Source: Granulibacter bethesdensis
GTDB lineage: Bacteria > Pseudomonadota > Alphaproteobacteria > Acetobacterales > Acetobacteraceae
Length of the DNA: 64,000 bases
Assembly (NCBI RefSeq): GCF_001889525.1
Contig: NZ_CP018192.1
Span: 372,001 to 436,000 of the forward strand
Direction of reading: 5' to 3'
Under the pieces are notes generated by a model that saw only the letters and a list, made by a program, of their open reading frames with translations, did not search any database and had not been told where the DNA came from. This document shows positions 1 through 64,000 of the stretch, piece by piece (position 1 is the stretch's first letter; each line of letters begins with the position of its first letter). The position numbers and the translations under genes are program-made.

Positions 1-1
1 G

Positions 2-973
2 CTGGAAGAAGCCCGTGCCGTGTGGCTGGCGCGTGATCTCATCAACACGCCTCCTAACCGGCTGGGACCGCAGGAGCTGGCGGAAGCCGTGCGCCGGATT
101 GGCCATGAGGCAGGCGCGGCAGTGGAAATCGTGACCGGTCCGGCGCTGGAGACAGCCTATCCGGCCATTGCCGCAGTGGGGGCAGGATCAGACCGGCCTC
201 CCGCTGTGGCCATTCTGCGTTGGCAGGGTAGCCGTGCGGATGAGACTTCTCCGCTGATCGCGCTGTGCGGCAAGGGGGTGGTATTCGACACGGGCGGGTA
301 TGATCTGAAGCCCTCCGCCGCCATGCTGCGGATGAAGAAAGATATGGGCGGTGCTGCGGTGATGTTGGCGGCGGCGCGGCTGATCATGCAGCGCAATCTG
401 CCGATCCGGCTGGTGCTGCGGATCGGATGCGTTGAAAATAGCGTCTCCGGTCGCGCTATGCGCCCATCCGATGTTTTGCGCACGCGCAGCGGACTGACGG
501 TCGAGGTCGGCAATACGGATGCTGAAGGCCGTTTGGTCCTGTGTGATCTTCTGGCAGAAGCTGCTGAAGAATCGCCTTCCCTGTTGGTGGATGCCGCCAC
601 CCTGACCGGGGCGGCTCGTGTCGCAGCCGGTCCTGATCTGCCAGTGCTGTTTTCCAACGATCCGCTCTGGGCGGAGCGACTGGAACGGGCGGGCGGTAAC
701 GTCTCCGATCCGGTCTGCCGGCTGCCTCTATGGGACGGGTATGATTCATGGCTGTCCAGCGATGTGGCAGATCTGAATAGCGTGTCCAGCCGTCCGTTTG
801 CCGGCGCGATTATTGCAGCCCTGTTTCTGCGCCGTTTCGTTCCGCCTGAGACTGCATGGGTGCATTATGACCTCTATGCATGGAACGATGAGAATAGGCC
901 GGGTCGTCCGCGTGGTGGTGAAGGCCAGATATTGCGCGGCTTTGTAGGTTCATTGTCTTATTATTACAAATAA
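2..973 (+). CDS. Leucyl aminopeptidase family (M17) protein, 5' truncated by window edge
   Basis: Cytosolic two-metal exopeptidase that removes N-terminal residues from peptides. The frame is open from base 2, so the N-terminal domain lies outside the window; about 324 codons are visible. Counting from the GTG at base 20, the family metal ligands are present: K85 in GKGVVFDTGG, D90 in the same block, D108 in KKDMGG, and D167/E169 in NTDAEGRL, with the catalytic Arg171 after them. The NTDAEGRL block is the M17 signature. The C-terminus is complete and ends in a TAA stop. It could be PepA itself or a shorter PepB-like paralogue; the missing N-terminus prevents a choice. Confidence 0.93.
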   Translation: MEEARAVWLARDLINTPPNRLGPQELAEAVRRIGHEAGAAVEIVTGPALETAYPAIAAVGAGSDRPPAVAILRWQGSRADETSPLIALCGKGVVFDTGGYDLKPSAAMLRMKKDMGGAAVMLAAARLIMQRNLPIRLVLRIGCVENSVSGRAMRPSDVLRTRSGLTVEVGNTDAEGRLVLCDLLAEAAEESPSLLVDAATLTGAARVAAGPDLPVLFSNDPLWAERLERAGGNVSDPVCRLPLWDGYDSWLSSDVADLNSVSSRPFAGAIIAALFLRRFVPPETAWVHYDLYAWNDENRPGRPRGGEGQILRGFVGSLSYYYK

Positions 974-1066
974 TTCATTACGAGAAGTTTTAAGAACGCG
1001 ATCGTCAATTTGATAGTATTTTCCTTTTAGCACAGACCATGCTGCATCGCAGATGTAGGGTCGGCT

Positions 1067-1091
1067 GCCATATAATCAGATAATATATGGC
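1067..1091. promoter_or_regulatory. Inverted repeat upstream of marR-like gene, candidate operator
   Basis: GCCATAT at 1067-1073 and ATATGGC at 1085-1091 are perfect inverted copies with an 11-base AT-rich spacer. They lie about 85 bases before the MarR-type start codon, in a 203-base gap with no other gene. MarR proteins bind palindromes of this size and often repress their own gene. Operator function is inference. Confidence 0.35.
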
Positions 1092-1176
1092 GGTTGCTGG
1101 ATAAAACATTTTGTAACTCGGCTGTTGAAACGATTTCTGCGATTGTCGCGTTACAAGCAGGGAAAGGATCATTATT

Positions 1177-1560
1177 ATGGCTAGTGTTAGCAATACGGAT
1201 CAAATGGTCGGCATTCTGCGCGACACGGTTGTTGCAATGGTGCGTCGTGACGGTCCCGATCTCTCCGCCCGGCAGCTTGGCGTTTTTCTGACATGCTACA
1301 TGCAGGATGGCGCTCATACGGTGCGTGGACTGGCGCAGGAACTGAATGTTTCCAAGCCCGCCATTACCCGTGCGCTCGATCGGCTGGGTGAGTTGGATTT
1401 GGCCCGTCGCAAAGTGGACCCGATGGATCGCCGCAGTGTGCTGGTGCAGCGAACCATGAAAGGCAACGCTTTCCTGCGCGATCTGCGTTCGATTATGGCC
1501 GAGGCAGCTGCCCCGCAGCGTCGCGGCAGCAACGAAGGACGACGCGTTGCGAATGGCTGA
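1177..1560 (+). CDS. MarR family transcriptional regulator
   Basis: A 127-residue winged-helix DNA-binding protein. The recognition helix region LAQELNVSKPAITRALDRL (about residues 54-72) and the wing with the DPMDRRS motif are typical of MarR proteins, which act as dimers and usually respond to small ligands. The ATG is preceded by GGAAAGGA at a good distance. The gene stands alone between the aminopeptidase and dnaN, about 200 bases from each, and a 25-base inverted repeat lies upstream. The C-terminal tail is short and basic. No ligand or target can be deduced. Confidence 0.85.
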   Translation: MASVSNTDQMVGILRDTVVAMVRRDGPDLSARQLGVFLTCYMQDGAHTVRGLAQELNVSKPAITRALDRLGELDLARRKVDPMDRRSVLVQRTMKGNAFLRDLRSIMAEAAAPQRRGSNEGRRVANG

Positions 1561-1774
1561 TTTCTGCCCGCTACCTGTTTCCGACCGCTGCCATCAATTC
1601 TGACCCGATGGTATGCGGGGCGGGTGTCTGCCCGCTCATAAAGACATGAAAGCGGACTGATATAGGCGATCTGGGCAAGGCGGCCTTTTCCATCGGGAAA
1701 AGCGTTGCTAGTCTCGTCGCCCCCGCAGCCGGGCGCTCATGCATGGTGCTGTGGGCGCTGGCAGGATTGAAGCA

Positions 1775-2902
1775 ATGAAGTTCAAGGCCGAACGCGCTGT
1801 GCTCCTTAAGGCGCTGGCGCATGTTCAAAGCGTGGTCGAGAAGCGGAACACCATTCCGATTCTGGCCAATGTGCTTCTTGAGGTGAAAGACGGTTCCCTT
1901 CGGTTCACCGCAACCGATATGGAAATTGCCATTGTCGAGGATGTTCCCGCAGAGGGCTTTCGTGATGGTGCTGTAACGGCTCCGGCTGGTACGCTCTACG
2001 AAATTGTCCGCAAGCTGCCTGACGGGGCGGATGTGGAGCTCGATCATCAAGCCGGTGATCAGCAATTGATGCTGAAATCCGGCCGCTATGCCACAAAGTT
2101 GGTGGTGTTGCCGACCGATGATTTCCCCAGCATGACCACGGGTGCACTGCCGCATCAATTCAAGCTGGCAGGCAATGTGCTGAGGGGGTTGATAGACCGC
2201 ACACGCTTTGCCATCAGCACTGAAGAAACCCGTTATTATCTGAACGGTATTTATTTTCATGCGGCCCAGGGTGGCCCGGATGGAGCCGCCCTTCGTGCCG
2301 TTGCGACGGATGGCCATCGTCTGGCGCGCGTCGAGGAGCCTTTGCCGGAAGGCGCGCTCGGTATGCCGGGAGTGATAGTGCCACGTAAAACGGTCGCGGA
2401 ATTGCGCAAGCTTCTGGATGAAGTAACGGATACGGTCGATGTCGCCCTTTCCGATACCCGTATTCAGTTTGTGGCGGGACCAGTCACCCTGACCAGCAAA
2501 CTGATCGACGGTACGTTCCCGGAATATGAGCGTGTGATCCCCAAAGATAACGACAAGATTCTGCGGGTGGGGAAAAATGATTTCTCCGCTGCTGTGGCCC
2601 GTGTCGCGGCTATTTCTTCCGAGCGCTCCCGTCCAGTGAAAATGGCGCTCGACCGCAATCTGCTGGTATTGTCTGCCTCCAGCCCGGATCAGGGAACCGC
2701 GACGGAGGAACTGGATGGTGACCGCATCCAGTATGAAGCCGGGGCGCTGGAGATTGGTTTCCAGGCGCGTTATCTGAACGACATTACCGATCAGATCGCC
2801 GAGGAAGTTGAGTTCCGCTTTGCCGATGGCTCAGCTCCGACCGTGGTGCAGGATGCGGCGGATTCCAGTGCGCTTTATGTGCTGATGCCGATGCGCGTCT
2901 GA
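1775..2902 (+). CDS. dnaN: DNA polymerase III beta subunit (sliding clamp)
   Basis: The ring-shaped processivity clamp that tethers DNA polymerase III to DNA. The 375-residue length matches three repeated clamp domains. The N-terminus MKFKAERAVLLKALAHVQ and the internal NTIPILANVLLE are typical of alphaproteobacterial DnaN, and the C-terminal YVLMPMRV is the classic clamp ending. An ATG 36 bases upstream is in frame, but the chosen ATG at 1775 gives the family N-terminus. The gene is followed by recF and gyrB, a conserved order. dnaA is not immediately upstream, as is common in this family. Confidence 0.97.
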   Translation: MKFKAERAVLLKALAHVQSVVEKRNTIPILANVLLEVKDGSLRFTATDMEIAIVEDVPAEGFRDGAVTAPAGTLYEIVRKLPDGADVELDHQAGDQQLMLKSGRYATKLVVLPTDDFPSMTTGALPHQFKLAGNVLRGLIDRTRFAISTEETRYYLNGIYFHAAQGGPDGAALRAVATDGHRLARVEEPLPEGALGMPGVIVPRKTVAELRKLLDEVTDTVDVALSDTRIQFVAGPVTLTSKLIDGTFPEYERVIPKDNDKILRVGKNDFSAAVARVAAISSERSRPVKMALDRNLLVLSASSPDQGTATEELDGDRIQYEAGALEIGFQARYLNDITDQIAEEVEFRFADGSAPTVVQDAADSSALYVLMPMRV

Positions 2903-2957
2903 GGGGTCACCGCTGGCTATCTCTCTTCCCGCAGCTGCAGCGGCGGCTTTCTCCAGC

Positions 2958-4079
2958 GTGGAGGGGCCTTTGCCCCATATCCTGACGCTGACACTGACCA
3001 GCTTCCGAAATTATGCATCGCTGGCATGGTCTCCGCCGCCGGGGCTGGTGGGGGTTGTCGGCCCTAATGGCAGCGGCAAGACCAATTTGCTGGAGGCGAT
3101 TTCCCTGCTTTCCCCCGGTCGCGGGCTGCGCAATGCCCGCACGGACCAGCTTGCAAGGCAGGGGGAGGGGGGAGATGGCAGTTGGGCAGTGCATGCCCGG
3201 ATTCTGTCCCCGACAGGGCCGGTAGAACTGGCAACCGGCGTCCTCCCCGGCAATGAGCGTCGTCAGGTGCGGATTGATGGCGATGTCATGCGTGGTCAGG
3301 CCGAACTGGGCGAACATATCACCACAGTCTGGCTGACCCCGCAGATGGATCGGCTGTTTCAGGAGGGCCCTGCCGGACGTCGGCGCTTTCTCGATCGTCT
3401 GGTTTATGGGCTGGAACCGGCGCATGCACGGGAAGTCGCGGCTCAGGCGGCGAGTCTCACGGAACGGGCGCGGCTGCTGGCTATGTGGGCCGATCCGGCC
3501 TGGCTGGCAGCGGTTGAGGATTCCATTGCCCGTCATGCGACGGCGGTGACGGCTTCACGCCTTGCTTATGTCACACGGTTGAATGATGTTCTGGCTCAGG
3601 GAGGCGCAGGAGGTTTTCCGTCTGCAAGGCTGGATCTGAACTGCGCCATTGCCACCCGTCTTTCCCGCCATCCGGCGGTCGAGGTTGAGGACTGGCTGCG
3701 TGCCGCCTTGCGTGACAGCCGCGAGACTGATGGAAAGAGTGGCACGCAGGGAATAGGTGCCCATCGCAGTGATCTGCTGATGAAGGATGCGGCAACCGGC
3801 CGCTCGGCGTCGATTGCCAGTACCGGGCAGCAGAAAGCCCTGCTGATCGGGGTGACTTTGGGTCATGCCGTCCTGTTGCGGGCGGTGAGAGGGCGGCCGC
3901 CTGTGATGCTGCTGGATGAGCCTATGACCCATCTGGATGCCGAACGCCGGAAGCTTTTGCTGACGGCATTGAGGGGGCTGGGTGGACAAGGTTTTCTGAC
4001 AGCGACAGACCGCGATGCGTTCGATGCGAATTTATCCTGTGTGACCTGTCTGGAAGGATGCCTGCACCCGGTATCCTAG
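2958..4079 (+). CDS. recF: DNA replication/repair protein RecF
   Basis: SMC-like ATPase that binds gapped DNA and helps load RecA in the RecFOR pathway. The 373 residues contain Walker A GPNGSGKTN (residues 35-43), the ABC-type signature region STGQQKALLIG, and Walker B LLDEPMTHLDAERR near the C-terminus. The start is a GTG at 2958, 55 bases after the dnaN stop. Co-transcription with dnaN and gyrB is likely. The gene is complete and ordinary for the family. Confidence 0.96.
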   Translation: MEGPLPHILTLTLTSFRNYASLAWSPPPGLVGVVGPNGSGKTNLLEAISLLSPGRGLRNARTDQLARQGEGGDGSWAVHARILSPTGPVELATGVLPGNERRQVRIDGDVMRGQAELGEHITTVWLTPQMDRLFQEGPAGRRRFLDRLVYGLEPAHAREVAAQAASLTERARLLAMWADPAWLAAVEDSIARHATAVTASRLAYVTRLNDVLAQGGAGGFPSARLDLNCAIATRLSRHPAVEVEDWLRAALRDSRETDGKSGTQGIGAHRSDLLMKDAATGRSASIASTGQQKALLIGVTLGHAVLLRAVRGRPPVMLLDEPMTHLDAERRKLLLTALRGLGGQGFLTATDRDAFDANLSCVTCLEGCLHPVS

Positions 4080-4168
4080 AGGATAGACTCCTCTTTTCAG
4101 CCCGATGGGGCAGCTTGATGGGGCAAGCCTCGGTTAGGGCTGTCCCTCGGGGGGATAGTCGAGTATAA

Positions 4169-7370
<3,202 letters not shown>

Positions 7371-7403
7371 GACACAGGATCGACAGCAGCGGTTTTTTCC
7401 AAG

Positions 7404-9170
7404 CTACTGCATCAGCACGGCGTGGATCAGATTATCTCCTGACGCAAGCTTGGTTCCGTCCGATGTATAGATGTCGAGATATTTGCCGCTGTTGAGAAGA
7501 TATCGCGTTGTCGTATCGCTTGTGGGATAGGTACGGGTGATGCCTTCCTGCTGACCGATCAGCGCAATACGATCGTGATTCGGGTCAAAATTGTTAATCG
7601 TCAGTGGCCCGGATGCCAGGCTGTTGACCCAGACGGTATCATCTCCTGCGCCCATCACGATGGAAACGGTACCCCCACCGAGAGCCGGTCTGGTGGCTCC
7701 AAAACCGATCGAGACAAAATCCCCGGCACTTCCCAGTTGCAGGCTGGCATCCTCGTGACCAAGGAAAATAGCGCTTTTCACGCCGCCCCCGACGAAATTC
7801 AGAGTCTGATCCTGGTTAAGACCATCGCCAATCACCCAATGGCGATATGTGCTGTCTCCCGCGGGCTGAAGAGTTGAGGCTTCCGTGCGATAGGAAAGCG
7901 TCCCGGCTGATCCCAGAAACACAAGCTGCTGACCGGTTCCTCCCGTCACGGTGTCATTCCCCGTGGACAGAACCGGCACGCTATAACCGCTGCCTCCGAC
8001 CAGTTTCATGCCGGGACCATTGGCAAAAATGAAACCATCCGCCGATCCTGCGTAAACAGTATCGTTGTTGCTGATGACGACATTGGTATGAAGTGTCTGA
8101 CCATTCATATCAATGGATGTGTTGCCGGATGGGGATGCAAACCACCACTGGGTTTTTGCCGTGCTGGCAAGCCCGGTATCGTACACTGTCTGATAGTTGT
8201 TGGAGAGGGTGACAAATTTTGAATTTGCCATGGAAGGGTCAAAATTCTGGTCGGTGTCACGGGAAATGACTGGATCGGCGATGTCGAAAGTCGCTCCTGA
8301 GCCATCAAGGGACTCACCGCCGTAGAAATATGAACCAAGATTCCAGAGAGACATGTTCATCAGGGATGATGAATACGATGAGTGTTCCAAAGCAAGATTT
8401 CTGGCCAGATCTACGACAGCGGAATTCAGATCAATTGTAATATGATGCAAGGCCCCCTGATCTTCTCCCCATTTCAGATAATCCCCGCCTGCATCAGAGG
8501 AAAGTGCATTCCAGGCAAAATTGGTGCCTGCAAAATAAAGGCGCCCCCATGAAGGTGGGGCACCACGGGAATCTGCCAGTGGAAACTGCAGAAAACCGTT
8601 CAAAGTCGGCAGAGTAGCATTATAATTCGGGTTGGACTGACTGTTAAAAGCAATCGTAAACGAATTCAGTCCAAAGGTTGCACCTTGTCCGCGGCCAGTC
8701 TGGAAAATCTCTGACAGGCGTTGTTGAGAAGAAAAAGTAATTTGTTTGTCGAAGGTGTAGTTTGATGCCGCATTAAGCGAGGTCGACAAAAACAGATTGC
8801 GGCCTCCGGGGGATGTATCGCCCATATTGGCGGAAGAACCGTCCTGCCCATCTATCGTCGTAATACGATACGTCCATTGACCAGGCGAACCATAGACGGA
8901 CAAAGCCATTGTCGAGGCTTCGTTGGTCCATGTGTAATCAGCGGTCCCCAGAACATTGTCGGCATAAAGTGGGTTTCCAGCGGTATAGATCGAAGGATTC
9001 AGAAAACTTTCGGAGTGCCATTGGATGATGTCCCACTGAGAATTCACAGTATAGGGAAGCGCAGGAGGACGCGCATAATATTCTGCTCTGCCATTATCGA
9101 CAGAGCCAGTATTAAACCTGAAGCGGGGAGAAAGGAGGCTTGGATTATTGAAAGCCGATATTTTGGGCAT
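7404..9170 (-). CDS. Large beta-rich protein with RTX-like C-terminal repeats, function unknown
   Basis: A 588-residue protein with no N-terminal signal peptide. The first two thirds are rich in Ser, Asn, Tyr and Gly with predicted beta character, somewhat like secreted carbohydrate-binding or hydrolase-like folds, but no catalytic motif was recognised. The last third has degenerate glycine/aspartate repeats (STGNDTVTGGTGQQLVF, GSAGDFVSIGFG, MGAGDDTVWVNS) and a C-terminal block INNFDPNHDRIAL, as in proteins exported by type I secretion. Export by that route is inference; no ABC/HlyD/TolC genes are nearby. It diverges from the AT-rich glycosyltransferase across a 309-base gap, and both look like accessory genes. 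Confidence 0.6.
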   Translation of the reverse strand: MPKISAFNNPSLLSPRFRFNTGSVDNGRAEYYARPPALPYTVNSQWDIIQWHSESFLNPSIYTAGNPLYADNVLGTADYTWTNEASTMALSVYGSPGQWTYRITTIDGQDGSSANMGDTSPGGRNLFLSTSLNAASNYTFDKQITFSSQQRLSEIFQTGRGQGATFGLNSFTIAFNSQSNPNYNATLPTLNGFLQFPLADSRGAPPSWGRLYFAGTNFAWNALSSDAGGDYLKWGEDQGALHHITIDLNSAVVDLARNLALEHSSYSSSLMNMSLWNLGSYFYGGESLDGSGATFDIADPVISRDTDQNFDPSMANSKFVTLSNNYQTVYDTGLASTAKTQWWFASPSGNTSIDMNGQTLHTNVVISNNDTVYAGSADGFIFANGPGMKLVGGSGYSVPVLSTGNDTVTGGTGQQLVFLGSAGTLSYRTEASTLQPAGDSTYRHWVIGDGLNQDQTLNFVGGGVKSAIFLGHEDASLQLGSAGDFVSIGFGATRPALGGGTVSIVMGAGDDTVWVNSLASGPLTINNFDPNHDRIALIGQQEGITRTYPTSDTTTRYLLNSGKYLDIYTSDGTKLASGDNLIHAVLMQ

Positions 9171-9479
9171 AAAAAATAAGGCTTTCTTTGAAAGGTAGGA
9201 ATATTACGGATCAATCATCATTTTGTTGATGATTTTATTATATATATAAACTTATAGTTGAAAAACAACCAATTATTTTTAGAAATTTAAAGAATAGATT
9301 CATTTATTTATGAAAAAAATCTTTAAACTATAATTTATAGTATAAAAATGGAAATTTATAGTGTATGAAAATATTATTATGGTTTTTATTGTAAAAATAT
9401 TTACTAAACTTAATTAAAATATTATTTTTTTGAAGCAGTCGTTAAACTGTCATATAAGCAGTGATATCTATAAAAATTT
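9171..9479. other. AT-rich divergent intergenic region
   Basis: This gap separates the leftward RTX-like gene and the rightward glycosyltransferase. It is overwhelmingly A and T, in sharp contrast to most flanking genes, with many runs of A and T. It probably holds the promoters of both genes and has the character of H-NS/MucR-type silenced foreign DNA. No coding sequence, RNA gene or clear repeat was found in it. Confidence 0.6.
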
Positions 9480-9488
9480 GTGGACAGT

Positions 9489-10454
9489 ATGAATATTATT
9501 GGAATAACAAGAGTATTTAATGAAGATGATATTATTGAATCATTTGTCCGTCATCATTCTATTTTCTTTAATTCCCATATATTCATTGACAATGGAAGTT
9601 CAGATCAAACAGTTGATATATTAATAAAATTAAAAAATGAGGGATTTAATATTATTCTTTTTGAAAATAAATCTATTATTTTTCAGGAAATGCAAATCAA
9701 TACAGAATTTTATAAATTTGCAAATAATATGAGTCCGGATTGGATTATGTATATTGATGCAGATGAATTTATAGACATAAGAAATAGTGAAAATCTGTTT
9801 TATGAAACGCTCAAAATTCAGAAAGAAGACATTGAAAGCGTTTTGTTTGAGCTGAACAATTATCAAAATACTTTTGAAGATGATCGTGATGAAATTGCAG
9901 TGCCTGTCAGAATTACCCATCGTCTGCCATATGGATCCAATGTCTGGAAAACCGCTGTCAGGGGACAAATCCGGTCAAATGTGGTTATCGAAGCTGGTAA
10001 TCACGGGGTTATCATAGATGAGCGTTATGCTCGAGATTGCAAAAGCCATCAGGTAAAACTTGCCCATTTCAATAGACGCTCTGTCTGGCAGGAATTAACA
10101 AAGATTATTATCGGTCATCTGAAAGCAATCAGTACAGGAAAAGAAGCAAAAGAAAGAAACTGGTCTGCTCATTATAAACCATTTTACGAAAAAATTAAAA
10201 ACAACCCGTGGGAAATATTTAAAAGTGATTATCTTTTATCGAAAGACAATAAAAATGGACAATATTTTTATGATCCCATGAACTATTTGGGCGGTGATTT
10301 GAGATATACGAATAAAACTGACTATGATATGAGAAGTATTATATCAATAATAAATTATTTTGAAAATCTTTCACAAAGCCATGGAGATATCGTTGATCTG
10401 TTAAGAGAAAATAATATTGAGAGCATGCATTCTGTCATCAGAAGAATATTTTAA
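9489..10454 (+). CDS. Glycosyltransferase family 2-like protein (GT-A fold), AT-rich
   Basis: About 321 residues. The N-terminus IIGITRVFNEDDIIESFVRHH, the FIDNGSSDQTVDIL block and the metal-binding YIDADEFI (DAD/DxD type) identify a GT-A nucleotide-sugar glycosyltransferase of the Glyco_tranf_2_4/DUF23-like group. It probably transfers sugars to a surface glycan. The GTG at 9480 is also possible as a start, but the ATG at 9489 begins immediately before the core fold; neither has a strong ribosome binding site. Codon use is markedly AT-rich (AAA, AAT, ATA), unlike its neighbours, so recent acquisition is likely. No cytosolic partner genes are adjacent. Confidence 0.8.
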   Translation: MNIIGITRVFNEDDIIESFVRHHSIFFNSHIFIDNGSSDQTVDILIKLKNEGFNIILFENKSIIFQEMQINTEFYKFANNMSPDWIMYIDADEFIDIRNSENLFYETLKIQKEDIESVLFELNNYQNTFEDDRDEIAVPVRITHRLPYGSNVWKTAVRGQIRSNVVIEAGNHGVIIDERYARDCKSHQVKLAHFNRRSVWQELTKIIIGHLKAISTGKEAKERNWSAHYKPFYEKIKNNPWEIFKSDYLLSKDNKNGQYFYDPMNYLGGDLRYTNKTDYDMRSIISIINYFENLSQSHGDIVDLLRENNIESMHSVIRRIF

Positions 10455-10472
10455 TTAAACAGCAGATCATAG

Positions 10473-11447
10473 CTATTTTTTACTTTCCTGCTGCTGAACA
10501 AAAATGGCTTTGTGCATGAAGGAAATCCATACTCGTCGGGTAGCCAGATAATCGGTTCCCAGCAGCATATCGCCCCCTGGTAATGTGATATCGCCGACAG
10601 CGATGGGCTGGTTCAGGAATTCCTCCCTACCGACGGTCAGTCTGTCAAAGGCATGGCGATAGATGGAAACTGGATGCATATCCATGCCTGATCCATGATT
10701 CAGCACGTCATCCGGGTGGAGGGTTTCTCCAGCCTTATGGGTGCTGGCCAGGGTGATGACGGATATCGAGGCTCCACTATCAAGAATAGCTGTCAGAGAG
10801 GTGTTATCAACGTACACCGGCAGTCGAACCAGCGCGTTCCGCCAGTCGGTATGCAGGGGTAAGGCGGCATATTGACCTTTCCATGGCAGAAAAGCACCGC
10901 TGCATGCTTCGCTGTCGTAAAGATCCAGCGTGCGATGAGGAATATCGAGCGCAATGTCATATTGGCCCAGTATATCGAGGCCGAGCAGGCCCACTGCCGG
11001 AGAGGCAGTACCCTCGATCTCCGGAACACCTGCGACCGCCAGGCTGATATCATGGATGCTGGCCTGACCGAGTTGCAACGTATGCAGCTGAACATTGGCA
11101 TGGCTGTACAAACCACCGATGCCCTGGATGATGGAGGACTGGGTCGGATCAGGCGCCAGATGCAGTTTCTGAATGGCATTGACGGCAATGACAGTTGCGG
11201 CTGCACCCGTATCCACGATCATCGTTGCTGGCTGATCGTCAATGATGACTGGTACGGCGAAAAGATGTCCATACGGGATCAGCGTCAGATGGGCATGGCG
11301 CGTCAGTTCGCAACGGGATCCAGCTGAGGCATCGCAGGCGGACAGTAACAAGGGCAGCCACCACCACCCACCACGCCGCATGCCGATAGCTTTCAGCAAG
11401 GATCTGATCAGGCTCTGTGCTGTATAACGCAGGGTGTGGCTCCACAT
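10473..11447 (-). CDS. Retropepsin-like aspartyl protease, predicted lipoprotein
   Basis: A 324-residue protein with two aspartic protease motifs, MIVDTGAAATVI (Asp79) and AILDSGASISVI (about residue 220), so one chain may form a two-lobed active site. The N-terminus has a hydrophobic stretch followed by a lipobox LLSAC (Cys38), which predicts attachment to a membrane facing the periplasm. A start at the internal ATG for MRRGGWWW would give a more usual signal length. The gene begins two bases after the radA stop, so it is probably co-transcribed with radA, although no functional connection is known. Substrates are unknown. Confidence 0.75.
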   Translation of the reverse strand: MWSHTLRYTAQSLIRSLLKAIGMRRGGWWWLPLLLSACDASAGSRCELTRHAHLTLIPYGHLFAVPVIIDDQPATMIVDTGAAATVIAVNAIQKLHLAPDPTQSSIIQGIGGLYSHANVQLHTLQLGQASIHDISLAVAGVPEIEGTASPAVGLLGLDILGQYDIALDIPHRTLDLYDSEACSGAFLPWKGQYAALPLHTDWRNALVRLPVYVDNTSLTAILDSGASISVITLASTHKAGETLHPDDVLNHGSGMDMHPVSIYRHAFDRLTVGREEFLNQPIAVGDITLPGGDMLLGTDYLATRRVWISFMHKAIFVQQQESKK

Positions 11448-11449
11448 GA

Positions 11450-12832
11450 TCAGGGCTGGTCGGGAACAAAACGCCTGACCAGATCAGACAGATGCCCGAT
11501 TTCCTCCAGCTTCAGCCCTTCTGGCGGGGAGGGGCGATTCTTGCCGCGTGCCACCCGACGCGGTCGGCAGGCCGCTTCGAAGCCAAGCTTGGCGGCTTCT
11601 TTCAGCCGTGCTTCCGTTTGCGGTACTTGTCTGATTTCGCCGGACAGGCCGACTTCCCCAAAAAAGACTTCATTGGCGGCAACGGGCTGTTCTGTTGCGG
11701 CTGAGATCAGCGCGGCGGCAACGGCCAGGTCGGCGGCTGGTTCAGTGATGCGCAGCCCCCCTGCGATATTCAGATAAACGTCGTTCTGCGCCAATTTCAG
11801 TCCACAGCGCGTTTCCAGAACCGCCAGCAGCATGCCCAGCCTTGCACTGTCCCAGCCGACTACAGCCCGACGTGGCGATCCGCCTGCATTGGGAGCCAGC
11901 AGGGCCTGCACTTCCAGCAGGACCGGGCGGGAGCCTTCCATCCCTGCGAAAACCGCGCTGCCGGCGATATTACCGCGTCGTTCGGCCAGAAACAGGGCGG
12001 ATGGGTTGGCGACTTCGGACAGACCCAGATCGGTCATCTCGAACACGCCAATTTCGTCCGTGGCACCAAAGCGGTTTTTGACGCCGCGCAGAATGCGGAA
12101 CTGATGACCCCGGTCACCTTCGAAATACAGCACGGCATCCACCATGTGCTCCAGCACGCGCGGCCCGGCGATGGCGCCTTCCTTGGTGACGTGACCAACC
12201 AGCACCAGCGCGAAGCCGACGCTTTTGGCCAGCCGGATCAGCTCGAAACCGCAGGCACGGACCTGCGCGACTGTGCCGGGGGCGCTGTCCAGACTGTCCA
12301 GCCACATGGTCTGGATCGAATCGATCACTACCAGTGCCGCATCACGGGCCGTTTCCAGCGTGGCGGCGATGTCGCGCACATGGCCGCTGGCGGCGAGTTC
12401 CAGTGGAGCATCGGCCAGATGCAGGCGGCGCGCCCGCAGGCGTACCTGCTCCACCGCTTCCTCACCGGAGACATAAAGCGCCCTGCCGCCTGCCCGGGCC
12501 AGCGCCGCCGCGGCCTGCAACATGAGGGTGGATTTGCCGATGCCGGGATCACCCCCCACCAGAATGACAGAGCCAGGCACCAGACCGCCCCCTAACACAC
12601 GATCCAGCTCCTCAATCCCGGTTGCAATGCGAGGGGGAGGGGCGGCATCCGCGCCACTGGCGGGCAGGCTGACGAAAGCCAGCCTGCGACCCGGCGTGAC
12701 CCGCACCGGAGCAGAGGAGGGCGCTTCCTCGACAATGCTGTTCCATTCGCCACAGGCTTCGCAGCGGCCGGCCCATTTGGGATAAACGGCTCCGCAGGCC
12801 TGACATACATAGCGGGCGCGATCTTTGACCAT
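11450..12832 (-). CDS. radA: DNA repair protein RadA (Sms)
   Basis: RecA-like ATPase that promotes branch migration in recombination and repair. The 460-residue protein has an N-terminal C4 zinc finger (CQACGAVYPKWAGRCEACG), Walker A GGDPGIGKSTL, the RadA-specific KNRFG motif, and a C-terminal Lon-protease-like domain. The GTG/ATG start lies 88 bases from a divergent glycosyltransferase gene. It is followed after two bases by an aspartyl protease gene. Confidence 0.97.
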   Translation of the reverse strand: MVKDRARYVCQACGAVYPKWAGRCEACGEWNSIVEEAPSSAPVRVTPGRRLAFVSLPASGADAAPPPRIATGIEELDRVLGGGLVPGSVILVGGDPGIGKSTLMLQAAAALARAGGRALYVSGEEAVEQVRLRARRLHLADAPLELAASGHVRDIAATLETARDAALVVIDSIQTMWLDSLDSAPGTVAQVRACGFELIRLAKSVGFALVLVGHVTKEGAIAGPRVLEHMVDAVLYFEGDRGHQFRILRGVKNRFGATDEIGVFEMTDLGLSEVANPSALFLAERRGNIAGSAVFAGMEGSRPVLLEVQALLAPNAGGSPRRAVVGWDSARLGMLLAVLETRCGLKLAQNDVYLNIAGGLRITEPAADLAVAAALISAATEQPVAANEVFFGEVGLSGEIRQVPQTEARLKEAAKLGFEAACRPRRVARGKNRPSPPEGLKLEEIGHLSDLVRRFVPDQP

Positions 12833-12920
12833 CCCCGATCAGAAACAGGTGGATGGCGTCATCGTCAAGCCGCCATTCTGAAAGCTGGAGGTCGGTGCAG
12901 GGTCTTGCTATGTCCAGGCT

Positions 12921-14066
12921 GTGCCCCAGATCCGATCGAATGCCTCCCGTTCTGCCCGCGGTCCGCTCGTTGCCGTCGTCCTGCCGGGCAATGAGCGTTT
13001 CCAGCCGTCAGCGGCAGGAGCCATTGCCTTGCTACAGGCTCAGCTGGCCCCGCACGCTTATCATACACGCCCGATTATTTTCGCGACGGAACCAAAGAAA
13101 GAGGCAGCTTTTCCCGGCATTCCGTTCTGGCCGATCAGACCTTTGCCTCTGCCCATTCCTCGCTCCGCGCGCTATTTTCAGGCCCTGAAAGCGGCTCTGG
13201 CGCAGGCACAGCCCGATCTGATCGAGGTGCATAACAGGCCACGCCTTGCAATTGACCTGGCAAGGCGCTTTCCGGGCTGTCCGGTAAGCCTGTTCCTGCA
13301 TAACGATCCTATTGCCATGAAAGACGCGCGGACAGTCGAAAAGCGGATCAGGCTCAGCCGGGTACTGGCCGGTGTGACGGTGGTCTCCGCTTTTCTGCGG
13401 GATCGCTATACGGGTGGTCACGAGGATATTACCGCCCCGGAGGTTCAGCCCAACTGTCTTGATCTGGCGGCCTTGCCACCTTCTTTGCCGCCGGAGCAGC
13501 GGGAGAAGCTGATCCTGTTTGCCGGCAGGCTGGTGGAGGAAAAAGGTGCCGACCGTTTTGTGGCGGCGTGCCGCGCAGTCTTGCCGCAGAGGCCGGGATG
13601 GAGGGCAATGATGATCGGCGCGTCACGTCTGCGACCCGGCAAGGATCTTCCCTATGCATGTAGCGTGCGGGCGGAGGCAGAGGCGGCAGGCATCATGGTC
13701 GATGGTTATCAGCCGCATGGTGCCGTGCTGGCGGCCATGGCGCGGGCTGCCATTCTGGTTGTACCGAGCATCTGGGAAGAACCGTTCGGTCTGGTGGCGC
13801 TGGAGGGTATGGCCTGTGGGGCTGCTGTCCTGTCCAGTAACCGGGGGGGGCTGCCGGAAGTCACGGGCGATGCCGCGATCCTGATCGACCCGGAACAGCC
13901 GGAGCAATTTGCGTCTTCTCTCCTGGCTCTGACCAGTGATGACACGCGCCGGGCTGCCGTGTCGGAAGCCGGACGGGTGCAGGCAGCGGGATTTGACGCA
14001 CCATTGGCCGCGGCCCGGCTGGATGCGTTGCGCCTGAAAACTATCCGCACTTGGGGGCAGCGCTGA
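12921..14066 (+). CDS. Glycosyltransferase family 4 (group 1)
   Basis: A 381-residue GT-B glycosyltransferase, probably acting in lipopolysaccharide or exopolysaccharide synthesis. The C-terminal domain shows LILFAGRLVEEKGADRFV and the retaining E-x7-E motif in EEPFGLVALEGMACG followed by NRGGLPEV. The start is the GTG at 12921; no better ATG precedes the core. The stop codon forms part of a small stem-loop with the stop of the convergent glycosyltransferase next door. Donor and acceptor cannot be told from sequence. Confidence 0.9.
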   Translation: MPQIRSNASRSARGPLVAVVLPGNERFQPSAAGAIALLQAQLAPHAYHTRPIIFATEPKKEAAFPGIPFWPIRPLPLPIPRSARYFQALKAALAQAQPDLIEVHNRPRLAIDLARRFPGCPVSLFLHNDPIAMKDARTVEKRIRLSRVLAGVTVVSAFLRDRYTGGHEDITAPEVQPNCLDLAALPPSLPPEQREKLILFAGRLVEEKGADRFVAACRAVLPQRPGWRAMMIGASRLRPGKDLPYACSVRAEAEAAGIMVDGYQPHGAVLAAMARAAILVVPSIWEEPFGLVALEGMACGAAVLSSNRGGLPEVTGDAAILIDPEQPEQFASSLLALTSDDTRRAAVSEAGRVQAAGFDAPLAAARLDALRLKTIRTWGQR

Positions 14067-14079
14067 GATTGGTCAGCGC
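14060..14079. terminator. Short stem-loop spanning two convergent stop codons
   Basis: GCGCTGA (14060-14066) and TCAGCGC (14073-14079) form a perfect seven-base-pair stem with a six-base loop. The stem contains the TGA of the rightward gene and the TGA of the leftward gene, so both transcripts could fold it at their ends. There is no U tract, so a terminator role is only possible. Confidence 0.35.
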
Positions 14080-15005
14080 GGCCTGATGGCAGGCAGAGCG
14101 GCCAGGACCTCTTCCGGCGGCAGCGTGGAAAGATCGTCGCGCTTGATCCAGCGGGCGTCTTTTCCCCATGGCGCGGAAATCACCGGGTCGGTATGCGCGG
14201 ACATCAGCATCAGGGTTGGGGTGCCAAGGGCAGAGGCAAGGAAAGTCGCACCGGTATCGTTGCCGACAGCTAGGGTGCTGCGTCGCGCTACCGCCGCCAG
14301 AGCAGGCAGGGACGTGCGGCCAGCCAGATCGATCAGAGCGGGAAATTGCTGACGGATAGCATGAATGGCATCCCGATCCGCCTCTGTTCCTACCGTGACG
14401 GAAGCCAGTCCCTGTTGCTCCAGGGCCTTGGCCAGCGCGGCATAGCCCGGTGCAGGCCAGCGTTTCCAGGGCAGATGTGGAGAGCAGCCGGGAATCAGCA
14501 GGGCAAAGCGCGATGGCAGTGCCAGCGCATCAATATTCGCATCCAGCCAGTCCATCGGTGCGGGTGCAGACGGGGGCAATCCGGCGGTGCGGAGCTGTGC
14601 CGCCATTTTAGCCCGGTTGGAAAAGGTGCCGATGGAAAAATCCGGATTGGGATGAGACGCTCCCCGTGCCGCACCGATCCATTCTGGCCGCTCGCGATGA
14701 GGGATCAGCGCGAAGTAGCGCGCCGTCCGGCTTGAGCACTGTAAATCATACACGCGCTGAAACCGCATCCGGCGGAACCATTGCCGCCGTGATAGCAGGG
14801 CATCCAGCCGCCACCATGCCGGGCGCGGATCAAAGACGACGTCATCGAACCATGGAATCAGGCTGGTCAGCCCGCGATAGGCTGGTGCAGTCAGCAAGGT
14901 GATCCTGGCGGCGGGATGATGAAGCCGAATGGCATGAAATGCATCCAGCGCCTGCACCAGATCGCCGAACGCACCATGCTTGATGACCAGAATCCGTTCC
15001 ATCAC
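14073..15005 (-). CDS. Glycosyltransferase family 9 (heptosyltransferase-like)
   Basis: A 310-residue GT-B enzyme of the ADP-heptose:LPS heptosyltransferase family, acting at the cytosolic face of the inner membrane. The N-terminus ILVIKHGAFGDLVQALDAF is the family signature, and VGNDTGATFLASALGTPTLM is the C-terminal donor-binding block with the SGxTH-like loop region after it. It is convergent with a family 4 glycosyltransferase, and both may act in LPS core assembly. The upstream NAD kinase gene ends 12 bases before its start, so the two are likely co-transcribed. Confidence 0.9.
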   Translation of the reverse strand: MMERILVIKHGAFGDLVQALDAFHAIRLHHPAARITLLTAPAYRGLTSLIPWFDDVVFDPRPAWWRLDALLSRRQWFRRMRFQRVYDLQCSSRTARYFALIPHRERPEWIGAARGASHPNPDFSIGTFSNRAKMAAQLRTAGLPPSAPAPMDWLDANIDALALPSRFALLIPGCSPHLPWKRWPAPGYAALAKALEQQGLASVTVGTEADRDAIHAIRQQFPALIDLAGRTSLPALAAVARRSTLAVGNDTGATFLASALGTPTLMLMSAHTDPVISAPWGKDARWIKRDDLSTLPPEEVLAALPAIRPR

Positions 15006-15017
15006 TGTCGCGGGTGG

Positions 15018-15854
15018 CTAGACGGTGAATTGCTCGGCGATGATCCGCTCGGACAGGTTGTGATCCGGATCGAACAGGACGGTCAGCGACATGGAGCGAT
15101 CTTCGCTGACTGTGACGGAGACGACATCCCGTACTTCGCGTGAATCGGCAACCGCGGCCACGGGGCGCTTTTCGGCCTCCAGCACCTCGAACACGACATG
15201 GGCATCGCAGGGCAGCAGCGCACCGCGCCAGCGGCGGGGTCGAAACGCGCTGATCGGCGTTAAGGGCAGTAAATTGGCCGACAGCGGCACGATGGGCCCG
15301 TGGGCTGACAGATTATAGGCGGTGGAGCCAGCCGGGGTGGAAACCAGCACGCCATCGCAGATCAGCTCCTCCAGACGGACCCGATCATCGACCAGAATGC
15401 GGATTTTTGCGGTCTGGCTGCGTTGCCGCAACAGGGAGACTTCATTGATCGCCACAGCTTCCTCTACGGTGCCATCCTGCGTGACGGCCCGCATGCGCAG
15501 CGGATGCAGATGGGCCGCATGAGATTTCCGCAGGTGCTCCGGCAGGTGGGAGGCCACCGTCGGGTTCATCAGAAACCCGACCGACCCGCAATTCATGCCG
15601 TAAACCGGCAGATCCTTGCCCATGACATGATGGAGTGTCTCCAGCATAAAGCCATCACCGCCCAGTGCTACCACACAGACGGCATCTTCCAGCGGGCAAT
15701 CCCCATACTGGGCGACCAGCCGGGCGCGGAATTCCTCCGCCAGCAAGGTCGGTGCAGCCATAAAAGCGATCCGCCCGGGGGCTGCCTCGGCTGCACGGCA
15801 GCTGAAAGCGGCTTCCGGTATCAGCGGGGCGGAAGGGAGCGGATGGGGACTCAA
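15018..15854 (-). CDS. nadK: NAD kinase
   Basis: Phosphorylates NAD to NADP in the cytosol. The [11 protein letters not shown] motif is the NAD kinase signature, and [10 protein letters not shown] and the [17 protein letters not shown] block complete the active site. The start is uncertain. The first beta strand, RIAFMAAP, lies before the only nearby ATG (15761), so that ATG is too late. The TTG at 15854 overlaps the stop of the preceding gene (TTGA) and would allow coupling. An ATG at 15935 inside that gene is also open but gives an unlikely proline-rich leader. Residue count from the TTG is 278, slightly long for the family. Confidence 0.92.
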
Positions 15855-16696
15855 GCCAGAACCCGATGAGTCAGGACCGGCATGGATTGGCGGACTCGCG
15901 CGCTCAGGGCGGTGTCGATCCGCGTGGTGGCCCAACCCGTGCCATCAGACACGCGGGCCACCACCATGCCCCACGGATCGGCGATCATGGAATTGCCATA
16001 GGTAAAGCGTGACTCTCCTTTTTCTTCATGCCGGCCATAGGTACCGGATGCGGCCAGCCAGCACTGGGTTTCAATAGCGCGGGCACGGATCAGGGTTTCC
16101 CAGTGATCCTTGCCAGTCAGCAGGGTAAAGGCGGCTGGCAGCATGATCAGATCCGCGCCCTGTCGTCGCAAGGCCAGAAACAGTTCTGGAAAACGCACAT
16201 CATAGCAGATCGCACATCCCACGGTCAGCGGACCAGCGCGATAGGTGACAATCTCCCGTCCTGCGCCATAGGTGGCGCTTTCCAGATATCCCACCCCGTC
16301 CGAAGTCTGGACGTCGAACAGATGAATCTTGCGGTAGCGGGCCAGTTCGCGCCCCTCTGGATCAAAGGCGAGTGTGGTGTTGAACAGGCGTTCTTCCGAT
16401 CCTGCCGGATCACGCTCACCGATGGAGCCGCCATGCAGATAGATGCCATGGCGACGGGCCGTATCACGCAGAAAAGCATAGGCAGGGCCGGTCTCCGCAT
16501 TGCTGCCGGGGGCCGGCAGATATTCTGCCTGAGCGAATTTATCGGCCCGTTCTCCGCCCAGACAGGCCCACATTTCCGGCAGCACCACCATTTCCGGCCG
16601 TTCTGCTGCGACGGCAGCCTCGATCAATGTGGCCGCCTGTGCGATATTCGCAGCCCGATCATGGCCGGGATTCATCTGGATGACGGTGATGCGCAT
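15851..16696 (-). CDS. Carbon-nitrogen hydrolase (nitrilase superfamily, NIT2-like amidase)
   Basis: A 281-residue cytosolic amidase. The Glu-Lys-Cys catalytic triad is visible: Glu in VVLPEMWAC, Lys in RYRKIHLFD, and Cys in [12 protein letters not shown]. The overall pattern resembles the NIT1/NIT2 omega-amidase and deaminated-glutathione amidase branch, which removes side products of metabolite repair. The ATG at 16696 begins MRITVIQMN, the first strand of the fold; a longer frame upstream overlaps the next gene and was not used. The stop overlaps the likely start of nadK. Confidence 0.93.
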
Positions 16697-16757
16697 GGGC
16701 AGCTTTCTTCCCGGCTCTGTATAAGAGATGCCTTCTATAGCGGCAAACAGTTCAGGC

Positions 16758-17267
16758 TCACTCCCGGTCGAAGCGCGGCTCTGATCTGCTGAAACGGGTT
16801 GCCCCGTCCCGTGGCCGGCTGTTCTGGCGGGGTGTCCGCATATCATCCGCCCGTCGCCTGGACTCTCCACGCATCTGGCCATGCATCTGGGGCAGGTCAT
16901 TCTCATAGCTGGGCGTGTCATAGGCCGATGGAGGAGGAAAATACTCCGCTTCCTGTGGGGCTGGCGGAATTGGCGGACGCGTGTATGCAGGGCGATCCTG
17001 CTCCTTTCGGGTCACGGGAGGAGACAGATAGTTCAGCGCCATGTCGTCATATTGTCCGCGTATCGGCTCGGGCAGGCGCAGGGTCAGAGCACGAATTTCC
17101 CCCTGTATCTCGTCCAGCCGGGCTTCCAGATTATCCAGTCGGCTTTTGACGCCGAAAACGCTGAACGGCATCAGCAGAAAAACCAGCATATACAACAGCG
17201 CCGGGACCAGAACCGCGAAGGTCAGCCAGGGAGGAGCCCAGTCGGGCAGGGAGAAAGGTATCGTCAT
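16758..17267 (-). CDS. Membrane-anchored protein with coiled-coil and low-complexity tail, function unknown
   Basis: A 169-residue protein. One N-terminal hydrophobic segment (about residues 10-37, WLTFAVLVPALLYMLVF) is followed by a short heptad-like stretch (SRLDNLEARLDEIQGEI) and then a proline-, arginine- and tyrosine-rich tail likely to be disordered. No family was recognised. It lies 61 bases upstream of the nitrilase-like gene on the same strand and may share its transcript. Confidence 0.65.
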   Translation of the reverse strand: MTIPFSLPDWAPPWLTFAVLVPALLYMLVFLLMPFSVFGVKSRLDNLEARLDEIQGEIRALTLRLPEPIRGQYDDMALNYLSPPVTRKEQDRPAYTRPPIPPAPQEAEYFPPPSAYDTPSYENDLPQMHGQMRGESRRRADDMRTPRQNSRPRDGATRFSRSEPRFDRE

Positions 17268-17357
17268 GCGGTTGAATGTATCTGGAAATCAACCGTCTTT
17301 GCACCTCGTTTCAGAGGAACCGACAGGTTTTTACGCTCTTGATGAGTGCCGCGCCGG

Positions 17358-17480
17358 TTACTGGTGGGTCAGTTTCTCTACAAGCTGACGCAATTCATCG
17401 GGAAGCGGCTCTTCCAGAACACTGGCCAGACTGCCCTTGAGAGAGCGGCTGACCCATAGATCAAGGACATCCTGAGCCAT
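17358..17480 (-). CDS. Small protein resembling NepR anti-sigma factor (tentative)
   Basis: A 40-residue reading frame beginning at an ATG with AGGAAA nine bases upstream. Its sequence has the pattern LDLWVSRSLKGSLASVLEEP followed by LPDELRQLVEKL, which resembles the two short helices and EPxPD linker of NepR, the anti-sigma factor of the alphaproteobacterial general stress response. Longer in-frame starts (17549, 17621) exist but have poorer context. Neither phyR nor an EcfG sigma gene is adjacent, which is unusual. The assignment rests on a short motif only. Confidence 0.5.
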   Translation of the reverse strand: MAQDVLDLWVSRSLKGSLASVLEEPLPDELRQLVEKLTHQ

Positions 17481-17651
17481 TTTCGGTTTCCTGACACCAC
17501 CCGAGGGGCGGGCAGTGCCTCCTTGCTGTAAAGGGTAGTGCGCCATCATAGGGTGATAAGTGCTGCCGATACAGTCGGTTGCACCCGACACTTTATTTCC
17601 TTGGCACGTTACATCAATCACATGATTAACCCGCCGAGGATGACAGATGCT

Positions 17652-18548
17652 TCATTTTCCGGGGGGCTGATAGGGTGTTGAGGGGTTTTCCGGTTTGATG
17701 CCGGCCCCCTGCAGGATGAAATGCATCAGGCTGCGGGCAAGGCATACACGATGTTGCAGGGCGATGTCCTTGATACGCATATTACCCTCAGTATGCCGAG
17801 ACATCGCCCCTGTCGTGACCCATCGCCGCATGATGTCGAAGCGCGGATACAGCGCGACACCATCCGGCACGGCGGCCTGCTCCAGCGCGTCCTCGTAAAG
17901 GGCAGGATCGGCATAGGTGTTCAGCAGGTGGCTGTAGGGCAGGTCAATCAGCACAATATCGGTATTGGCAGACAACAGACGACTAACCCCGTCCTTCAGC
18001 GCATCATAATAGGCTGAAGGCGGCATATTCCGTTCCGCTTCCACAGTGCCGCTCTGCCACAGTGCAAGATCGTAATGGGCATCCTTCAGGATACTGGGTA
18101 GCCGGTCAGCGGTCGTCTGTGCCTGTTCGCCGCGTGCGCCTTGCGGGCTGAGAAAAATCGTAACCTGCGGCAGGGCCTGTTTCAACATGACCGCCGTCAG
18201 CCATGGGACGGCAGGCATGGCCTTGCCGGTCCGGCTGGCTGGTGTCCCCCATGGTCCCAGCGTGACGATACGAAGAAGATGGCCGGTCTGTATGGCCTGC
18301 CGCACATGGGCAAGTTCATCCGGATATTCTGCCCCGGCATCCGGGGGGCATTCGGCCGGTCCAGAGGGCAACAGGGCCACATCCTGCGGGGTGATTTCCA
18401 CTATGGTGGCCGGAAGACCTGCCCCGTGCGGAGCATCGTTCCCGCCCAGAGCAAGGGGCATCGTGAAGAGCAGACTGCTACCGGTGGCCAGCAGCAGCAC
18501 TGTCCAGCGTGCGGCCGGGAAGGAGAGAGAGAAAGCCTGTTTCATCAC
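17652..18548 (-). CDS. SGNH/GDSL-hydrolase-like periplasmic protein (tentative)
   Basis: A 298-residue protein with an N-terminal signal segment (about residues 14-35, ending near PLALGG) and a soluble domain. The blocks RIVTLGPWGTPASR, HYDLALWQSG and DIVLIDLPYSHLLN follow the layout of SGNH-fold hydrolases, but the canonical GDS serine is not clear. Its ATG overlaps the stop of the OpgC-like gene by four bases (ATGA), so the two are translated together. A periplasmic esterase or acetyl-transfer partner of the membrane acyltransferase is a reasonable inference. Confidence 0.6.
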   Translation of the reverse strand: MMKQAFSLSFPAARWTVLLLATGSSLLFTMPLALGGNDAPHGAGLPATIVEITPQDVALLPSGPAECPPDAGAEYPDELAHVRQAIQTGHLLRIVTLGPWGTPASRTGKAMPAVPWLTAVMLKQALPQVTIFLSPQGARGEQAQTTADRLPSILKDAHYDLALWQSGTVEAERNMPPSAYYDALKDGVSRLLSANTDIVLIDLPYSHLLNTYADPALYEDALEQAAVPDGVALYPRFDIMRRWVTTGAMSRHTEGNMRIKDIALQHRVCLARSLMHFILQGAGIKPENPSTPYQPPGK

Positions 18549-19726
18549 CGGATTCCTTCAGCTTCCTGCGCGGGTTTGGCAGCCTGGGCATTGCGGGTGG
18601 AGCGATTGCGGCTTTTGGCCTGATACCAGGCGGCGACCATCGCAATTCCCGCCAGAATCAGGGTGCCGGAGGCATTGACCCAGATCTGACGCCACAGGCC
18701 GCTTTCCTGCTCCATCAGCAGGCGCCCCATGAAAGACAGGAAAATACCGCTACAGAAGACCGGCAGGGAATGCTGCCCTGCCAGAATGAACGGTGCGGCG
18801 ATCCCTCCCCGCAGCCAGTTGGCCGAGGCCGGAATCAGACGCGCCGCCAGCCATGCCATAGCGAGAATGGAGGCGAGGCGCAGCGGATGCAGGCTTTCCT
18901 TGTCAATGGAGAAGAGCAGATGTGGCAGCGTGGCAGAAAGATCGTGGACCGTATCCGGCCAACGGGAAAGAATTTGCAGGCCTAACCCCAGAATCAGCAT
19001 GATGGCAGCCAGCGCATCAAGGCCGATTTGAAGGCTCCGCTGCCGGGGATGCGGAATAGTGGAGGGCGCATAGGCGACGATTGCGCCAATCATGAACAGC
19101 ACCTGCCATGCCAGCGGATTGAAATACCACCCCCCACCGGTCCAGTTCGGCAGGATCAACCCATCAAGGCGGGTGGCAGCATACAGCGTCAGAGACAACC
19201 CGCCCAGCAGCCAGGGTCGTCTCAGAAGAGGCATCAGAACTGAAAAAGCCAGTAGTAGAACCACATAGACCGGCAGGATATTCATGTAGGCAGGCTGATA
19301 GTGCAGCAGCAGCACATGCAGCAGCGCCCCGTAAGGGTCTGCCCCCAGCACATCCAGATTGATCTCATCCAGATAATCGGTACGGTCCATGAACTGGGCG
19401 GCATAGGTGACCTGCGCCGCGAAGACCACGAACAGGAAGATATGGGCGATATAAAGCGTCCAGGCCCGCCGGGCGCACTCGGCGGCGGCATAAAGCCAGC
19501 CGCTGCGATCCATTGCCTTTCCGTACGCCAGTCCGGCTCCGTATCCGGCCAGCATGACAAAGACTTCCATCGCGTCGGACAGAGCGATGTTTTTCAACGT
19601 CAACTCGCCCAGCACATTGCCTGGCATGTGATCGACAAAGATCATCCAGAGTGCCACCCCCCGGAAAAAGTCGATCCTGAGGTCACGATTGAAGCGGATC
19701 AGATCCATGGCGGTGTCTTGTTCCAC
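18545..19726 (-). CDS. OpgC-like membrane acyltransferase
   Basis: A 393-residue polytopic protein with about ten membrane segments. The N-terminus RDLRIDFFRGVALWMIFVDH and the segment VFVMLAGYGAGLAYGK match the OpgC family, related to acyltransferase family 3. OpgC proteins add succinyl or other acyl groups to periplasmic glucans. The start is a GTG at 19726; the ATG at 19708 is an alternative. It sits between a TctC-like solute receptor gene (35 bases upstream) and an SGNH-like gene (overlapping), which together look like a surface-glycan modification operon. Confidence 0.82.
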   Translation of the reverse strand: MEQDTAMDLIRFNRDLRIDFFRGVALWMIFVDHMPGNVLGELTLKNIALSDAMEVFVMLAGYGAGLAYGKAMDRSGWLYAAAECARRAWTLYIAHIFLFVVFAAQVTYAAQFMDRTDYLDEINLDVLGADPYGALLHVLLLHYQPAYMNILPVYVVLLLAFSVLMPLLRRPWLLGGLSLTLYAATRLDGLILPNWTGGGWYFNPLAWQVLFMIGAIVAYAPSTIPHPRQRSLQIGLDALAAIMLILGLGLQILSRWPDTVHDLSATLPHLLFSIDKESLHPLRLASILAMAWLAARLIPASANWLRGGIAAPFILAGQHSLPVFCSGIFLSFMGRLLMEQESGLWRQIWVNASGTLILAGIAMVAAWYQAKSRNRSTRNAQAAKPAQEAEGIR

Positions 19727-19761
19727 ATGGCGGGGGCCTCAGAAATGTTGGCCCATCCGTG

Positions 19762-20904
19762 TCAGGCGGGCCGCCAGTTCATCCGGCGGCCCAACCACTG
19801 ACGAAGCTGTAGCAACGCTTCCGTGGTGGGAATGGTGGCCAGTGTATTGCTGGTGGCGGCCCCATGGGCCAGCAGGCTGATGGCTCTGGTATCTGCGAAA
19901 GTGGCCAGATCGGTCGCTGTGACGGCCTCCCCGGAGGCCCTACGCCACAAGGCAATCGTTGCTGCCGGGGAAAGATGAGGCAGAACCAGCGTAAAGCTGA
20001 GGCGTGATGCCGCCATGGCGGCATTCAACGCGAGCAGCAAGGCCGGGCTCGAAACTCCCCTGACACCGTATTGCGCCAGAATTTCGCCGCATCGTGGAAT
20101 ACCTGCCAGAGCCGGATCGCGTTCTGGCGCGCCATCCTCGGTCACGCAGTCGAGCGTAAAAAGAGGCTGCGCGACATTGCTCAGGGCTGGTAGAGACTTA
20201 TGGATCGCCGGCCCACGTAACAGAATGGCATCCACTGAACCATTGGCCAGAACCGAACTGGCGGCTGCTGTATCCGTGATGCCCAGCACCGGCACGGGGT
20301 CAAGACCGAGCAGATCCAGCGCAAGCACAACCGGCATTTCCGGCCCGACAGAACCGGAAACGGCAATACGGGGGCGGCTGCCGGATTTCAGCGAGAAACT
20401 GTCGCGCCGGCAGAGGACAACACCGGATACCGTTCCAGCCATAACCGGAACCCAGCGTGATGCATCGAAGTGAACCCGTGTATCGCCGGCAAGCCATGCG
20501 AGGGCGGCGGCACCGGGTGCCAGCAGAGCGGTCTGCCCATCCGGTGCGGTGCGGGCTTCAAATTGATTGGCGCCCGTTACGCCATCGGCTGCGCCTTGAA
20601 ACACAATGGCGGGTCGTGTCGATCCGTTCAGATGCCCGCCAAGAGCATCCGCGACAGCATGCGCCAGCGGGGCCAGTGCACCGTTTTCGGTTCCGGCAAC
20701 CAGAATGGCCTGAGGATTTGAAAGCGTGCCCTGGGCACGGCCATAGCGGGGAATGGCGAGCACAGACCCCGGAATCGCCCCCATAGCGGCGCAGGAAAAA
20801 AGCTTGATCAGGAAGGAGCGGCGGGCCTGCTCGGTCAGCAGGGAGTCAGGAGATCCTTCCCTGTTTCTGATGCCTGACAATAACGGCTGATTGGTCTGTG
20901 GCAC
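19762..20904 (-). CDS. Tripartite tricarboxylate (TctC/Bug-like) solute-binding protein homologue
   Basis: A 380-residue exported protein. The N-terminus contains ARRSFLIKL followed by a hydrophobic segment and ALA/IPRYGRA, a signal peptide with a twin-arginine flavour. The body resembles Bug/TctC periplasmic receptors (ILVAGTENGALAPLAHAVAD, AVSGSVGPEMPVVLALDLLG). TctA and TctB permease genes are not adjacent; the gene instead precedes the OpgC-like and SGNH-like genes. Ligand and role are unknown, and divergence from canonical TctC is considerable. Confidence 0.65.
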   Translation of the reverse strand: MPQTNQPLLSGIRNREGSPDSLLTEQARRSFLIKLFSCAAMGAIPGSVLAIPRYGRAQGTLSNPQAILVAGTENGALAPLAHAVADALGGHLNGSTRPAIVFQGAADGVTGANQFEARTAPDGQTALLAPGAAALAWLAGDTRVHFDASRWVPVMAGTVSGVVLCRRDSFSLKSGSRPRIAVSGSVGPEMPVVLALDLLGLDPVPVLGITDTAAASSVLANGSVDAILLRGPAIHKSLPALSNVAQPLFTLDCVTEDGAPERDPALAGIPRCGEILAQYGVRGVSSPALLLALNAAMAASRLSFTLVLPHLSPAATIALWRRASGEAVTATDLATFADTRAISLLAHGAATSNTLATIPTTEALLQLRQWLGRRMNWRPA

Positions 20905-21121
20905 AGGGTTCCCCTACCTTCATGCCTGAGGTGGAGGAGGGCCGGCCCAGCCCGGTCTCCTCACGGCCCGAAGTATTTGCCTTAACCGAGTTGGGTGGTG
21001 ACAGCAAACGCTCCGGGGAACGCGAAAGATATTTTTATCCGTTTTCAGGCGAAAACACGGCGCATATGCCATGAATTTGCCTGAAATCGGGATATAAATG
21101 ACACATCATCAGAAAGTGGGA

Positions 21122-21637
21122 TCAGTCCTGATAATCAACCAGCGTTTCGCATGGAACGTTCAGCCGCTCGCGGCCTTTCAGGAAACTGAGTTCGATGATG
21201 GTGGCGGCAGCGGCGACGTCAGCGCCGATTTTGTGTAGCAGGTCGATGCCGGCAGCGAGTGTCCCGCCTGTTGCCAGCAGATCATCCACAATGACTACGC
21301 GCTGTCCCGGCTTGATCGCACCTTCCTGAATTTCCAGACGGTCGGTACCATATTCCAGCGCGTAATCCAGACCGATGGTCTTGCCCGGGAGTTTGCCGCG
21401 TTTGCGCAGCATGACGAAGCCGCAACCCAGTTTCAGCGCCAACGGGGCGGCCAGCAGGAAGCCACGGCTTTCAACCCCGGCCAGTATATCAGGATGATGA
21501 ACGCGCACTCGGTTGGCGAGTCGGCCCATGGTGACCTGCCAGGCATCGGCATCTGCCAGCAGGGTGGAGATGTCGTGGAACAGAATGCCGGGCTTTGGAA
21601 AGTCCGGAATATCCCGAATATACTTCTTGAGATCCAT
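21122..21637 (-). CDS. apt: Adenine phosphoribosyltransferase
   Basis: Cytosolic purine-salvage enzyme converting adenine and PRPP to AMP. The 171-residue protein starts [17 protein letters not shown], the usual Apt N-terminus, and has the PRPP-binding loop [17 protein letters not shown] (about residues 114-130). AGCAGGA lies before the ATG. A longer frame to 21808 was rejected because the extra residues do not match the family. A 217-base gap without genes follows downstream; it contains an eight-base inverted repeat (21043-21050 and 21079-21086) but no recognisable terminator. Confidence 0.96.
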
Positions 21638-21783
21638 GCGCGCGGGTCCTGCTTTCGTCCAAAATTTTACCTGCCCGGACGGTCGCATGGCGCGGATGCG
21701 CCTCTCTAGCGGTAACCACGGGCGCGCTTCTATAGCGGTAACTGTCAGGCGTTTAAATGCAGGATGTGATCCTGTCAGACCAG

Positions 21784-22254
21784 TTATTGCTCTCCGATCA
21801 GTCGGCAATGAACAGGAATGGTCTGCCCGTTCTGTCTGGGCAGCGGACCCTCGTGGCTGGGGCAGTCGAGAAGATTGTCGGGGCCTGCTCGTCTGGCCGA
21901 ATAGACGTTGATCAAAATCCTGGCAGAGTCCGGCATGATCTTGTCGAGATCTTTCTGCCTGAAGCCGCTTCGGGAAATGGTAGTGCGCCCGCCAGTTGCA
22001 GGGAGGGTCGTTTTTTCCTGACCCAGAGCAATTTCCCCTTCCGTGGCTTCTTTTTGAGTCGCTGGGGTGGGGAGGCCATCATAAAAGACGGCAACGGTGA
22101 TAACTTCATGGCGCTTGAGCAGCATTTGCCGCGCCAATGGCGAAAGGGTGACATCAACCGCAAAGGGAACAAGAGGCTCAGGGCCCTTTGCATTGGCCAA
22201 GCTACCGGCCATCAGGCACAGCAACGTCATAGCTTTGATGGGATATATTATCAT
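21784..22254 (-). CDS. Exported protein of unknown function
   Basis: About 156 residues with an apparent signal peptide (hydrophobic [14 protein letters not shown], cleavage near ANA-KG). The mature part is hydrophilic with the blocks [20 protein letters not shown] and [14 protein letters not shown]; no family was recognised. Its upstream frame runs through the tRNA-Pro gene and so must start later; ATGs at 22254, 22272 and 22293 are all possible and none has a good ribosome binding site. It lies upstream of apt on the same strand. Confidence 0.55.
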
Positions 22255-22311
22255 AGGAGAAGCCCGAACCATGTGATGGGGTTCATCAGACATGCGGGAA
22301 AGAAAATCGGC

Positions 22312-22388
22312 TGGTCGGAGTGAGAGGATTCGAACCTCCGGCCCCTGCGTCCCGAACACAGTGCTCTACCAGGCTGAGCTACACTCCG
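22312..22388 (-). tRNA. tRNA-Pro (anticodon CGG)
   Basis: On the minus strand a 77-base cloverleaf begins CGGAGTG and ends CACTCCG, discriminator A, and an encoded CCA (22312-22314). The D arm TAGCTCAGCCTGG, anticodon loop TTCGGGA with anticodon CGG (22354-22352), and T arm GGTTCGAATCC are all present. It reads CCG proline codons, frequent in this GC-rich genome. Confidence 0.97.
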
Positions 22389-22566
22389 GCCGAGGCCGGG
22401 CGTATAACCAACCTCCTGTGATCATGCAAGATGCCTGAGCATAAAAGGTGATCGTAAATCTCTCTTGTCCTGCCCCTTTCTGGATGTCGTTGCTATGCGA
22501 GTTTAAAGACAAGCCTCCGCTATGGGCATTCACATGCGGCGGTGGATATCACGGCGAACAAGGGAG

Positions 22567-22598
22567 GCACCATCACTGGCCCTGACCAGTGATGGTGC
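22567..22598. terminator. Perfect 13-bp stem-loop after membrane protein gene
   Basis: GCACCATCACTGG (22567-22579) pairs exactly with CCAGTGATGGTGC (22586-22598) around a six-base loop. It lies 12 bases beyond the stop of the leftward membrane protein gene at 22610. There is no U tract on either strand, so it may terminate by another route or protect the 3' end. Confidence 0.45.
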
Positions 22599-22609
22599 TG
22601 CCATTGAGA

Positions 22610-23950
22610 TCAATGATGGTTCAGGTTGGCTCGCAGGTCTGGTATCCACTTTGATACATCCCCGGCATGCTGGCACATCTTGGGTACAAAATGTACTGTT
22701 TCATCATAGATGTAACCGTAATCATCAAGAATGCTCAGCCGGAGTAGATCCTTGCGGGGAATAGCTATGCCTGAGCAGTTAGCTGCTGCTGCGCGGTTGG
22801 AGAGAACACGCATTTCTACTGATCGAGCATGTCCCCAGGACGCCCCCGTGATAAGTGGAACGATTATGAAAGCCGACGCTACAGAAGGCGCAAATTGTCC
22901 GGGAAGGCAGTCCAATGCATATATTGCGATGCCGATAAAGAAAGGCACCAACATAGGTGCTTCGTGAAAATCGTCAAATGCCCATGCGACTCCCAGGTTT
23001 TCTCTGCCAACGGTAAATTCTGCCGTCCACAATAACGGTATTACGGTTAATACAGCACCAAGGCGTTTTTCTATTGTGTTAAAGCTCAGGGAAAGGGTGA
23101 ATAGAAACGCCCAGATTATAAGTGAGATTGCTCCTGCAATGAGGGCAAACGACTCATTTTGATTTCCAAATCCACCCCCGATCATTTTGGTGAAATAAAT
23201 CAGGTGTTCAAAAATGCTGGTAACCTTTTCTGATTTTGTAATATGTATATTAGGCACAAGCATAGTCAGCCATACAGCAACAAGAAAAAGAATGGCATGT
23301 AACAAGCCAATCAACAGGCCCTTGCGTATTTCTTTGGAGCGTAGCGAGATCATGATAAAATGTGCGCCACTTGCAAGCCACAGAGCGCCGCCCTGAGCTT
23401 CAGATCCTGTTGCAAGCAGGCATATAATGAAAATGGCAGGGTAGGCGCGGAAACCATAGCGTTCGATCAATAGAAGCGAGCATGCCAGCATAGCTAGATC
23501 TAGATACCACCATATCTGGAAGCTCCATAGCAGGTAGCTTGTCTGTGATGGATTGAGAAGTGGCAGGGTAACGGTCAGAATGGTCAGGAATGGATAGGTC
23601 TTTATGATGGTTGATTGACGAAGTGCAAACCAAAGCATGATACCACTCGACAGCAGAAGAATAGCATTTTCATAAATAAGGGCTTTCATCCAAATTCCAG
23701 TCGCTTTCAAAGTTGCTAAAGCGACAAATAGATGAAAAGCAATGAGATGTTCGTTGCTGCGGGCCTTGATAAGATCAATTATGGTTCCATTTTCATTAGA
23801 AAAGAAATTTATATATCGCAGAAAACCATAAGAATCATTTGATGGCCATATCGGCCCATAATGATAAACCCATGCAAATAAAATAATTCCGGTGATAGAA
23901 AAAGAACTTAAAAATATTATTTTATGGAATTTATTTTCTATTTGATTCAT
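22610..23950 (-). CDS. Polytopic membrane protein of unknown function, lower GC than neighbours
   Basis: A 446-residue inner-membrane protein with about ten hydrophobic segments, including FLSSFSITGIILFAWVYHYG near the N-terminus. The loop after the first segment carries SNDSYGFLRYINFF and the next RSNEHLIAFHLF, acidic and polar loop residues reminiscent of membrane glycosyltransferases of the GT-C type. That comparison is weak. Codon use is visibly more AT-rich than adjacent genes, suggesting transfer. It stands between tRNA-Pro and a LOG-family gene without operon partners. Confidence 0.6.
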   Translation of the reverse strand: MNQIENKFHKIIFLSSFSITGIILFAWVYHYGPIWPSNDSYGFLRYINFFSNENGTIIDLIKARSNEHLIAFHLFVALATLKATGIWMKALIYENAILLLSSGIMLWFALRQSTIIKTYPFLTILTVTLPLLNPSQTSYLLWSFQIWWYLDLAMLACSLLLIERYGFRAYPAIFIICLLATGSEAQGGALWLASGAHFIMISLRSKEIRKGLLIGLLHAILFLVAVWLTMLVPNIHITKSEKVTSIFEHLIYFTKMIGGGFGNQNESFALIAGAISLIIWAFLFTLSLSFNTIEKRLGAVLTVIPLLWTAEFTVGRENLGVAWAFDDFHEAPMLVPFFIGIAIYALDCLPGQFAPSVASAFIIVPLITGASWGHARSVEMRVLSNRAAAANCSGIAIPRKDLLRLSILDDYGYIYDETVHFVPKMCQHAGDVSKWIPDLRANLNHH

Positions 23951-23978
23951 TTTCTATGCCTTCCTAATTCTAAAAAAG

Positions 23979-24590
23979 TCATAAACGGCCTGAAGGACCA
24001 TTTTCTTTTTCTGGAAGTTGTTTCAATGCTTCTAGCAAAGTGGTCACATCTGGCACGACCTCATATAATCGCTGGCAACTGGCATCGGCGAAGCCGTCTT
24101 CTATGGCGGTGTCCAGCACCTTAATCAGGGCATCGGCCCAGCCATCAATGTTACAGATCAGGATCGGCTTATCGTGGAGGCCCAGCTGCCTCCAGGTCAC
24201 GATCTCGAACGTCTCATCGAATGTACCGAGGCCGCCGGGCATGGTGACGAACGCATCCGCCAGATCGAACATGTGGCGCTTGCGTGTATGCATGCTGTCA
24301 GTCACGATCATGTCCATGACCTTTTCATGCATGACCTCCTTCTGACGCAGGAAGTCGGGGATCACGCCCGTCACTCTGCCGCCTTCTGCCAGCACGCCAT
24401 TCGTGACGGCCCCCATCAGACCGATCTTGCCGCCGCCATAAATCAGCGTGATCCCGGCCTTGGCCAGTCCACGTCCCAGCGCCAGGGAGGCTTCGTACCA
24501 GACCGGACGATTGCCAGTGCGGGAGCCGCAGAAAACGGCGACCGCTTTCGCAGTGGGGTACGGAGTGGCGGTAAGAGGAAGCCCGTTCAT
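23979..24590 (-). CDS. LOG family protein (TIGR00730, nucleotide phosphoribohydrolase-like)
   Basis: About 203 residues with a Rossmann-like fold. The family motif PGGLGTFDE and the upstream GSRTGNRP and YGGGKIGLMGAV segments place it among LOG proteins, which cleave ribose-phosphate from nucleotide monophosphates and in some bacteria make cytokinin-like bases. The internal ATG for MNGLPLTATPYP (24590) is preferred; a longer frame to 24656 is possible. It ends just after the AT-rich membrane protein gene begins and is followed upstream by cytochrome b561. Confidence 0.88.
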   Translation of the reverse strand: MNGLPLTATPYPTAKAVAVFCGSRTGNRPVWYEASLALGRGLAKAGITLIYGGGKIGLMGAVTNGVLAEGGRVTGVIPDFLRQKEVMHEKVMDMIVTDSMHTRKRHMFDLADAFVTMPGGLGTFDETFEIVTWRQLGLHDKPILICNIDGWADALIKVLDTAIEDGFADASCQRLYEVVPDVTTLLEALKQLPEKENGPSGRL

Positions 24591-24656
24591 TCCGGCGTCT
24601 TTCAAGAGTGGCTCCTGTATTGCGCGATGCCCAAAAGGAATAAATCGAAGGATCAA

Positions 24657-25355
24657 TCAGGCCCCGAATTGCCGCAAGAGCAGCAGGGTGAGCAGCAGGG
24701 CGCACAGAAGCACCAGCGCTGCCATGCCTGGTCCGGCAAGTTTTGGTGTTCTGGTGGCGGCGGGCAGGCGTTTTTTACCGCTGATGAACTGCCGTAGCGG
24801 GCTTTCCCCGGAGATACGCCCGGCGATCAGGAGCAGGAGCAGATGCAGCGCAAACAGTGCACCAAGCACCATCAAGGCAACACTATGCGCAAAAGCGGCG
24901 TTGGCCGCTGCCTCCGACGGGAGCAGATGGAAAAAAGGATCCGATGGTGAGGCACATAATCCCGTCAGGCAGGCCCCTGACAGGGCTAGCAATATCACCA
25001 ATATGAGCCATCCCCCTGCAGCACCATGGCCGAAATCGGGGCGTGTGGCCTGACCGGGTCGCGGAGCTGTGAGGCGGGTTGTTGTGTGGCGTTTTGCATC
25101 CCGCTTTTCCACCCCGCTCAGTGGCGCGACGAGGAATGCACTGAATCGGGAGGTCTCGCTTCCCGCGAATCCCCAGCCAAGACGGAACAGCAGAAGAAGA
25201 AGCAGCGTCTCTGCGGTCCAGCGGTGAATATCAGGCCAGCCCTCGACCCAGCTCAATGCCAGCAAGGCCGCCAGCAGGGTGGAGGCCCCATGAAACAGGC
25301 GCAGAGGCGCATCCCAAACCCGCATCGATAACCGAATGCCACTCGCCGATTTCAT
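24657..25355 (-). CDS. Cytochrome b561-like membrane protein
   Basis: A 232-residue protein with four main hydrophobic segments. The N-terminus VWDAPLRLFHGASTLLAALL carries the conserved histidine of the cytochrome b561 / NiFe-hydrogenase b-type family, and further membrane histidines (HSVALMVLGALFALHLLL) could ligate two haems. It is probably an electron carrier in the inner membrane. Its stop directly precedes the LOG gene frame on the same strand. Partners are not encoded nearby. Confidence 0.8.
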   Translation of the reverse strand: MKSASGIRLSMRVWDAPLRLFHGASTLLAALLALSWVEGWPDIHRWTAETLLLLLLFRLGWGFAGSETSRFSAFLVAPLSGVEKRDAKRHTTTRLTAPRPGQATRPDFGHGAAGGWLILVILLALSGACLTGLCASPSDPFFHLLPSEAAANAAFAHSVALMVLGALFALHLLLLLIAGRISGESPLRQFISGKKRLPAATRTPKLAGPGMAALVLLCALLLTLLLLRQFGA

Positions 25356-25476
25356 GCTCTATCCGTTTGTTCAAGCCGATTATTCAGGGTCGAAGCCGCG
25401 GCACCTTGACGCAAGGCAGCGCATCACGCGATCCCCTTTTGCGACAAGTTGACCGTTTTGTGGAGGCCAGCACCGC

Positions 25477-26526
25477 ATGGCAATCGCGGCATCCCAACCG
25501 CCGGGCCTGCTTCAGACGATACCGGGTGGTCCGGTGCCCTATGCGCTGGTTCTGGCGGCCCTGATACCATGGTTGTTGAGGCGGGGGGCAGCATGGTCCG
25601 GCCTGAACGGTCTGGCGACGATCAGGGGTGGTGCCGCCATGCTGGCGGGCTGGCTGCTGTTGGCACCCGTACCGGCGCCTTCTCATGCAGGTGGCAAAGC
25701 GGTTTCATTATTCGAGTCGCTGCTGCTGTTGGCGGTTGTGTCTACTCTGCTGTTGCCATGGCGATTACCCTCCTTTCTGTCCCGTGCTGTGACCGCTGTC
25801 AGTGCAGGGAAAAGCGGGGTGCCGCTTATTTCCTGTGTGCTTCTCCTGCTGGCAGCAGGCTGGTGGCTGACCCGCGTGACCGGGATTCCTGTGGGTATCC
25901 CCAGATGGGTGACGTTTGCATTGGCTGGTACTGGCGCCGTTCTGTTGCTTGACCGCTCCATGCGTCAGAGGACAGCGGGGCTGGTAACGGCAGCGTCCTG
26001 TCTGGCTCTGACGCTGGACGCATGTCATGTGACAAGCCCGGTGGGGCTGCGATGGTCCGGTCTGGCATGGGTCGTGGCGGCGGCCGCGCTTGGAACATGG
26101 TTCGGCGGGGGAGGGGAGCGGCCTGCCGTCGTCAAACGCCCGGCTACGGGCAAAAAAACGTCGGGCGCTTCTCATCGCACCGGGAAAAAAATCGTGCCGA
26201 CCAAACAGCCTGCCTTGTCCCTTGGGGCGGATCGGGCGGAGCAGGCCGATCATCCTCTGCTGCCGCTTCAATATGCCGCGGCGACACTGATACTGGCCGT
26301 GGCGCTGGTCGCCCTGCATCCGGGCGGGGCATCTGTTTCTTCGCTTTCCCGAGCCGGATATGCAACTGGGCTGATCTGGTTGCCTCCCTGGATAGGCCTG
26401 TCCTTATACAGCCGTTTCCAGCGGAGAGGACGGCTGCTGAAGCCGGAGCCGGTTGCAGCCACCATAGCTGTCCTGCTGACTGCGTTGGCAACCTATTCAG
26501 CTGCAGCCCTGACCGGATTGCGATAG
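25477..26526 (+). CDS. Polytopic membrane protein of unknown function
   Basis: A 349-residue protein with about nine hydrophobic segments. Between them is a basic, Lys-rich cytosolic linker (roughly residues 220-250). No family was recognised; the amino-acid composition is Ala/Leu/Gly-rich and GC-typical. It lies 90 bases upstream of psd on the same strand and may belong to the phospholipid operon, but no evidence for a lipid role is visible. Confidence 0.6.
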   Translation: MAIAASQPPGLLQTIPGGPVPYALVLAALIPWLLRRGAAWSGLNGLATIRGGAAMLAGWLLLAPVPAPSHAGGKAVSLFESLLLLAVVSTLLLPWRLPSFLSRAVTAVSAGKSGVPLISCVLLLLAAGWWLTRVTGIPVGIPRWVTFALAGTGAVLLLDRSMRQRTAGLVTAASCLALTLDACHVTSPVGLRWSGLAWVVAAAALGTWFGGGGERPAVVKRPATGKKTSGASHRTGKKIVPTKQPALSLGADRAEQADHPLLPLQYAAATLILAVALVALHPGGASVSSLSRAGYATGLIWLPPWIGLSLYSRFQRRGRLLKPEPVAATIAVLLTALATYSAAALTGLR

Positions 26527-26616
26527 GCCGGAGCAAGGTGAAACCTCTCTCGCTTGCCCCTCTATTCAGAAGGTTTCATAACCGCATGTTCCATCCCCAA
26601 AGGGAAGTCTGCCCAG

Positions 26617-27288
26617 ATGTCCATGGTTCAATCTGTCAAAATGGTCCTTGCCCCTCCGCATCCGGCGGCGCGGCCATTCCTGATCGGCGGTGTGGGTGTC
26701 GCGCTGGTCGGACTATTTCTGTCTCATTGGATTGTCTGGCTGGGTGTGGCCTTCACCCTGTTCTGCCTGTTCTTCTTTCGCGATCCGGAGCGTGTGCCAC
26801 CGGGCCGGACGGGGCTGGCGCTGGCACCGGCCGATGGTCATGTCGTATCCGTGGCCCCCGCCGTTCCTCCGCCTGAGCTTGGACTGGGGGATACGCCGCG
26901 CTGGCGGGTGGCGACCTTCCTGTCTGTGCTGGATGTGCATGTAAACCGTATGCCGGTGGATGGGACGGTCACGAAAATCGCCTATCGACCCGGCAAATTT
27001 CTCAATGCGAGCCTCGACAAGGCCAGTGAGGATAATGAGCGCAATGCGCTGGCGATCCGCATGCCGGATGGGCGCAAAGTGGCGGTGGTGCAGATTGCGG
27101 GGCTGATTGCCCGCCGTATCCTGTGCGATGCGCGGGAGGGCGATATGGTGAATGCCGGAGCACGTTTCGGCATCATCCGCTTCGGCAGCCGTACGGATCT
27201 GTATCTGCCTGAGGGCGTATTACCGCTGGTCACGGAAGGCCAGACCATGATCGGGGGCGAGACCGTGATCGCCGATCTGACGCCATGA
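26617..27288 (+). CDS. psd: Phosphatidylserine decarboxylase proenzyme
   Basis: Makes phosphatidylethanolamine from phosphatidylserine in the inner membrane. The 223-residue proenzyme is the short type. The self-cleavage site RFGSR (Gly190-Ser191) would give alpha and beta chains with a pyruvoyl group, and [16 protein letters not shown] and PADGHVVSV are family blocks. Two membrane segments occupy about residues 21-54. The ATG at 26617 follows AAGGGAAG at good spacing; an ATG at 26554 is less likely. The stop overlaps the pssA start in ATGA. Confidence 0.95.
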
Positions 27289-28226
27289 GCGGCGACGAAA
27301 CACCAGCGACCCCGCATGGAGACGCACCAAGGCATCCGCGTTTTGCCAAATCGCTTGGCATGCGCCGCCGCCGTCGGTTGCGTCGTCGCCCGCGTTTCGC
27401 GGGGCCTTCTTTCAACCGGATCATTCCCAATCTGCTGACCCTGCTCGGGTTGTGTGCCGGGTTGACCTCGATGCGGCTGGCGCTGGAGGGGCGGTTCGGA
27501 TGGGCGGCGGTGGCCATCTGTGTCGCTGCCTGTATTGATGGTCTGGATGGCAGGTTGGCCCGGCTGCTGCGGGCCACCACGCGCTTTGGGGCTGAATTCG
27601 ACAGCCTGTCCGACTTTCTGTGCTTCGGGGTGGCTCCGTCTTTCGTGATGTATCTGTGGTCGTTACGCCCGGTTCATGGATTCGGCTTTGTGCCGTGCCT
27701 GATGTTTGCGGTCTGCATGGCTCTCCGTCTGGCACGGTTTAATGCTGCGCTGGATGAGCCGAAGGACTCCAGCGTCAGCAAACCGGCCTATGTGCAGAAT
27801 TTCTTCACCGGTGTGCCGGCTCCGATGGGGGCTGCACTCGTGTTGTTCCCGCTGTTCATCGGGCTGGAAGCGCGGGAAATGGAGTGGCCGGCCCTGCTGG
27901 CATTGTCTCATTCCCCGTTGTTCTGCGCCCTGATCCTGATCGGCACGGCGTTGCTGCTGGTGTCTACGCTGCCGGTCTGGAGTTTCAAGAACTTCAAGGT
28001 GCCGTCGCAGTATGTGCTGCCGCTTTTGCTCGGCCTGACGGTCTATATTGCTTTCCTTGTGGCGGATCCATGGGCTGCACTGGCCGCGTTTGGAGTGCTC
28101 TATGCCGCCATGCTGCCCTTCAGCGCCCGCAGCTTCCGACGTTTACAGAACGAGGCGCTGCTGGAGGATCAGGAGGTGACGGAGGCGGACGGGCAGGGGA
28201 ACGGCGTCAGCGATTCAGGCAGATAA
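27285..28226 (+). CDS. pssA: CDP-diacylglycerol-serine O-phosphatidyltransferase
   Basis: Makes phosphatidylserine from CDP-diacylglycerol and serine; with Psd it completes the phosphatidylethanolamine pathway. The 313-residue polytopic protein has a basic N-terminus ([13 protein letters not shown]) and the CDP-alcohol phosphatidyltransferase motif [11 protein letters not shown] followed by [15 protein letters not shown], with the expected Asp residues. The ATG overlaps the psd stop, so the pair is translationally coupled. Its last 58 bases overlap the convergent DUF1643 gene. Confidence 0.95.
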
Positions 28227-28762
28227 AGCGGATGGTGGGGGCAGCCATCGGCTGACAGGCGCAGGACATGGGGCACGATTCCCGCATCACGCAGCAGGCG
28301 CATGACGGCAGGCCCACGTGACTGGAGCGGTTTCAGCTTTGGCCGACCATAAGCGAGAACGACCAGATCGGCTTCATCGGCCATGCGCAGCAAGGCTTCA
28401 TCATTGCCGGGCCCGACAGGATCATTGACCGCGGCCAGTTGAAGCTGATCGGTCGCACGATAACCGAATGTATTGCCCACCAGCAGCGTTCCATATCCCC
28501 AGCGCCGGGCATAGCGGCCGCATTTGGCGACACTCGGGTCATCATGGGTGGGAATGGCGGTGGAGGGGTTCATCATAATGAACATGACCGCAGGTGCAGC
28601 CTTGTCCCAGCACCGTCGCAATTCGTAACGATAGCAATTGCCGGGGCCATCAAAAACAGCATTGCCGATGGTGCCGGATGGCAGGGGCAGCAAACGTTTC
28701 CCGCCTGGATCATGCTCCGGCAGGGAAGAAGAGGCTGGAAGACGGCGAGCGGTGATAGTCAT
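28169..28762 (-). CDS. DUF1643 domain protein
   Basis: A 197-residue soluble protein. The core block VMFIMMNPSTAIPTHDDPSV followed by YGTLLVGNTFGYRATD is the recognisable DUF1643 pattern. No activity has been shown for the family. Its 3' end is antisense to the last 58 bases of pssA. Upstream lies a short gap carrying the mxaD terminator, so it is a separate transcription unit from the methanol cluster. Confidence 0.85.
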   Translation of the reverse strand: MTITARRLPASSSLPEHDPGGKRLLPLPSGTIGNAVFDGPGNCYRYELRRCWDKAAPAVMFIMMNPSTAIPTHDDPSVAKCGRYARRWGYGTLLVGNTFGYRATDQLQLAAVNDPVGPGNDEALLRMADEADLVVLAYGRPKLKPLQSRGPAVMRLLRDAGIVPHVLRLSADGCPHHPLYLPESLTPFPCPSASVTS

Positions 28763-28790
28763 GGCCCTGTTCTGCCATGCAAAGCGGCCG

Positions 28791-28817
28791 TAAAAAAGGG
28801 GGCTGTGCGCCCCCCTT
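28791..28817 (-). terminator. Rho-independent terminator of mxaD
   Basis: On the minus strand a GC-rich hairpin (GGGGGC and GCCCCC arms around a five-base loop) is followed by a run of T. It lies 13 bases after the mxaD stop, as expected for an intrinsic terminator. Confidence 0.85.
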
Positions 28818-28829
28818 TACCGTTATGTT

Positions 28830-29372
28830 TTATTTTACATTTTTACTGATATAATCTTTGAGATTACCAAGACCGGCCTTGATCATCGAGGTCATGGCAC
28901 TGACGGCGGCGGCATCGTTCAGATTATCCGGCGGCTCATTGCCGGTATCGCCACGGTAGAAGCGGCCATCCCAGGTGATTTTCGATCCGTTGCCATCCGG
29001 CGTGACCGTCAGCTTCACGTTATAGGAGCTGACCGGCAGAGCGGTAACATCGTCATCGACGCGCCGCCAGCCGATCTGTTTGGCATTCTCGTCAATGAAA
29101 TCCAGACCTTCGACAATCTTTTTGCCGGATTTCAGGGTCAGGGTGCGCTCCTGCCCCTGATCCTTGTCGTTTTTGAAAGTGACTGCGGTGAACTGGGAAT
29201 CCCATTTACCGACTCCACCGAAGTCCTTGACGATCGCCCACACCTTGTCAGGCGGGGCCGACACGGTGACGGATTCGTCCACCTTTTGCGGCGTGGGGCC
29301 GTGCGCATGCGTGGTGAGGGGCGAAATCAGGGAAACGCCGAGAATCGCGCCCATAAAAAGCCGTCTTTTCAT
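28830..29372 (-). CDS. mxaD: MxaD-like SRPBCC periplasmic protein
   Basis: A 180-residue protein with an export signal (MKRRLFMGAILGVSLI, cleavage near THA-HG) and an SRPBCC/polyketide-cyclase-like fold. The family block VSAPPDKVWAIVKDFGGVGK is clear. In Methylobacterium, MxaD aids electron transfer between methanol dehydrogenase and cytochrome cL. Here it lies divergently from mxaF rather than at the end of the cluster, separated by 280 bases, so it could share a regulatory region. The ATG at 29372 is the first with a signal peptide after it; a frame extending to 29435 was not used. A strong terminator follows. Confidence 0.85.
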   Translation of the reverse strand: MKRRLFMGAILGVSLISPLTTHAHGPTPQKVDESVTVSAPPDKVWAIVKDFGGVGKWDSQFTAVTFKNDKDQGQERTLTLKSGKKIVEGLDFIDENAKQIGWRRVDDDVTALPVSSYNVKLTVTPDGNGSKITWDGRFYRGDTGNEPPDNLNDAAAVSAMTSMIKAGLGNLKDYISKNVK

Positions 29373-29493
29373 CGAATAACCCTCTTGCGAAGCATGTGAG
29401 CAACACGGCTGTACGCAAGCTCGAAGAGCCCGCAAACCTCATGAAGAGGGTTGTTATTGAAAAGCAGAATAAATCGGTGTTTTTTCTATTATT

Positions 29494-29517
29494 TTATGCA
29501 TATTATGCAATTATGTG
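29494..29517. promoter_or_regulatory. TTATGCA repeats in the mxaD-mxaF divergent region
   Basis: TTATGCA occurs at 29494-29500 and 29503-29509, and TTATG again at 29511-29515. The middle part is also an inverted repeat: TGCATA, one base, TATGCA (29497-29509). The repeats lie about 150 bases before the mxaF start within AT-rich DNA. A regulator site, perhaps for the response regulator encoded downstream, is inference. Confidence 0.4.
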
Positions 29518-29652
29518 TTCTTATTTATAACTTGTTAAAAACACTATATGCTTGATTTAGACAATAAGTCCTTAATTGAATTTTGCCTCTAGGAAGTCGA
29601 CGAAACCCGTTCATACGATCCGCCCAACGAAACGGGAGGAGACGAAAAGTCG

Positions 29653-31530
29653 ATGCGCAAATCCAAAACAGGACTGCTCGCGTCTGCATCGCTCTGTGCG
29701 GTGTTGGGCGTTGCCGCTGGCGCTACGTCCGCCATGGCCGAGGACAAGCTGATCGAGCTGTCCAAGAGCAACGAAAACTGGCTGATGCCGGGCCGTACGT
29801 ATGAGGCCCAGAACTACAGCCCGCTGAAGCAGATTACCACGAAGAACGTGAAGGATCTGAAAGTCGCGTGGACTTTCTCTGATGGCGTTCTGAACGGCCA
29901 TGAAGGTGCGCCGCTGATCGTCAACAATACGATGTATGTCACGGGTCCGTTCCCCAACCGCACTTTTGCGCTGGGTCTGGACAATCCTGGCCGCATCATC
30001 TGGGAAAACAACCCGAAGCAGAGCGCCAATGCCCGTTCTGTAGCATGTTGTGACGTTGTCAATCGTGGCATGGCTTACTGGCCGGGTGACAGCAAGACCC
30101 CTGCTCTGATCTTCAAGAACCTGCTCGATGGTCGCCTGACGGCGATGAACGCCAAAACCGGCGATGTCGTTTGGCAGATGGAAAATGGCGATATCAAGGT
30201 GGGTCAGACCGAGACCCAGGCTCCTTATGTCGTGAAAGATCTCGTGATCACGGGTAGCTCCGGCGCTGAGTTGGGTGTTCGTGGTTACATCACCGCCTAT
30301 GATGTGCACACCGGTGCGCAGAAATGGCGCGCTTATGAAACTGGACCGGACTCTGATCTACTGCTGGCGAAGGATTTCAACATCCACAACCCGCAATACG
30401 GTCAATTCGGCCTCGGCACAGAGACCTGGCAGGAAGAAACCTGGAAGATCGGTGGCGGCACAAACTGGGGCTGGTATGCATATGACCCCGGCACCAACCT
30501 GATCTACTACGGCAGCGGCAACCCGGCTCCGTGGAACGCGACGATGCGCCCGGGTGACAACAAGTGGACGATGACCATCTTCGGTCGCGATGTTGACACC
30601 GGTGAAGCCAAGTTCGGCTATCAGAAGACCCCGCACGATGAGTGGGATTATGCCGGCGTCAACGTGATGATGCTGTCCGAACAGAAGGATAAGGACGGTA
30701 AGCTGCGCAAGCTTCTGACCCATCCTGACCGTAACGGTATTGTCTACACCCTCGACCGTACAAACGGCGATCTGGTTTCCGCCAACAAGATCGACGACAC
30801 CGTCAACTGGGTGAAGCATGTCGATCTGAAGACCGGTATCCCGGTTCGCGATCCTGAATACGCGACCTATATGGATCACAAGGGTCGTGACATCTGCCCG
30901 TCCGCGATGGGCTATCACAACCAGGGCTTCGACAGCTATTCTCCGGAAAAGCAGCAGTTCTTCCTGGGCGTGAACCATATTTGCATGGACTGGGAACCGT
31001 TCATGCTGCCGTATCGCGCTGGTCAGTTCTTCGTCGGTGCGACGCTGAACATGTATCCGGGTCCGAAGGGTAATCGTCAGACCTACGAAGGTCTGGGTCA
31101 GATCAAGTCCTACAACGCGATCACCGGTCAGTTCAAATGGCAGAAGATGGAACGCTTCGCTGTTTGGGGCGGCACGATGGCTACGGCCGGCAACCTGGTA
31201 TTCTATGGAACGCTTGATGGTTTCATTAAGGCTCGTAATCAGGATACCGGTGAGCTGCTGTGGAAGTTCAAGCTGCCGTCCGGCGTGATCGGTTACCCGA
31301 TCACCTATGAACACAAGGGCACGCAGTATGTCGCCATCTACTACGGTGTTGGTGGCTGGCCCGGTGTTGGTATGGTGTTCGACCTGAACGATCCGTCTGC
31401 CGGTCTCGGTGCGGTTGGCGCCTTCAAGGAACTGGCACACTATACCCAGCAGGGTGGTGGCGTGTTCGTGTTCTCCCTGGGTGGCAAAGGCCCGTATGAC
31501 GATCCGAAGGTTGGCGAGTACGCCAACTAA
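29653..31530 (+). CDS. mxaF: Methanol dehydrogenase large subunit (calcium/PQQ type)
   Basis: Periplasmic PQQ enzyme that oxidises methanol to formaldehyde and passes electrons to cytochrome cL. The 625-residue protein has a signal peptide ending ATSAMA (about residue 29) and an eight-bladed propeller. Key residues are present: vicinal Cys132-Cys133 (SVACCDVV), Glu206 ([11 protein letters not shown]), Asn290 (GSGNPAPWN) and the catalytic base Asp332 in [10 protein letters not shown]. In the usual mature numbering these are C103/C104, E177, N261 and D303. The Asp-Tyr-Ala pattern (Ala334) marks the calcium MxaF form; lanthanide XoxF has Asp there. GGGAGGAG precedes the ATG. A stem-loop follows the stop. 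Confidence 0.97.
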
Positions 31531-31550
31531 TCGGGTTCGCCTGTGAAGAA

Positions 31551-31582
31551 AGACCCGCCATGATATTCTTCGTGGCGGGTCT
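31551..31582 (+). other. Perfect 10-bp stem-loop between mxaF and mxaJ
   Basis: AGACCCGCCA (31551-31560) pairs exactly with TGGCGGGTCT (31573-31582) around a 12-base loop, 20 bases after the mxaF stop. No U tract follows, so it may partly stop transcription or protect the mxaF message, giving more mxaF than downstream genes. Confidence 0.55.
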
Positions 31583-31611
31583 CACAGCTTCAGCAATCGA
31601 ATGGTTTTACG

Positions 31612-32505
31612 ATGCGCTATCGTCCTATGAACAACCGGCGTCGCTACGTTGCGGCAGCAGCTTTTGGTGCATTGTTTGCAATGTCTGCCACAGCGCGGCC
31701 CGCATGGTCTGATACGACTGGAAGCGCGTCTTCCGGCCAGGATACGCAGAAGACCTTGCGCATCTGTGCCTCTACCAAACAGGCTCCGTTCTCCGAACCT
31801 GGAGCAACAGGTATTGAGAACAAGATTATGACTGCGGTTGCGGAGGCAATGGGCCGCAAACCGGTTTTTGTCTGGACTGATCGGCCTGCTATTTATGCTG
31901 TGCGTGACCAGCTTTACAAAAATACCTGCGATGTGGTTGCGGGCCTGGATGAAGGCGATGATCGTGTTCTGACGACGAAGCCCTATTATCGGTCCAGCTA
32001 TGTTTTTATCACTCGTGAGGATGGTAAGGCGCAGCCCAAGGACTGGAAGGATCCAGCGTTCGAGCATATCTCCAAAATTGCCGTTGCGTTTGGCTCGCCC
32101 GGCGAGCTGATGCTGCGTCAGATCGGTAAATACGAAGATAATCTCAGCTATCAGCAGTCTTTGGTTGGTTTTAAATCTCCTAGAAACCAGTATATTCAGG
32201 TTCCATCCGACAAAATCGTTTCCGAGGTTGCATCCGGTCATGCTGATCTCGGAGTTGCGTTTGATCCGGAGGTAGCACGCTACGTCAAGGCGTCTCCGGT
32301 AAAGCTGCGCGTGACTGTCATTCCCGATAATGCCACTCGCTCTGATGGCCAGAAAGTGCCGATGCATTATAGCGAGGTCATGGGCGTGCGCCGGGATGAT
32401 GCGGCGTTGCAGGCAGAGCTCGATGGTGCTCTGGAAAAGGCGAAGCCACAGATCGCCAATATTCTCAAGGACGAGAATATTCAGACTCTCGCGCCTAATT
32501 CCTGA
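31612..32505 (+). CDS. mxaJ: MxaJ, methanol oxidation solute-binding-like protein
   Basis: A 297-residue periplasmic protein with a signal peptide (about residues 10-33, ending ARPAWS) and a type 2 periplasmic binding fold. Blocks KTLRICASTKQAPFSEPGA and DQLYKNTCDVVAGLDEGDDR fit MxaJ. It is required for assembly or activity of methanol dehydrogenase in methylotrophs, possibly as a chaperone. It lies 81 bases after mxaF beyond a stem-loop. Either the ATG at 31612 or the one at 31627 could start it. Confidence 0.93.
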   Translation: MRYRPMNNRRRYVAAAAFGALFAMSATARPAWSDTTGSASSGQDTQKTLRICASTKQAPFSEPGATGIENKIMTAVAEAMGRKPVFVWTDRPAIYAVRDQLYKNTCDVVAGLDEGDDRVLTTKPYYRSSYVFITREDGKAQPKDWKDPAFEHISKIAVAFGSPGELMLRQIGKYEDNLSYQQSLVGFKSPRNQYIQVPSDKIVSEVASGHADLGVAFDPEVARYVKASPVKLRVTVIPDNATRSDGQKVPMHYSEVMGVRRDDAALQAELDGALEKAKPQIANILKDENIQTLAPNS

Positions 32506-32571
32506 GAACTCTTAAAGACCGATAGCTGTGTAATATCGAGACGCACAGCCGAGAAGAAATGGAACGAACCC

Positions 32572-33189
32572 TTGACGTTTAAACATATCCTGAATGGAAC
32601 TCTGGCTGCCTCCCTGTTAGCGGCTGCTATTGCGGTTTCTGTGCCTGCGCATGCGGGTGATACGCCTGTTCCGCCCAGCGCCCTCAAATTCACCAACACA
32701 GTCAGTGGTGATCCACTAGATTTGAACGACTCCTTGCCAGATGGGCGTGATACGCCTGCCGTCAAGCAATTCCTTCAGACCGGGCATAACCCGTATAATC
32801 TGATTGAATCCTGCCTTCCCAATGGCAAAAGCCTGTGGCTTTCTGCCTGTTCCGGTTGTCATGGTGGAGAGATGGAGGGCAAGGTTGGTCCCTCTCTGGC
32901 TGATGACTACTGGACTTATGAGACGAACAAGACCGACCAGGGCTTGTTCTCCACGATCTTCGGTGGTGCGAACGGTATGATGGGTCCGCATAATCAGGAT
33001 CTGACCATGGATCAGATTCTGCGCGTGATGGCCTGGATTCGTTTCCACTATGAAGGCCCGAAGCACACGGATGAAGACATGCCGTGGCTGACGGACGCTC
33101 AGCGCAAGAGCTTCAAGCTCTTCAAGAAGGAAGATGAGGCCAAGTTCCCCGCGAGCGAGGACGCAAAAGCCTGCAAGCTTCCCGGCTAA
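32572..33189 (+). CDS. mxaG: Cytochrome cL (cytochrome c-L, methanol dehydrogenase electron acceptor)
   Basis: A periplasmic monohaem cytochrome that takes electrons from methanol dehydrogenase. The 205-residue protein has a signal peptide ending VPAHA (residue 28) and one haem motif CSGCH (Cys93, Cys96, His97). A methionine-rich loop GGANGMMGPH may supply the axial ligand. The start is a TTG at 32572 with GGAACGA upstream; an ATG at 32559 is out of frame. The leader is strikingly similar to that of mxaI. Confidence 0.94.
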   Translation: MTFKHILNGTLAASLLAAAIAVSVPAHAGDTPVPPSALKFTNTVSGDPLDLNDSLPDGRDTPAVKQFLQTGHNPYNLIESCLPNGKSLWLSACSGCHGGEMEGKVGPSLADDYWTYETNKTDQGLFSTIFGGANGMMGPHNQDLTMDQILRVMAWIRFHYEGPKHTDEDMPWLTDAQRKSFKLFKKEDEAKFPASEDAKACKLPG

Positions 33190-33218
33190 CCATCCAAACC
33201 AAATCAGGAGGAAGTCAT

Positions 33219-33530
33219 ATGTTCAAGAGAATCATCCAGGGAACCCTGGCAGCGGCCCTGATCGCCGGTGCGGCTGGTGCTTCCGTTGCTCATGCCGCTT
33301 ATGACGGCACGCATTGCAAGGCGCCGGGCGTGTGCTGGGAGCCGGAACCCGGTTATCCGGCAATCCTGAAAGGGTCCAAATATGACCCGCATCATGATCC
33401 GAAAGAACTGGCGAAACAGCAGGCTGCTCTGGACGCTCAGGAAGCCCGCAACAAGTTGCGTGTCGAAAACTTTGTCAAGACCGGCAAGTTCGAGTTCGAT
33501 GTGAACAAGCTACAGGGTCAGGGTAACTGA
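33219..33530 (+). CDS. mxaI: Methanol dehydrogenase small subunit
   Basis: The beta subunit of the methanol dehydrogenase heterotetramer. The 103-residue precursor has a signal peptide ending VAHA and a short mature chain starting AYDGTHCKAPGVCWEPEPGY, with two cysteines for the conserved disulfide and a lysine-rich helix after it. Length and composition match MxaI. AGGAGG lies before the ATG. Presence of this subunit supports the calcium-type enzyme, since XoxF systems lack it. Confidence 0.96.
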   Translation: MFKRIIQGTLAAALIAGAAGASVAHAAYDGTHCKAPGVCWEPEPGYPAILKGSKYDPHHDPKELAKQQAALDAQEARNKLRVENFVKTGKFEFDVNKLQGQGN

Positions 33531-33544
33531 GGTCTCTGACTTTT

Positions 33545-34588
33545 ATGTCAGGATCAATGGCCGACGCCAGCGCCGAGGCTTTTAGCCTCGGTGGTTGGCG
33601 GGAGCGTGCGATTGCGTTCGAAGCGGCAGTGTCTGGTGCCGTTCTGGGGCAGCAACGTGTCGTTCGTCTTATGACCATCGCTATTTTGGCACGGGGCCAC
33701 GTGCTGCTCGAAGGCGATGTGGGTGTCGGTAAAACCACTCTTTTAAGAGCCGTTGCAAGAGCGATTGGCGGTCCATACGAGCGTGTCGAAGGCACGATCG
33801 ATCTGATGCCTGGCGATCTGATTTACCATGCCGCCATTGGCGATGACGGTAAGCCCAGGCTGGAGCCGGGGCCGGTGTTGCATCATGGTGAAGATCTTGC
33901 CGTTTTTTTCTTCAATGAAATCAATCGTGCCCGTCCGCAGGTGCATTCCCTGCTGCTGCGTCTGATGGCTGAGCGAAGTGTAACGGCTTTTAATCGCGAA
34001 ATTCTGTTGCCTCATCTTCTGGTTTTTGCAGACAGAAACCGTCTGGAGCGTGAAGAAACCTATGAGCTGCCTGCCGCGGCCCGCGATCGTTTCTTTATGG
34101 AAATTCCAGTTGAAACCCCTGCCGATGATACCATTCGGCGACAATTGATCTTCGATCGTCGTTTCCATGATGTGGACAATCTGATCGGTTCGGTTGAGAC
34201 CAATATTCTGCCTCATACCACACTGGATGGGGTGGCAAGGGCTATTCAGGCCCGTATCCATTCTTCAGATGCGTTCGAAGCGTATGTGGTACGGCTCTGG
34301 AATGCTCTGCGTTATCCTGGTCAGCATGGCATCATGCTGGAGGGTGTCGATATAGATCGTCTGGTGCAGGGAGGCGCCAGCCCGCGTGGTCTCAGCTATC
34401 TGGTGCGTGCGGCCAGGGTCAATGCTTTCCTCAATGGGCGCGATATGGTCGTGCCGGAAGATCTGCGTGCCGTGTTTATGGAATCGATGGCGCATCGCAT
34501 CTTCCTTGATCCACTCTATGAACTTCGACGGGAGACTCTGGTGCCGGCGCTGTGCCGCCAGGTGCTAGAGCGCGTGCCGGCCCCGTGA
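33545..34588 (+). CDS. mxaR: MoxR-family AAA ATPase MxaR
   Basis: A 347-residue cytosolic AAA+ ATPase. Walker A GDVGVGKTTLLRAVAR and Walker B VFFFNEINRARPQVHSLLLR are clear, followed by sensor motifs in LVFADRNRLEREETYELPAA. MoxR proteins act with von Willebrand A partners as maturation machines, and MxaR is needed for active methanol dehydrogenase. It begins 14 bases after mxaI. The stop overlaps the probable GTG start of mxaS. Confidence 0.95.
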   Translation: MSGSMADASAEAFSLGGWRERAIAFEAAVSGAVLGQQRVVRLMTIAILARGHVLLEGDVGVGKTTLLRAVARAIGGPYERVEGTIDLMPGDLIYHAAIGDDGKPRLEPGPVLHHGEDLAVFFFNEINRARPQVHSLLLRLMAERSVTAFNREILLPHLLVFADRNRLEREETYELPAAARDRFFMEIPVETPADDTIRRQLIFDRRFHDVDNLIGSVETNILPHTTLDGVARAIQARIHSSDAFEAYVVRLWNALRYPGQHGIMLEGVDIDRLVQGGASPRGLSYLVRAARVNAFLNGRDMVVPEDLRAVFMESMAHRIFLDPLYELRRETLVPALCRQVLERVPAP

Positions 34589-35460
34589 GCGACGCAATGC
34601 CGGCGTTCGATGACGCCGCGTTGCCTGATCTGGCCTATAAAGTGCGTTGGCGAGTGCCGGGGGCTAGACCCGGCAGTCACCGGGGCCGCCAGAATGGCAG
34701 CGGAGGGGAGTTGAGGGGATATGTTCCCTTCTGGTCCTCCCCGGACACACGGCGTATCGACTTTGCCCGCTCGGCGAAGGAGCCGGATGGCACGCTTATG
34801 GTCCGCCAGATTGAGCAGCGCAGCGCCATTGATGTCTACGTTATAGCCGATCTGTCGGCGTCGATGGATCCGACCGAGGATGGTGCACGCCGCGCCGAAA
34901 TTGCCAAACTGGTGAAGGTTCTGTCACAATCAGCCCGCAGAAGCGGGGATGCGTTCGGCTTTATCGGTTTCGGAGAAACTGTAATGCGGGACGGCCTTCT
35001 CAAGGCTTCCCGCGTCAGGGGAGCAGAGCAGGCTGTTCTTGAGCGTTTGCAGACGGAGCCGCTGACGGCACGCAACATCAATGGCCTGAAGGATGTCGCT
35101 GCCTACCTGGGTACCCGTCGGCGTCTGGTGTTGCTGGTGTCTGATTTTCATGCCCCCCGATCAGTGCTGGAACCGTCATTGGCGGCGTTGGGGCGTCATG
35201 ACATCGTCCCCATTGTTTTGCGGGATCGGCGCGAGCACGAATTGCCATCGGGTTTTGGCTTTATCCATGTGCGGGACGTGGAAACCGGGCAGCCGCGCAG
35301 TCTGCTGTTGCGTCCGGCTTTGCGTCGACGATGGTCGCAGGCGGCAGCCGAGAATATGCGGATGCTGGGACAGTTGTTGTCTACATATGGCCGGCCTCCT
35401 TTCTTCGCTTGGGACCGGATCAATTATGAACGCTTGAGCGAACATTTGCTGGCAGGCTGA
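34585..35460 (+). CDS. mxaS: MxaS, DUF58 protein of methanol dehydrogenase maturation
   Basis: A 291-residue DUF58-type protein with a VWA-like fold. The block DVYVIADLSASMDPTEDGAR resembles a degenerate MIDAS (DLSAS), and LTARNINGLKDVAAYLGTRR follows. It is the expected partner of the MoxR ATPase. The start is taken as GTG 34585, which overlaps the mxaR stop in GTGA; the ATG at 34597 is the alternative. It is followed after one base by mxaA. Confidence 0.9.
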   Translation: MSDAMPAFDDAALPDLAYKVRWRVPGARPGSHRGRQNGSGGELRGYVPFWSSPDTRRIDFARSAKEPDGTLMVRQIEQRSAIDVYVIADLSASMDPTEDGARRAEIAKLVKVLSQSARRSGDAFGFIGFGETVMRDGLLKASRVRGAEQAVLERLQTEPLTARNINGLKDVAAYLGTRRRLVLLVSDFHAPRSVLEPSLAALGRHDIVPIVLRDRREHELPSGFGFIHVRDVETGQPRSLLLRPALRRRWSQAAAENMRMLGQLLSTYGRPPFFAWDRINYERLSEHLLAG

Positions 35461-35461
35461 G

Positions 35462-36430
35462 ATGAATGCATTTTCGCACAGATCGGCGGTTGCGTTGCTG
35501 TTGGCAATAACAGCTGCGACCGTACATCCATCCTGTTCCGTCGGGGCCGCCGACATGGCGCATCATGATGCCGCCATAAAAGGTGCCTCTCTGGCATTTC
35601 ATCCACCTGGCCGTCTGTTCGGCTATTATATTGGGGATGTTCTGGACAGTACGGTCGATATAACCCTTGCAAAGGGTGAGATACTCGACCCGTCTACTGT
35701 GCCGACACCCGGTGATATCAATTACTGGCTGACACTGCGCAGGGTCGATGTCATCCGGCATAAGCTTGCAGATGGTGGAGAACAGGTTCGGCTGACTCTA
35801 CAATATCAGACGTTTTACGATCCGTTGGAACCAAAGAAGTTGCCGGTTCCCGGCTTTACGCTCGTGATCCATGGGGCGGGAGCGGACAGAAAACTCAGCA
35901 CGCCGACATGGCAGTTCTTAAGTTCACCTATCCGCGAAGTCAGCCCTGGCGAAGATGTCGATGCAAGTTTTCTCCAGCCGGACCACTGGCCGCCATTGCC
36001 GGATGTCACCATCCCACGCAGGGCTACGCTGGCGGCGCTGGGTGTGGCGCTGCTGTCTCTGATCTGGCTCGGCTGGCTCTCGGGCTGGTTCGGCACGGTG
36101 TTGCGTCGACGGTCACGGCCTTTTGGATTTGCGGTCCATCAGATTCGCCGGGAGCGTGGTCGGGAGGAAAGCGAAGCGTATCGCAACAGCCTAAAAGCCT
36201 TGCACGAAGCTTTCGACCGTACCGAAGGCGGTCTCGTTCTGGCCGAGGATGTGCCGGGTTTCGTCACCCGTCATCAGCGTTTTGTCGGATTGAAAGCAGA
36301 GATCGAGCAATTTTTTGAGGCATCAAGATGCTGCTTTTATGCCTCCGATGTTGTGCAGGCGATGCAATCTTTTCCACCGCAAGCGGTCCTGGCACTGGCG
36401 CGTCAACTCAGCCGGTCTGAACGCGCATGA
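35462..36430 (+). CDS. mxaA: MxaA, methanol dehydrogenase calcium-insertion factor
   Basis: A 322-residue protein with an N-terminal signal segment (SAVALLLAITAATVHPS), a periplasmic domain and one membrane segment near residues 185-205 (LAALGVALLSLIWLGWLSGW), leaving a cytosolic tail. In Methylobacterium MxaA, MxaK and MxaL are needed to insert calcium into methanol dehydrogenase. It overlaps mxaC in ATGA. Identification rests on position and topology plus partial similarity. Confidence 0.88.
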   Translation: MNAFSHRSAVALLLAITAATVHPSCSVGAADMAHHDAAIKGASLAFHPPGRLFGYYIGDVLDSTVDITLAKGEILDPSTVPTPGDINYWLTLRRVDVIRHKLADGGEQVRLTLQYQTFYDPLEPKKLPVPGFTLVIHGAGADRKLSTPTWQFLSSPIREVSPGEDVDASFLQPDHWPPLPDVTIPRRATLAALGVALLSLIWLGWLSGWFGTVLRRRSRPFGFAVHQIRRERGREESEAYRNSLKALHEAFDRTEGGLVLAEDVPGFVTRHQRFVGLKAEIEQFFEASRCCFYASDVVQAMQSFPPQAVLALARQLSRSERA

Positions 36431-37416
36431 TGCATCTCGCCATTGATAGACCATGGGTCTTGCTGGCGGGATTGCTGGCATTGTGGCCGTTATTGGGCGC
36501 TGGCTTCCGCCGGGTCGCTTTTCCATCTGTCATGGTGGTTCCGGCGGATCGTCTCTCTGCTGTGGTGGCCTGGGTTCTGCGGGTGCTGGGGGCGATTGCG
36601 ATCATTGCGGTGGTATTGGGGCTGGCAGGTCTGCATCGGGAAAAGCTGACGATCCAGAAAGTCGGCCAGGGTGCACAGATCATGCTGTTGATTGATCGCA
36701 GCATCAGCATGGACCAGACCTTCGATAATCAGACACCGAATGCAGCCAAGGAATCGAAGACGGATGCGGCCATTCGGCTGGTGAAAGATTTTTTCCGTCA
36801 ACGCCAGCATGACCGTTTTGGTGTTGTCGCTTTTTCAACGTCTCCTATTCTGGCAATGCCTTTGACCGAGCATCGTGCAGCGGTAGAGGCTTCTCTGGAT
36901 GCCATGCGGCGTCCGGCCATTGCCCGCACCAATATCGGTCGTGGCCTGTCGCTAGCTTTCGCGCAGCTTCAGAACAGTTCTCCAGATGCGGCGCGTGTGG
37001 TTCTGTTCGTATCAGACGGCGCAGGTGTCATCGATGGAGAATTGGAGCCTCGGCTTCATGCCGAGGCCGTAAAGCTCGGCGTACATATCTATTATTTATA
37101 TCTCCGCACGGAAGGCGATCCAGGCTTGCATGCGACAGGCGAAACGGCGGATGCCGATGCCCCTGCCGCGTTGGATGCATGGTTTTCCGGTCTGGGTGTG
37201 CCATACAAAGCGTTCGAGGCTGATAATCCGAATGCCCTGAAATCCGCTGTTGATACCATCAATCGACTGGAAGCAGCGCCTATCGTCTACAATGAATATG
37301 TGCCGCGTGAGGATTACAACCGCTTCTGCTACGGTATTGCAGCGCTGGTTCTCGCGGTTTTATGCATGGCACGATTTCTGGAACGCGATCTGTATCGCGG
37401 CAGGAGGGCGGCATGA
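36427..37416 (+). CDS. mxaC: MxaC, VWA-domain membrane protein
   Basis: A 329-residue protein with two N-terminal membrane segments, a von Willebrand A domain with MIDAS IMLLIDRSISMDQTFDN, and a C-terminal membrane segment ending at the basic LERDLYRGRRAA. Such BatA-like proteins pair with MoxR ATPases. It is part of the maturation set. The ATG overlaps the mxaA stop, and its own stop overlaps mxaK. Confidence 0.9.
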   Translation: MMHLAIDRPWVLLAGLLALWPLLGAGFRRVAFPSVMVVPADRLSAVVAWVLRVLGAIAIIAVVLGLAGLHREKLTIQKVGQGAQIMLLIDRSISMDQTFDNQTPNAAKESKTDAAIRLVKDFFRQRQHDRFGVVAFSTSPILAMPLTEHRAAVEASLDAMRRPAIARTNIGRGLSLAFAQLQNSSPDAARVVLFVSDGAGVIDGELEPRLHAEAVKLGVHIYYLYLRTEGDPGLHATGETADADAPAALDAWFSGLGVPYKAFEADNPNALKSAVDTINRLEAAPIVYNEYVPREDYNRFCYGIAALVLAVLCMARFLERDLYRGRRAA

Positions 37417-37988
37417 CAAGCAGAATACAATGGTTGACGCCCGGCAGAATCAGAATCGCTTTGGCATGGCTGGTGTTCGGCGGAGCTTTAGGGGTTACTG
37501 GATGGCAGGGGATGCACTGGCAGCGTGCCCTGCGTGATACGCATCTTATGAAGCAGTTGCGGTATCGCAATGATGTGACCATTCCCGCCAATGCGGCTCC
37601 CGAGGTGTATGTAGCCCGGGGACACTATCTGCTGGAAATGGGCAAATACGAGGATGCGCGGTCGGTACTGGAGCATATGCAGCATGCTCCCCCGCATCTG
37701 CGTGCGATGCTGTCTTATGATATTGCCAATACCATGATGCGACGGGCTATCGACGAGATTGACAATGATGCTCTGGAGAAAAGCATTCCGCTGGTGATCA
37801 GTGCCAAGCAGGATTATCGTCGCGCGTTGAAAGATGATCCCCTGAACTGGGATATGAAGTACAATCTGGATGTGGCCATGCGGATGGTGCGGGATTTCCC
37901 CGCTGCCGAGCAGGAAGAAGGTGATTCCTTGCCTGCGACCAAAAAATTGTGGCCCAACATGCCGGGTCAGCCGCAGGGATTACCCTGA
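37413..37988 (+). CDS. mxaK: MxaK, methanol dehydrogenase maturation protein
   Basis: A 191-residue protein with one N-terminal membrane segment (ALAWLVFGGALGVTGWQGM) and a helical, TPR-like periplasmic part (YVARGHYLLEMGKYEDARSV; DIANTMMRRAIDE). It belongs to the calcium-insertion group. The ATG at 37413 overlaps the mxaC stop; a longer frame from 37362 is not needed. The stop touches the mxaL start. Confidence 0.9.
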   Translation: MTSRIQWLTPGRIRIALAWLVFGGALGVTGWQGMHWQRALRDTHLMKQLRYRNDVTIPANAAPEVYVARGHYLLEMGKYEDARSVLEHMQHAPPHLRAMLSYDIANTMMRRAIDEIDNDALEKSIPLVISAKQDYRRALKDDPLNWDMKYNLDVAMRMVRDFPAAEQEEGDSLPATKKLWPNMPGQPQGLP

Positions 37989-39073
37989 TGGGAAGGGCGC
38001 GCATTCTTTCCTGGCCGGCCGCACGTGATCCACGGTTCTGGTTGAGCGCGGGTGCTATTTTTCTGTTGGTGTTGGCAGTCATTTTGCCGCGGGTTTACCA
38101 TACAGGCCCGTCTTACCGCATGGTTGCCGTGGTCGATATCACGGGCAGTATGAATACGCGGGATCAGATGCTGAATGGTCAAGTCGTCAGCCGTCTGGAC
38201 AAGGTGCGGCATGATCTGAGTGATTTTGTCGGGCGACTGCCGTGTGGATCCCAGTTCGGGCTGGCGATTTTTACCGAGCGTCGCCCCTATCTGGTGGTTG
38301 AACCCGTTGAAACCTGCGCGAATTTTCCAGCCCTGGACGATGAGATCACGCATTTGGACTGGCGCATGGCGTGGGAAGGAGACAGCCATATTACAGAGGG
38401 GCTGTACCGCTCGCTCGTTCTTGCGCATGATCTGAATGCCGATCTGATGTTCATGACGGATGGGCAGGAAGCCCCCCCTCTGCCATGGACTGGGCCGCCG
38501 CCTTTCGACGGAAAGAAAAGCATTGTCAAAGGGCTGATCGTCGGTGTCGGGGGGCTGACGCCTACACCGATTCCCAAATACGACGACCATGGCCGTCAGG
38601 TCGGATTCTGGAGACCGCAGGATATTCCGGCAGAAAACGAGGCGGCACCGCCGCCGCCGGATGCGGAAAACCGTGAAGGATACAACCCCCGTAATGCGCC
38701 TTTTGGCAATGTTGGCGGTAATGCATCCGGCTCATTATCAGCGGTGGATGAAAAACACTTGCAATCACTGGGAACAATTACCGGCCTCGACTATTTTCAC
38801 CTCGGCGCAGGTGATCTGAATGGTGTCGCCGAAAAGTGGATGACGAAACGTCCGGTCAGGCAACTGGTGGAAATTTCGTGGATTCCTGCCCTGCTGTCGC
38901 TTGTGGCGTTGGGTTTATGTTATCTTGTCCTTCCCGTATGGGGCGTGGTCGCAGTCTGGCGATCCCGTGCGCAGGCCCGGCGGCGGCTGGAGGACAGAAA
39001 TGCAGGACGAGACAGCAATAAGGCGTCCTCTGTGGCGGTCAATCCTGCTCCCCAGGCCCTTTACCGCGCTTAA
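37988..39073 (+). CDS. mxaL: MxaL, VWA-domain membrane protein
   Basis: A 361-residue protein with an N-terminal membrane segment (WLSAGAIFLLVLAVILP), a VWA domain with the MIDAS motif AVVDITGSMNTRDQML, and a C-terminal membrane segment (LLSLVALGLCYLVLPVWGV). It forms part of the calcium-insertion machinery with MxaA and MxaK. The ATG overlaps the mxaK stop (TGATG), and its last 74 bases overlap the histidine kinase gene. Confidence 0.92.
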   Translation: MGRARILSWPAARDPRFWLSAGAIFLLVLAVILPRVYHTGPSYRMVAVVDITGSMNTRDQMLNGQVVSRLDKVRHDLSDFVGRLPCGSQFGLAIFTERRPYLVVEPVETCANFPALDDEITHLDWRMAWEGDSHITEGLYRSLVLAHDLNADLMFMTDGQEAPPLPWTGPPPFDGKKSIVKGLIVGVGGLTPTPIPKYDDHGRQVGFWRPQDIPAENEAAPPPPDAENREGYNPRNAPFGNVGGNASGSLSAVDEKHLQSLGTITGLDYFHLGAGDLNGVAEKWMTKRPVRQLVEISWIPALLSLVALGLCYLVLPVWGVVAVWRSRAQARRRLEDRNAGRDSNKASSVAVNPAPQALYRA

Positions 39074-40436
39074 GCATTCTATCAAGGCCCGTCTGATCGT
39101 GCTGCCGCTGGTTATTCTCGCGGCAGCAATCCTGTTTGTCATCGGCGTGGTCCTGTTCGATTCCAACCAGCGGATCGAGCAGGAAATTCAGTCCGGCACA
39201 GAATTGGGCGACATGCTGATTCACTATGCGTTGCGTAGCCTGGGCCATTCTGGCGATCAGGATGCTGAGATCGAGCATTTGATTTCTGATCTCTCGAACA
39301 TTCGCCATGTGATTTTTATCTATGTGCCTTCCGGTGCTACGCCGCCTCATGCGGCTCCACCGCTTGTGGGGAGCGGGGCACCCGCATGGTTTGCGGGGTG
39401 GTTTCATGTTCCACGTCCCGTTCGTTCCTTCCCGGTGCAGATTGAAGGCGTATTTCGTGGCGATATCGTTATGGTCGGCGATCCTCACAACGAAATTGCC
39501 GAAATCTGGGAGGAGCTTAAATTTCTGCTCGGATTACTGGCGTGTGTATCCTTGATGATCATGGCGGCCATGTTCTGGACCGCCCGCTATGCGCTGAGGC
39601 CGATCAGCACGCTGGCGGAGGGGTTGCAGCGTATGCGAGCCGGGCAGTTCGACGCGCTTCCACCTCTTTATGTGACGGAGCTGAAGCCGATTGGGGAGCG
39701 CTTCAATCAGCTTGCCGAAACGCTCCGTGCGGTGCGCGGCGATAATGAGCGTCTGCTGGAACAGATGGTTTCGTTGCAGGAAACGGAACGTCGTGAACTG
39801 GCTCGTGAACTGCACGATGATTTTGGCGCTACCTTGTTTGGCGCTCGTGCAGAGCTGGCTACCTTGTTGCTGGAAGCCCGCAGGCAGGGCGAGGCAGGGC
39901 AACTCATTATCGAGCGCGCTCATGCTGTCGCAAGATTGATCGATCAGATTCAACAGCAGAATGGCCGTATTCTGGAACGGCTGCGCCCGATGGCGCTGGA
40001 TCACATGGGGATTGCCGATGCTATTCGGGATCTGATGACCCAATGGCAGGATCGCTATCCAGAGATGGAGTGGTGGCTTTCCATGCCACGTGATCTCAGG
40101 ATAGAAAATGATCAGATCAACCTGGTTCTCTACCGGACTGTGCAGGAATGCCTGACCAATGCGGTGCGGCATTCCTCTGCCGAGCAGGTCAATGTCACTC
40201 TGTCATGGCATGATGGAGTGTCAGGACAGGGCTCATCGCGCCGTCTGCAGCTTCTGGTAACAGATGATGGCACTGGCCTGCCGGAGCATTTCCGGATGGG
40301 ATTTGGATTGTTGGGAATGACGGAGCGGTTGCGGCAATGCGGGGGCGAGTTGAAAGTGCGGAACAATCATCCGCATGGCACCGTGGTGGAAGCAGTTATG
40401 CCGGTTGCAGCCGTGCAGAAGGAAACAGCGGAATGA
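39000..40436 (+). CDS. NarL-type sensor histidine kinase, methanol oxidation regulation
   Basis: A 478-residue membrane kinase. Two N-terminal membrane segments flank a periplasmic sensor region, followed by a HAMP-like linker (ALRPISTLAEGLQRMRAG), HisKA_3 ERRELARELHDDFGATL (His272) and an HATPase domain with Asn387 (ECLTNAVRHSS) and DDGTG (Asp422). GGAGG precedes the ATG at 39000 inside mxaL, giving a 74-base overlap and likely coupling. It resembles MoxY/MxaY of Paracoccus, which control methanol dehydrogenase; the signal is unknown. Confidence 0.88.
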   Translation: MQDETAIRRPLWRSILLPRPFTALKHSIKARLIVLPLVILAAAILFVIGVVLFDSNQRIEQEIQSGTELGDMLIHYALRSLGHSGDQDAEIEHLISDLSNIRHVIFIYVPSGATPPHAAPPLVGSGAPAWFAGWFHVPRPVRSFPVQIEGVFRGDIVMVGDPHNEIAEIWEELKFLLGLLACVSLMIMAAMFWTARYALRPISTLAEGLQRMRAGQFDALPPLYVTELKPIGERFNQLAETLRAVRGDNERLLEQMVSLQETERRELARELHDDFGATLFGARAELATLLLEARRQGEAGQLIIERAHAVARLIDQIQQQNGRILERLRPMALDHMGIADAIRDLMTQWQDRYPEMEWWLSMPRDLRIENDQINLVLYRTVQECLTNAVRHSSAEQVNVTLSWHDGVSGQGSSRRLQLLVTDDGTGLPEHFRMGFGLLGMTERLRQCGGELKVRNNHPHGTVVEAVMPVAAVQKETAE

Positions 40437-41077
40437 CGCAGCCGATGATCAAGGTTCTGGTTGTGGAGGATCATCCGCTGGTGCGTGCCGGATGCCATCG
40501 CGTGCTGAGCCGCCGGGACACGCTGGAAGTGCTGGAGGCCAGTTCCGGTCAGGATGGTGTTGCCATCAATGCTGCACAGAAACCGCATGTCATCATCCTC
40601 GACATTAACCTGCCGGATAGCAATGGCTTCGATCTGCTTGATGATCTGCTGAGTGATAATCCTGATGTGCGTATTATCGTTCTCAGCATGTATGGCGATA
40701 CGCATTTCGTGCGCCGTGCCCTTGATCGGGGCGTCAAGGGATATGTCACCAAGAACGACGATCCGGAGACAATCCTGCTGGCCATTGATCAGGTGATGAA
40801 TAACGGCGTCTATCTGGGGCAGGTGGTGGCGCAGTCTCTGGCTCTGGGAAGGCTGATGCCGGATTCCAATGTTGCAGCTGAGCTGTCTGTCAAAGAAAAG
40901 CGTGTGCTGGAACTGCTCGGCGATGGGTTGAGCCTGTCGGAAATCGCTTACGAGCTGGGCGTCAGCTACAAGACAGTGGCCAATATGAGTGGCGCTCTGC
41001 GCACCCGGCTTAAAATTCGCACCGGGGCTGCGCTGGTCAAGTTCGCAGTGGAATGGAAGGCGCGTACCCAGCCGTAA
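40433..41077 (+). CDS. LuxR/NarL-type response regulator, methanol oxidation regulation
   Basis: A 214-residue response regulator. The receiver has Asp57 as phospho-acceptor (VIILDINLPDSNGFDLL), acidic VVEDH at the N-terminus, and Lys in GYVTKND. The C-terminal LuxR-type helix-turn-helix is KEKRVLELLGDGLSLSEI plus YELGVSYKTVANMSGALRTR. It overlaps the kinase in ATGA. It may correspond to MxaB of Methylobacterium or MoxX of Paracoccus, both needed for methanol dehydrogenase expression; which is not decided by sequence. Confidence 0.9.
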   Translation: MTQPMIKVLVVEDHPLVRAGCHRVLSRRDTLEVLEASSGQDGVAINAAQKPHVIILDINLPDSNGFDLLDDLLSDNPDVRIIVLSMYGDTHFVRRALDRGVKGYVTKNDDPETILLAIDQVMNNGVYLGQVVAQSLALGRLMPDSNVAAELSVKEKRVLELLGDGLSLSEIAYELGVSYKTVANMSGALRTRLKIRTGAALVKFAVEWKARTQP

Positions 41078-41111
41078 AGGCAACGGTGTTGCGCCTGCCT
41101 GACATGGAAAA

Positions 41112-42599
41112 TTATTGCCGCCCGTATGTGTCTTCCAGGCGGACGATATCATCTTCACCCAGATAGGCGCCGGACTGTACCTCGATCAGGGCCAGCGGGA
41201 TATGACCGGGATTGGACAGGCGATGCACAGTGCCGAGCGGCAGATAGATGCTTTCGTTCTCCCGCACCAGAATGTCTTCCTCATCGCGGGTCACGATGGC
41301 TGTGCCTGCGACAACGACCCAATGTTCGGCCCGATGGTAATGTTTCTGAAGGCTTAGACGATGACCGGGGGAAACGACAATACGCTTCACCTGGAAACGG
41401 TCACTCTGGATCAGGCTCTCATAAAAGCCCCAGGGGCGATAGATACGGTTATGGCTGGCTGCTTCGGGTTTGCCTGAGCGTTTCAGGCGATCGACGATCT
41501 TTTTCACATCCTGCGCATGATCGCGATGCATGGCCAGCACGGCATCTTTTGTCGTGACGATCACCGCATCTTTCAGCCCGATCACGGCGGTGACGATGCC
41601 GTCAGACCGCACATAGCAGTTGCTGGCGCTTTCCAGCATGGCATCGCCCTGAACGACATTGCCGTGATCATCCTTATCGCCCAGTTCCCATAATGCGCTC
41701 CAGCTGCCAACATCGGACCAGCCGATATCGGCCGGAACCACGGCAGCACGGCTGGTTTTCTCGGCGACGGCATAATCAAGGCTGATATCCGGGCATGCCA
41801 TGAACGGTTCCCGGGCCAGTCGCAGGAAATCGAGATCCTGCGTACGCCCGGCCACGGCGGCGGTCACGGCTTCCAGTACGGCGGGGGCGTGCTGGCGCAT
41901 TTCTTCGATCAGTGTGCGGGCCGTAAAGACGAACATCCCTGAATTCCACAGATGCTGGCCGGAACTGACCAGTGCCTGAGCGGTGGTGGTATCGGGCTTT
42001 TCCAGAAAGCGGCGCAGGCGATGCACACCGGAAAGGTCAGTGATCGAATCGCCGACTTCGATATAGCCATATCCGGTTTCCGGAGCGGTAGGCTGCATGC
42101 CGAATGTGACGAAATATCCGGCCTTCGCCGCAGCCACGGCCTTGCCAAGCGCCGCAAGCAGAGCATCCGGCCGGGTGACGGAGTGATCGGCTGCCAGCAT
42201 CCACAGCACCGAATCGGGATTGGTTTCAGCGGCAAGCAAGGCAGCTGCCAAAATCGCCGGTGCACTATTGCGCCCGCATGGCTCCAGAACGATGCGTACG
42301 TTCTCGACTCCGGCCGATCGCGCCTGCTCGGCAATCAGAAAGCGATGATCCTGATTACACACCAGAATGGGAGGGGCGAATTGCGGTCCTTGCGCCCGGT
42401 GCATGGTGTCCTGGATCAGGGAATGGTCCCCTGTCAGATTCCAGTATTGCTTGGGAAACGACTCGCGGGAGACGGGCCACAGACGGGTTCCTGTGCCTCC
42501 CGACAGGATCACCGGGATAATGGCTTCCGGCGGAGAGAGCGGCTGGAAAGGCGCTTTGAGGGAGTCCGGGCCGCTTTCAGTCTGATCCATGGGAACCAT
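41112..42599 (-). CDS. manC: Mannose-1-phosphate guanylyltransferase / mannose-6-phosphate isomerase
   Basis: A 495-residue bifunctional enzyme making GDP-mannose for surface polysaccharides. The nucleotidyltransferase signature PVILSGGTGTRLWPVSRESF and PKQY are at the N-terminus, and the C-terminal cupin PMI domain has SPGHRLSLQKHYHRAEHW with metal-binding histidines. A start at the ATG for MDQTESG (42590) is equally likely. It is convergent with the response regulator gene and belongs to no visible polysaccharide operon. Confidence 0.95.
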   Translation of the reverse strand: MVPMDQTESGPDSLKAPFQPLSPPEAIIPVILSGGTGTRLWPVSRESFPKQYWNLTGDHSLIQDTMHRAQGPQFAPPILVCNQDHRFLIAEQARSAGVENVRIVLEPCGRNSAPAILAAALLAAETNPDSVLWMLAADHSVTRPDALLAALGKAVAAAKAGYFVTFGMQPTAPETGYGYIEVGDSITDLSGVHRLRRFLEKPDTTTAQALVSSGQHLWNSGMFVFTARTLIEEMRQHAPAVLEAVTAAVAGRTQDLDFLRLAREPFMACPDISLDYAVAEKTSRAAVVPADIGWSDVGSWSALWELGDKDDHGNVVQGDAMLESASNCYVRSDGIVTAVIGLKDAVIVTTKDAVLAMHRDHAQDVKKIVDRLKRSGKPEAASHNRIYRPWGFYESLIQSDRFQVKRIVVSPGHRLSLQKHYHRAEHWVVVAGTAIVTRDEEDILVRENESIYLPLGTVHRLSNPGHIPLALIEVQSGAYLGEDDIVRLEDTYGRQ

Positions 42600-42717
42600 T
42601 ATCCTGCATCAATAAAGGCTTGGGCCGGAAAAAGCGGGTGCAGGCCGATGGCCTTTGGGGCGGTTATTCCGACAATCACGGGATTACCGTTGGCATAGTC
42701 CGGGAGCAACGTTTCTC

Positions 42718-42984
42718 TCACAGCGGCCGACGTGCACGTTCCAGCAGGCGTCCCAGAAAACCGGGTTTACGCGGTTCCGTTGGAGCGTACGCAGGTTGGG
42801 CTGCTTGCTGACGGGCGGCCTCGGCTTCTGCCCGTTTTACTGTCAGCCATTTGTCCAGTGACATACCGGCCTTGGCGGCGCGCCGCTCCTCATAGGCACG
42901 CTGGCCTGCGGACAGGGACTGCGCTGCCTGCGGGGATCCGCTGGCGGTCGTTCTGGTAGAGGAAGCAGAAGAAGATCTGGTCAT
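42718..42984 (-). CDS. Small basic protein of unknown function
   Basis: An 88-residue hydrophilic protein. A Ser/Thr-rich N-terminus precedes the block YEERRAAKAGMSLDKWLTVK, which looks like a short helical domain, and a basic tail RKPGFLGRLLERARRPL. GGGAA lies before the ATG at 42984. A longer frame to 43188 was rejected because it lacks a better start. No function is known. Confidence 0.6.
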   Translation of the reverse strand: MTRSSSASSTRTTASGSPQAAQSLSAGQRAYEERRAAKAGMSLDKWLTVKRAEAEAARQQAAQPAYAPTEPRKPGFLGRLLERARRPL

Positions 42985-43179
42985 GCGGTTCCCGGTGCAT
43001 ACTGAAATAAGGAGGCGTGGTCTGGCTTGCCTGTTGAAAGGCAATTTTATCCGAACCTCCACGATTCTCCTGCTTGTGCCAAAGCCGCTGAAGGCCAGCA
43101 AGCCAGGGTATAGGCAGGTAAAGGAGAGAAGCCGGAGGAAAACCCATCGGGATTGTCTGGTTGGCGGGAGCGTGGTTTC

Positions 43180-43593
43180 ATGACGCAATCACAATCAAGT
43201 GATGTCGACCATCAGTCGACCATCAATTGGCATGATCGGATTGGAATGGCTGCCATGAGTGAGGCAAGGATCAAGGCCAGACTTTGGGTGCAGGCTGCAC
43301 TTCGTCAGGCTGATCTGACAGGCCGCCCGGGGATGGTTCTGCGTCATGGCGATGATGATGCCGGTGGAATCGCAGCTGTTCTGCGGGGGCGCGATGGATT
43401 TTGCGTGCTGATGCAGACGCGGGCGGCGGATGGAAGTCCCGCCTGGATGCGTGCGGGAGGAGGAGCAGGTTCCCTCACACAGGATCAGGTCGATCAATAT
43501 CTGACCCGCCAGACCTCCATAGACTCCGACCTGTGGGTGGTTGAATTCGATTCCCCCGATCTGACTCCACCATTCGAGGCAAAAATATTGTAG
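43180..43593 (+). CDS. DUF1491 family protein
   Basis: A 137-residue soluble protein. The blocks ARIKARLWVQAALRQADLTG and DGFCVLMQTRAADGSPAW match DUF1491, an alphaproteobacterial family of unknown role. Starts at 43180, 43246 or 43255 are all possible; the later ones begin closer to the conserved core. It diverges from the small basic protein gene. Confidence 0.8.
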   Translation: MTQSQSSDVDHQSTINWHDRIGMAAMSEARIKARLWVQAALRQADLTGRPGMVLRHGDDDAGGIAAVLRGRDGFCVLMQTRAADGSPAWMRAGGGAGSLTQDQVDQYLTRQTSIDSDLWVVEFDSPDLTPPFEAKIL

Positions 43594-43809
43594 GAAACAG
43601 ACGCTTTTATCGTGAGAAGCTGACAAACTTCCCAGTGGCAGAAGGAATCTGTGTCCGTGCTGCCACAGTGATGGATAAAGGCATCATCCCCACCTGCAAC
43701 TGTGCGACTAACCTGCTACGTTCTCGTTTACCGAGCACAGGCGAACGGGCAAGCCCAGCCCCGTGCCTTGGCTGCGCAAAAGCGCAGGTTTTGAACGAGG
43801 AGAGATAGA

Positions 43810-44895
43810 ATGAAGCTCCGGAGTGCGCTCCTGGCTGCGACCGTGCTTGCAGCACCTGTCGCTGCGAAGGCTCAGCCCGTCACCGGCCTGTATGTCAGCG
43901 GCGGCGTTGGTGTTAATCTTCAACAGAACCAGACCGTCAATGCCGGCGGCATCTTTTCCGGCGCCGGTTTCAACACCCGCTCTGAACCCGGTGTGACCGG
44001 TCAGGCCAGTGTTGGTTACGGTCTCGGCAATGGTCTGCGCGCAGAACTCGAAGGGTTCTACAGCTGGAACGACCTCCGCTCTATCAAGAGCAGCGGCCCG
44101 ACCAGCAGCAGCGGCAAGAACGAGAAGGCTGGCGCTTTCGTCAACCTGCTCTATGACTTCGACCTGGGTCTGCCGGTCTACCCGTATGTCGGCGTTGGCG
44201 CCGGCTACGTTTGGAACCACAACGTGATCAACTCCGTGGGTGCCGGTGGCAATGATGCTCTGCACTACGACAAGAGCACCGACAATTTCGGTTACCAGGG
44301 TATCGCTGGTCTGTCCTACCCGCTGCCGGTTCCCGGCCTGTCTCTGACGGCTGAATACCGCTTCATGGGCCTTCTGGACCCGCAGCCTGCCGCTGGCGGT
44401 GCTGTTTACGGCCTGACGAACGGTGCTGTCACCAGCCAGGCGCGTGGCAACATGAAGTTCGGCAACGACTTCAACCACCAGATCCTGATCGGCGTTCGTT
44501 ATGCGTTCGGCGTTACCCCGCCGCCGCCGCCGCCGGCCCCGATCGTGGCGCCGAAGCCCACCGCCGCCCGTACCTATCTGGTGTTCTTCGATTGGGATCG
44601 TGCCGATCTGACCGCCCGTGCGCGTGAGATCGTTGCCGAAGCCGCCCGCGCTTCCACGCAGGTTCAGGCAACCCGCATCGAAGTCAACGGCTACACCGAC
44701 AAGTCCGGCACGCCGCAGTACAACCAGCGTCTGTCCGTCCGTCGCGCCCAGAGCGTTGCGGCCGAGCTGGTCAAGGACGGCGTTCCGCGTAACGTCATCT
44801 TCATCCATGGTTTCGGTGAAACCCACCCCCTCGTGCCGACGGCACAGGGCGTGCGTGAGCCGCAGAACCGCCGCGTGGAAATCATCCTCCACTAA
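43810..44895 (+). CDS. OmpA-family outer membrane protein
   Basis: A 361-residue outer-membrane protein. A signal peptide (ending VAAKAQ), an N-terminal eight-stranded beta-barrel with aromatic-glycine strands, a proline hinge (TPPPPPPAPI), and a C-terminal OmpA peptidoglycan-binding domain (VFFDWDRADLTARAREIV; NGYTDKSGTPQYNQRLSVRR) are all visible. GAGGAGAGA lies just before the ATG. Codon use is strongly biased to preferred codons, as in highly expressed genes. A clear terminator follows. Confidence 0.95.
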   Translation: MKLRSALLAATVLAAPVAAKAQPVTGLYVSGGVGVNLQQNQTVNAGGIFSGAGFNTRSEPGVTGQASVGYGLGNGLRAELEGFYSWNDLRSIKSSGPTSSSGKNEKAGAFVNLLYDFDLGLPVYPYVGVGAGYVWNHNVINSVGAGGNDALHYDKSTDNFGYQGIAGLSYPLPVPGLSLTAEYRFMGLLDPQPAAGGAVYGLTNGAVTSQARGNMKFGNDFNHQILIGVRYAFGVTPPPPPPAPIVAPKPTAARTYLVFFDWDRADLTARAREIVAEAARASTQVQATRIEVNGYTDKSGTPQYNQRLSVRRAQSVAAELVKDGVPRNVIFIHGFGETHPLVPTAQGVREPQNRRVEIILH

Positions 44896-44920
44896 GCGTT
44901 TCGCACTCTGGATGGAAAGG

Positions 44921-44949
44921 GAGGGGCATTTCGGTGCCCCTCTTTTTTT
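44921..44949 (+). terminator. Rho-independent terminator of the OmpA-family gene
   Basis: A hairpin with GAGGGGCA and TGCCCCTC arms (44921-44942) and a short loop is followed directly by seven T residues. It lies 26 bases after the stop codon. Confidence 0.93.
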
Positions 44950-45064
44950 GCTTATTTTCCGCAATGCGACATTTTAAGGGGACTTGCCCGTTGCGTTTTT
45001 GTCGTAAAGCAGCCGGAATAGCTTCCTGACATCGTATGATACGTCTGTCCGTCACGGAGCGCCC

Positions 45065-46642
45065 ATGCAGGTTCCTCTCGCTGTTTCAGTCGACTCCGCA
45101 CCCCATCCGGATCCGTTCCTTGGATACGATCCAGGACAGTATTTCTGCGAACTGACTACGCACAGGGAGGGCGGTAGTCAGGCCGGTGAGAAAGTGCGTC
45201 AGCGTCTGGCGAAGATTGGCCTGGATAATCTTCGTCAAAGGGCGGCAGCGGCGGAGAATGATCTTATCAATCTGGGGATCACTTTTACAGTCTATTCAGA
45301 GGCGACGGCGATAGACCGAATCCTGCCGTTCGACTGCATTCCCCGTATTATCACCAGTGCCGAATGGGCCCAGCTTGAGGCAGGCGTGAAACAGCGTGTC
45401 ACAGCGTTGAATGCCTTCCTGCACGATGTTTATCACGAGCAGCACATCCTGAATGACGGCACCATTCCGCGTGATCTGGTGCTGGGCAACAGCAATTACC
45501 GTCCCGAAATGGAGCATTTCCCGATTCGTTTCGGCACCTATGCCCATATCTGCGGGATCGACATTGTGCGTGATGAAAGCGGTGCGTTTCGTGTTCTGGA
45601 GGATAATGCGCGCACGCCGTCCGGGGTGTCCTATGTGATTGAAAACCGTCATCTGATGCTGCGGGCCTTCCCTGATCTGATGTCGGGTATGCGCTTGCGT
45701 CCGGTGGATGATTACGGACACCGGCTGAGGGAGGCGATGGCGGAAATCGCGCCGGAGGGTGTGGATGATCCGCAGGTCGTGCTGCTGTCACCCGGAATTT
45801 ATAATTCAGCCTATTTCGAGCATGTGTTTCTGGCCCGCGAGATGGGCGTGCCGCTGGTCGAGGGTGCTGATCTGACGGTCGAGAATGACCGCGTCTATAT
45901 GCGCACGACTGCCGGACTGAAGACGGTGCATACGATCTATCGCCGCATCGGTGACGATTTTCTGGATCCGACCGTGTTCCGTCCAGAAAGTCTGCTGGGT
46001 GTTGCCGGTCTGATCGGCGCATGGCGGAAGGGCAATGTCACTCTGGCCAATGCAGTCGGTACCGGCGTTGCCGATGACAAGGCGATCTATGCCTACATGC
46101 CCCGGATCATCCGTTATTATTTGAACGAGGATCCGATCCTGTCGAATGTGGATACCCATATCTGCCGGGAAAAAGACGGGCTGGCCTACACGCTGGATAA
46201 TCTGGACAGGCTGGTCGTCAAACCGGTTGGTGAATCAGGCGGCTATGGCATCACCATCGGCCCGCGGGCTACGCGGGAGGAACTGGATCATGCGCGTGCC
46301 GCCTTGCTCGCGGATCCGGCCAATTGGATCAGCCAGCCGGTGGTCAATCTCTCGGTTGCGCCGACCCTGACACCGGCGGGTATTCAGCCCCGCCACCTCG
46401 ATCTACGCCCCTTTGCAGTGACTGGCAGGGATACCTGGGTTCTGCCGGGTGGTCTGTCCCGGGTGGCGATGAAAGCAGGCAGTCTGGTGGTCAATTCTTC
46501 CCAGGGCGGTGGGTCGAAGGATACCTGGGTGCTGGAGGATCCAGTGACGGCCCCCCCATCCTCTTCCGGTCTTGTGGAGCCCGGGGCCATTGGTAGCGAT
46601 GCTCAGCCAATGGGCGAAACCAAACCTGTTACACTGATCTGA
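45065..46642 (+). CDS. Circularly permuted ATP-grasp protein (DUF404/DUF407)
   Basis: A 525-residue cytosolic protein. Characteristic blocks are DCIPRIITSAEWAQLEAGVKQR, RIDE-like FRVLEDNARTPSGVSYVIEN and VVKPVGESGGYGITIGP, identifying the circularly permuted ATP-grasp family. Such proteins are thought to ligate peptides or amino acids. It is followed after 16 bases by an alpha-E protein, the usual partner. Substrate is not known. Confidence 0.92.
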   Translation: MQVPLAVSVDSAPHPDPFLGYDPGQYFCELTTHREGGSQAGEKVRQRLAKIGLDNLRQRAAAAENDLINLGITFTVYSEATAIDRILPFDCIPRIITSAEWAQLEAGVKQRVTALNAFLHDVYHEQHILNDGTIPRDLVLGNSNYRPEMEHFPIRFGTYAHICGIDIVRDESGAFRVLEDNARTPSGVSYVIENRHLMLRAFPDLMSGMRLRPVDDYGHRLREAMAEIAPEGVDDPQVVLLSPGIYNSAYFEHVFLAREMGVPLVEGADLTVENDRVYMRTTAGLKTVHTIYRRIGDDFLDPTVFRPESLLGVAGLIGAWRKGNVTLANAVGTGVADDKAIYAYMPRIIRYYLNEDPILSNVDTHICREKDGLAYTLDNLDRLVVKPVGESGGYGITIGPRATREELDHARAALLADPANWISQPVVNLSVAPTLTPAGIQPRHLDLRPFAVTGRDTWVLPGGLSRVAMKAGSLVVNSSQGGGSKDTWVLEDPVTAPPSSSGLVEPGAIGSDAQPMGETKPVTLI

Positions 46643-46658
46643 CGAGAAAGGTTTTCTC

Positions 46659-47684
46659 ATGCCCTCCCGTCACGTGCCGCTGCTTGCCCGTTATGCCGAA
46701 TCCCTGTTCTGGATGGCCCGTTATCTGGAACGTGTGGAAAATCTGGCCCGTCTGATTGATGTCATCCAGAACTTCGAAAGTCCGGGACGGGAAACGGAAT
46801 CCTGGTACAGCCTGATCTGCATCAATGGGGACGAGGCCAATTTCCGCGAGAGCGGTTTGCAATCCGATGCTGAAGGCATCAAGCGTTTCTACCTTTTATC
46901 ACCTGATAATCCGACCAGCATGCAGGCCAGCATCGAGGCAGCCCGGACCAATGCGCGGGCTTTGAGGCCATTGATCAGCACGGAAATGTGGCTTCAGCTC
47001 AATATGTTCCATCGCGACGTCATGGCGATCCGTGACAGTGACCTGGAGGGGGATCATCTCTCACGTCTTTGCACCCGTCTGAAGGAAGGAGTGCAGGCAC
47101 ATACGGGAATTACCGAAGGCACGTTCTTTCGTGATGAAGGATGGCATTTCTATCAGTTGGGACGGCAGATCGAACGGGCTGACCAGTCTACCCGCCTGCT
47201 GGATATTAAATATAATCTGTTGATGCCCAAAAACCTGGAGGAGCGGCGGGTTAAGGAACTGACGCAGTGGATGGCTATATTGCGTGCTGCAGCCGGGTAT
47301 CATGCATTCCGGCGCATTTCTTCGCCTTCATTTCTGCCGGGTGATATTGTCGCCTTTCTGCTGAATGACACGTCTTTTCCGCGTAGCGTTGCGGTCTGTG
47401 TTTTGCAGATCGAATGGCATGTGACCCAGCTTCGTCGCCAATATGGGTTGAAGGGGACAGCACCTGCATTGGAACAGGTCGAGACCCTGCGTGATTGCGT
47501 GATGGTGCCATCCATCGCTGATATTCTGGCCAGCGGACTGCATGATTTTCTGGATGGATTACAGGATGGGCTGAGCAACCTTTCCTTCGAGATCGGGCAG
47601 GCATTTTTCCGGGATTGGCCGCCCCGTTTAACCGAGGAGCCGACCGTGCCTGCTTCGCAGAGCCAGATGCAGACTCAAAAATAG
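46659..47684 (+). CDS. Alpha-E domain protein (DUF403)
   Basis: A 341-residue largely helical protein. The N-terminus LARYAESLFWMARYLERVEN and RDEGWHFYQLGRQIERADQS are the DUF403 signature. It is encoded with circularly permuted ATP-grasp proteins in many bacteria, usually with a transglutaminase-like gene, which is not seen here. The role is unknown but a peptide-ligation complex has been proposed. Confidence 0.92.
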   Translation: MPSRHVPLLARYAESLFWMARYLERVENLARLIDVIQNFESPGRETESWYSLICINGDEANFRESGLQSDAEGIKRFYLLSPDNPTSMQASIEAARTNARALRPLISTEMWLQLNMFHRDVMAIRDSDLEGDHLSRLCTRLKEGVQAHTGITEGTFFRDEGWHFYQLGRQIERADQSTRLLDIKYNLLMPKNLEERRVKELTQWMAILRAAAGYHAFRRISSPSFLPGDIVAFLLNDTSFPRSVAVCVLQIEWHVTQLRRQYGLKGTAPALEQVETLRDCVMVPSIADILASGLHDFLDGLQDGLSNLSFEIGQAFFRDWPPRLTEEPTVPASQSQMQTQK

Positions 47685-47693
47685 TCCCCGCGT

Positions 47694-48815
47694 TTACCTC
47701 CGATGTGGGCGGAAACCTGCCCAGCCATTGGCGGCGTCGTATAGATAGTCATATCCGTTGAGGAAGTGCACACCGGTATTGACAAAGATCGGTCGCTGCT
47801 CATGTCCGTCGGTGCGGCCTTCAACCAGTATCACGGCAGAGGGGGTCATCAGGCCGGGATCCCCGGTGATGAAGCTGTATTGTGCGGCTGAGTCTCCTGC
47901 TGTGATCGTGACAGGGGTTCCGGTGGCCAACTCTTCCCCGTTGCGGGAGAGATCAGACAGCCAACTGACGGGAACCGTCGCGAACATGCGTGTGACGCCG
48001 GTATCCATCAGCAGGGTGCCGCCGCATGCAGGCGAATGAGAGGCGACGCCGATACAGGCCGGGATTGGTCCCCACTCGCCCTCAATATTGGAATGGGGCA
48101 GTCTGACCAGGGAAAATCCCCTTTTAGCCAGGGTCATCTCACCACCAGACGGCAAGCCTATCCGAACCGAACGGAAGGTGATGACGTAGCCGGGCGTGCC
48201 TGTATCGCCCACCATCCCGGGGGAGGGATTGAGGAATGGATTGTGAGAGGGGCCACTCTGTTGCTGGTGGTCGCCTTCGCGGGCAAATCCGATTCCCAGC
48301 ATGGCGACGTGGCGAGGATGATCGCTTGGCGTACAGCTGCGGGCTGTCGGCTGACAGGCGATGTGCGTGACGGCCAACACGGGGATCGGGGAGGAGATAA
48401 ATTGATGCCCGTGTGCGCCGGTTACGGTCACGCGCGTCAGTACCCACCGCCCGATCATGATGCGGCCTGAGCTGCTGTAGGTCAGTTCGGCTGGCCCCAG
48501 ATCGCGCACTGTTGCATTCTCCGGCAGGGCTGTCGCACTGATCACGACGCCGGTCGACCCGGTATCCATGACGGCCTGCATCCGGACACCCCCCACCGAG
48601 ACAAACAGAGAGGGCGACTCTCTCCGTGCCTCTCCCGGTGGTGGATTGTTCAGGAATGTCAGCTCTACACTGCCATCGTTATTGTTTGTGAAGCGTTCGG
48701 AATGGCCTGTATGAGGTGCGCAGGAGGCCGCAATGAGCGCTGTGCAGGCAGTTGTCACGCGTGCCAGCCATAATAAAGCAGCCTGCCTGCTTGCGTGGTG
48801 CTGATCGATCGACAT
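47694..48815 (-). CDS. Aspartic-protease-like predicted lipoprotein
   Basis: A 373-residue protein. The N-terminal hydrophobic segment ends in a lipobox-like AASC (Cys32). Two aspartic protease motifs are present, VMDTGSTGVV (Asp84) and LLMDTGVTR (about residue 265), so a two-lobed fold is possible. The start at 48815 begins just before the signal; a longer frame upstream overlaps the pyruvate kinase gene. It resembles in layout, though not closely in sequence, the radA-linked protein at 10473-11447. Substrate is unknown. Confidence 0.65.
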   Translation of the reverse strand: MSIDQHHASRQAALLWLARVTTACTALIAASCAPHTGHSERFTNNNDGSVELTFLNNPPPGEARRESPSLFVSVGGVRMQAVMDTGSTGVVISATALPENATVRDLGPAELTYSSSGRIMIGRWVLTRVTVTGAHGHQFISSPIPVLAVTHIACQPTARSCTPSDHPRHVAMLGIGFAREGDHQQQSGPSHNPFLNPSPGMVGDTGTPGYVITFRSVRIGLPSGGEMTLAKRGFSLVRLPHSNIEGEWGPIPACIGVASHSPACGGTLLMDTGVTRMFATVPVSWLSDLSRNGEELATGTPVTITAGDSAAQYSFITGDPGLMTPSAVILVEGRTDGHEQRPIFVNTGVHFLNGYDYLYDAANGWAGFRPHRR

Positions 48816-48847
48816 GGACCGTGACCTTGCGCTGAAGAAACCGATCC

Positions 48848-50281
48848 TCAAATAACGGAGGCAACCCGTATTGCGTTGGTGCCGCCTTTCAGACCCAGCG
48901 GAATACCGGCGGTCACCACGATTTCCTCGCCAACGGAGGCAAATCCTTCCGACTGTGCATGTCGTATGGCGCGGCTGACCGTATCGGTCATGGATTGGGT
49001 GGGTGGTGTGACCACTGCATGTACTCCCCAGGCCACGGCGAGACGACGGGCCGTGTTTTCCTCGGTCGTCAGGCCGATCACCGGGCATTCCGGGCGTTCC
49101 CGGGCTACGCGCAGGGCGGTGCGTCCACTGGCGGTGTAGGCGGCGATGGCGCGGGCCTGAATGGTCTGTGCAATCTGCCGGGCCGCGGTGGCAATGGCAT
49201 CGGCGGTTTTCGGCTCGGGCGCGGGGCGGTTGGAGTCGGTAATGGCGCGCCAGCCCGCATCGCGCTCTACGCGGGCAACGATTCGGTCCATGATGTTGAC
49301 GGCTTCATACGGAAATTGCCCGGCGGCGGTCTCCGCCGAGAGCATCACCGCATCCGCGCCATCAAACACGGCGGTGGCGACGTCGGAGGCTTCGGCGCGG
49401 GTCGGGGCGGGCGCATTGATCATGCTTTCCAGCATCTGTGTTGCCACGACCACGGGCAGACCCAGTTTCCGGGCGGCGCGGATGATGTTTTTCTGCGCCA
49501 GCGGCACTTCTTCCGGCGGGAGTTCAACGCCCAGATCGCCACGCGCCACCATCACTGCGTCGGAGGCTTCCAGAATGCCTTCGAGGTTTTCCAGCGCCTG
49601 CGGCTTTTCCATTTTTGTCATGATCCAGGCGCGGTCGCCAATCAGGGCACGCGCTTCCAGCACATCCTCGACCCGCTGCACAAAGGAGAGGCCGATATAG
49701 TCGACTCCATGGTCCAGTGCGAAAGCAAGATCGGCGCGGTCTTTCTCGGTCAGGGCGGGAATCGGCAGCACCACATCCGGTACGTTCACACCCTTGCGGT
49801 CTGAGAGCGGACCACCGACCAGCACGGTGCATTCCAGATGATCACCCCGGTTGCGGTCCACATGCAGCCGCAGCTTGCCGTCATCCAGTAGCAGGGTGGT
49901 GCCGTAGGTCGCAGCCTCGATAATTTCCTTGTGGGGCAGCTGCACCCGTTCGCGATCCCCGGGGGTCGGACTGAGATCGAGACGGAATTTCTGTCCTGTC
50001 TGAAGATGCGCCCTTCCACCGCCGAACATGCCGACACGAAGCTTTGGCCCCTGTACGTCTGCCAGAATGCCGATGGGGCGGCGCATTTCGGCCTCCAGCT
50101 CCCGGATCGCACGAATGCGCTCGGCGTGATCGCTGTGGGAGCCGTGGCTGAAATTGATGCGGAACACATCGGCCCCGGCCTGAAACAGGCGGGCCAGCAT
50201 CTCGGGCGAGGAGCTGGCCGGTCCAATGGTCGCGACGATCTTGGTACGCCGCTGGCGGCGGAGACGGGAACGAATGGCCAT
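48848..50281 (-). CDS. pyk: Pyruvate kinase
   Basis: Glycolytic enzyme making pyruvate and ATP from phosphoenolpyruvate. The 477-residue protein has RRTKIVATIGPASSSPEML, MVARGDLGVELPPEEVP and a C-terminal allosteric domain. The ATG at 50281 begins MAIRSRLRRQRRTK; a longer frame from 50365 is less likely. It lies next to a type-2 glycerate kinase gene, from which an 80-base gap with a perfect stem-loop separates it. Confidence 0.97.
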   Translation of the reverse strand: MAIRSRLRRQRRTKIVATIGPASSSPEMLARLFQAGADVFRINFSHGSHSDHAERIRAIRELEAEMRRPIGILADVQGPKLRVGMFGGGRAHLQTGQKFRLDLSPTPGDRERVQLPHKEIIEAATYGTTLLLDDGKLRLHVDRNRGDHLECTVLVGGPLSDRKGVNVPDVVLPIPALTEKDRADLAFALDHGVDYIGLSFVQRVEDVLEARALIGDRAWIMTKMEKPQALENLEGILEASDAVMVARGDLGVELPPEEVPLAQKNIIRAARKLGLPVVVATQMLESMINAPAPTRAEASDVATAVFDGADAVMLSAETAAGQFPYEAVNIMDRIVARVERDAGWRAITDSNRPAPEPKTADAIATAARQIAQTIQARAIAAYTASGRTALRVARERPECPVIGLTTEENTARRLAVAWGVHAVVTPPTQSMTDTVSRAIRHAQSEGFASVGEEIVVTAGIPLGLKGGTNAIRVASVI

Positions 50282-50322
50282 TGATTTGATCCGGCGTAGT
50301 TTTTTGCAATGGTGGTTGGCGG

Positions 50323-50355
50323 GACCGGTGGTGACTGAGTTTGTCACCACCGGTC
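50323..50355. terminator. Perfect 13-bp stem-loop between glycerate kinase and pyk
   Basis: GACCGGTGGTGAC (50323-50335) pairs exactly with GTCACCACCGGTC (50343-50355) around a seven-base loop. It lies just after the glycerate kinase stop and before pyk. No U tract follows on either strand, so it may attenuate or stabilise rather than end transcription. Confidence 0.45.
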
Positions 50356-50361
50356 TGATAC

Positions 50362-51630
50362 TCAAAGGATAACGATGGCCCGAATGTCGTTGACGTTGGT
50401 CAGGGTGGCGCCGGTTTTGATCAGATCACCGACCGCATCGAACAGCGAGTAGCTGTCATGGCCATCGAGGAAGGCGCGGGGATCGAGTCCTTTCGCCTGG
50501 GCGCGGGCGAGCGTATCGGGGGTCACGATGGCCCCGGCGGCATCCTCGGTTCCGTCGATACCGTCCGTATCGCCTGCCACGGCATAGATGTTGCTGGCGC
50601 CGTTCAGGGTCAGCGCCAGGCTCAGCAGGAATTCGGTATTGCGTCCACCGCGTCCGGCGCTTTGTCCCTTGGCGATAGTCACGGTGGTTTCACCACCGGA
50701 TAGGAGCACGGCAGGGGCTTTGAGTGGATAGCCATGTTGACGGACGCTCTGGGCGATTCCGGCCAGCAGGGTACCGGCGACATGGCTTTCACCTTCCAGA
50801 CTGTCGCCGAGGATCAGCGGGGTCAGCCCTTCGGCACGGGCGGCGGCGGCGGCGGCCTCCAGCGCCATCAGCGGTGCTGCGATCATGCGGAAATCGCCTT
50901 TCGGCTGAGCCGGTTTGGCTGCTGCGGCACGGTCCAGCAGCGCGGAGACTTCCGGAGGAACCTCGATCCTGTAACGCTTCAGAATAGCCTTGGCATCCTC
51001 GGCGGTGGTTGGATCGGGGACGGTCGGTCCGCTGGCGATCACGGCGGGCTCGTCGCCCGGGACGTCGCTGATGCCCAGTGTGATGACCCGCGCCGGAGCT
51101 GCGGCCGCAGCCAGACGGCCACCCTTGATACCGGAAAGCTGACGGCGCACCGCGTTCATTTCGCTGATCGTAGCGCCGGAGCGCAGCAGGGCACGGTTGA
51201 TATCCTGCTTGTGGGCGATGGTCAGCCCTTCACCCGGCAGCACCATCAGGGAGGAGCCGCCTCCGGAAATCAGCGCGATCACCATATCATCTTCGGTCAG
51301 CCCGGACACGGTCTCCAGAATACGGCGTGCAGCGGCTTCGCTGCGTGCGTCGGGAACGGGGTGGGAGGCTTCCAGAACGTCGATACGCTGTGTCGGGCAG
51401 GTATGTCCGTCCCGCGTGACCACGACGCCGGACAGGTCCACATCGGGCCATGCGTTTTCAAGCGCTGCCGCCATCGCTGCCGCCGACTTGCCGGCACCGA
51501 CAACGATGCAGCGCCCGCGCGGCTTTTCGGGCAGATGCGCGGCCAGAACCTGATGCGGATCGGCAGCCTTCACCGCGGCGGTAAAAATTGTGTTCAGCGC
51601 ACGGCGGGCGCGGTCCTCGGTCCATTCCAT
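50362..51630 (-). CDS. Type-2 glycerate kinase (DUF4147/MOFRL family)
   Basis: A 422-residue kinase that makes 2-phosphoglycerate from glycerate; homologues are also annotated as hydroxypyruvate reductase TtuD. The motifs GRCIVVGAGKSAAAMAAALE, ALISGGGSSLMVLPGEGLT and LSGGETTVTI with GRGGRNTEFLLSLAL are characteristic. It could serve serine-cycle-like carbon assimilation from methanol, or tartrate and glyoxylate metabolism. In Agrobacterium ttuD lies beside a pyruvate kinase gene (ttuE), as here. Confidence 0.9.
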   Translation of the reverse strand: MEWTEDRARRALNTIFTAAVKAADPHQVLAAHLPEKPRGRCIVVGAGKSAAAMAAALENAWPDVDLSGVVVTRDGHTCPTQRIDVLEASHPVPDARSEAAARRILETVSGLTEDDMVIALISGGGSSLMVLPGEGLTIAHKQDINRALLRSGATISEMNAVRRQLSGIKGGRLAAAAAPARVITLGISDVPGDEPAVIASGPTVPDPTTAEDAKAILKRYRIEVPPEVSALLDRAAAAKPAQPKGDFRMIAAPLMALEAAAAAARAEGLTPLILGDSLEGESHVAGTLLAGIAQSVRQHGYPLKAPAVLLSGGETTVTIAKGQSAGRGGRNTEFLLSLALTLNGASNIYAVAGDTDGIDGTEDAAGAIVTPDTLARAQAKGLDPRAFLDGHDSYSLFDAVGDLIKTGATLTNVNDIRAIVIL

Positions 51631-51800
51631 CGTTGCTCTCCCCCTCCCGGATACCTGTATTGATCAGGTGGCCGGTGTCATGGCGTCCTGGCAGTTCTAG
51701 TCCGTCGGGTATGGCGCAGTGACCGGGGCGATGCCATCTCTGTCAGCCTGCCATAGCACCATCTGTGCCGTCCTTCTGGACTGCATGAGGAGAAAAGCCA

Positions 51801-52112
51801 ATGCCCGTTCCCGATTTCGATGCACAAACCCGCCTTGAACTGGAAGCAGCCGCCTTTCGCAGGCTGCGTGATCATCTGCGCGAACGCAGCGATGTGCAGA
51901 ATATCGATCTGATGATTCTGGCCGGATTCTGCCGCAACTGTCTCTCCCGCTGGTACAGGGAGGCCGCAGAGGAGAAAGGACTGACGCTGGCGGATGCCGA
52001 TGCGCGGGAGATCGTTTACGGGATGCCTTACAAGGAATGGCAAGCCCTGCATCAGAAACCGGTGACCCCGGAGCAACAGGTCGCGTTCGAGAAGGCGCAG
52101 AAAGCACACTGA
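51801..52112 (+). CDS. DUF1244 family protein
   Basis: A 103-residue soluble protein. The block NIDLMILAGFCRNCLSRWY and KGLTLADADAREIVYGMPY identify DUF1244, common in proteobacteria with unknown function. The two cysteines of FCRNC may bind metal. It has no close operon partner. Confidence 0.87.
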   Translation: MPVPDFDAQTRLELEAAAFRRLRDHLRERSDVQNIDLMILAGFCRNCLSRWYREAAEEKGLTLADADAREIVYGMPYKEWQALHQKPVTPEQQVAFEKAQKAH

Positions 52113-52253
52113 CTGCAAGCCCATCTGGATGTACCGGGCTTGATCCGGTGGCCTGCGCGGGCGTATGCCCGCCGGCCTGACGGCGTGGTGCATCCGTGGG
52201 CAGCCTGCGGGATAATGACGCGCAACAGGTATCTAAGGAAGGAGCCGGGGATC

Positions 52254-52529
52254 ATGGCCTTGGACGATACGGACAGAAAGCCGGATGACGTGAACAGTGG
52301 CGGCATCGCCGCAGACCGTCTGCGCAGCATTATTGAGCGTATCGAGCGGCTGGAAGAGGAGCGCAAAGCCCTCGGCAGTGACATCAAGGATATTTATTCC
52401 GAAGCGAAATCCGCCGGATTCGACGTCAAGGTGATTCGCCAGCTGATCCGCATTCGCAAGCAGGAACCTGCGGAAGTGGAGGAGATGGAAAGCCTGCTGG
52501 ACGTTTATCGCCGCGCTCTGGGCATGTGA
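52254..52529 (+). CDS. gapR: GapR family DNA-binding protein (DUF2312)
   Basis: A 91-residue, mostly helical protein. The blocks AADRLRSIIERIERLEEERK and KDIYSEAKSAGFDVKVIRQL are those of GapR, which binds overtwisted AT-rich DNA and supports replication and transcription in Caulobacter. AAGGAAGGAG precedes the ATG at 52254. Orthology is likely but untested. Confidence 0.88.
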   Translation: MALDDTDRKPDDVNSGGIAADRLRSIIERIERLEEERKALGSDIKDIYSEAKSAGFDVKVIRQLIRIRKQEPAEVEEMESLLDVYRRALGM

Positions 52530-52617
52530 GACATACGCGCCTGGTGTGGGAACGGTTTGACGCCGCCGCCCGGGCGCTTAAATGCTGGAGCCTGACGAAT
52601 GACAAGGATGGCTCCGC

Positions 52618-54453
52618 ATGCGTTATCGACTTCAGTGTGTCCATACACCGGACGGGCAGGCTGTCACCGCCGGGTCCGGCAGTGATGCGGGTGGACAGCT
52701 TCCGGCATGGGATCTGTCCGATCTGTATCCCGGTCCGGACAGTCCGGCGCTGGAGGCTGATATTGCCGCGGCGACCCGCGACTCGGTCCGGTTCGCGGAG
52801 CGCTATGCCGGTCAGCTGGCCAGTCTGGACGGGGCGGGGCTGGATGAGGCCCTGCGCGACTATGAGCGGATCGAGGAAATTCTCGGACGCCTGATGTCCT
52901 ACGCCCAGCTTCGCTTCAGCGAAGACAGTTCCGATCCTGAAATTGGCCGATTCTACCAGTCGATGAACGAGCGTGTGACGGGGATCAGCAGCCACCTGAT
53001 CTTTTTCACGCTGGAACTGAACCGGCTGGATGACGCAACACTGGAACGGCAACTGTCCGATCCAAAGGCGGCACGGTGGCGGCCCTTCCTGCGTGATCTG
53101 CGTGTGTTCCGTCCGCATCAGCTTTCCGACGACGTCGAGAAAGCCCTGCATGAAAAGGATGTGACCGGCCATTCCGCCTGGACCCGTCTGTTCGATGAGA
53201 CCATCGCCGCCATGCGCGTCACGGTGGGCGGGGAGGAACTGACGGTCAGTGCCGCGTTGAACCGCCTGTCCTCAGGCAACCGTACGATGCGGGAGGAAGC
53301 CGGAAAGGCGATCGGGGCTGCGTTCGGTGCTCAGAAACGGCTGTTCTCCTTCATCACCAACACGCTGGCGAAGGATAAGGAGATCGTCGATACGTTGCGC
53401 CATTACGAGCGTCCGGGCAGCTATCGCAACCGGGCCAATATGGTCGAGGATGAGGTGGTGGATGCGCTGGTCTCCGCCGTTCGTGCCGATTACGGGCGGC
53501 TGTCGCATCGGTATTATGCCCTGAAAGCGAAATGGCTGGGGCTGGACAAGCTCAGTCACTGGGATCGCAATGCCCCCCTGCCGGGCGATGATGACCGGGA
53601 GATTCCCTGGCCGGAGGCGAAACGCCGGGTGCTGGATGCATATGGTGCGTTCTCACCGGAGATGGCGGAGATAGGCAGCCGGTTTTTTGATCACCCATGG
53701 ATTGATGCCCGTTTACTGCCGGGCAAGTCGGGCGGGGCTTTTGCACACCCGACCGTGCCTTCGGTGCATCCCTATATTCTGCTGAACTATCATGGCCGTA
53801 CCCGGGACGTCATGACGCTGGCCCATGAGTTGGGACATGGGGTGCATCAGGTGGTGGCCGGGCAGGCACAGGGTTATATGCTCTCCAACACGCCGCTGAC
53901 GCTGGCGGAAACGGCCTCTGTCTTCGGGGAGATGCTGACTTTCCGCGCCATGCTGGAGGCCGAGACCGATCCTGCGCGCCGCCGTCTGATGCTGGCCTCC
54001 AAGGTGGAGGATATGCTCAACACCGTGGTGCGCCAGACCGCGTTCTACGAGTTCGAGACGCGGGTGCATAACGAGCGTCGCTCCGGGGAGATCCTGCCGG
54101 AGCGGCTGGGGGAAATCTGGCGTCAGGTGCAGGTGGAAAGCCTCGGCCCGGTCTTTGACTTCACGCCGGAATATGATGTGTTCTGGGCCTATATTCCGCA
54201 TTTCATCCACACGCCGTTCTATGTGTATGCCTATGCGTTCGGCGATTGTCTGGTGAATGCGCTGTATGCAGTGTTTCAGGATGGGCATCCCGATTTTCAG
54301 CAGAAATACATGGATATGTTGCGGGCCGGGGGAACGAAGCGACACCGTGAGCTGTTGGCTCCATTCGGGTTGGATGCCTCTGATCCGGCTTTCTGGAAGA
54401 AGGGGCTGGATGTGATTGCCGGCTTTATCGACGCGCTGGAGGAGAGCGCCTGA
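52618..54453 (+). CDS. pepF: Oligoendopeptidase F (M3 family)
   Basis: A 611-residue cytosolic zinc metallopeptidase that degrades oligopeptides. The zinc-binding motif LAHELGHGVHQVV is in the C-terminal half, followed by TASVFGEMLTF, which supplies the third ligand Glu. The N-terminus starts at 52618, with AAGGA upstream. Its stop overlaps the start of the UbiB-type kinase gene in TGATG. Confidence 0.93.
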   Translation: MRYRLQCVHTPDGQAVTAGSGSDAGGQLPAWDLSDLYPGPDSPALEADIAAATRDSVRFAERYAGQLASLDGAGLDEALRDYERIEEILGRLMSYAQLRFSEDSSDPEIGRFYQSMNERVTGISSHLIFFTLELNRLDDATLERQLSDPKAARWRPFLRDLRVFRPHQLSDDVEKALHEKDVTGHSAWTRLFDETIAAMRVTVGGEELTVSAALNRLSSGNRTMREEAGKAIGAAFGAQKRLFSFITNTLAKDKEIVDTLRHYERPGSYRNRANMVEDEVVDALVSAVRADYGRLSHRYYALKAKWLGLDKLSHWDRNAPLPGDDDREIPWPEAKRRVLDAYGAFSPEMAEIGSRFFDHPWIDARLLPGKSGGAFAHPTVPSVHPYILLNYHGRTRDVMTLAHELGHGVHQVVAGQAQGYMLSNTPLTLAETASVFGEMLTFRAMLEAETDPARRRLMLASKVEDMLNTVVRQTAFYEFETRVHNERRSGEILPERLGEIWRQVQVESLGPVFDFTPEYDVFWAYIPHFIHTPFYVYAYAFGDCLVNALYAVFQDGHPDFQQKYMDMLRAGGTKRHRELLAPFGLDASDPAFWKKGLDVIAGFIDALEESA

Positions 54454-55808
54454 TGGCGAATGACGAGCGGCGCAGCCTGTTCGGGGAGGTGCGGCGTCTT
54501 GCCCGTACCTCCGGCGCGGTTGGCGGTATCGCCGCGCGTGTGGCGGGGGAGCGCGTATTCGGTATCAAAACCGATCGTTCGGCCCATGCCGATGATCTGC
54601 GGGTGATTCTCGGCGGGCTGAAGGGACCGCTGATGAAAGTGGCGCAGTTTCTCTCCACCGTGCCGGATGCGCTTCCGGCGGAATATGCCGCGCAACTGGC
54701 GGAGTTGCAGTCCAATGCGCCGCCGATGGGGCCTGCCTTCGTGCGACGCCGGATGAGCGGTGAGCTTGGACCGGACTGGCGATCCCGCTTCGAATCGTTC
54801 TCTGAAACGGCGGCTGCGGCGGCCAGTCTGGGTCAGGTGCATCGCGCCCGGCTGCATGACGGACGCGATGTGGCCTGCAAGCTGCAATATCCGGACATGA
54901 CCAGCACGGTGGAAGCCGATCTGCGTCAGCTTCGCATGGCCATGGCCGTTTACCGGCGGATGGATAACGCCATCCAGCAGGAGGATATTTACGAAGAACT
55001 CGCCGATCGTTTCCGGGAGGAACTGGATTACGAGCGTGAGGCGAAGCAGATGCGGCTTTATGCCTCACTGCTGTCCGGCACGCCGACGGTGCATGTGCCG
55101 GAGCCGGTGCCTGAACTCAGCTCCCGCCGTCTGTTGACCATGACATGGCTCAACGGGCGTCCGCTGTTGCAGCGTCTGAAGGAAGACCCGCCGCAGGAGG
55201 AGCGCAACCGCATCGCCGAAGCGCTGTTCCGGGCTTGGTACATCCCCCTTTATCGCTATGGCGTGATCCATGGCGATCCGCATCTCGGCAATTATCAGGT
55301 GACAGAGGAAGGCCACGTCAACCTGCTCGATTTCGGGGCGATCCGCGTGTTTCCGCCGCGTTTCGTGCGGGGGGTTATCGCTCTCTATGAAGCGGTGCGG
55401 GATGGCGATGACGAACGTGCCATGAACGCTTATCGCACATGGGGCTTCACCGATCTGAATAACGAAAAACTGGCCGTCCTCAATGAATGGGCGCGCTTCC
55501 TGTACGAACCTTTGATGCAGGACAGGGTGCGTCCGATTCAGGAAACCGATGATCCGAATTTCGGCCGTGCGGTGGCGGAGCGTGTGCATCAGGGGCTGAA
55601 GCGCACCGGCGGCGTGCGTCCGCCGCGTGAATTCGTGCTGATGGACCGCTCGGCGATTGGACTCGGCAGCGTGTTCCTGCGGTTGAAGGCGGAGCTGAAC
55701 TGGTATCGGCTGTTTCAGGAAATGATCGAAGGCTTCTCCAGCGAGGATATGGCACGCCGTCAGGCCGAGGCGCTTGCCGCGGTCGGGTTGGAGATACGGC
55801 AGGATTGA
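54453..55808 (+). CDS. ABC1/AarF/UbiB family atypical kinase
   Basis: A 451-residue protein of the family involved in ubiquinone synthesis. The motifs LKGPLMKVAQFLSTVPDALP (KxGQ-like), ACKLQYPDM (Lys), VIHGDPHLGNY and LLDFGAIRVFPP are diagnostic. No C-terminal membrane segments are evident, so it is not certain to be UbiB itself. It is translationally coupled to oligoendopeptidase F. Confidence 0.88.
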   Translation: MANDERRSLFGEVRRLARTSGAVGGIAARVAGERVFGIKTDRSAHADDLRVILGGLKGPLMKVAQFLSTVPDALPAEYAAQLAELQSNAPPMGPAFVRRRMSGELGPDWRSRFESFSETAAAAASLGQVHRARLHDGRDVACKLQYPDMTSTVEADLRQLRMAMAVYRRMDNAIQQEDIYEELADRFREELDYEREAKQMRLYASLLSGTPTVHVPEPVPELSSRRLLTMTWLNGRPLLQRLKEDPPQEERNRIAEALFRAWYIPLYRYGVIHGDPHLGNYQVTEEGHVNLLDFGAIRVFPPRFVRGVIALYEAVRDGDDERAMNAYRTWGFTDLNNEKLAVLNEWARFLYEPLMQDRVRPIQETDDPNFGRAVAERVHQGLKRTGGVRPPREFVLMDRSAIGLGSVFLRLKAELNWYRLFQEMIEGFSSEDMARRQAEALAAVGLEIRQD

Positions 55809-55823
55809 GGCGAGGGTAACGTC

Positions 55824-57770
55824 TCAGCTACGGCTGGGCGGCAAGGCGGCGGCGATGTCATGGAACAGGCGTGCGGGCAGGCTGCCGCCGGTAATGTTTC
55901 GCATAGGCATTCTGTCGTCATTGCCGACCCACACCCCGATGACTGTGCGATCATCAACGCAGCCGATAAACCACGCATCACGGTAATCCTGTGTGGTTCC
56001 GGTCTTGCCACCCACCACATGCCCGGGAATGGCGGCGGCCCGGCCGGTGCCTCGCGCTACCACGGCCTGCAGCATGCGGGTCATGTCCTTTGAGACTTCC
56101 GGCGTCATCACTGCTTCCCCGACCGGGGCGGTGATCTGGATCGGGCGATGATCGGCGGTGCCTGTCTCGATGGCACGGGGTGTTACGCGATATCCGCCAT
56201 TGAAAAAACTGGCATAGGCGGCGGTCATTTCCAGCAATCCAGCATCGGCTGTTCCCAATGCGATGGAGGCATTGCGGGGGAAATTATCCTCCACCCCCAG
56301 ACGATGCGCGGCCTCGATCACGGCGGCGGGTCCGCCATCGCGCAGCAGCAGACGGACGGCTGCCGTATTGACGGAATGGGCCAGCGCCGTTTCCAGTGTG
56401 ATGTCACCTACCGAGCCGGGTTCGTAATTGGAGGGGCTCCAGTTGCCGACCTTGATGGGGGCATCCGACACGGTATCATCCGGTTCCTCGCCATTTTCCA
56501 TCGCCACCAGCCAGACGAAAGGCTTGAAGGATGAGCCGGGCTGACGCCGCATGATCGTGGCGCGGTTGAAGGAGCTGTGTCGATAATCGGCCCCGCCTAC
56601 CATGGCGCGCACAGCCCCGGTGCGGGCATCCATGACCACCACGGCGGCCTCATGCACATTGGCCGCAACACCGGGGCCGGCCAGCATGGCGGTCAGGCGC
56701 GCTTCGGCAATGCTCTGGATATGGCTGTCCAGCGTCGTTCTGATGACGGCATCGGCCCCTTGCGGCAACAGGCTCTGTGCCCGTTCCGCCGCCCAGTCGG
56801 CAAACCATGGGGCTCCGGTCGGGGCTTGCTGACGGAAAGAGATTTTTGCGGTTTCGGCGCTCGCCTGCGCGGCGGTTAGTACGTGGGTTTCCACCATGGC
56901 CTGAAGAACTTCCCGGGTTCTTGCAATGGCGGCGGCGGGATCGACCCGTGGGTTAAACCGGGATGGTGCGCGCGGTAATCCGGCCAGCATGGCAGCCTGC
57001 CAGATGTTCAGATGACGGGCGGAGATGCCGAAATAGACATGCGCCGCCGCATCCACCCCCCATGCGCCCGCACCGAGATAGACGCGGTTGAGCCATATTT
57101 CGAGAATTTCCTGCCGCGTGAAATGCTCGGACAGCCATATGGTCAGCATGAGTTCCTGCACCTTCCGGCGCAGGGTGCGCTCGTTGGACAGGAACAGGGT
57201 TTTTGCTACCTGCTGGGTAATGGTGGAACCACCCTGCCGCAGACGGCCGGAGCTGAGATTGACCCATATTGCCCGGGCGATACCGATCGGGTCGATGGCG
57301 CCATGGGACCAAAAGCGGCGGTCTTCCACGGAAACGGCTGCATCCTGCATGGCGCGGGGCATGTCGCCCAGACGCAGGCTTTCCCCTACCACATCGCCAT
57401 AGGTGGCGAAGGTCAGCCCTTCCTGATCGCGCAGGATCAGGCTGGGTCGGCGGGGCGCATCAAGTGCTTCCTCGGGACGCGGCAGATCCCAGGCGAAATA
57501 GACCAGAAACACCGCCGCTGTGAGACCACCCCAGATCAGGACCATGATCCCCCAGCGCAGCCAGCGCCATTTTTTCCGGTTGGAAACCGTTTCTTTCGCA
57601 GTCTCTCCCTTGCGCCGGGAGGAGGGGGGAGGGGAAGAAGGCCGCCGCTTTGCACGACCCGGCGGCGGGCCACGGCGGATGAAGTCTGGATCCTGTACGG
57701 CGTCCTGATCCGCCCGATATCGGGCATCCGGGCGGGCGGTACGGCTACGGGGCTGGTCCTGACGCGGCAT
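55824..57770 (-). CDS. Class A penicillin-binding protein (PBP1A-type)
   Basis: A 648-residue bifunctional peptidoglycan enzyme. A basic, Pro-rich cytosolic tail precedes one membrane segment, then a glycosyltransferase domain (VSVEDRRFWSHGAIDPIGI; GGSTITQQVAKTLFLS) and a transpeptidase domain with SSFKPF, SVN and KTGTTQDYRDAWFIG. The start at 57770 gives MPRQDQPRSR; the ATG at 57872 is an alternative. It overlaps the divergent DUF2946-like frame only if that frame is extended. Confidence 0.92.
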   Translation of the reverse strand: MPRQDQPRSRTARPDARYRADQDAVQDPDFIRRGPPPGRAKRRPSSPPPSSRRKGETAKETVSNRKKWRWLRWGIMVLIWGGLTAAVFLVYFAWDLPRPEEALDAPRRPSLILRDQEGLTFATYGDVVGESLRLGDMPRAMQDAAVSVEDRRFWSHGAIDPIGIARAIWVNLSSGRLRQGGSTITQQVAKTLFLSNERTLRRKVQELMLTIWLSEHFTRQEILEIWLNRVYLGAGAWGVDAAAHVYFGISARHLNIWQAAMLAGLPRAPSRFNPRVDPAAAIARTREVLQAMVETHVLTAAQASAETAKISFRQQAPTGAPWFADWAAERAQSLLPQGADAVIRTTLDSHIQSIAEARLTAMLAGPGVAANVHEAAVVVMDARTGAVRAMVGGADYRHSSFNRATIMRRQPGSSFKPFVWLVAMENGEEPDDTVSDAPIKVGNWSPSNYEPGSVGDITLETALAHSVNTAAVRLLLRDGGPAAVIEAAHRLGVEDNFPRNASIALGTADAGLLEMTAAYASFFNGGYRVTPRAIETGTADHRPIQITAPVGEAVMTPEVSKDMTRMLQAVVARGTGRAAAIPGHVVGGKTGTTQDYRDAWFIGCVDDRTVIGVWVGNDDRMPMRNITGGSLPARLFHDIAAALPPSRS

Positions 57771-57936
57771 GAGGGGCGTATGGATGAACCCGCGTTGTGC
57801 GGGCGTCAACAGTCGTGGCAGGCCGGGCTGTACCGATGCAGGTACCACAGCAGCCGGCAAAACAGACCTCATGGCTGATGAAATGGGTACATGGTCCTTG
57901 CAGTGGCAGGGAGCCGACGTTACGCACGCCTCCATC

Positions 57937-58485
57937 ATGATCCAGTTGCGGTCCTTGTTCCGCCCGCCCCGCATCCGTCAGTACCGGCTGTCTCTCCGGC
58001 TGATGCAAGGTGTACTGACGCGGGCGCTGGTAATTCTGGTCATCGTGGGAATGCTGGCGCAGATGGCGCTGATGGCATTGTCCCGTCCCGGCGAGGTCCC
58101 GAGGGCCGCGTTGGAGCGTCTGACCGGACTGTTGCTGACCGATCCGGTGAATGTGCCGGCAGATGCCTCGTTGGGGGAAGGTGACTGCCTTGATGCTTCC
58201 CACAAGGCGGATATGTCTGTCACGGTGCCGCATGAACTGATGGTGCACATGCATCATGGGGGGCATGAGCAACGGGACCATGACCAACCGGGGCATGATC
58301 AGCATCAGGCCTGCTCCATCTGTGTGTTTCTGGCCATGGCAGCAGCATTGCTGGTCATGCCCGTGTTGCCCCCACTCTCTTCCGGCATATGGGTGCGCAT
58401 TATCCGGCGCGTCATGCAGCCACGGGCACCACCCGGTTCGGTGTGGCTGTCCGCCTATGCACGAGGCCCTCCTGTCCCTGTCTGA
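57937..58485 (+). CDS. DUF2946-like membrane protein with His-rich segment
   Basis: About 182 residues with an N-terminal hydrophobic segment and another near the C-terminus (CSICVFLAMAAALLVMPVLP). Between them is a His-rich stretch (VPHELMVHMHHGGHEQRDHD) that could bind copper. The pattern HQACSIC and LSAYARGPP near the end recalls DUF2946 proteins, often encoded next to copper-related TonB receptors, as here. The start is uncertain; in-frame starts upstream to 57769 exist. Its function is unknown. Confidence 0.65.
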   Translation: MIQLRSLFRPPRIRQYRLSLRLMQGVLTRALVILVIVGMLAQMALMALSRPGEVPRAALERLTGLLLTDPVNVPADASLGEGDCLDASHKADMSVTVPHELMVHMHHGGHEQRDHDQPGHDQHQACSICVFLAMAAALLVMPVLPPLSSGIWVRIIRRVMQPRAPPGSVWLSAYARGPPVPV

Positions 58486-58541
58486 AAGCGACGCGTCGAT
58501 CGTGTGCGCATCTTTTCAAACATCAGGTCAGGATTTTTCAT

Positions 58542-60782
58542 ATGATCAGGCATCTTCAAGGTCGGGCAGGGCGTGCTGCGCTGCTCGCCTCCGGAACCAT
58601 TCTTGCTGGCAATATGCATGCTGCAGGATGGCTTTTTTCTCCCGCATGGGCGCAAGGCGCTATTTCCGCTCCCAATGCCGCGGCTGGCTCCACCTCTCTG
58701 CCCACCTTGCGTGTGCTGGGGGACAGTCCGCTTTCGCTGATCGAGGAGCCACTGGATAAGACGACAGTGTCGCAGACCATGATGGATCGCAACCGCTTGA
58801 ACAGCCCGGATACCGCCGAACTGTTCAAGGGGGTGGCTGGCGTCAGTTTCTATCAGGCTGGTCGTGTCTCGGCTCTGCCGGTCATCAACGGCATGAATGA
58901 TGATCGTGTGGCGACTGAGGTAGATGGGGTGCGGATCAGCGCGGCCTGTCCCAACCATATGAACCCGGCCCTGTCCTATGTAGACCCCGGCATGGTGAAA
59001 ACCGCGAGCGTGATTGCCGGGATCACTCCGGTCAGTGCGGGTGGCGACAGCATTGCCGGTACCGTTTCGGTGGAACGGGCCGATCCGATCTTTTCGAAGG
59101 ACAAGTCCATTCTGGCGACCGGCCATGTCACAGCCAGTTACCGCAGCAATGGTAACACGGTCGGTACGTCCGGCGCGGTCACGGTCGCCAATGATACAGT
59201 CAGCCTGCGTTACGAAGGATCATGGTCGCAGGCCGGTAACTACGAAGGCGGCGGAGACGCTGGGATCGTTCGTTCCACCAAATATCAGAGCTTCAATCAT
59301 GCGGTGACGCTGGGCCTGAAGCGGGACAATCATCGTCTGACACTGGCTGCGGGACAGCAGGACATCCCGTATGAGGGCTTTCCCAATCAGTTCATGGACA
59401 TGACCAATAATCGCTCCACCTTTGTGAACGGTCATTACGAAGGTGATTTTTCATGGGGTGAACTGGATGTGCGTGGCTACTGGCAGCGCATTACCCATGT
59501 CATGAACATGCTGGATGACAAAGGCGGCCATTCCGCCACTACCGGCATGCCAATGAATTCGGATTCCCGTCTGGCCGGTTATGCCATCAAGGCGACCATT
59601 CCACTGGGAAGCTGGAACACGCTGCGCCTTGGCAGTTCTTTCGATCATCAGGGGCTGAACGACTGGTGGCCGCCGTTAATGGGCAGCATGATGATGGGGC
59701 CGGATACCTATCACAACATCAATAACGGGCATCGTGACCGGTTGGGTCATTTTGCGGAGTGGGAATCCCGCTGGACCAACCGGTTTTCCTCCCTGCTCGG
59801 TTTCCGCAACGATATCGTGATGATGAATACCGGGGAGGTATCACCCTATTCTTCCGGTGGGATGATGATGGGTATGGGTGGCATGATGGGCGGCATGAGC
59901 AATCCCGATGCCGCCGCCGCCAAGGCCTTCAACGCCATGTATCGGGGGCGGACCGATGTGAATTTCGATGTCACGGCACTGGGACGTTACCGTGTGTCGG
60001 ACATGATCAGCCTCGAAGGCGGTTACGCCCGCAAGACGCGCTCCCCCAACCTGTATGAACGCTATGCCTGGGGGCGGAGTGCCATGACCAGCCAGATGAT
60101 CGGATGGTTCGGAGATGGGAATGGCTATATCGGTAATCCGGATCTGAAGCCGGAAATCGCACATACGATCAGCACCACCGTCCTGTTCCGTGATCCGGAG
60201 CAGGAACGCTGGAAAATCAGTATTCAGCCCTTCTACACCTACGTAGAGGGTTTCATTAACGCCAATCTGCTGAAATCCCTGTCGAGCGACTTCAATCAGC
60301 TGCAGTTCGCCAACCACAATGCGCAGCTCTATGGCGTCAATGTGTCGGGTTCGGCGCGGCTGTGGCATTCCGCGCGTTGGGGCCATGGTGAACTCGGCGG
60401 TACGCTGAGCTATGTGCGGGGTGAGGATCTGGAGACCCGTCACAGCCTGTACCACATGATGCCGATTAACGGGCTGATCGGCCTGTATGAGACGCGCGGC
60501 AACTGGAGTGGACGTGCCGAGGCTACGTTCGTCAACAGCAAGACCATCATTGACCCGACCAGAAACGAACCGCGTACACCGGGTTATGCGCTGTTCGGTC
60601 TGGGGGCTGGCTACAGCTGGAGAAACGTGAAAGTGGAAGGGGGGATCGAGAATATGTTCGATCAGAAATATTATCTTCCGCTTGGTGGTCTGTCGCTGGG
60701 TGACTTCGATGACACAGGCGTCCTGCGTGCCCTGCCGGGACTGGGGCGGTCATACAACCTGTCGATGACCGTTTCCTTCTGA
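58542..60782 (+). CDS. TonB-dependent copper receptor (OprC-like)
   Basis: A 746-residue outer-membrane receptor. A signal peptide ends near PAWAQ, followed by a plug domain and a 22-strand barrel ending in the aromatic SMTVSF. The plug contains ACPNHMNPALSYVDPG (CPNHM at 136-140), the hallmark of copper receptors such as OprC, where Cys and Met bind copper. A methionine-glycine loop (MMMGMGGMMGGM, about residue 442) adds further possible metal sites. AGGA precedes the ATG. It follows the DUF2946-like gene. Confidence 0.9.
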   Translation: MIRHLQGRAGRAALLASGTILAGNMHAAGWLFSPAWAQGAISAPNAAAGSTSLPTLRVLGDSPLSLIEEPLDKTTVSQTMMDRNRLNSPDTAELFKGVAGVSFYQAGRVSALPVINGMNDDRVATEVDGVRISAACPNHMNPALSYVDPGMVKTASVIAGITPVSAGGDSIAGTVSVERADPIFSKDKSILATGHVTASYRSNGNTVGTSGAVTVANDTVSLRYEGSWSQAGNYEGGGDAGIVRSTKYQSFNHAVTLGLKRDNHRLTLAAGQQDIPYEGFPNQFMDMTNNRSTFVNGHYEGDFSWGELDVRGYWQRITHVMNMLDDKGGHSATTGMPMNSDSRLAGYAIKATIPLGSWNTLRLGSSFDHQGLNDWWPPLMGSMMMGPDTYHNINNGHRDRLGHFAEWESRWTNRFSSLLGFRNDIVMMNTGEVSPYSSGGMMMGMGGMMGGMSNPDAAAAKAFNAMYRGRTDVNFDVTALGRYRVSDMISLEGGYARKTRSPNLYERYAWGRSAMTSQMIGWFGDGNGYIGNPDLKPEIAHTISTTVLFRDPEQERWKISIQPFYTYVEGFINANLLKSLSSDFNQLQFANHNAQLYGVNVSGSARLWHSARWGHGELGGTLSYVRGEDLETRHSLYHMMPINGLIGLYETRGNWSGRAEATFVNSKTIIDPTRNEPRTPGYALFGLGAGYSWRNVKVEGGIENMFDQKYYLPLGGLSLGDFDDTGVLRALPGLGRSYNLSMTVSF

Positions 60783-60797
60783 TTGACGAGCATGGAT

Positions 60798-60832
60798 CTG
60801 ATCCCATCCCGCTTTCTGCGGGATGGGATCAG
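60798..60832. terminator. Perfect 15-bp stem-loop after TonB receptor gene
   Basis: CTGATCCCATCCCGC (60798-60812) pairs exactly with GCGGGATGGGATCAG (60818-60832) around a five-base loop. It lies 15 bases after the receptor stop and 62 bases before tRNA-Leu. No U tract follows on the plus strand; A residues follow instead. Confidence 0.55.
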
Positions 60833-60893
60833 CATCCAAAAAATGAAAGGCCGGGTTCCGCCGTAAAACAAGTTACGCTAGAAGGCTGCCGGA

Positions 60894-60978
60894 CCGGGCG
60901 TGGCGGAACGGTATACGCATTCGACTTAAAATCGAACGCCTTTATGGCTTACGGGTTCAAATCCCGTCGCCCGGACCA
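60894..60978 (+). tRNA. tRNA-Leu (anticodon UAA)
   Basis: An 85-base cloverleaf with a long variable arm, as in type II tRNAs. Acceptor arms are CCGGGCG (60894-60900) and CGCCCGG (60968-60974), followed by A and an encoded CCA. The anticodon stem TTCGA/TCGAA holds the loop CTTAAAA with anticodon TAA (60927-60929). The T arm is ACGGGTTCAAATCCCGT. Confidence 0.97.
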
Positions 60979-61018
60979 GCACATATGCCCTGACCGGCTT
61001 TTGGGAAACAGTCTCTGC

Positions 61019-61435
61019 ATGTCCGACTATGGCTTGCCGCCCGGCCTGAACGATATTGCGGCGCTCGCCGAACGCGCCTTGCATGAAATTCCTCTCGGTC
61101 AGTTTCCCAGCATCCGGGAATTGACCATCGCGGTGGAAGATTCACCGGATGACGACATGCTGGCCGAGCTTGGCCTGTCCTCCCCGTGGGAGTTGACGGG
61201 GCTTTACAAAGGGATTCCACTCGATCAGCGCGGGATCGCAGAGTGGGGGCAGGAGCCTGATCAGGTCGTCCTGTTCCGGGAGCCAATCCTGCTGGAATGG
61301 ATCGAAACCGGGGAATCGCTGCCTGAGCTGGTGCGGACCGTGCTGATCCACGAGATCGCACATCATTTCGGCTTCACCGATGAGCAGATCGAGGCGCTGG
61401 AGCAGAAAACCCGCGACGGTGCCGCCCGACACTGA
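61019..61435 (+). CDS. Metallopeptidase family protein (zincin-like, PF06262 type)
   Basis: A 138-residue small zincin. The HEIAHHFGFTDE motif carries the HExxH zinc site, and the block NDIAALAERALHEIPLGQFP is typical of the family. The ATG at 61019 starts MSDYGLPPG; a longer frame to 60944 runs into tRNA-Leu and was rejected. Substrate is unknown. It is convergent with the ArsR gene. Confidence 0.88.
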   Translation: MSDYGLPPGLNDIAALAERALHEIPLGQFPSIRELTIAVEDSPDDDMLAELGLSSPWELTGLYKGIPLDQRGIAEWGQEPDQVVLFREPILLEWIETGESLPELVRTVLIHEIAHHFGFTDEQIEALEQKTRDGAARH

Positions 61436-61441
61436 GACAGC

Positions 61442-61780
61442 TCAGTCTTCGTGATCGTGCAAAGGCTTTCCTTCGGCGTCCTCTTCGTCATGTGGTTCGG
61501 TCATGTGGTCGATCATGGCGGTCAGCATATCCCGCACATGGCCGTCGGCGATGGCATAGAACACCTGTCGCCCCTGCCGTGCCGCTTTCAGCAGCCGTGC
61601 CGCCCTCAGCAGGCGCAGATGGTGGGAAACCAATGACTGGCTCAGCGCGGTTCGTTCCGCCAATGTCCCGACATTCAGCGGTTGTTCGAGGCAGGCAACG
61701 ACGATCATCAACCGGTTTGGCTCGCCCAGCAGACGGAATGTTTCCGCCAGCTGGCTATATTGATCTTGTGGAAGGTCCAT
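61442..61780 (-). CDS. ArsR/SmtB family metal-sensing repressor
   Basis: A 112-residue winged-helix repressor. The recognition helix ALSQSLVSHHLRLLRAARLL is clear. The last helix has D-x-H-(10)-H-x2-E (ADGHVRDMLTAMIDHMTEP), the exact spacing of the alpha-5 zinc site of SmtB, and a His/Asp/Glu-rich tail follows. It is therefore probably a zinc, cobalt or nickel sensor. Target genes are unknown; a self-regulated promoter upstream is likely. Confidence 0.88.
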   Translation of the reverse strand: MDLPQDQYSQLAETFRLLGEPNRLMIVVACLEQPLNVGTLAERTALSQSLVSHHLRLLRAARLLKAARQGRQVFYAIADGHVRDMLTAMIDHMTEPHDEEDAEGKPLHDHED

Positions 61781-61862
61781 TGCCGCGCCGCACCTGATCT
61801 ACCAAACGAAGACATGCTCTAGCCTATCCGCTGTAACGTGCCAAAGGGGCCGCCTCATTTCC

Positions 61863-62393
61863 CTATGCCAGAGCGTAATCCGCTTCCACGGTGTAAACCG
61901 ACTGTTCCTTGCCCAGTTGAGAGCTGAACAGGGTGAAATGCTCCATCGGGATGGGGTCGGTACGGAACAGATTATGGCTCTGGACATAGGAAGCCAGACG
62001 ATTTTCTGCCGTGCCATCCAGGCGTGCCAGCGTGACATGGGGCATGAAGCGGCGGCGTTCTGCGGGCAGGCCCACGCGCTGTAACCCGGTTTCGATCTTG
62101 TTCTGAAGATGGTCCAGCTGCGGATTCTTTTCCACGCCGACATACAGTGTGGAGCGTCCGGCCCGCTCGAAAATACCGATCCCTGTCAGCACCAGAGAGA
62201 AACCACGTGCCCGCAAGGAGGACAGGGCCAGATCGAGCTCATCGGCACGATGGCCCGGCACCTCACCGATGAAGCGCAGGGTCAGATGGTAATTTTCCGG
62301 TGAAATCCAGCGTGCTCCCGGCAGACCGTAGGCAATCCCGTAGAGTTCATCTTTCAGAATCCAGGGAAGATCGAGCCCGACAAACAGTCTCAT
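61863..62393 (-). CDS. thpR: RNA 2',3'-cyclic phosphodiesterase
   Basis: A 176-residue 2H-family phosphodiesterase. The two HxTx motifs are HLTL (His36) and HVTL (His119). It starts MRLFVGLDLP, the usual N-terminus, at 62393; an upstream extension with a Pro run is not part of the family. It may open cyclic phosphates on RNA ends; physiological substrates are unclear. Confidence 0.92.
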   Translation of the reverse strand: MRLFVGLDLPWILKDELYGIAYGLPGARWISPENYHLTLRFIGEVPGHRADELDLALSSLRARGFSLVLTGIGIFERAGRSTLYVGVEKNPQLDHLQNKIETGLQRVGLPAERRRFMPHVTLARLDGTAENRLASYVQSHNLFRTDPIPMEHFTLFSSQLGKEQSVYTVEADYALA

Positions 62394-62679
62394 GGGTGCT
62401 CTCCCGGGGGGAGGGGGTGGCGGGGGCAGCATGTGCGAGGCAATCCGGCTGGCAGGACCAGAGCAACGCAAGACGGTGCCCGGTAATATCAGCCATGGTC
62501 AACCATGACGGATCATGACCGATTATTCATTTTCCATGCAGGGGGGCAGGCGGTCAAAGGCGTTTCTTTTACATCTTGTCATAAACGCAGAGCTTGATCG
62601 CTTTTTGCCCTGAAACAAGATAATGTGACATCAAGATCCATGGCCGGGCTTTGTTCCGACCGTTACAGGAGAATCGTGT

Positions 62680-63453
62680 ATGGCCTTTCGTCCAGATAAC
62701 AGCGTCCGCCCGGGCGTCTGGGGTGCCGCCGACACCGCATCCATGGATGCCGGTCTGCGCGCCTACATGCTGCGTGTGTTCAACTGGATGGCATCAGGTG
62801 TCGCTCTGACCGGCATTGTGGCCTACGCCATTGCCCATACCAGCCTGATAAATGCTTTCTATCATCCGGTGATGACCGAGCAGGGTGTGAGCATTCAGCC
62901 CACGGCGCTGGCCTTCATCTCCATGATTTCGCCGCTGGCTTTCGTGCTGGTGCTGAGCTTCGGCATCAACCGCCTGAGCCTCGGTACGGTGCAGGCGCTG
63001 TTCTGGTTGCTTTGTGTCGCGATGGGCGCCAGCCTGACCAATATCTTTCTGGTTTATACCAATGCCTCGATCGTGCAGACCTTCTTCGTGTCTGCGGCGA
63101 CATTCGCGGCGATGAGCCTGTATGGCTACACCACGCGCTCCGACCTGACCCGCCTCGGCAGTTTTCTGATGATGGGGCTGATCGGGATCGTCATAGCCTC
63201 GGTGGTCAATCTGTTTGTCCATAGCGGCATGATGGGCTTCGTGATCAGCGTGATTGGTGTGCTGGTGTTCACCGGGCTGACCGCCTACGACACCCAGCGT
63301 ATCAAGGTGGATTATGCGCAGTTCGCCACTCAGGGAGGCAGCGATTTTGCGGCTCGTCGTTCGGTGTTCGATGCACTTCAGCTTTATCTGAACTTCATCA
63401 ACCTGTTCATGATGCTGCTTCGCCTGCTGGGTAACCGCGCCAGCAACGACTGA
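62680..63453 (+). CDS. Bax inhibitor-1/YccA family membrane protein
   Basis: A 257-residue protein with seven membrane segments. The N-terminus contains LRAYMLRVFNWMASGVALTG and the C-terminus DTQRIKVDYAQ, both BI-1 hallmarks. Members act as calcium-leak channels or membrane stress factors. AGGAGA lies before the ATG. A strong terminator follows. Confidence 0.93.
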   Translation: MAFRPDNSVRPGVWGAADTASMDAGLRAYMLRVFNWMASGVALTGIVAYAIAHTSLINAFYHPVMTEQGVSIQPTALAFISMISPLAFVLVLSFGINRLSLGTVQALFWLLCVAMGASLTNIFLVYTNASIVQTFFVSAATFAAMSLYGYTTRSDLTRLGSFLMMGLIGIVIASVVNLFVHSGMMGFVISVIGVLVFTGLTAYDTQRIKVDYAQFATQGGSDFAARRSVFDALQLYLNFINLFMMLLRLLGNRASND

Positions 63454-63480
63454 TCCAACCCACTGTCAGTCCTGAATCAG

Positions 63481-63515
63481 AACCGGCCGGGAATTACGTC
63501 CCGGCCGGTTTTTTT
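63481..63515 (+). terminator. Rho-independent terminator after the Bax-inhibitor-1 gene
   Basis: AACCGGCCGGGA and TCCCGGCCGGTT form a perfect 12-base-pair stem around a six-base loop, followed by a T run to 63515. It lies 27 bases after the stop and separates two convergent genes. Confidence 0.93.
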
Positions 63516-63544
63516 GTGTCTGCTGGAGGAAGAAACAATCCGGC

Positions 63545-64000
63545 TCAGCGGGCTGCCGGAGCGATGGCGTTTTCCAGGGTCGGCAGATCGACTGCACCGG
63601 GAAACAGCTTCGACCCGATGACATAGGCCGGTGTGCCTTCCAGCCCCAGCGAGCGCCCGAGAGCAATATTATCCGCCAGTCGCTTTTCGATGGCCGGGTC
63701 CTGCATGTCCTTGTGAAGTCTGTCGACATCCAGCCCCAGCGTGCGGGCCTGCCGGTCGATGTCCTCCTGCGTCAGGTCGGGAGAGCCATGCATCAGGGCG
63801 GCCCGCAGCTGCACATAGCCACCCTGTTTCTGTGCTGCCAGCAAAGCACGGGAGCCGAGTTCACTTTTGTCGCCGAGAATGGGCATGTCTTTATAGACAA
63901 CGCGGAGCTCGGGGTGTTTGCGGATCAACTCATCCATGACCGGCACCATCCGGCGGCAATACGGGCAGCGCACATCATAGAATTCTACGATGGAGGTGGA
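63545..64000 (-). CDS. DsbA family thiol-disulfide protein, 5' truncated by window edge
   Basis: About 152 residues of a thioredoxin-fold protein. The active site is VRCPYCRRM, with a CPYC motif, preceded by IVEFYD. The cis-proline region is EGTPAYVIGSKLFPGA. DsbA/DsbG-type proteins act in the periplasm on disulfides of exported proteins. The frame is open to the window end, so signal peptide and start are missing. It ends 30 bases from the Bax-inhibitor-1 terminator. Confidence 0.93.
   Translation of the reverse strand, partial: STSIVEFYDVRCPYCRRMVPVMDELIRKHPELRVVYKDMPILGDKSELGSRALLAAQKQGGYVQLRAALMHGSPDLTQEDIDRQARTLGLDVDRLHKDMQDPAIEKRLADNIALGRSLGLEGTPAYVIGSKLFPGAVDLPTLENAIAPAAR

Follow-up and report, generated by a model that had tools for sequence, protein, structure and literature searches.

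A calcium-type methanol dehydrogenase operon of Granulibacter bethesdensis ends in a kinase-regulator pair from a TonB-linked clade

We have analysed a stretch of 64,000 nucleotides (hereafter the window) of the Granulibacter bethesdensis genome (NZ_CP018192.1, positions 372,001 to 436,000), in which positions 28830-41077 carry a divergent mxaD followed by mxaF-J-G-I-R-S-A-C-K-L, the last of them adjoined without interruption by genes for a histidine kinase and a NarL-type response regulator (Table 1). An earlier note on this DNA had recognized the order of the classical methylotroph cluster, with mxaD divergent upstream and a kinase/regulator pair instead of the usual mxaD-E-H-B tail. This description holds, as all genes are present with profile and tblastn matches, the mxaD product is a Polyketide_cyc2 protein resembling those of other loci, the kinase overlaps mxaL, and no mxaE, mxaH or mxaB adjoins the cluster. 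A MxaH query (run with no positive control) found no match in the whole genome. The letters R, S, A, C, K and L were given by gene order, aided by an annotated Paracoccus locus; by tblastn these genes match the equivalent positions of other clusters.

Table 1. Features of the mxa cluster, with positions in the window; gene starts are the likely ones.
Feature	Position	Strand	Basis
mxaD, Polyketide_cyc2 protein	28830..29372	-	PF10604; listed ORF extends to 29435; 36-54% to mxaD of other mxa loci among matches listed
Divergent mxaD/mxaF intergenic region, AT-rich by look; presumed mxaF and mxaD promoters	29373..29652	.	Sequence
mxaF, Ca-type methanol dehydrogenase large subunit, DYA motif	29653..31530	+	TIGR03075, 669 bits
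mxaJ	31612..32505	+	TIGR03870 above cut-off, 406 bits
mxaG, cytochrome cL, start uncertain	32572..33189	+	TIGR03872 above cut-off, 216 bits
mxaI, methanol dehydrogenase (MDH) small subunit	33219..33530	+	PF02315, 145 bits
mxaR, MoxR-type AAA ATPase	33545..34588	+	51-71% to mxaR of other loci, among matches listed
mxaS, GTG start 34585	34585..35460	+	tblastn to other mxa loci; start read from sequence
mxaA	35462..36430	+	tblastn to other mxa loci
mxaC, VWA domain	36427..37416	+	Domain match and tblastn to other mxa loci
mxaK, TPR-like (below Pfam cut-offs), ATG 37413	37413..37988	+	Profile search and tblastn to other mxa loci
mxaL, VWA domain, ATG 37988	37988..39073	+	Profile search and tblastn to other mxa loci
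Sensor histidine kinase, HAMP - HisKA_3 - HATPase_c, membrane helices by eye	39000..40436	+	Pfam domains, trees
NarL-type response regulator, Response_reg and GerE, ATG 40433	40433..41077	+	Pfam domains, tree

The genes are tightly packed, with intergenic gaps of 81 (F-J), 66 (J-G), 29 (G-I) and 14 bp (I-R), and from mxaR onward neighbouring genes either overlap or are separated by 1 bp. The kinase likely starts at the ATG behind GGAGGA, 74 bp inside mxaL, and the regulator overlaps the kinase by 4 bp (ATGA). Order, strands and the kinase-mxaL overlap were identical in the three genomes of the genus examined. By profile search, the cluster is flanked by a DUF1643 gene on the mxaD side and by manC on the regulator side. 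An Rfam scan gave two tRNAs and nothing else, and the counts of promoter and terminator scans were near chance (9 vs 8.8; 15 vs 12.0). Judged by gene overlaps alone, the mxa operon could be called “self-regulating,” as had been suggested.

The calcium type assigned by the earlier note is borne out by the DYA motif of MxaF, i.e., alanine at the lanthanide aspartate position; the three other PQQ dehydrogenases of the genome over the cut-off are all DYD. MxaI, cytochrome cL and MxaJ are all encoded beside MxaF, and by its gene content the cluster is a complete MxaFI methanol dehydrogenase operon of the Ca-dependent kind, with relatives in Methylocapsa acidiphila and Acidomonas. The probable acetic acid bacterium of the earlier note is likewise borne out, the genome sharing the family Acetobacteraceae with Acidomonas methanolica; within this family mxaI was found in 4 of 397 genomes. 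Growth of G. bethesdensis on methanol is on record, and a passage of the same paper already describes its mxa cluster as closely resembling the clusters of other methylotrophs (PMC2680597), so that the core of the operon is not new. The unusual part is the kinase-regulator pair.

How rare the arrangement is can be seen from a tally of 81 other mxa loci, 62 of them with both ends visible (besides the window, it excludes L015, L016 and L013, which are of the same genus or, for L013, a duplicate of L053). Of the fully visible loci, 58 have mxaD behind mxaL and 2 have it divergent upstream; in none of the 62 is there a kinase (60-bit floor) <200 bp from mxaL. The gene-order comparison that had been called for sets the cluster apart from most of these loci.

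The nearest relative outside Acetobacteraceae among the sampled loci is that of Methylocapsa acidiphila B2 (L041), which has an mxaF 81% identical, the ten genes mxaF-mxaL in the same order, mxaD likewise divergent, and orthologues of both the kinase (42%) and the regulator (49%). There, however, the pair lies between mxaD and mxaF instead of behind mxaL, and mxaD is followed by a YVTN-type gene, not by the DUF1643 gene. The view of the pair as merely “appended” and of mxaD as simply “rearranged” is not supported, M. acidiphila having the same divergent mxaD and an orthologous pair; on comparison of the loci, the parts are common to M. acidiphila and the genus of the window and it is the placement of the pair that differs. 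A quick tree of the structural genes from 35 loci gave (M. acidiphila,(Acidomonas, window genus)) with supports of 100 and 99. Acidomonas methanolica (L013/L053), of the same family and with the same F-L order, is therefore the sister in this tree, but neither mxaD nor the pair was found near its cluster and no such kinase in its genome (best match 26 bits). As Acidomonas keeps the mxa core without such a kinase, the pair is dispensable.

For the kinase and regulator trees 57 of 84 and 63 of 110 hits were used, respectively, leaving out near-copies and short or frame-broken rows; of the 18 TonB loci described below, L145 was dropped in this way. The kinases of the window and M. acidiphila group together (100/97) within a 23-row clade (100/99) made up of 19 TonB-group and 4 mxa-linked rows. 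The regulator tree agrees (100/98, with the TonB-linked clade at 98/93), and so does the joined tree of kinase and regulator, where the window goes with the mxa-linked pair of M. acidiphila (100/99). A further mxa-linked pair, from Arboricoccus, has its regulator with four TonB-linked rows (96/85), and uniting the window, M. acidiphila and Arboricoccus mxa-linked pairs in one clade was not rejected on the joined data (p = 0.46); the groups for this and the other constraint tests were chosen after seeing the first tree. In a comparison of the window kinase with plasmids, covering 600 records, all were <60% identical.

The next relatives of the 16-row clade are kinases of Methylocystis/Methylosinus, found ca. 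2 kb behind mxaL, with supports of 98/97 in the kinase tree (together with an alphaproteobacterial kinase) and 100/100 in the joined tree. These are also 3' of mxaL, but 1.5-2.2 kb from it and beyond mxaD; their regulator is encoded on the opposite strand, and the kinases are 29% identical to that of the window. Because these next relatives too lie near mxaL, either the mxa or the TonB link could be the older one. The orphan MxaB of Methylobacterium/Methylorubrum, in the mxaD-E-H-B tail, is likewise of the NarL type and encoded at the 3' end of its cluster, but it comes from another regulator clade and has no kinase >60 bits beside it. Derivation of the pair from MxaB was rejected, as nine MxaB regulators cluster (99/95) apart from the window, with a deep split (100/100). 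By these trees, the pair is distinct both from MxaB and from MxaYX of the Paracoccus type, and they suggest that mxa clusters gained sensor pairs more than once.

Most relatives of the pair have a different neighbourhood. At 17 of 18 high-scoring Acetobacteraceae homologue loci the pair is divergent from a TonB receptor, and 8 of the 18 have YVTN, PQQ-ABC or pqqE genes in the stretch examined; at L147, L151 and L152 no PQQ-related gene appeared in the 6.6-6.9 kb beyond the receptor. A TonB neighbour is not confined to this clade, being also found at both lower-scoring Acetobacteraceae loci examined (L155, L156) and at 6 of 18 class loci. The L155 receptor is the closest (61%) to the one at the paralogous pair of the G. 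bethesdensis genome itself, yet its kinase is only 30% identical. The window pair belongs to the TonB-linked clade but has no TonB receptor alongside, its neighbours being mxaL and manC, while the genome's own paralogue has one, matching siderophore/heme-type models only, all below cut-off. This paralogue lies 13 kb from a lanthanide-type xoxF, near xoxF-G-J, pqqE and genes over the TIGR03863/03866/03864/03861 cut-offs. PedA1A2BC, which Pseudomonas putida needs to grow on low lanthanum, has that make-up (both from a passage of PMC6839425). Because the family of the sensor pair so often adjoins a metal-uptake-type receptor, the mxa operon may, by analogy, be switched by metal supply. In the less redundant set, a search for a regulator-binding word shared by the TonB/kinase intergenic regions (12 of 18) gave enriched words that did not exceed shuffled maxima, the best including purine-rich ones resembling ribosome-binding sites.

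We propose, at about even chances, that the mxa operon carries its own two-component system as its last two cistrons, presumably on a single transcript, and that it is switched on by lanthanide scarcity with self-feedback; the signal and the feedback we infer. The kinase would be active at low lanthanide, and the phosphorylated regulator would activate mxaF through to the regulator, its own genes included, and perhaps the divergent mxaD too. With lanthanide present the kinase would be off and a DYD-type (lanthanide) enzyme encoded elsewhere would take over. Precedents for such a switch are described, in passages of the respective papers, for MxaY of M. buryatense (PMC5018670) and PedS2/PedR2 of P. 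putida (PMC6115532). The latter, likened here by description and not by sequence, are a membrane kinase and a LuxR-type regulator beside PQQ dehydrogenases, acting as a lanthanide switch, although the periplasmic part of PedS2 is given as unlike that of MxaY (PMC6115532). Among the points that count against the proposal are the lack of such a kinase in Acidomonas and the reported dispensability of mxaY for mxaF expression in P. denitrificans (PMC5018670). As to origin, our account is more tentative and falls short of even chances: a pair of the TonB-module type might have joined the mxa operon in the line to M. acidiphila and the window genus (with either direction of exchange), giving a lanthanide-scarcity switch independent of MxaYX/MxaB, while the sister pair would serve lanthanide uptake near xoxF.

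Several other readings have to be weighed. The most serious, still unlikely in our view, is that the pair controls mxa but senses methanol, formaldehyde or the redox state; the relatives are, however, TonB-linked and near xoxF, and the MxaY and PedS2 precedents (PMC5018670; PMC6115532, in the passages cited) speak for lanthanide. If the pair were a bystander of the mxa operon, acting on targets elsewhere, this would agree with the searches having found no regulator binding site. Such a reading is quite improbable, given that the kinase overlaps mxaL and the two genes each other, that M. acidiphila has an orthologue adjoining mxaF, and that in Arboricoccus a more distant relative stands in that place.

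Its origin could also have been different. A duplication within the genus, by which the mxa operon would recently have received a copy of the genome's own TonB-linked pair, is suggested by the paralogous kinase being 36-37% identical over nearly the full length, and uniting the two was not rejected with kinases alone (p = 0.09). Yet this union was weakly rejected on the joined data (p = 0.037), the kinase, regulator and joined trees all join the window to the mxa-linked pair of M. acidiphila, and the structural genes are likewise close to that species, so that a recent duplication is disfavoured and rather improbable. Least probable of all is that a classical Paracoccus-type MxaYX left its place at the 5' end of the cluster and came to lie at the 3' end. 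Kinase-regulator pairs do often adjoin mxaF (in Paracoccus mxaZYX, Hyphomicrobium and others, mostly of other lineages), and the window kinase and Paracoccus MxaY have an equal domain plan and the same two conserved glutamates. But the Paracoccus pair is in a divergent 5' operon with a moxZ gene, and its MxaY clusters with Hyphomicrobium, Rhodopseudomonas, Methyloceanibacter, Hansschlegelia, Nitrospirillum and Oleisolibacter kinases (100/100), the window being apart. The joined tree does not hold the MxaY set together as a firm clade (five of the seven group at 80/74), yet it separates the set from the window (100/100), and the MxaY-group regulators (without that of Paracoccus) fall with MxaB, again split from that of the window (100/100). 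Together with these trees, the rejection of a union of the window kinase with the MxaY clade (AU p = 1.7e-9, the group having been named after the first tree) leads us to reject a relocated MxaYX for the present sample.

For the question of how bacteria sense lanthanides and choose between calcium and lanthanide methanol dehydrogenases, a single genome of 2.7 Mb with two related sensor pairs, one at the end of the Ca-enzyme operon and the other close to a PedA1A2BC-type transporter and an enzyme of the lanthanide type, is a compact test case, and the trees name the Acetobacteraceae kinase clade as candidate metal sensors. In the window kinase LapD_MoxY_N scored far under the Pfam cut-off (E 0.056), HAMP and HisKA_3 being above theirs, and two glutamates ahead of the second membrane helix are conserved in 16/16 and 15/15 aligned kinases, Paracoccus MxaY included. 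The E147G change known in M. buryatense MxaY may touch this glutamate pair: in L064, from a Methylomicrobium relative, the first glutamate would be at ca. 146 if Met-49 is the start, which we take as a lead only.

The gene order of the mxa cluster from mxaF to mxaL, with mxaD divergent upstream, was borne out as the earlier note had claimed, and both the kinase and the response regulator that it placed after mxaL are present (see table). The letters of mxaR, S, A, C, K and L are our assignments, made by matching positions in other clusters, aided by the annotated Paracoccus record. From mxaF to mxaR the intergenic distances are 14-81 bp, and from mxaR onward successive genes either overlap or are separated by 1 bp. 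The kinase begins 74 bp within mxaL, with GGAGGA ahead of its start, and overlaps the regulator by ATGA. On the strength of these overlaps and short gaps we predict one transcript, with the regulator as its last gene. A 280-bp stretch separates mxaD from mxaF. All three genomes that were examined from the genus share this layout. The window's own genome is 2.69 Mb in one contig, of which the window covers positions 372001-436000 (G000:C1).

Features of the window and of related regions (L numbers are loci fetched for comparison; G000 is the window's own genome, G001 another genome of the genus)
Feature	Position	Remarks
Divergent mxaD, then mxaF-J-G-I-R-S-A-C-K-L, kinase, NarL-type regulator	28830-41077
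Conserved Glu pair region	~39489-39509	kinase residues 164-170
DUF1643 gene		flank beyond mxaD
manC	41112-42599	convergent on operon 3' end
ORF, 588 aa	7404-9170	low GC, no Pfam match
ORF, 446 aa	22610-23950	low GC, no Pfam match; beside tRNA-Pro 22312-22388
Paralogous pair divergent from TonB receptor, ABC genes, xox-like genes, pqqE	L105:10124-15089, L200:746-3174, L106:182-10092; G000:C1 ~2.122-2.142 Mb	pair and receptor at 2.122-2.125 Mb
Second MxaD-like gene (43%)	L201:4976-6608; G000:C1 ~239.0-240.6 kb	away from mxa cluster
Partial extra Fae match	G001:C1:608083-608289 (L189)	69/159 positions

In PMC2680597, growth of G. bethesdensis on methanol is reported and its mxa cluster is called much like those of other methylotrophs. 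We found no mention of the mxa-linked regulator pair in the available parts of the literature searched, including PMC2680597, PMC4766906 and PMC6194010; an earlier mention is possible. The operon is of a known type; what was not expected is the clade to which its regulator pair belongs.

MxaI was found in four of 397 genomes of the family Acetobacteraceae (the window's, two of its genus and Acidomonas) and in two of 385 sampled from the class, one of them again the window's. The comparison set comprised 81 other mxaI loci (the best 80 of 89 from one search, plus one from the class sample), 62 of which had mxaF, mxaL and more than 2.5 kb on each side and were tallied for flanks. The gene-order comparison that the earlier note had called for places the window outside the majority: mxaD lies behind mxaL in 58 loci, divergent upstream in two (Methylocapsa acidiphila and a Methylophaga) and upstream on the same strand in one, and was not found in Acidomonas. 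When the window kinase was searched for at a floor of 60 bits, which can miss distant kinases, a kinase was detected 5' of the cluster in 14 loci and 1.5-2.2 kb behind mxaL in 16, none was detected near the cluster in 32, and in none of the 62 was one within 200 bp of mxaL. The Methylophaga locus shares the layout of M. acidiphila, mxaD being divergent and the pair standing 5' of mxaF; its kinase, however, is only distantly related to the window's (27%, long branch). Beyond the mxa cluster, manC matches above 100 bits also occur on the minus strand in six Methylobacterium-type or Methylosinus loci (L034, L035, L036, L054, L058, L079), although the intervening genes differ.

A quick structural tree (nine proteins, 35 loci) gave (M. 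acidiphila,(Acidomonas, window genus)), with SH-aLRT of 100 and 99. The window's kinase and regulator grouped with those linked to mxa in M. acidiphila (100/97 and 100/98; 100/99 for both joined); the pair is 3' of mxaL in the window and 5' of mxaF in M. acidiphila. Acidomonas has the mxa core with neither mxaD nor the pair nearby; in its genome the best match to the window kinase reaches 26 bits, and the best MxaD match (40%) is on a different contig from the core. The wider clade around the window and M. acidiphila also includes a pair from Arboricoccus pini, itself adjoining mxaF, and, in the kinase tree, 19 rows of Acetobacteraceae pairs mostly divergent from a TonB receptor (17 outside the genus). 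The Arboricoccus regulator was placed with four TonB-linked regulators (96/85); a single clade of the three mxa-linked pairs was not rejected by the joined data (p=0.46). The next relatives are an alphaproteobacterial kinase (L157) and Methylocystis/Methylosinus kinases located ca. 2 kb behind mxaL (98/97; 100/100 in the joined tree). Paracoccus MxaY falls in a different clade from the window kinase, and MxaB goes with the regulators of that other clade rather than with the window's. The window pair thus represents an additional regulator lineage at mxa clusters.

Matches to the window kinase at E<=1e-30 occur in 47 of 394 Acetobacteraceae genomes. Outside the genus, 18 score at least 264 bits, the next score down being 172. 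At 17 of the 18 loci (L137-L154) the pair and a TonB receptor are arranged divergently, and the remaining one, L137, breaks off shortly after the kinase at a contig end. Farther along, seven of the 18 carry a PQQ-ABC-type YVTN gene, and one more carries pqqE together with a PQQ-ABC permease gene; several others stop at contig ends, but L147, L151 and L152 extend 6.6-6.9 kb past the receptor without YVTN, PQQ-ABC or pqqE genes. The TonB link is wider than the clade of the window pair, because a receptor also lies beside each of the two Acetobacteraceae kinases retrieved with lower scores, L155 and L156, and beside 6 of 18 class kinases, once on the same strand. The L155 receptor is the closest to that of the window genome's own paralogous pair (61%), yet its kinase reaches only 30%. 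For two more distant class kinases (L161, L168) the divergent neighbour resembles a PQQ dehydrogenase, at 37-38% to those of the window's genome.

Some 6-10 kb from the paralogous pair of the window's genome, genes exceed the cut-offs for TIGR03863, TIGR03866, TIGR03864 and TIGR03861, the same make-up that PMC6839425 gives for PedA1A2BC, needed by Pseudomonas putida to grow on low lanthanum. Next are a xoxJ-like gene, which passes the cut-off of TIGR03871, a xoxG-like cytochrome, which stays under that of TIGR03874, and, ca. 13 kb from the pair, a DYD-type (xoxF-like, lanthanide-type) dehydrogenase, followed by pqqE. To judge from its genes, the region is probably an island for lanthanide uptake and use. 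Two more DYD-type dehydrogenases lie elsewhere in the genome. Our literature search found no paper connecting a TonB-linked Acetobacteraceae kinase with lanthanides.

All 16 aligned kinases, Paracoccus MxaY included, share two Glu just ahead of the second membrane helix, as do 15/15 of a second set. The preceding residue is Asp in 15 of the 16 and Asn in the window kinase; the Trp after the pair is present in 16/16 of the first set and lost in three of the second (L151, L152, L154). The window's Glu pair could lie close to the Glu at which a substitution rendered M. buryatense MxaY constitutive. Both M. buryatense MxaY (PMC5018670) and P. putida PedS2, of PedS2/PedR2 (PMC6115532), are described as membrane kinases that take part in the lanthanide switch; according to PMC6115532, however, PedS2 and MxaY differ in their periplasmic parts, and Paracoccus denitrificans expresses mxaF without need of mxaY (PMC5018670). 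We propose that the window pair would turn on mxa when lanthanide is scarce and, because it lies in the operon, might reinforce its own expression. A search for shared regulator sites yielded no word enriched beyond shuffled maxima.

The second MxaD-like gene directly adjoins a MxaE-like YVTN gene (38% to Methylorubrum MxaE). The two ORFs in low-GC stretches of the window are possibly foreign DNA. Fae-type (formaldehyde) genes number two in the window's genome, and none was found in Acidomonas; the partial extra match, in one genome of the genus, is near the second fae gene.
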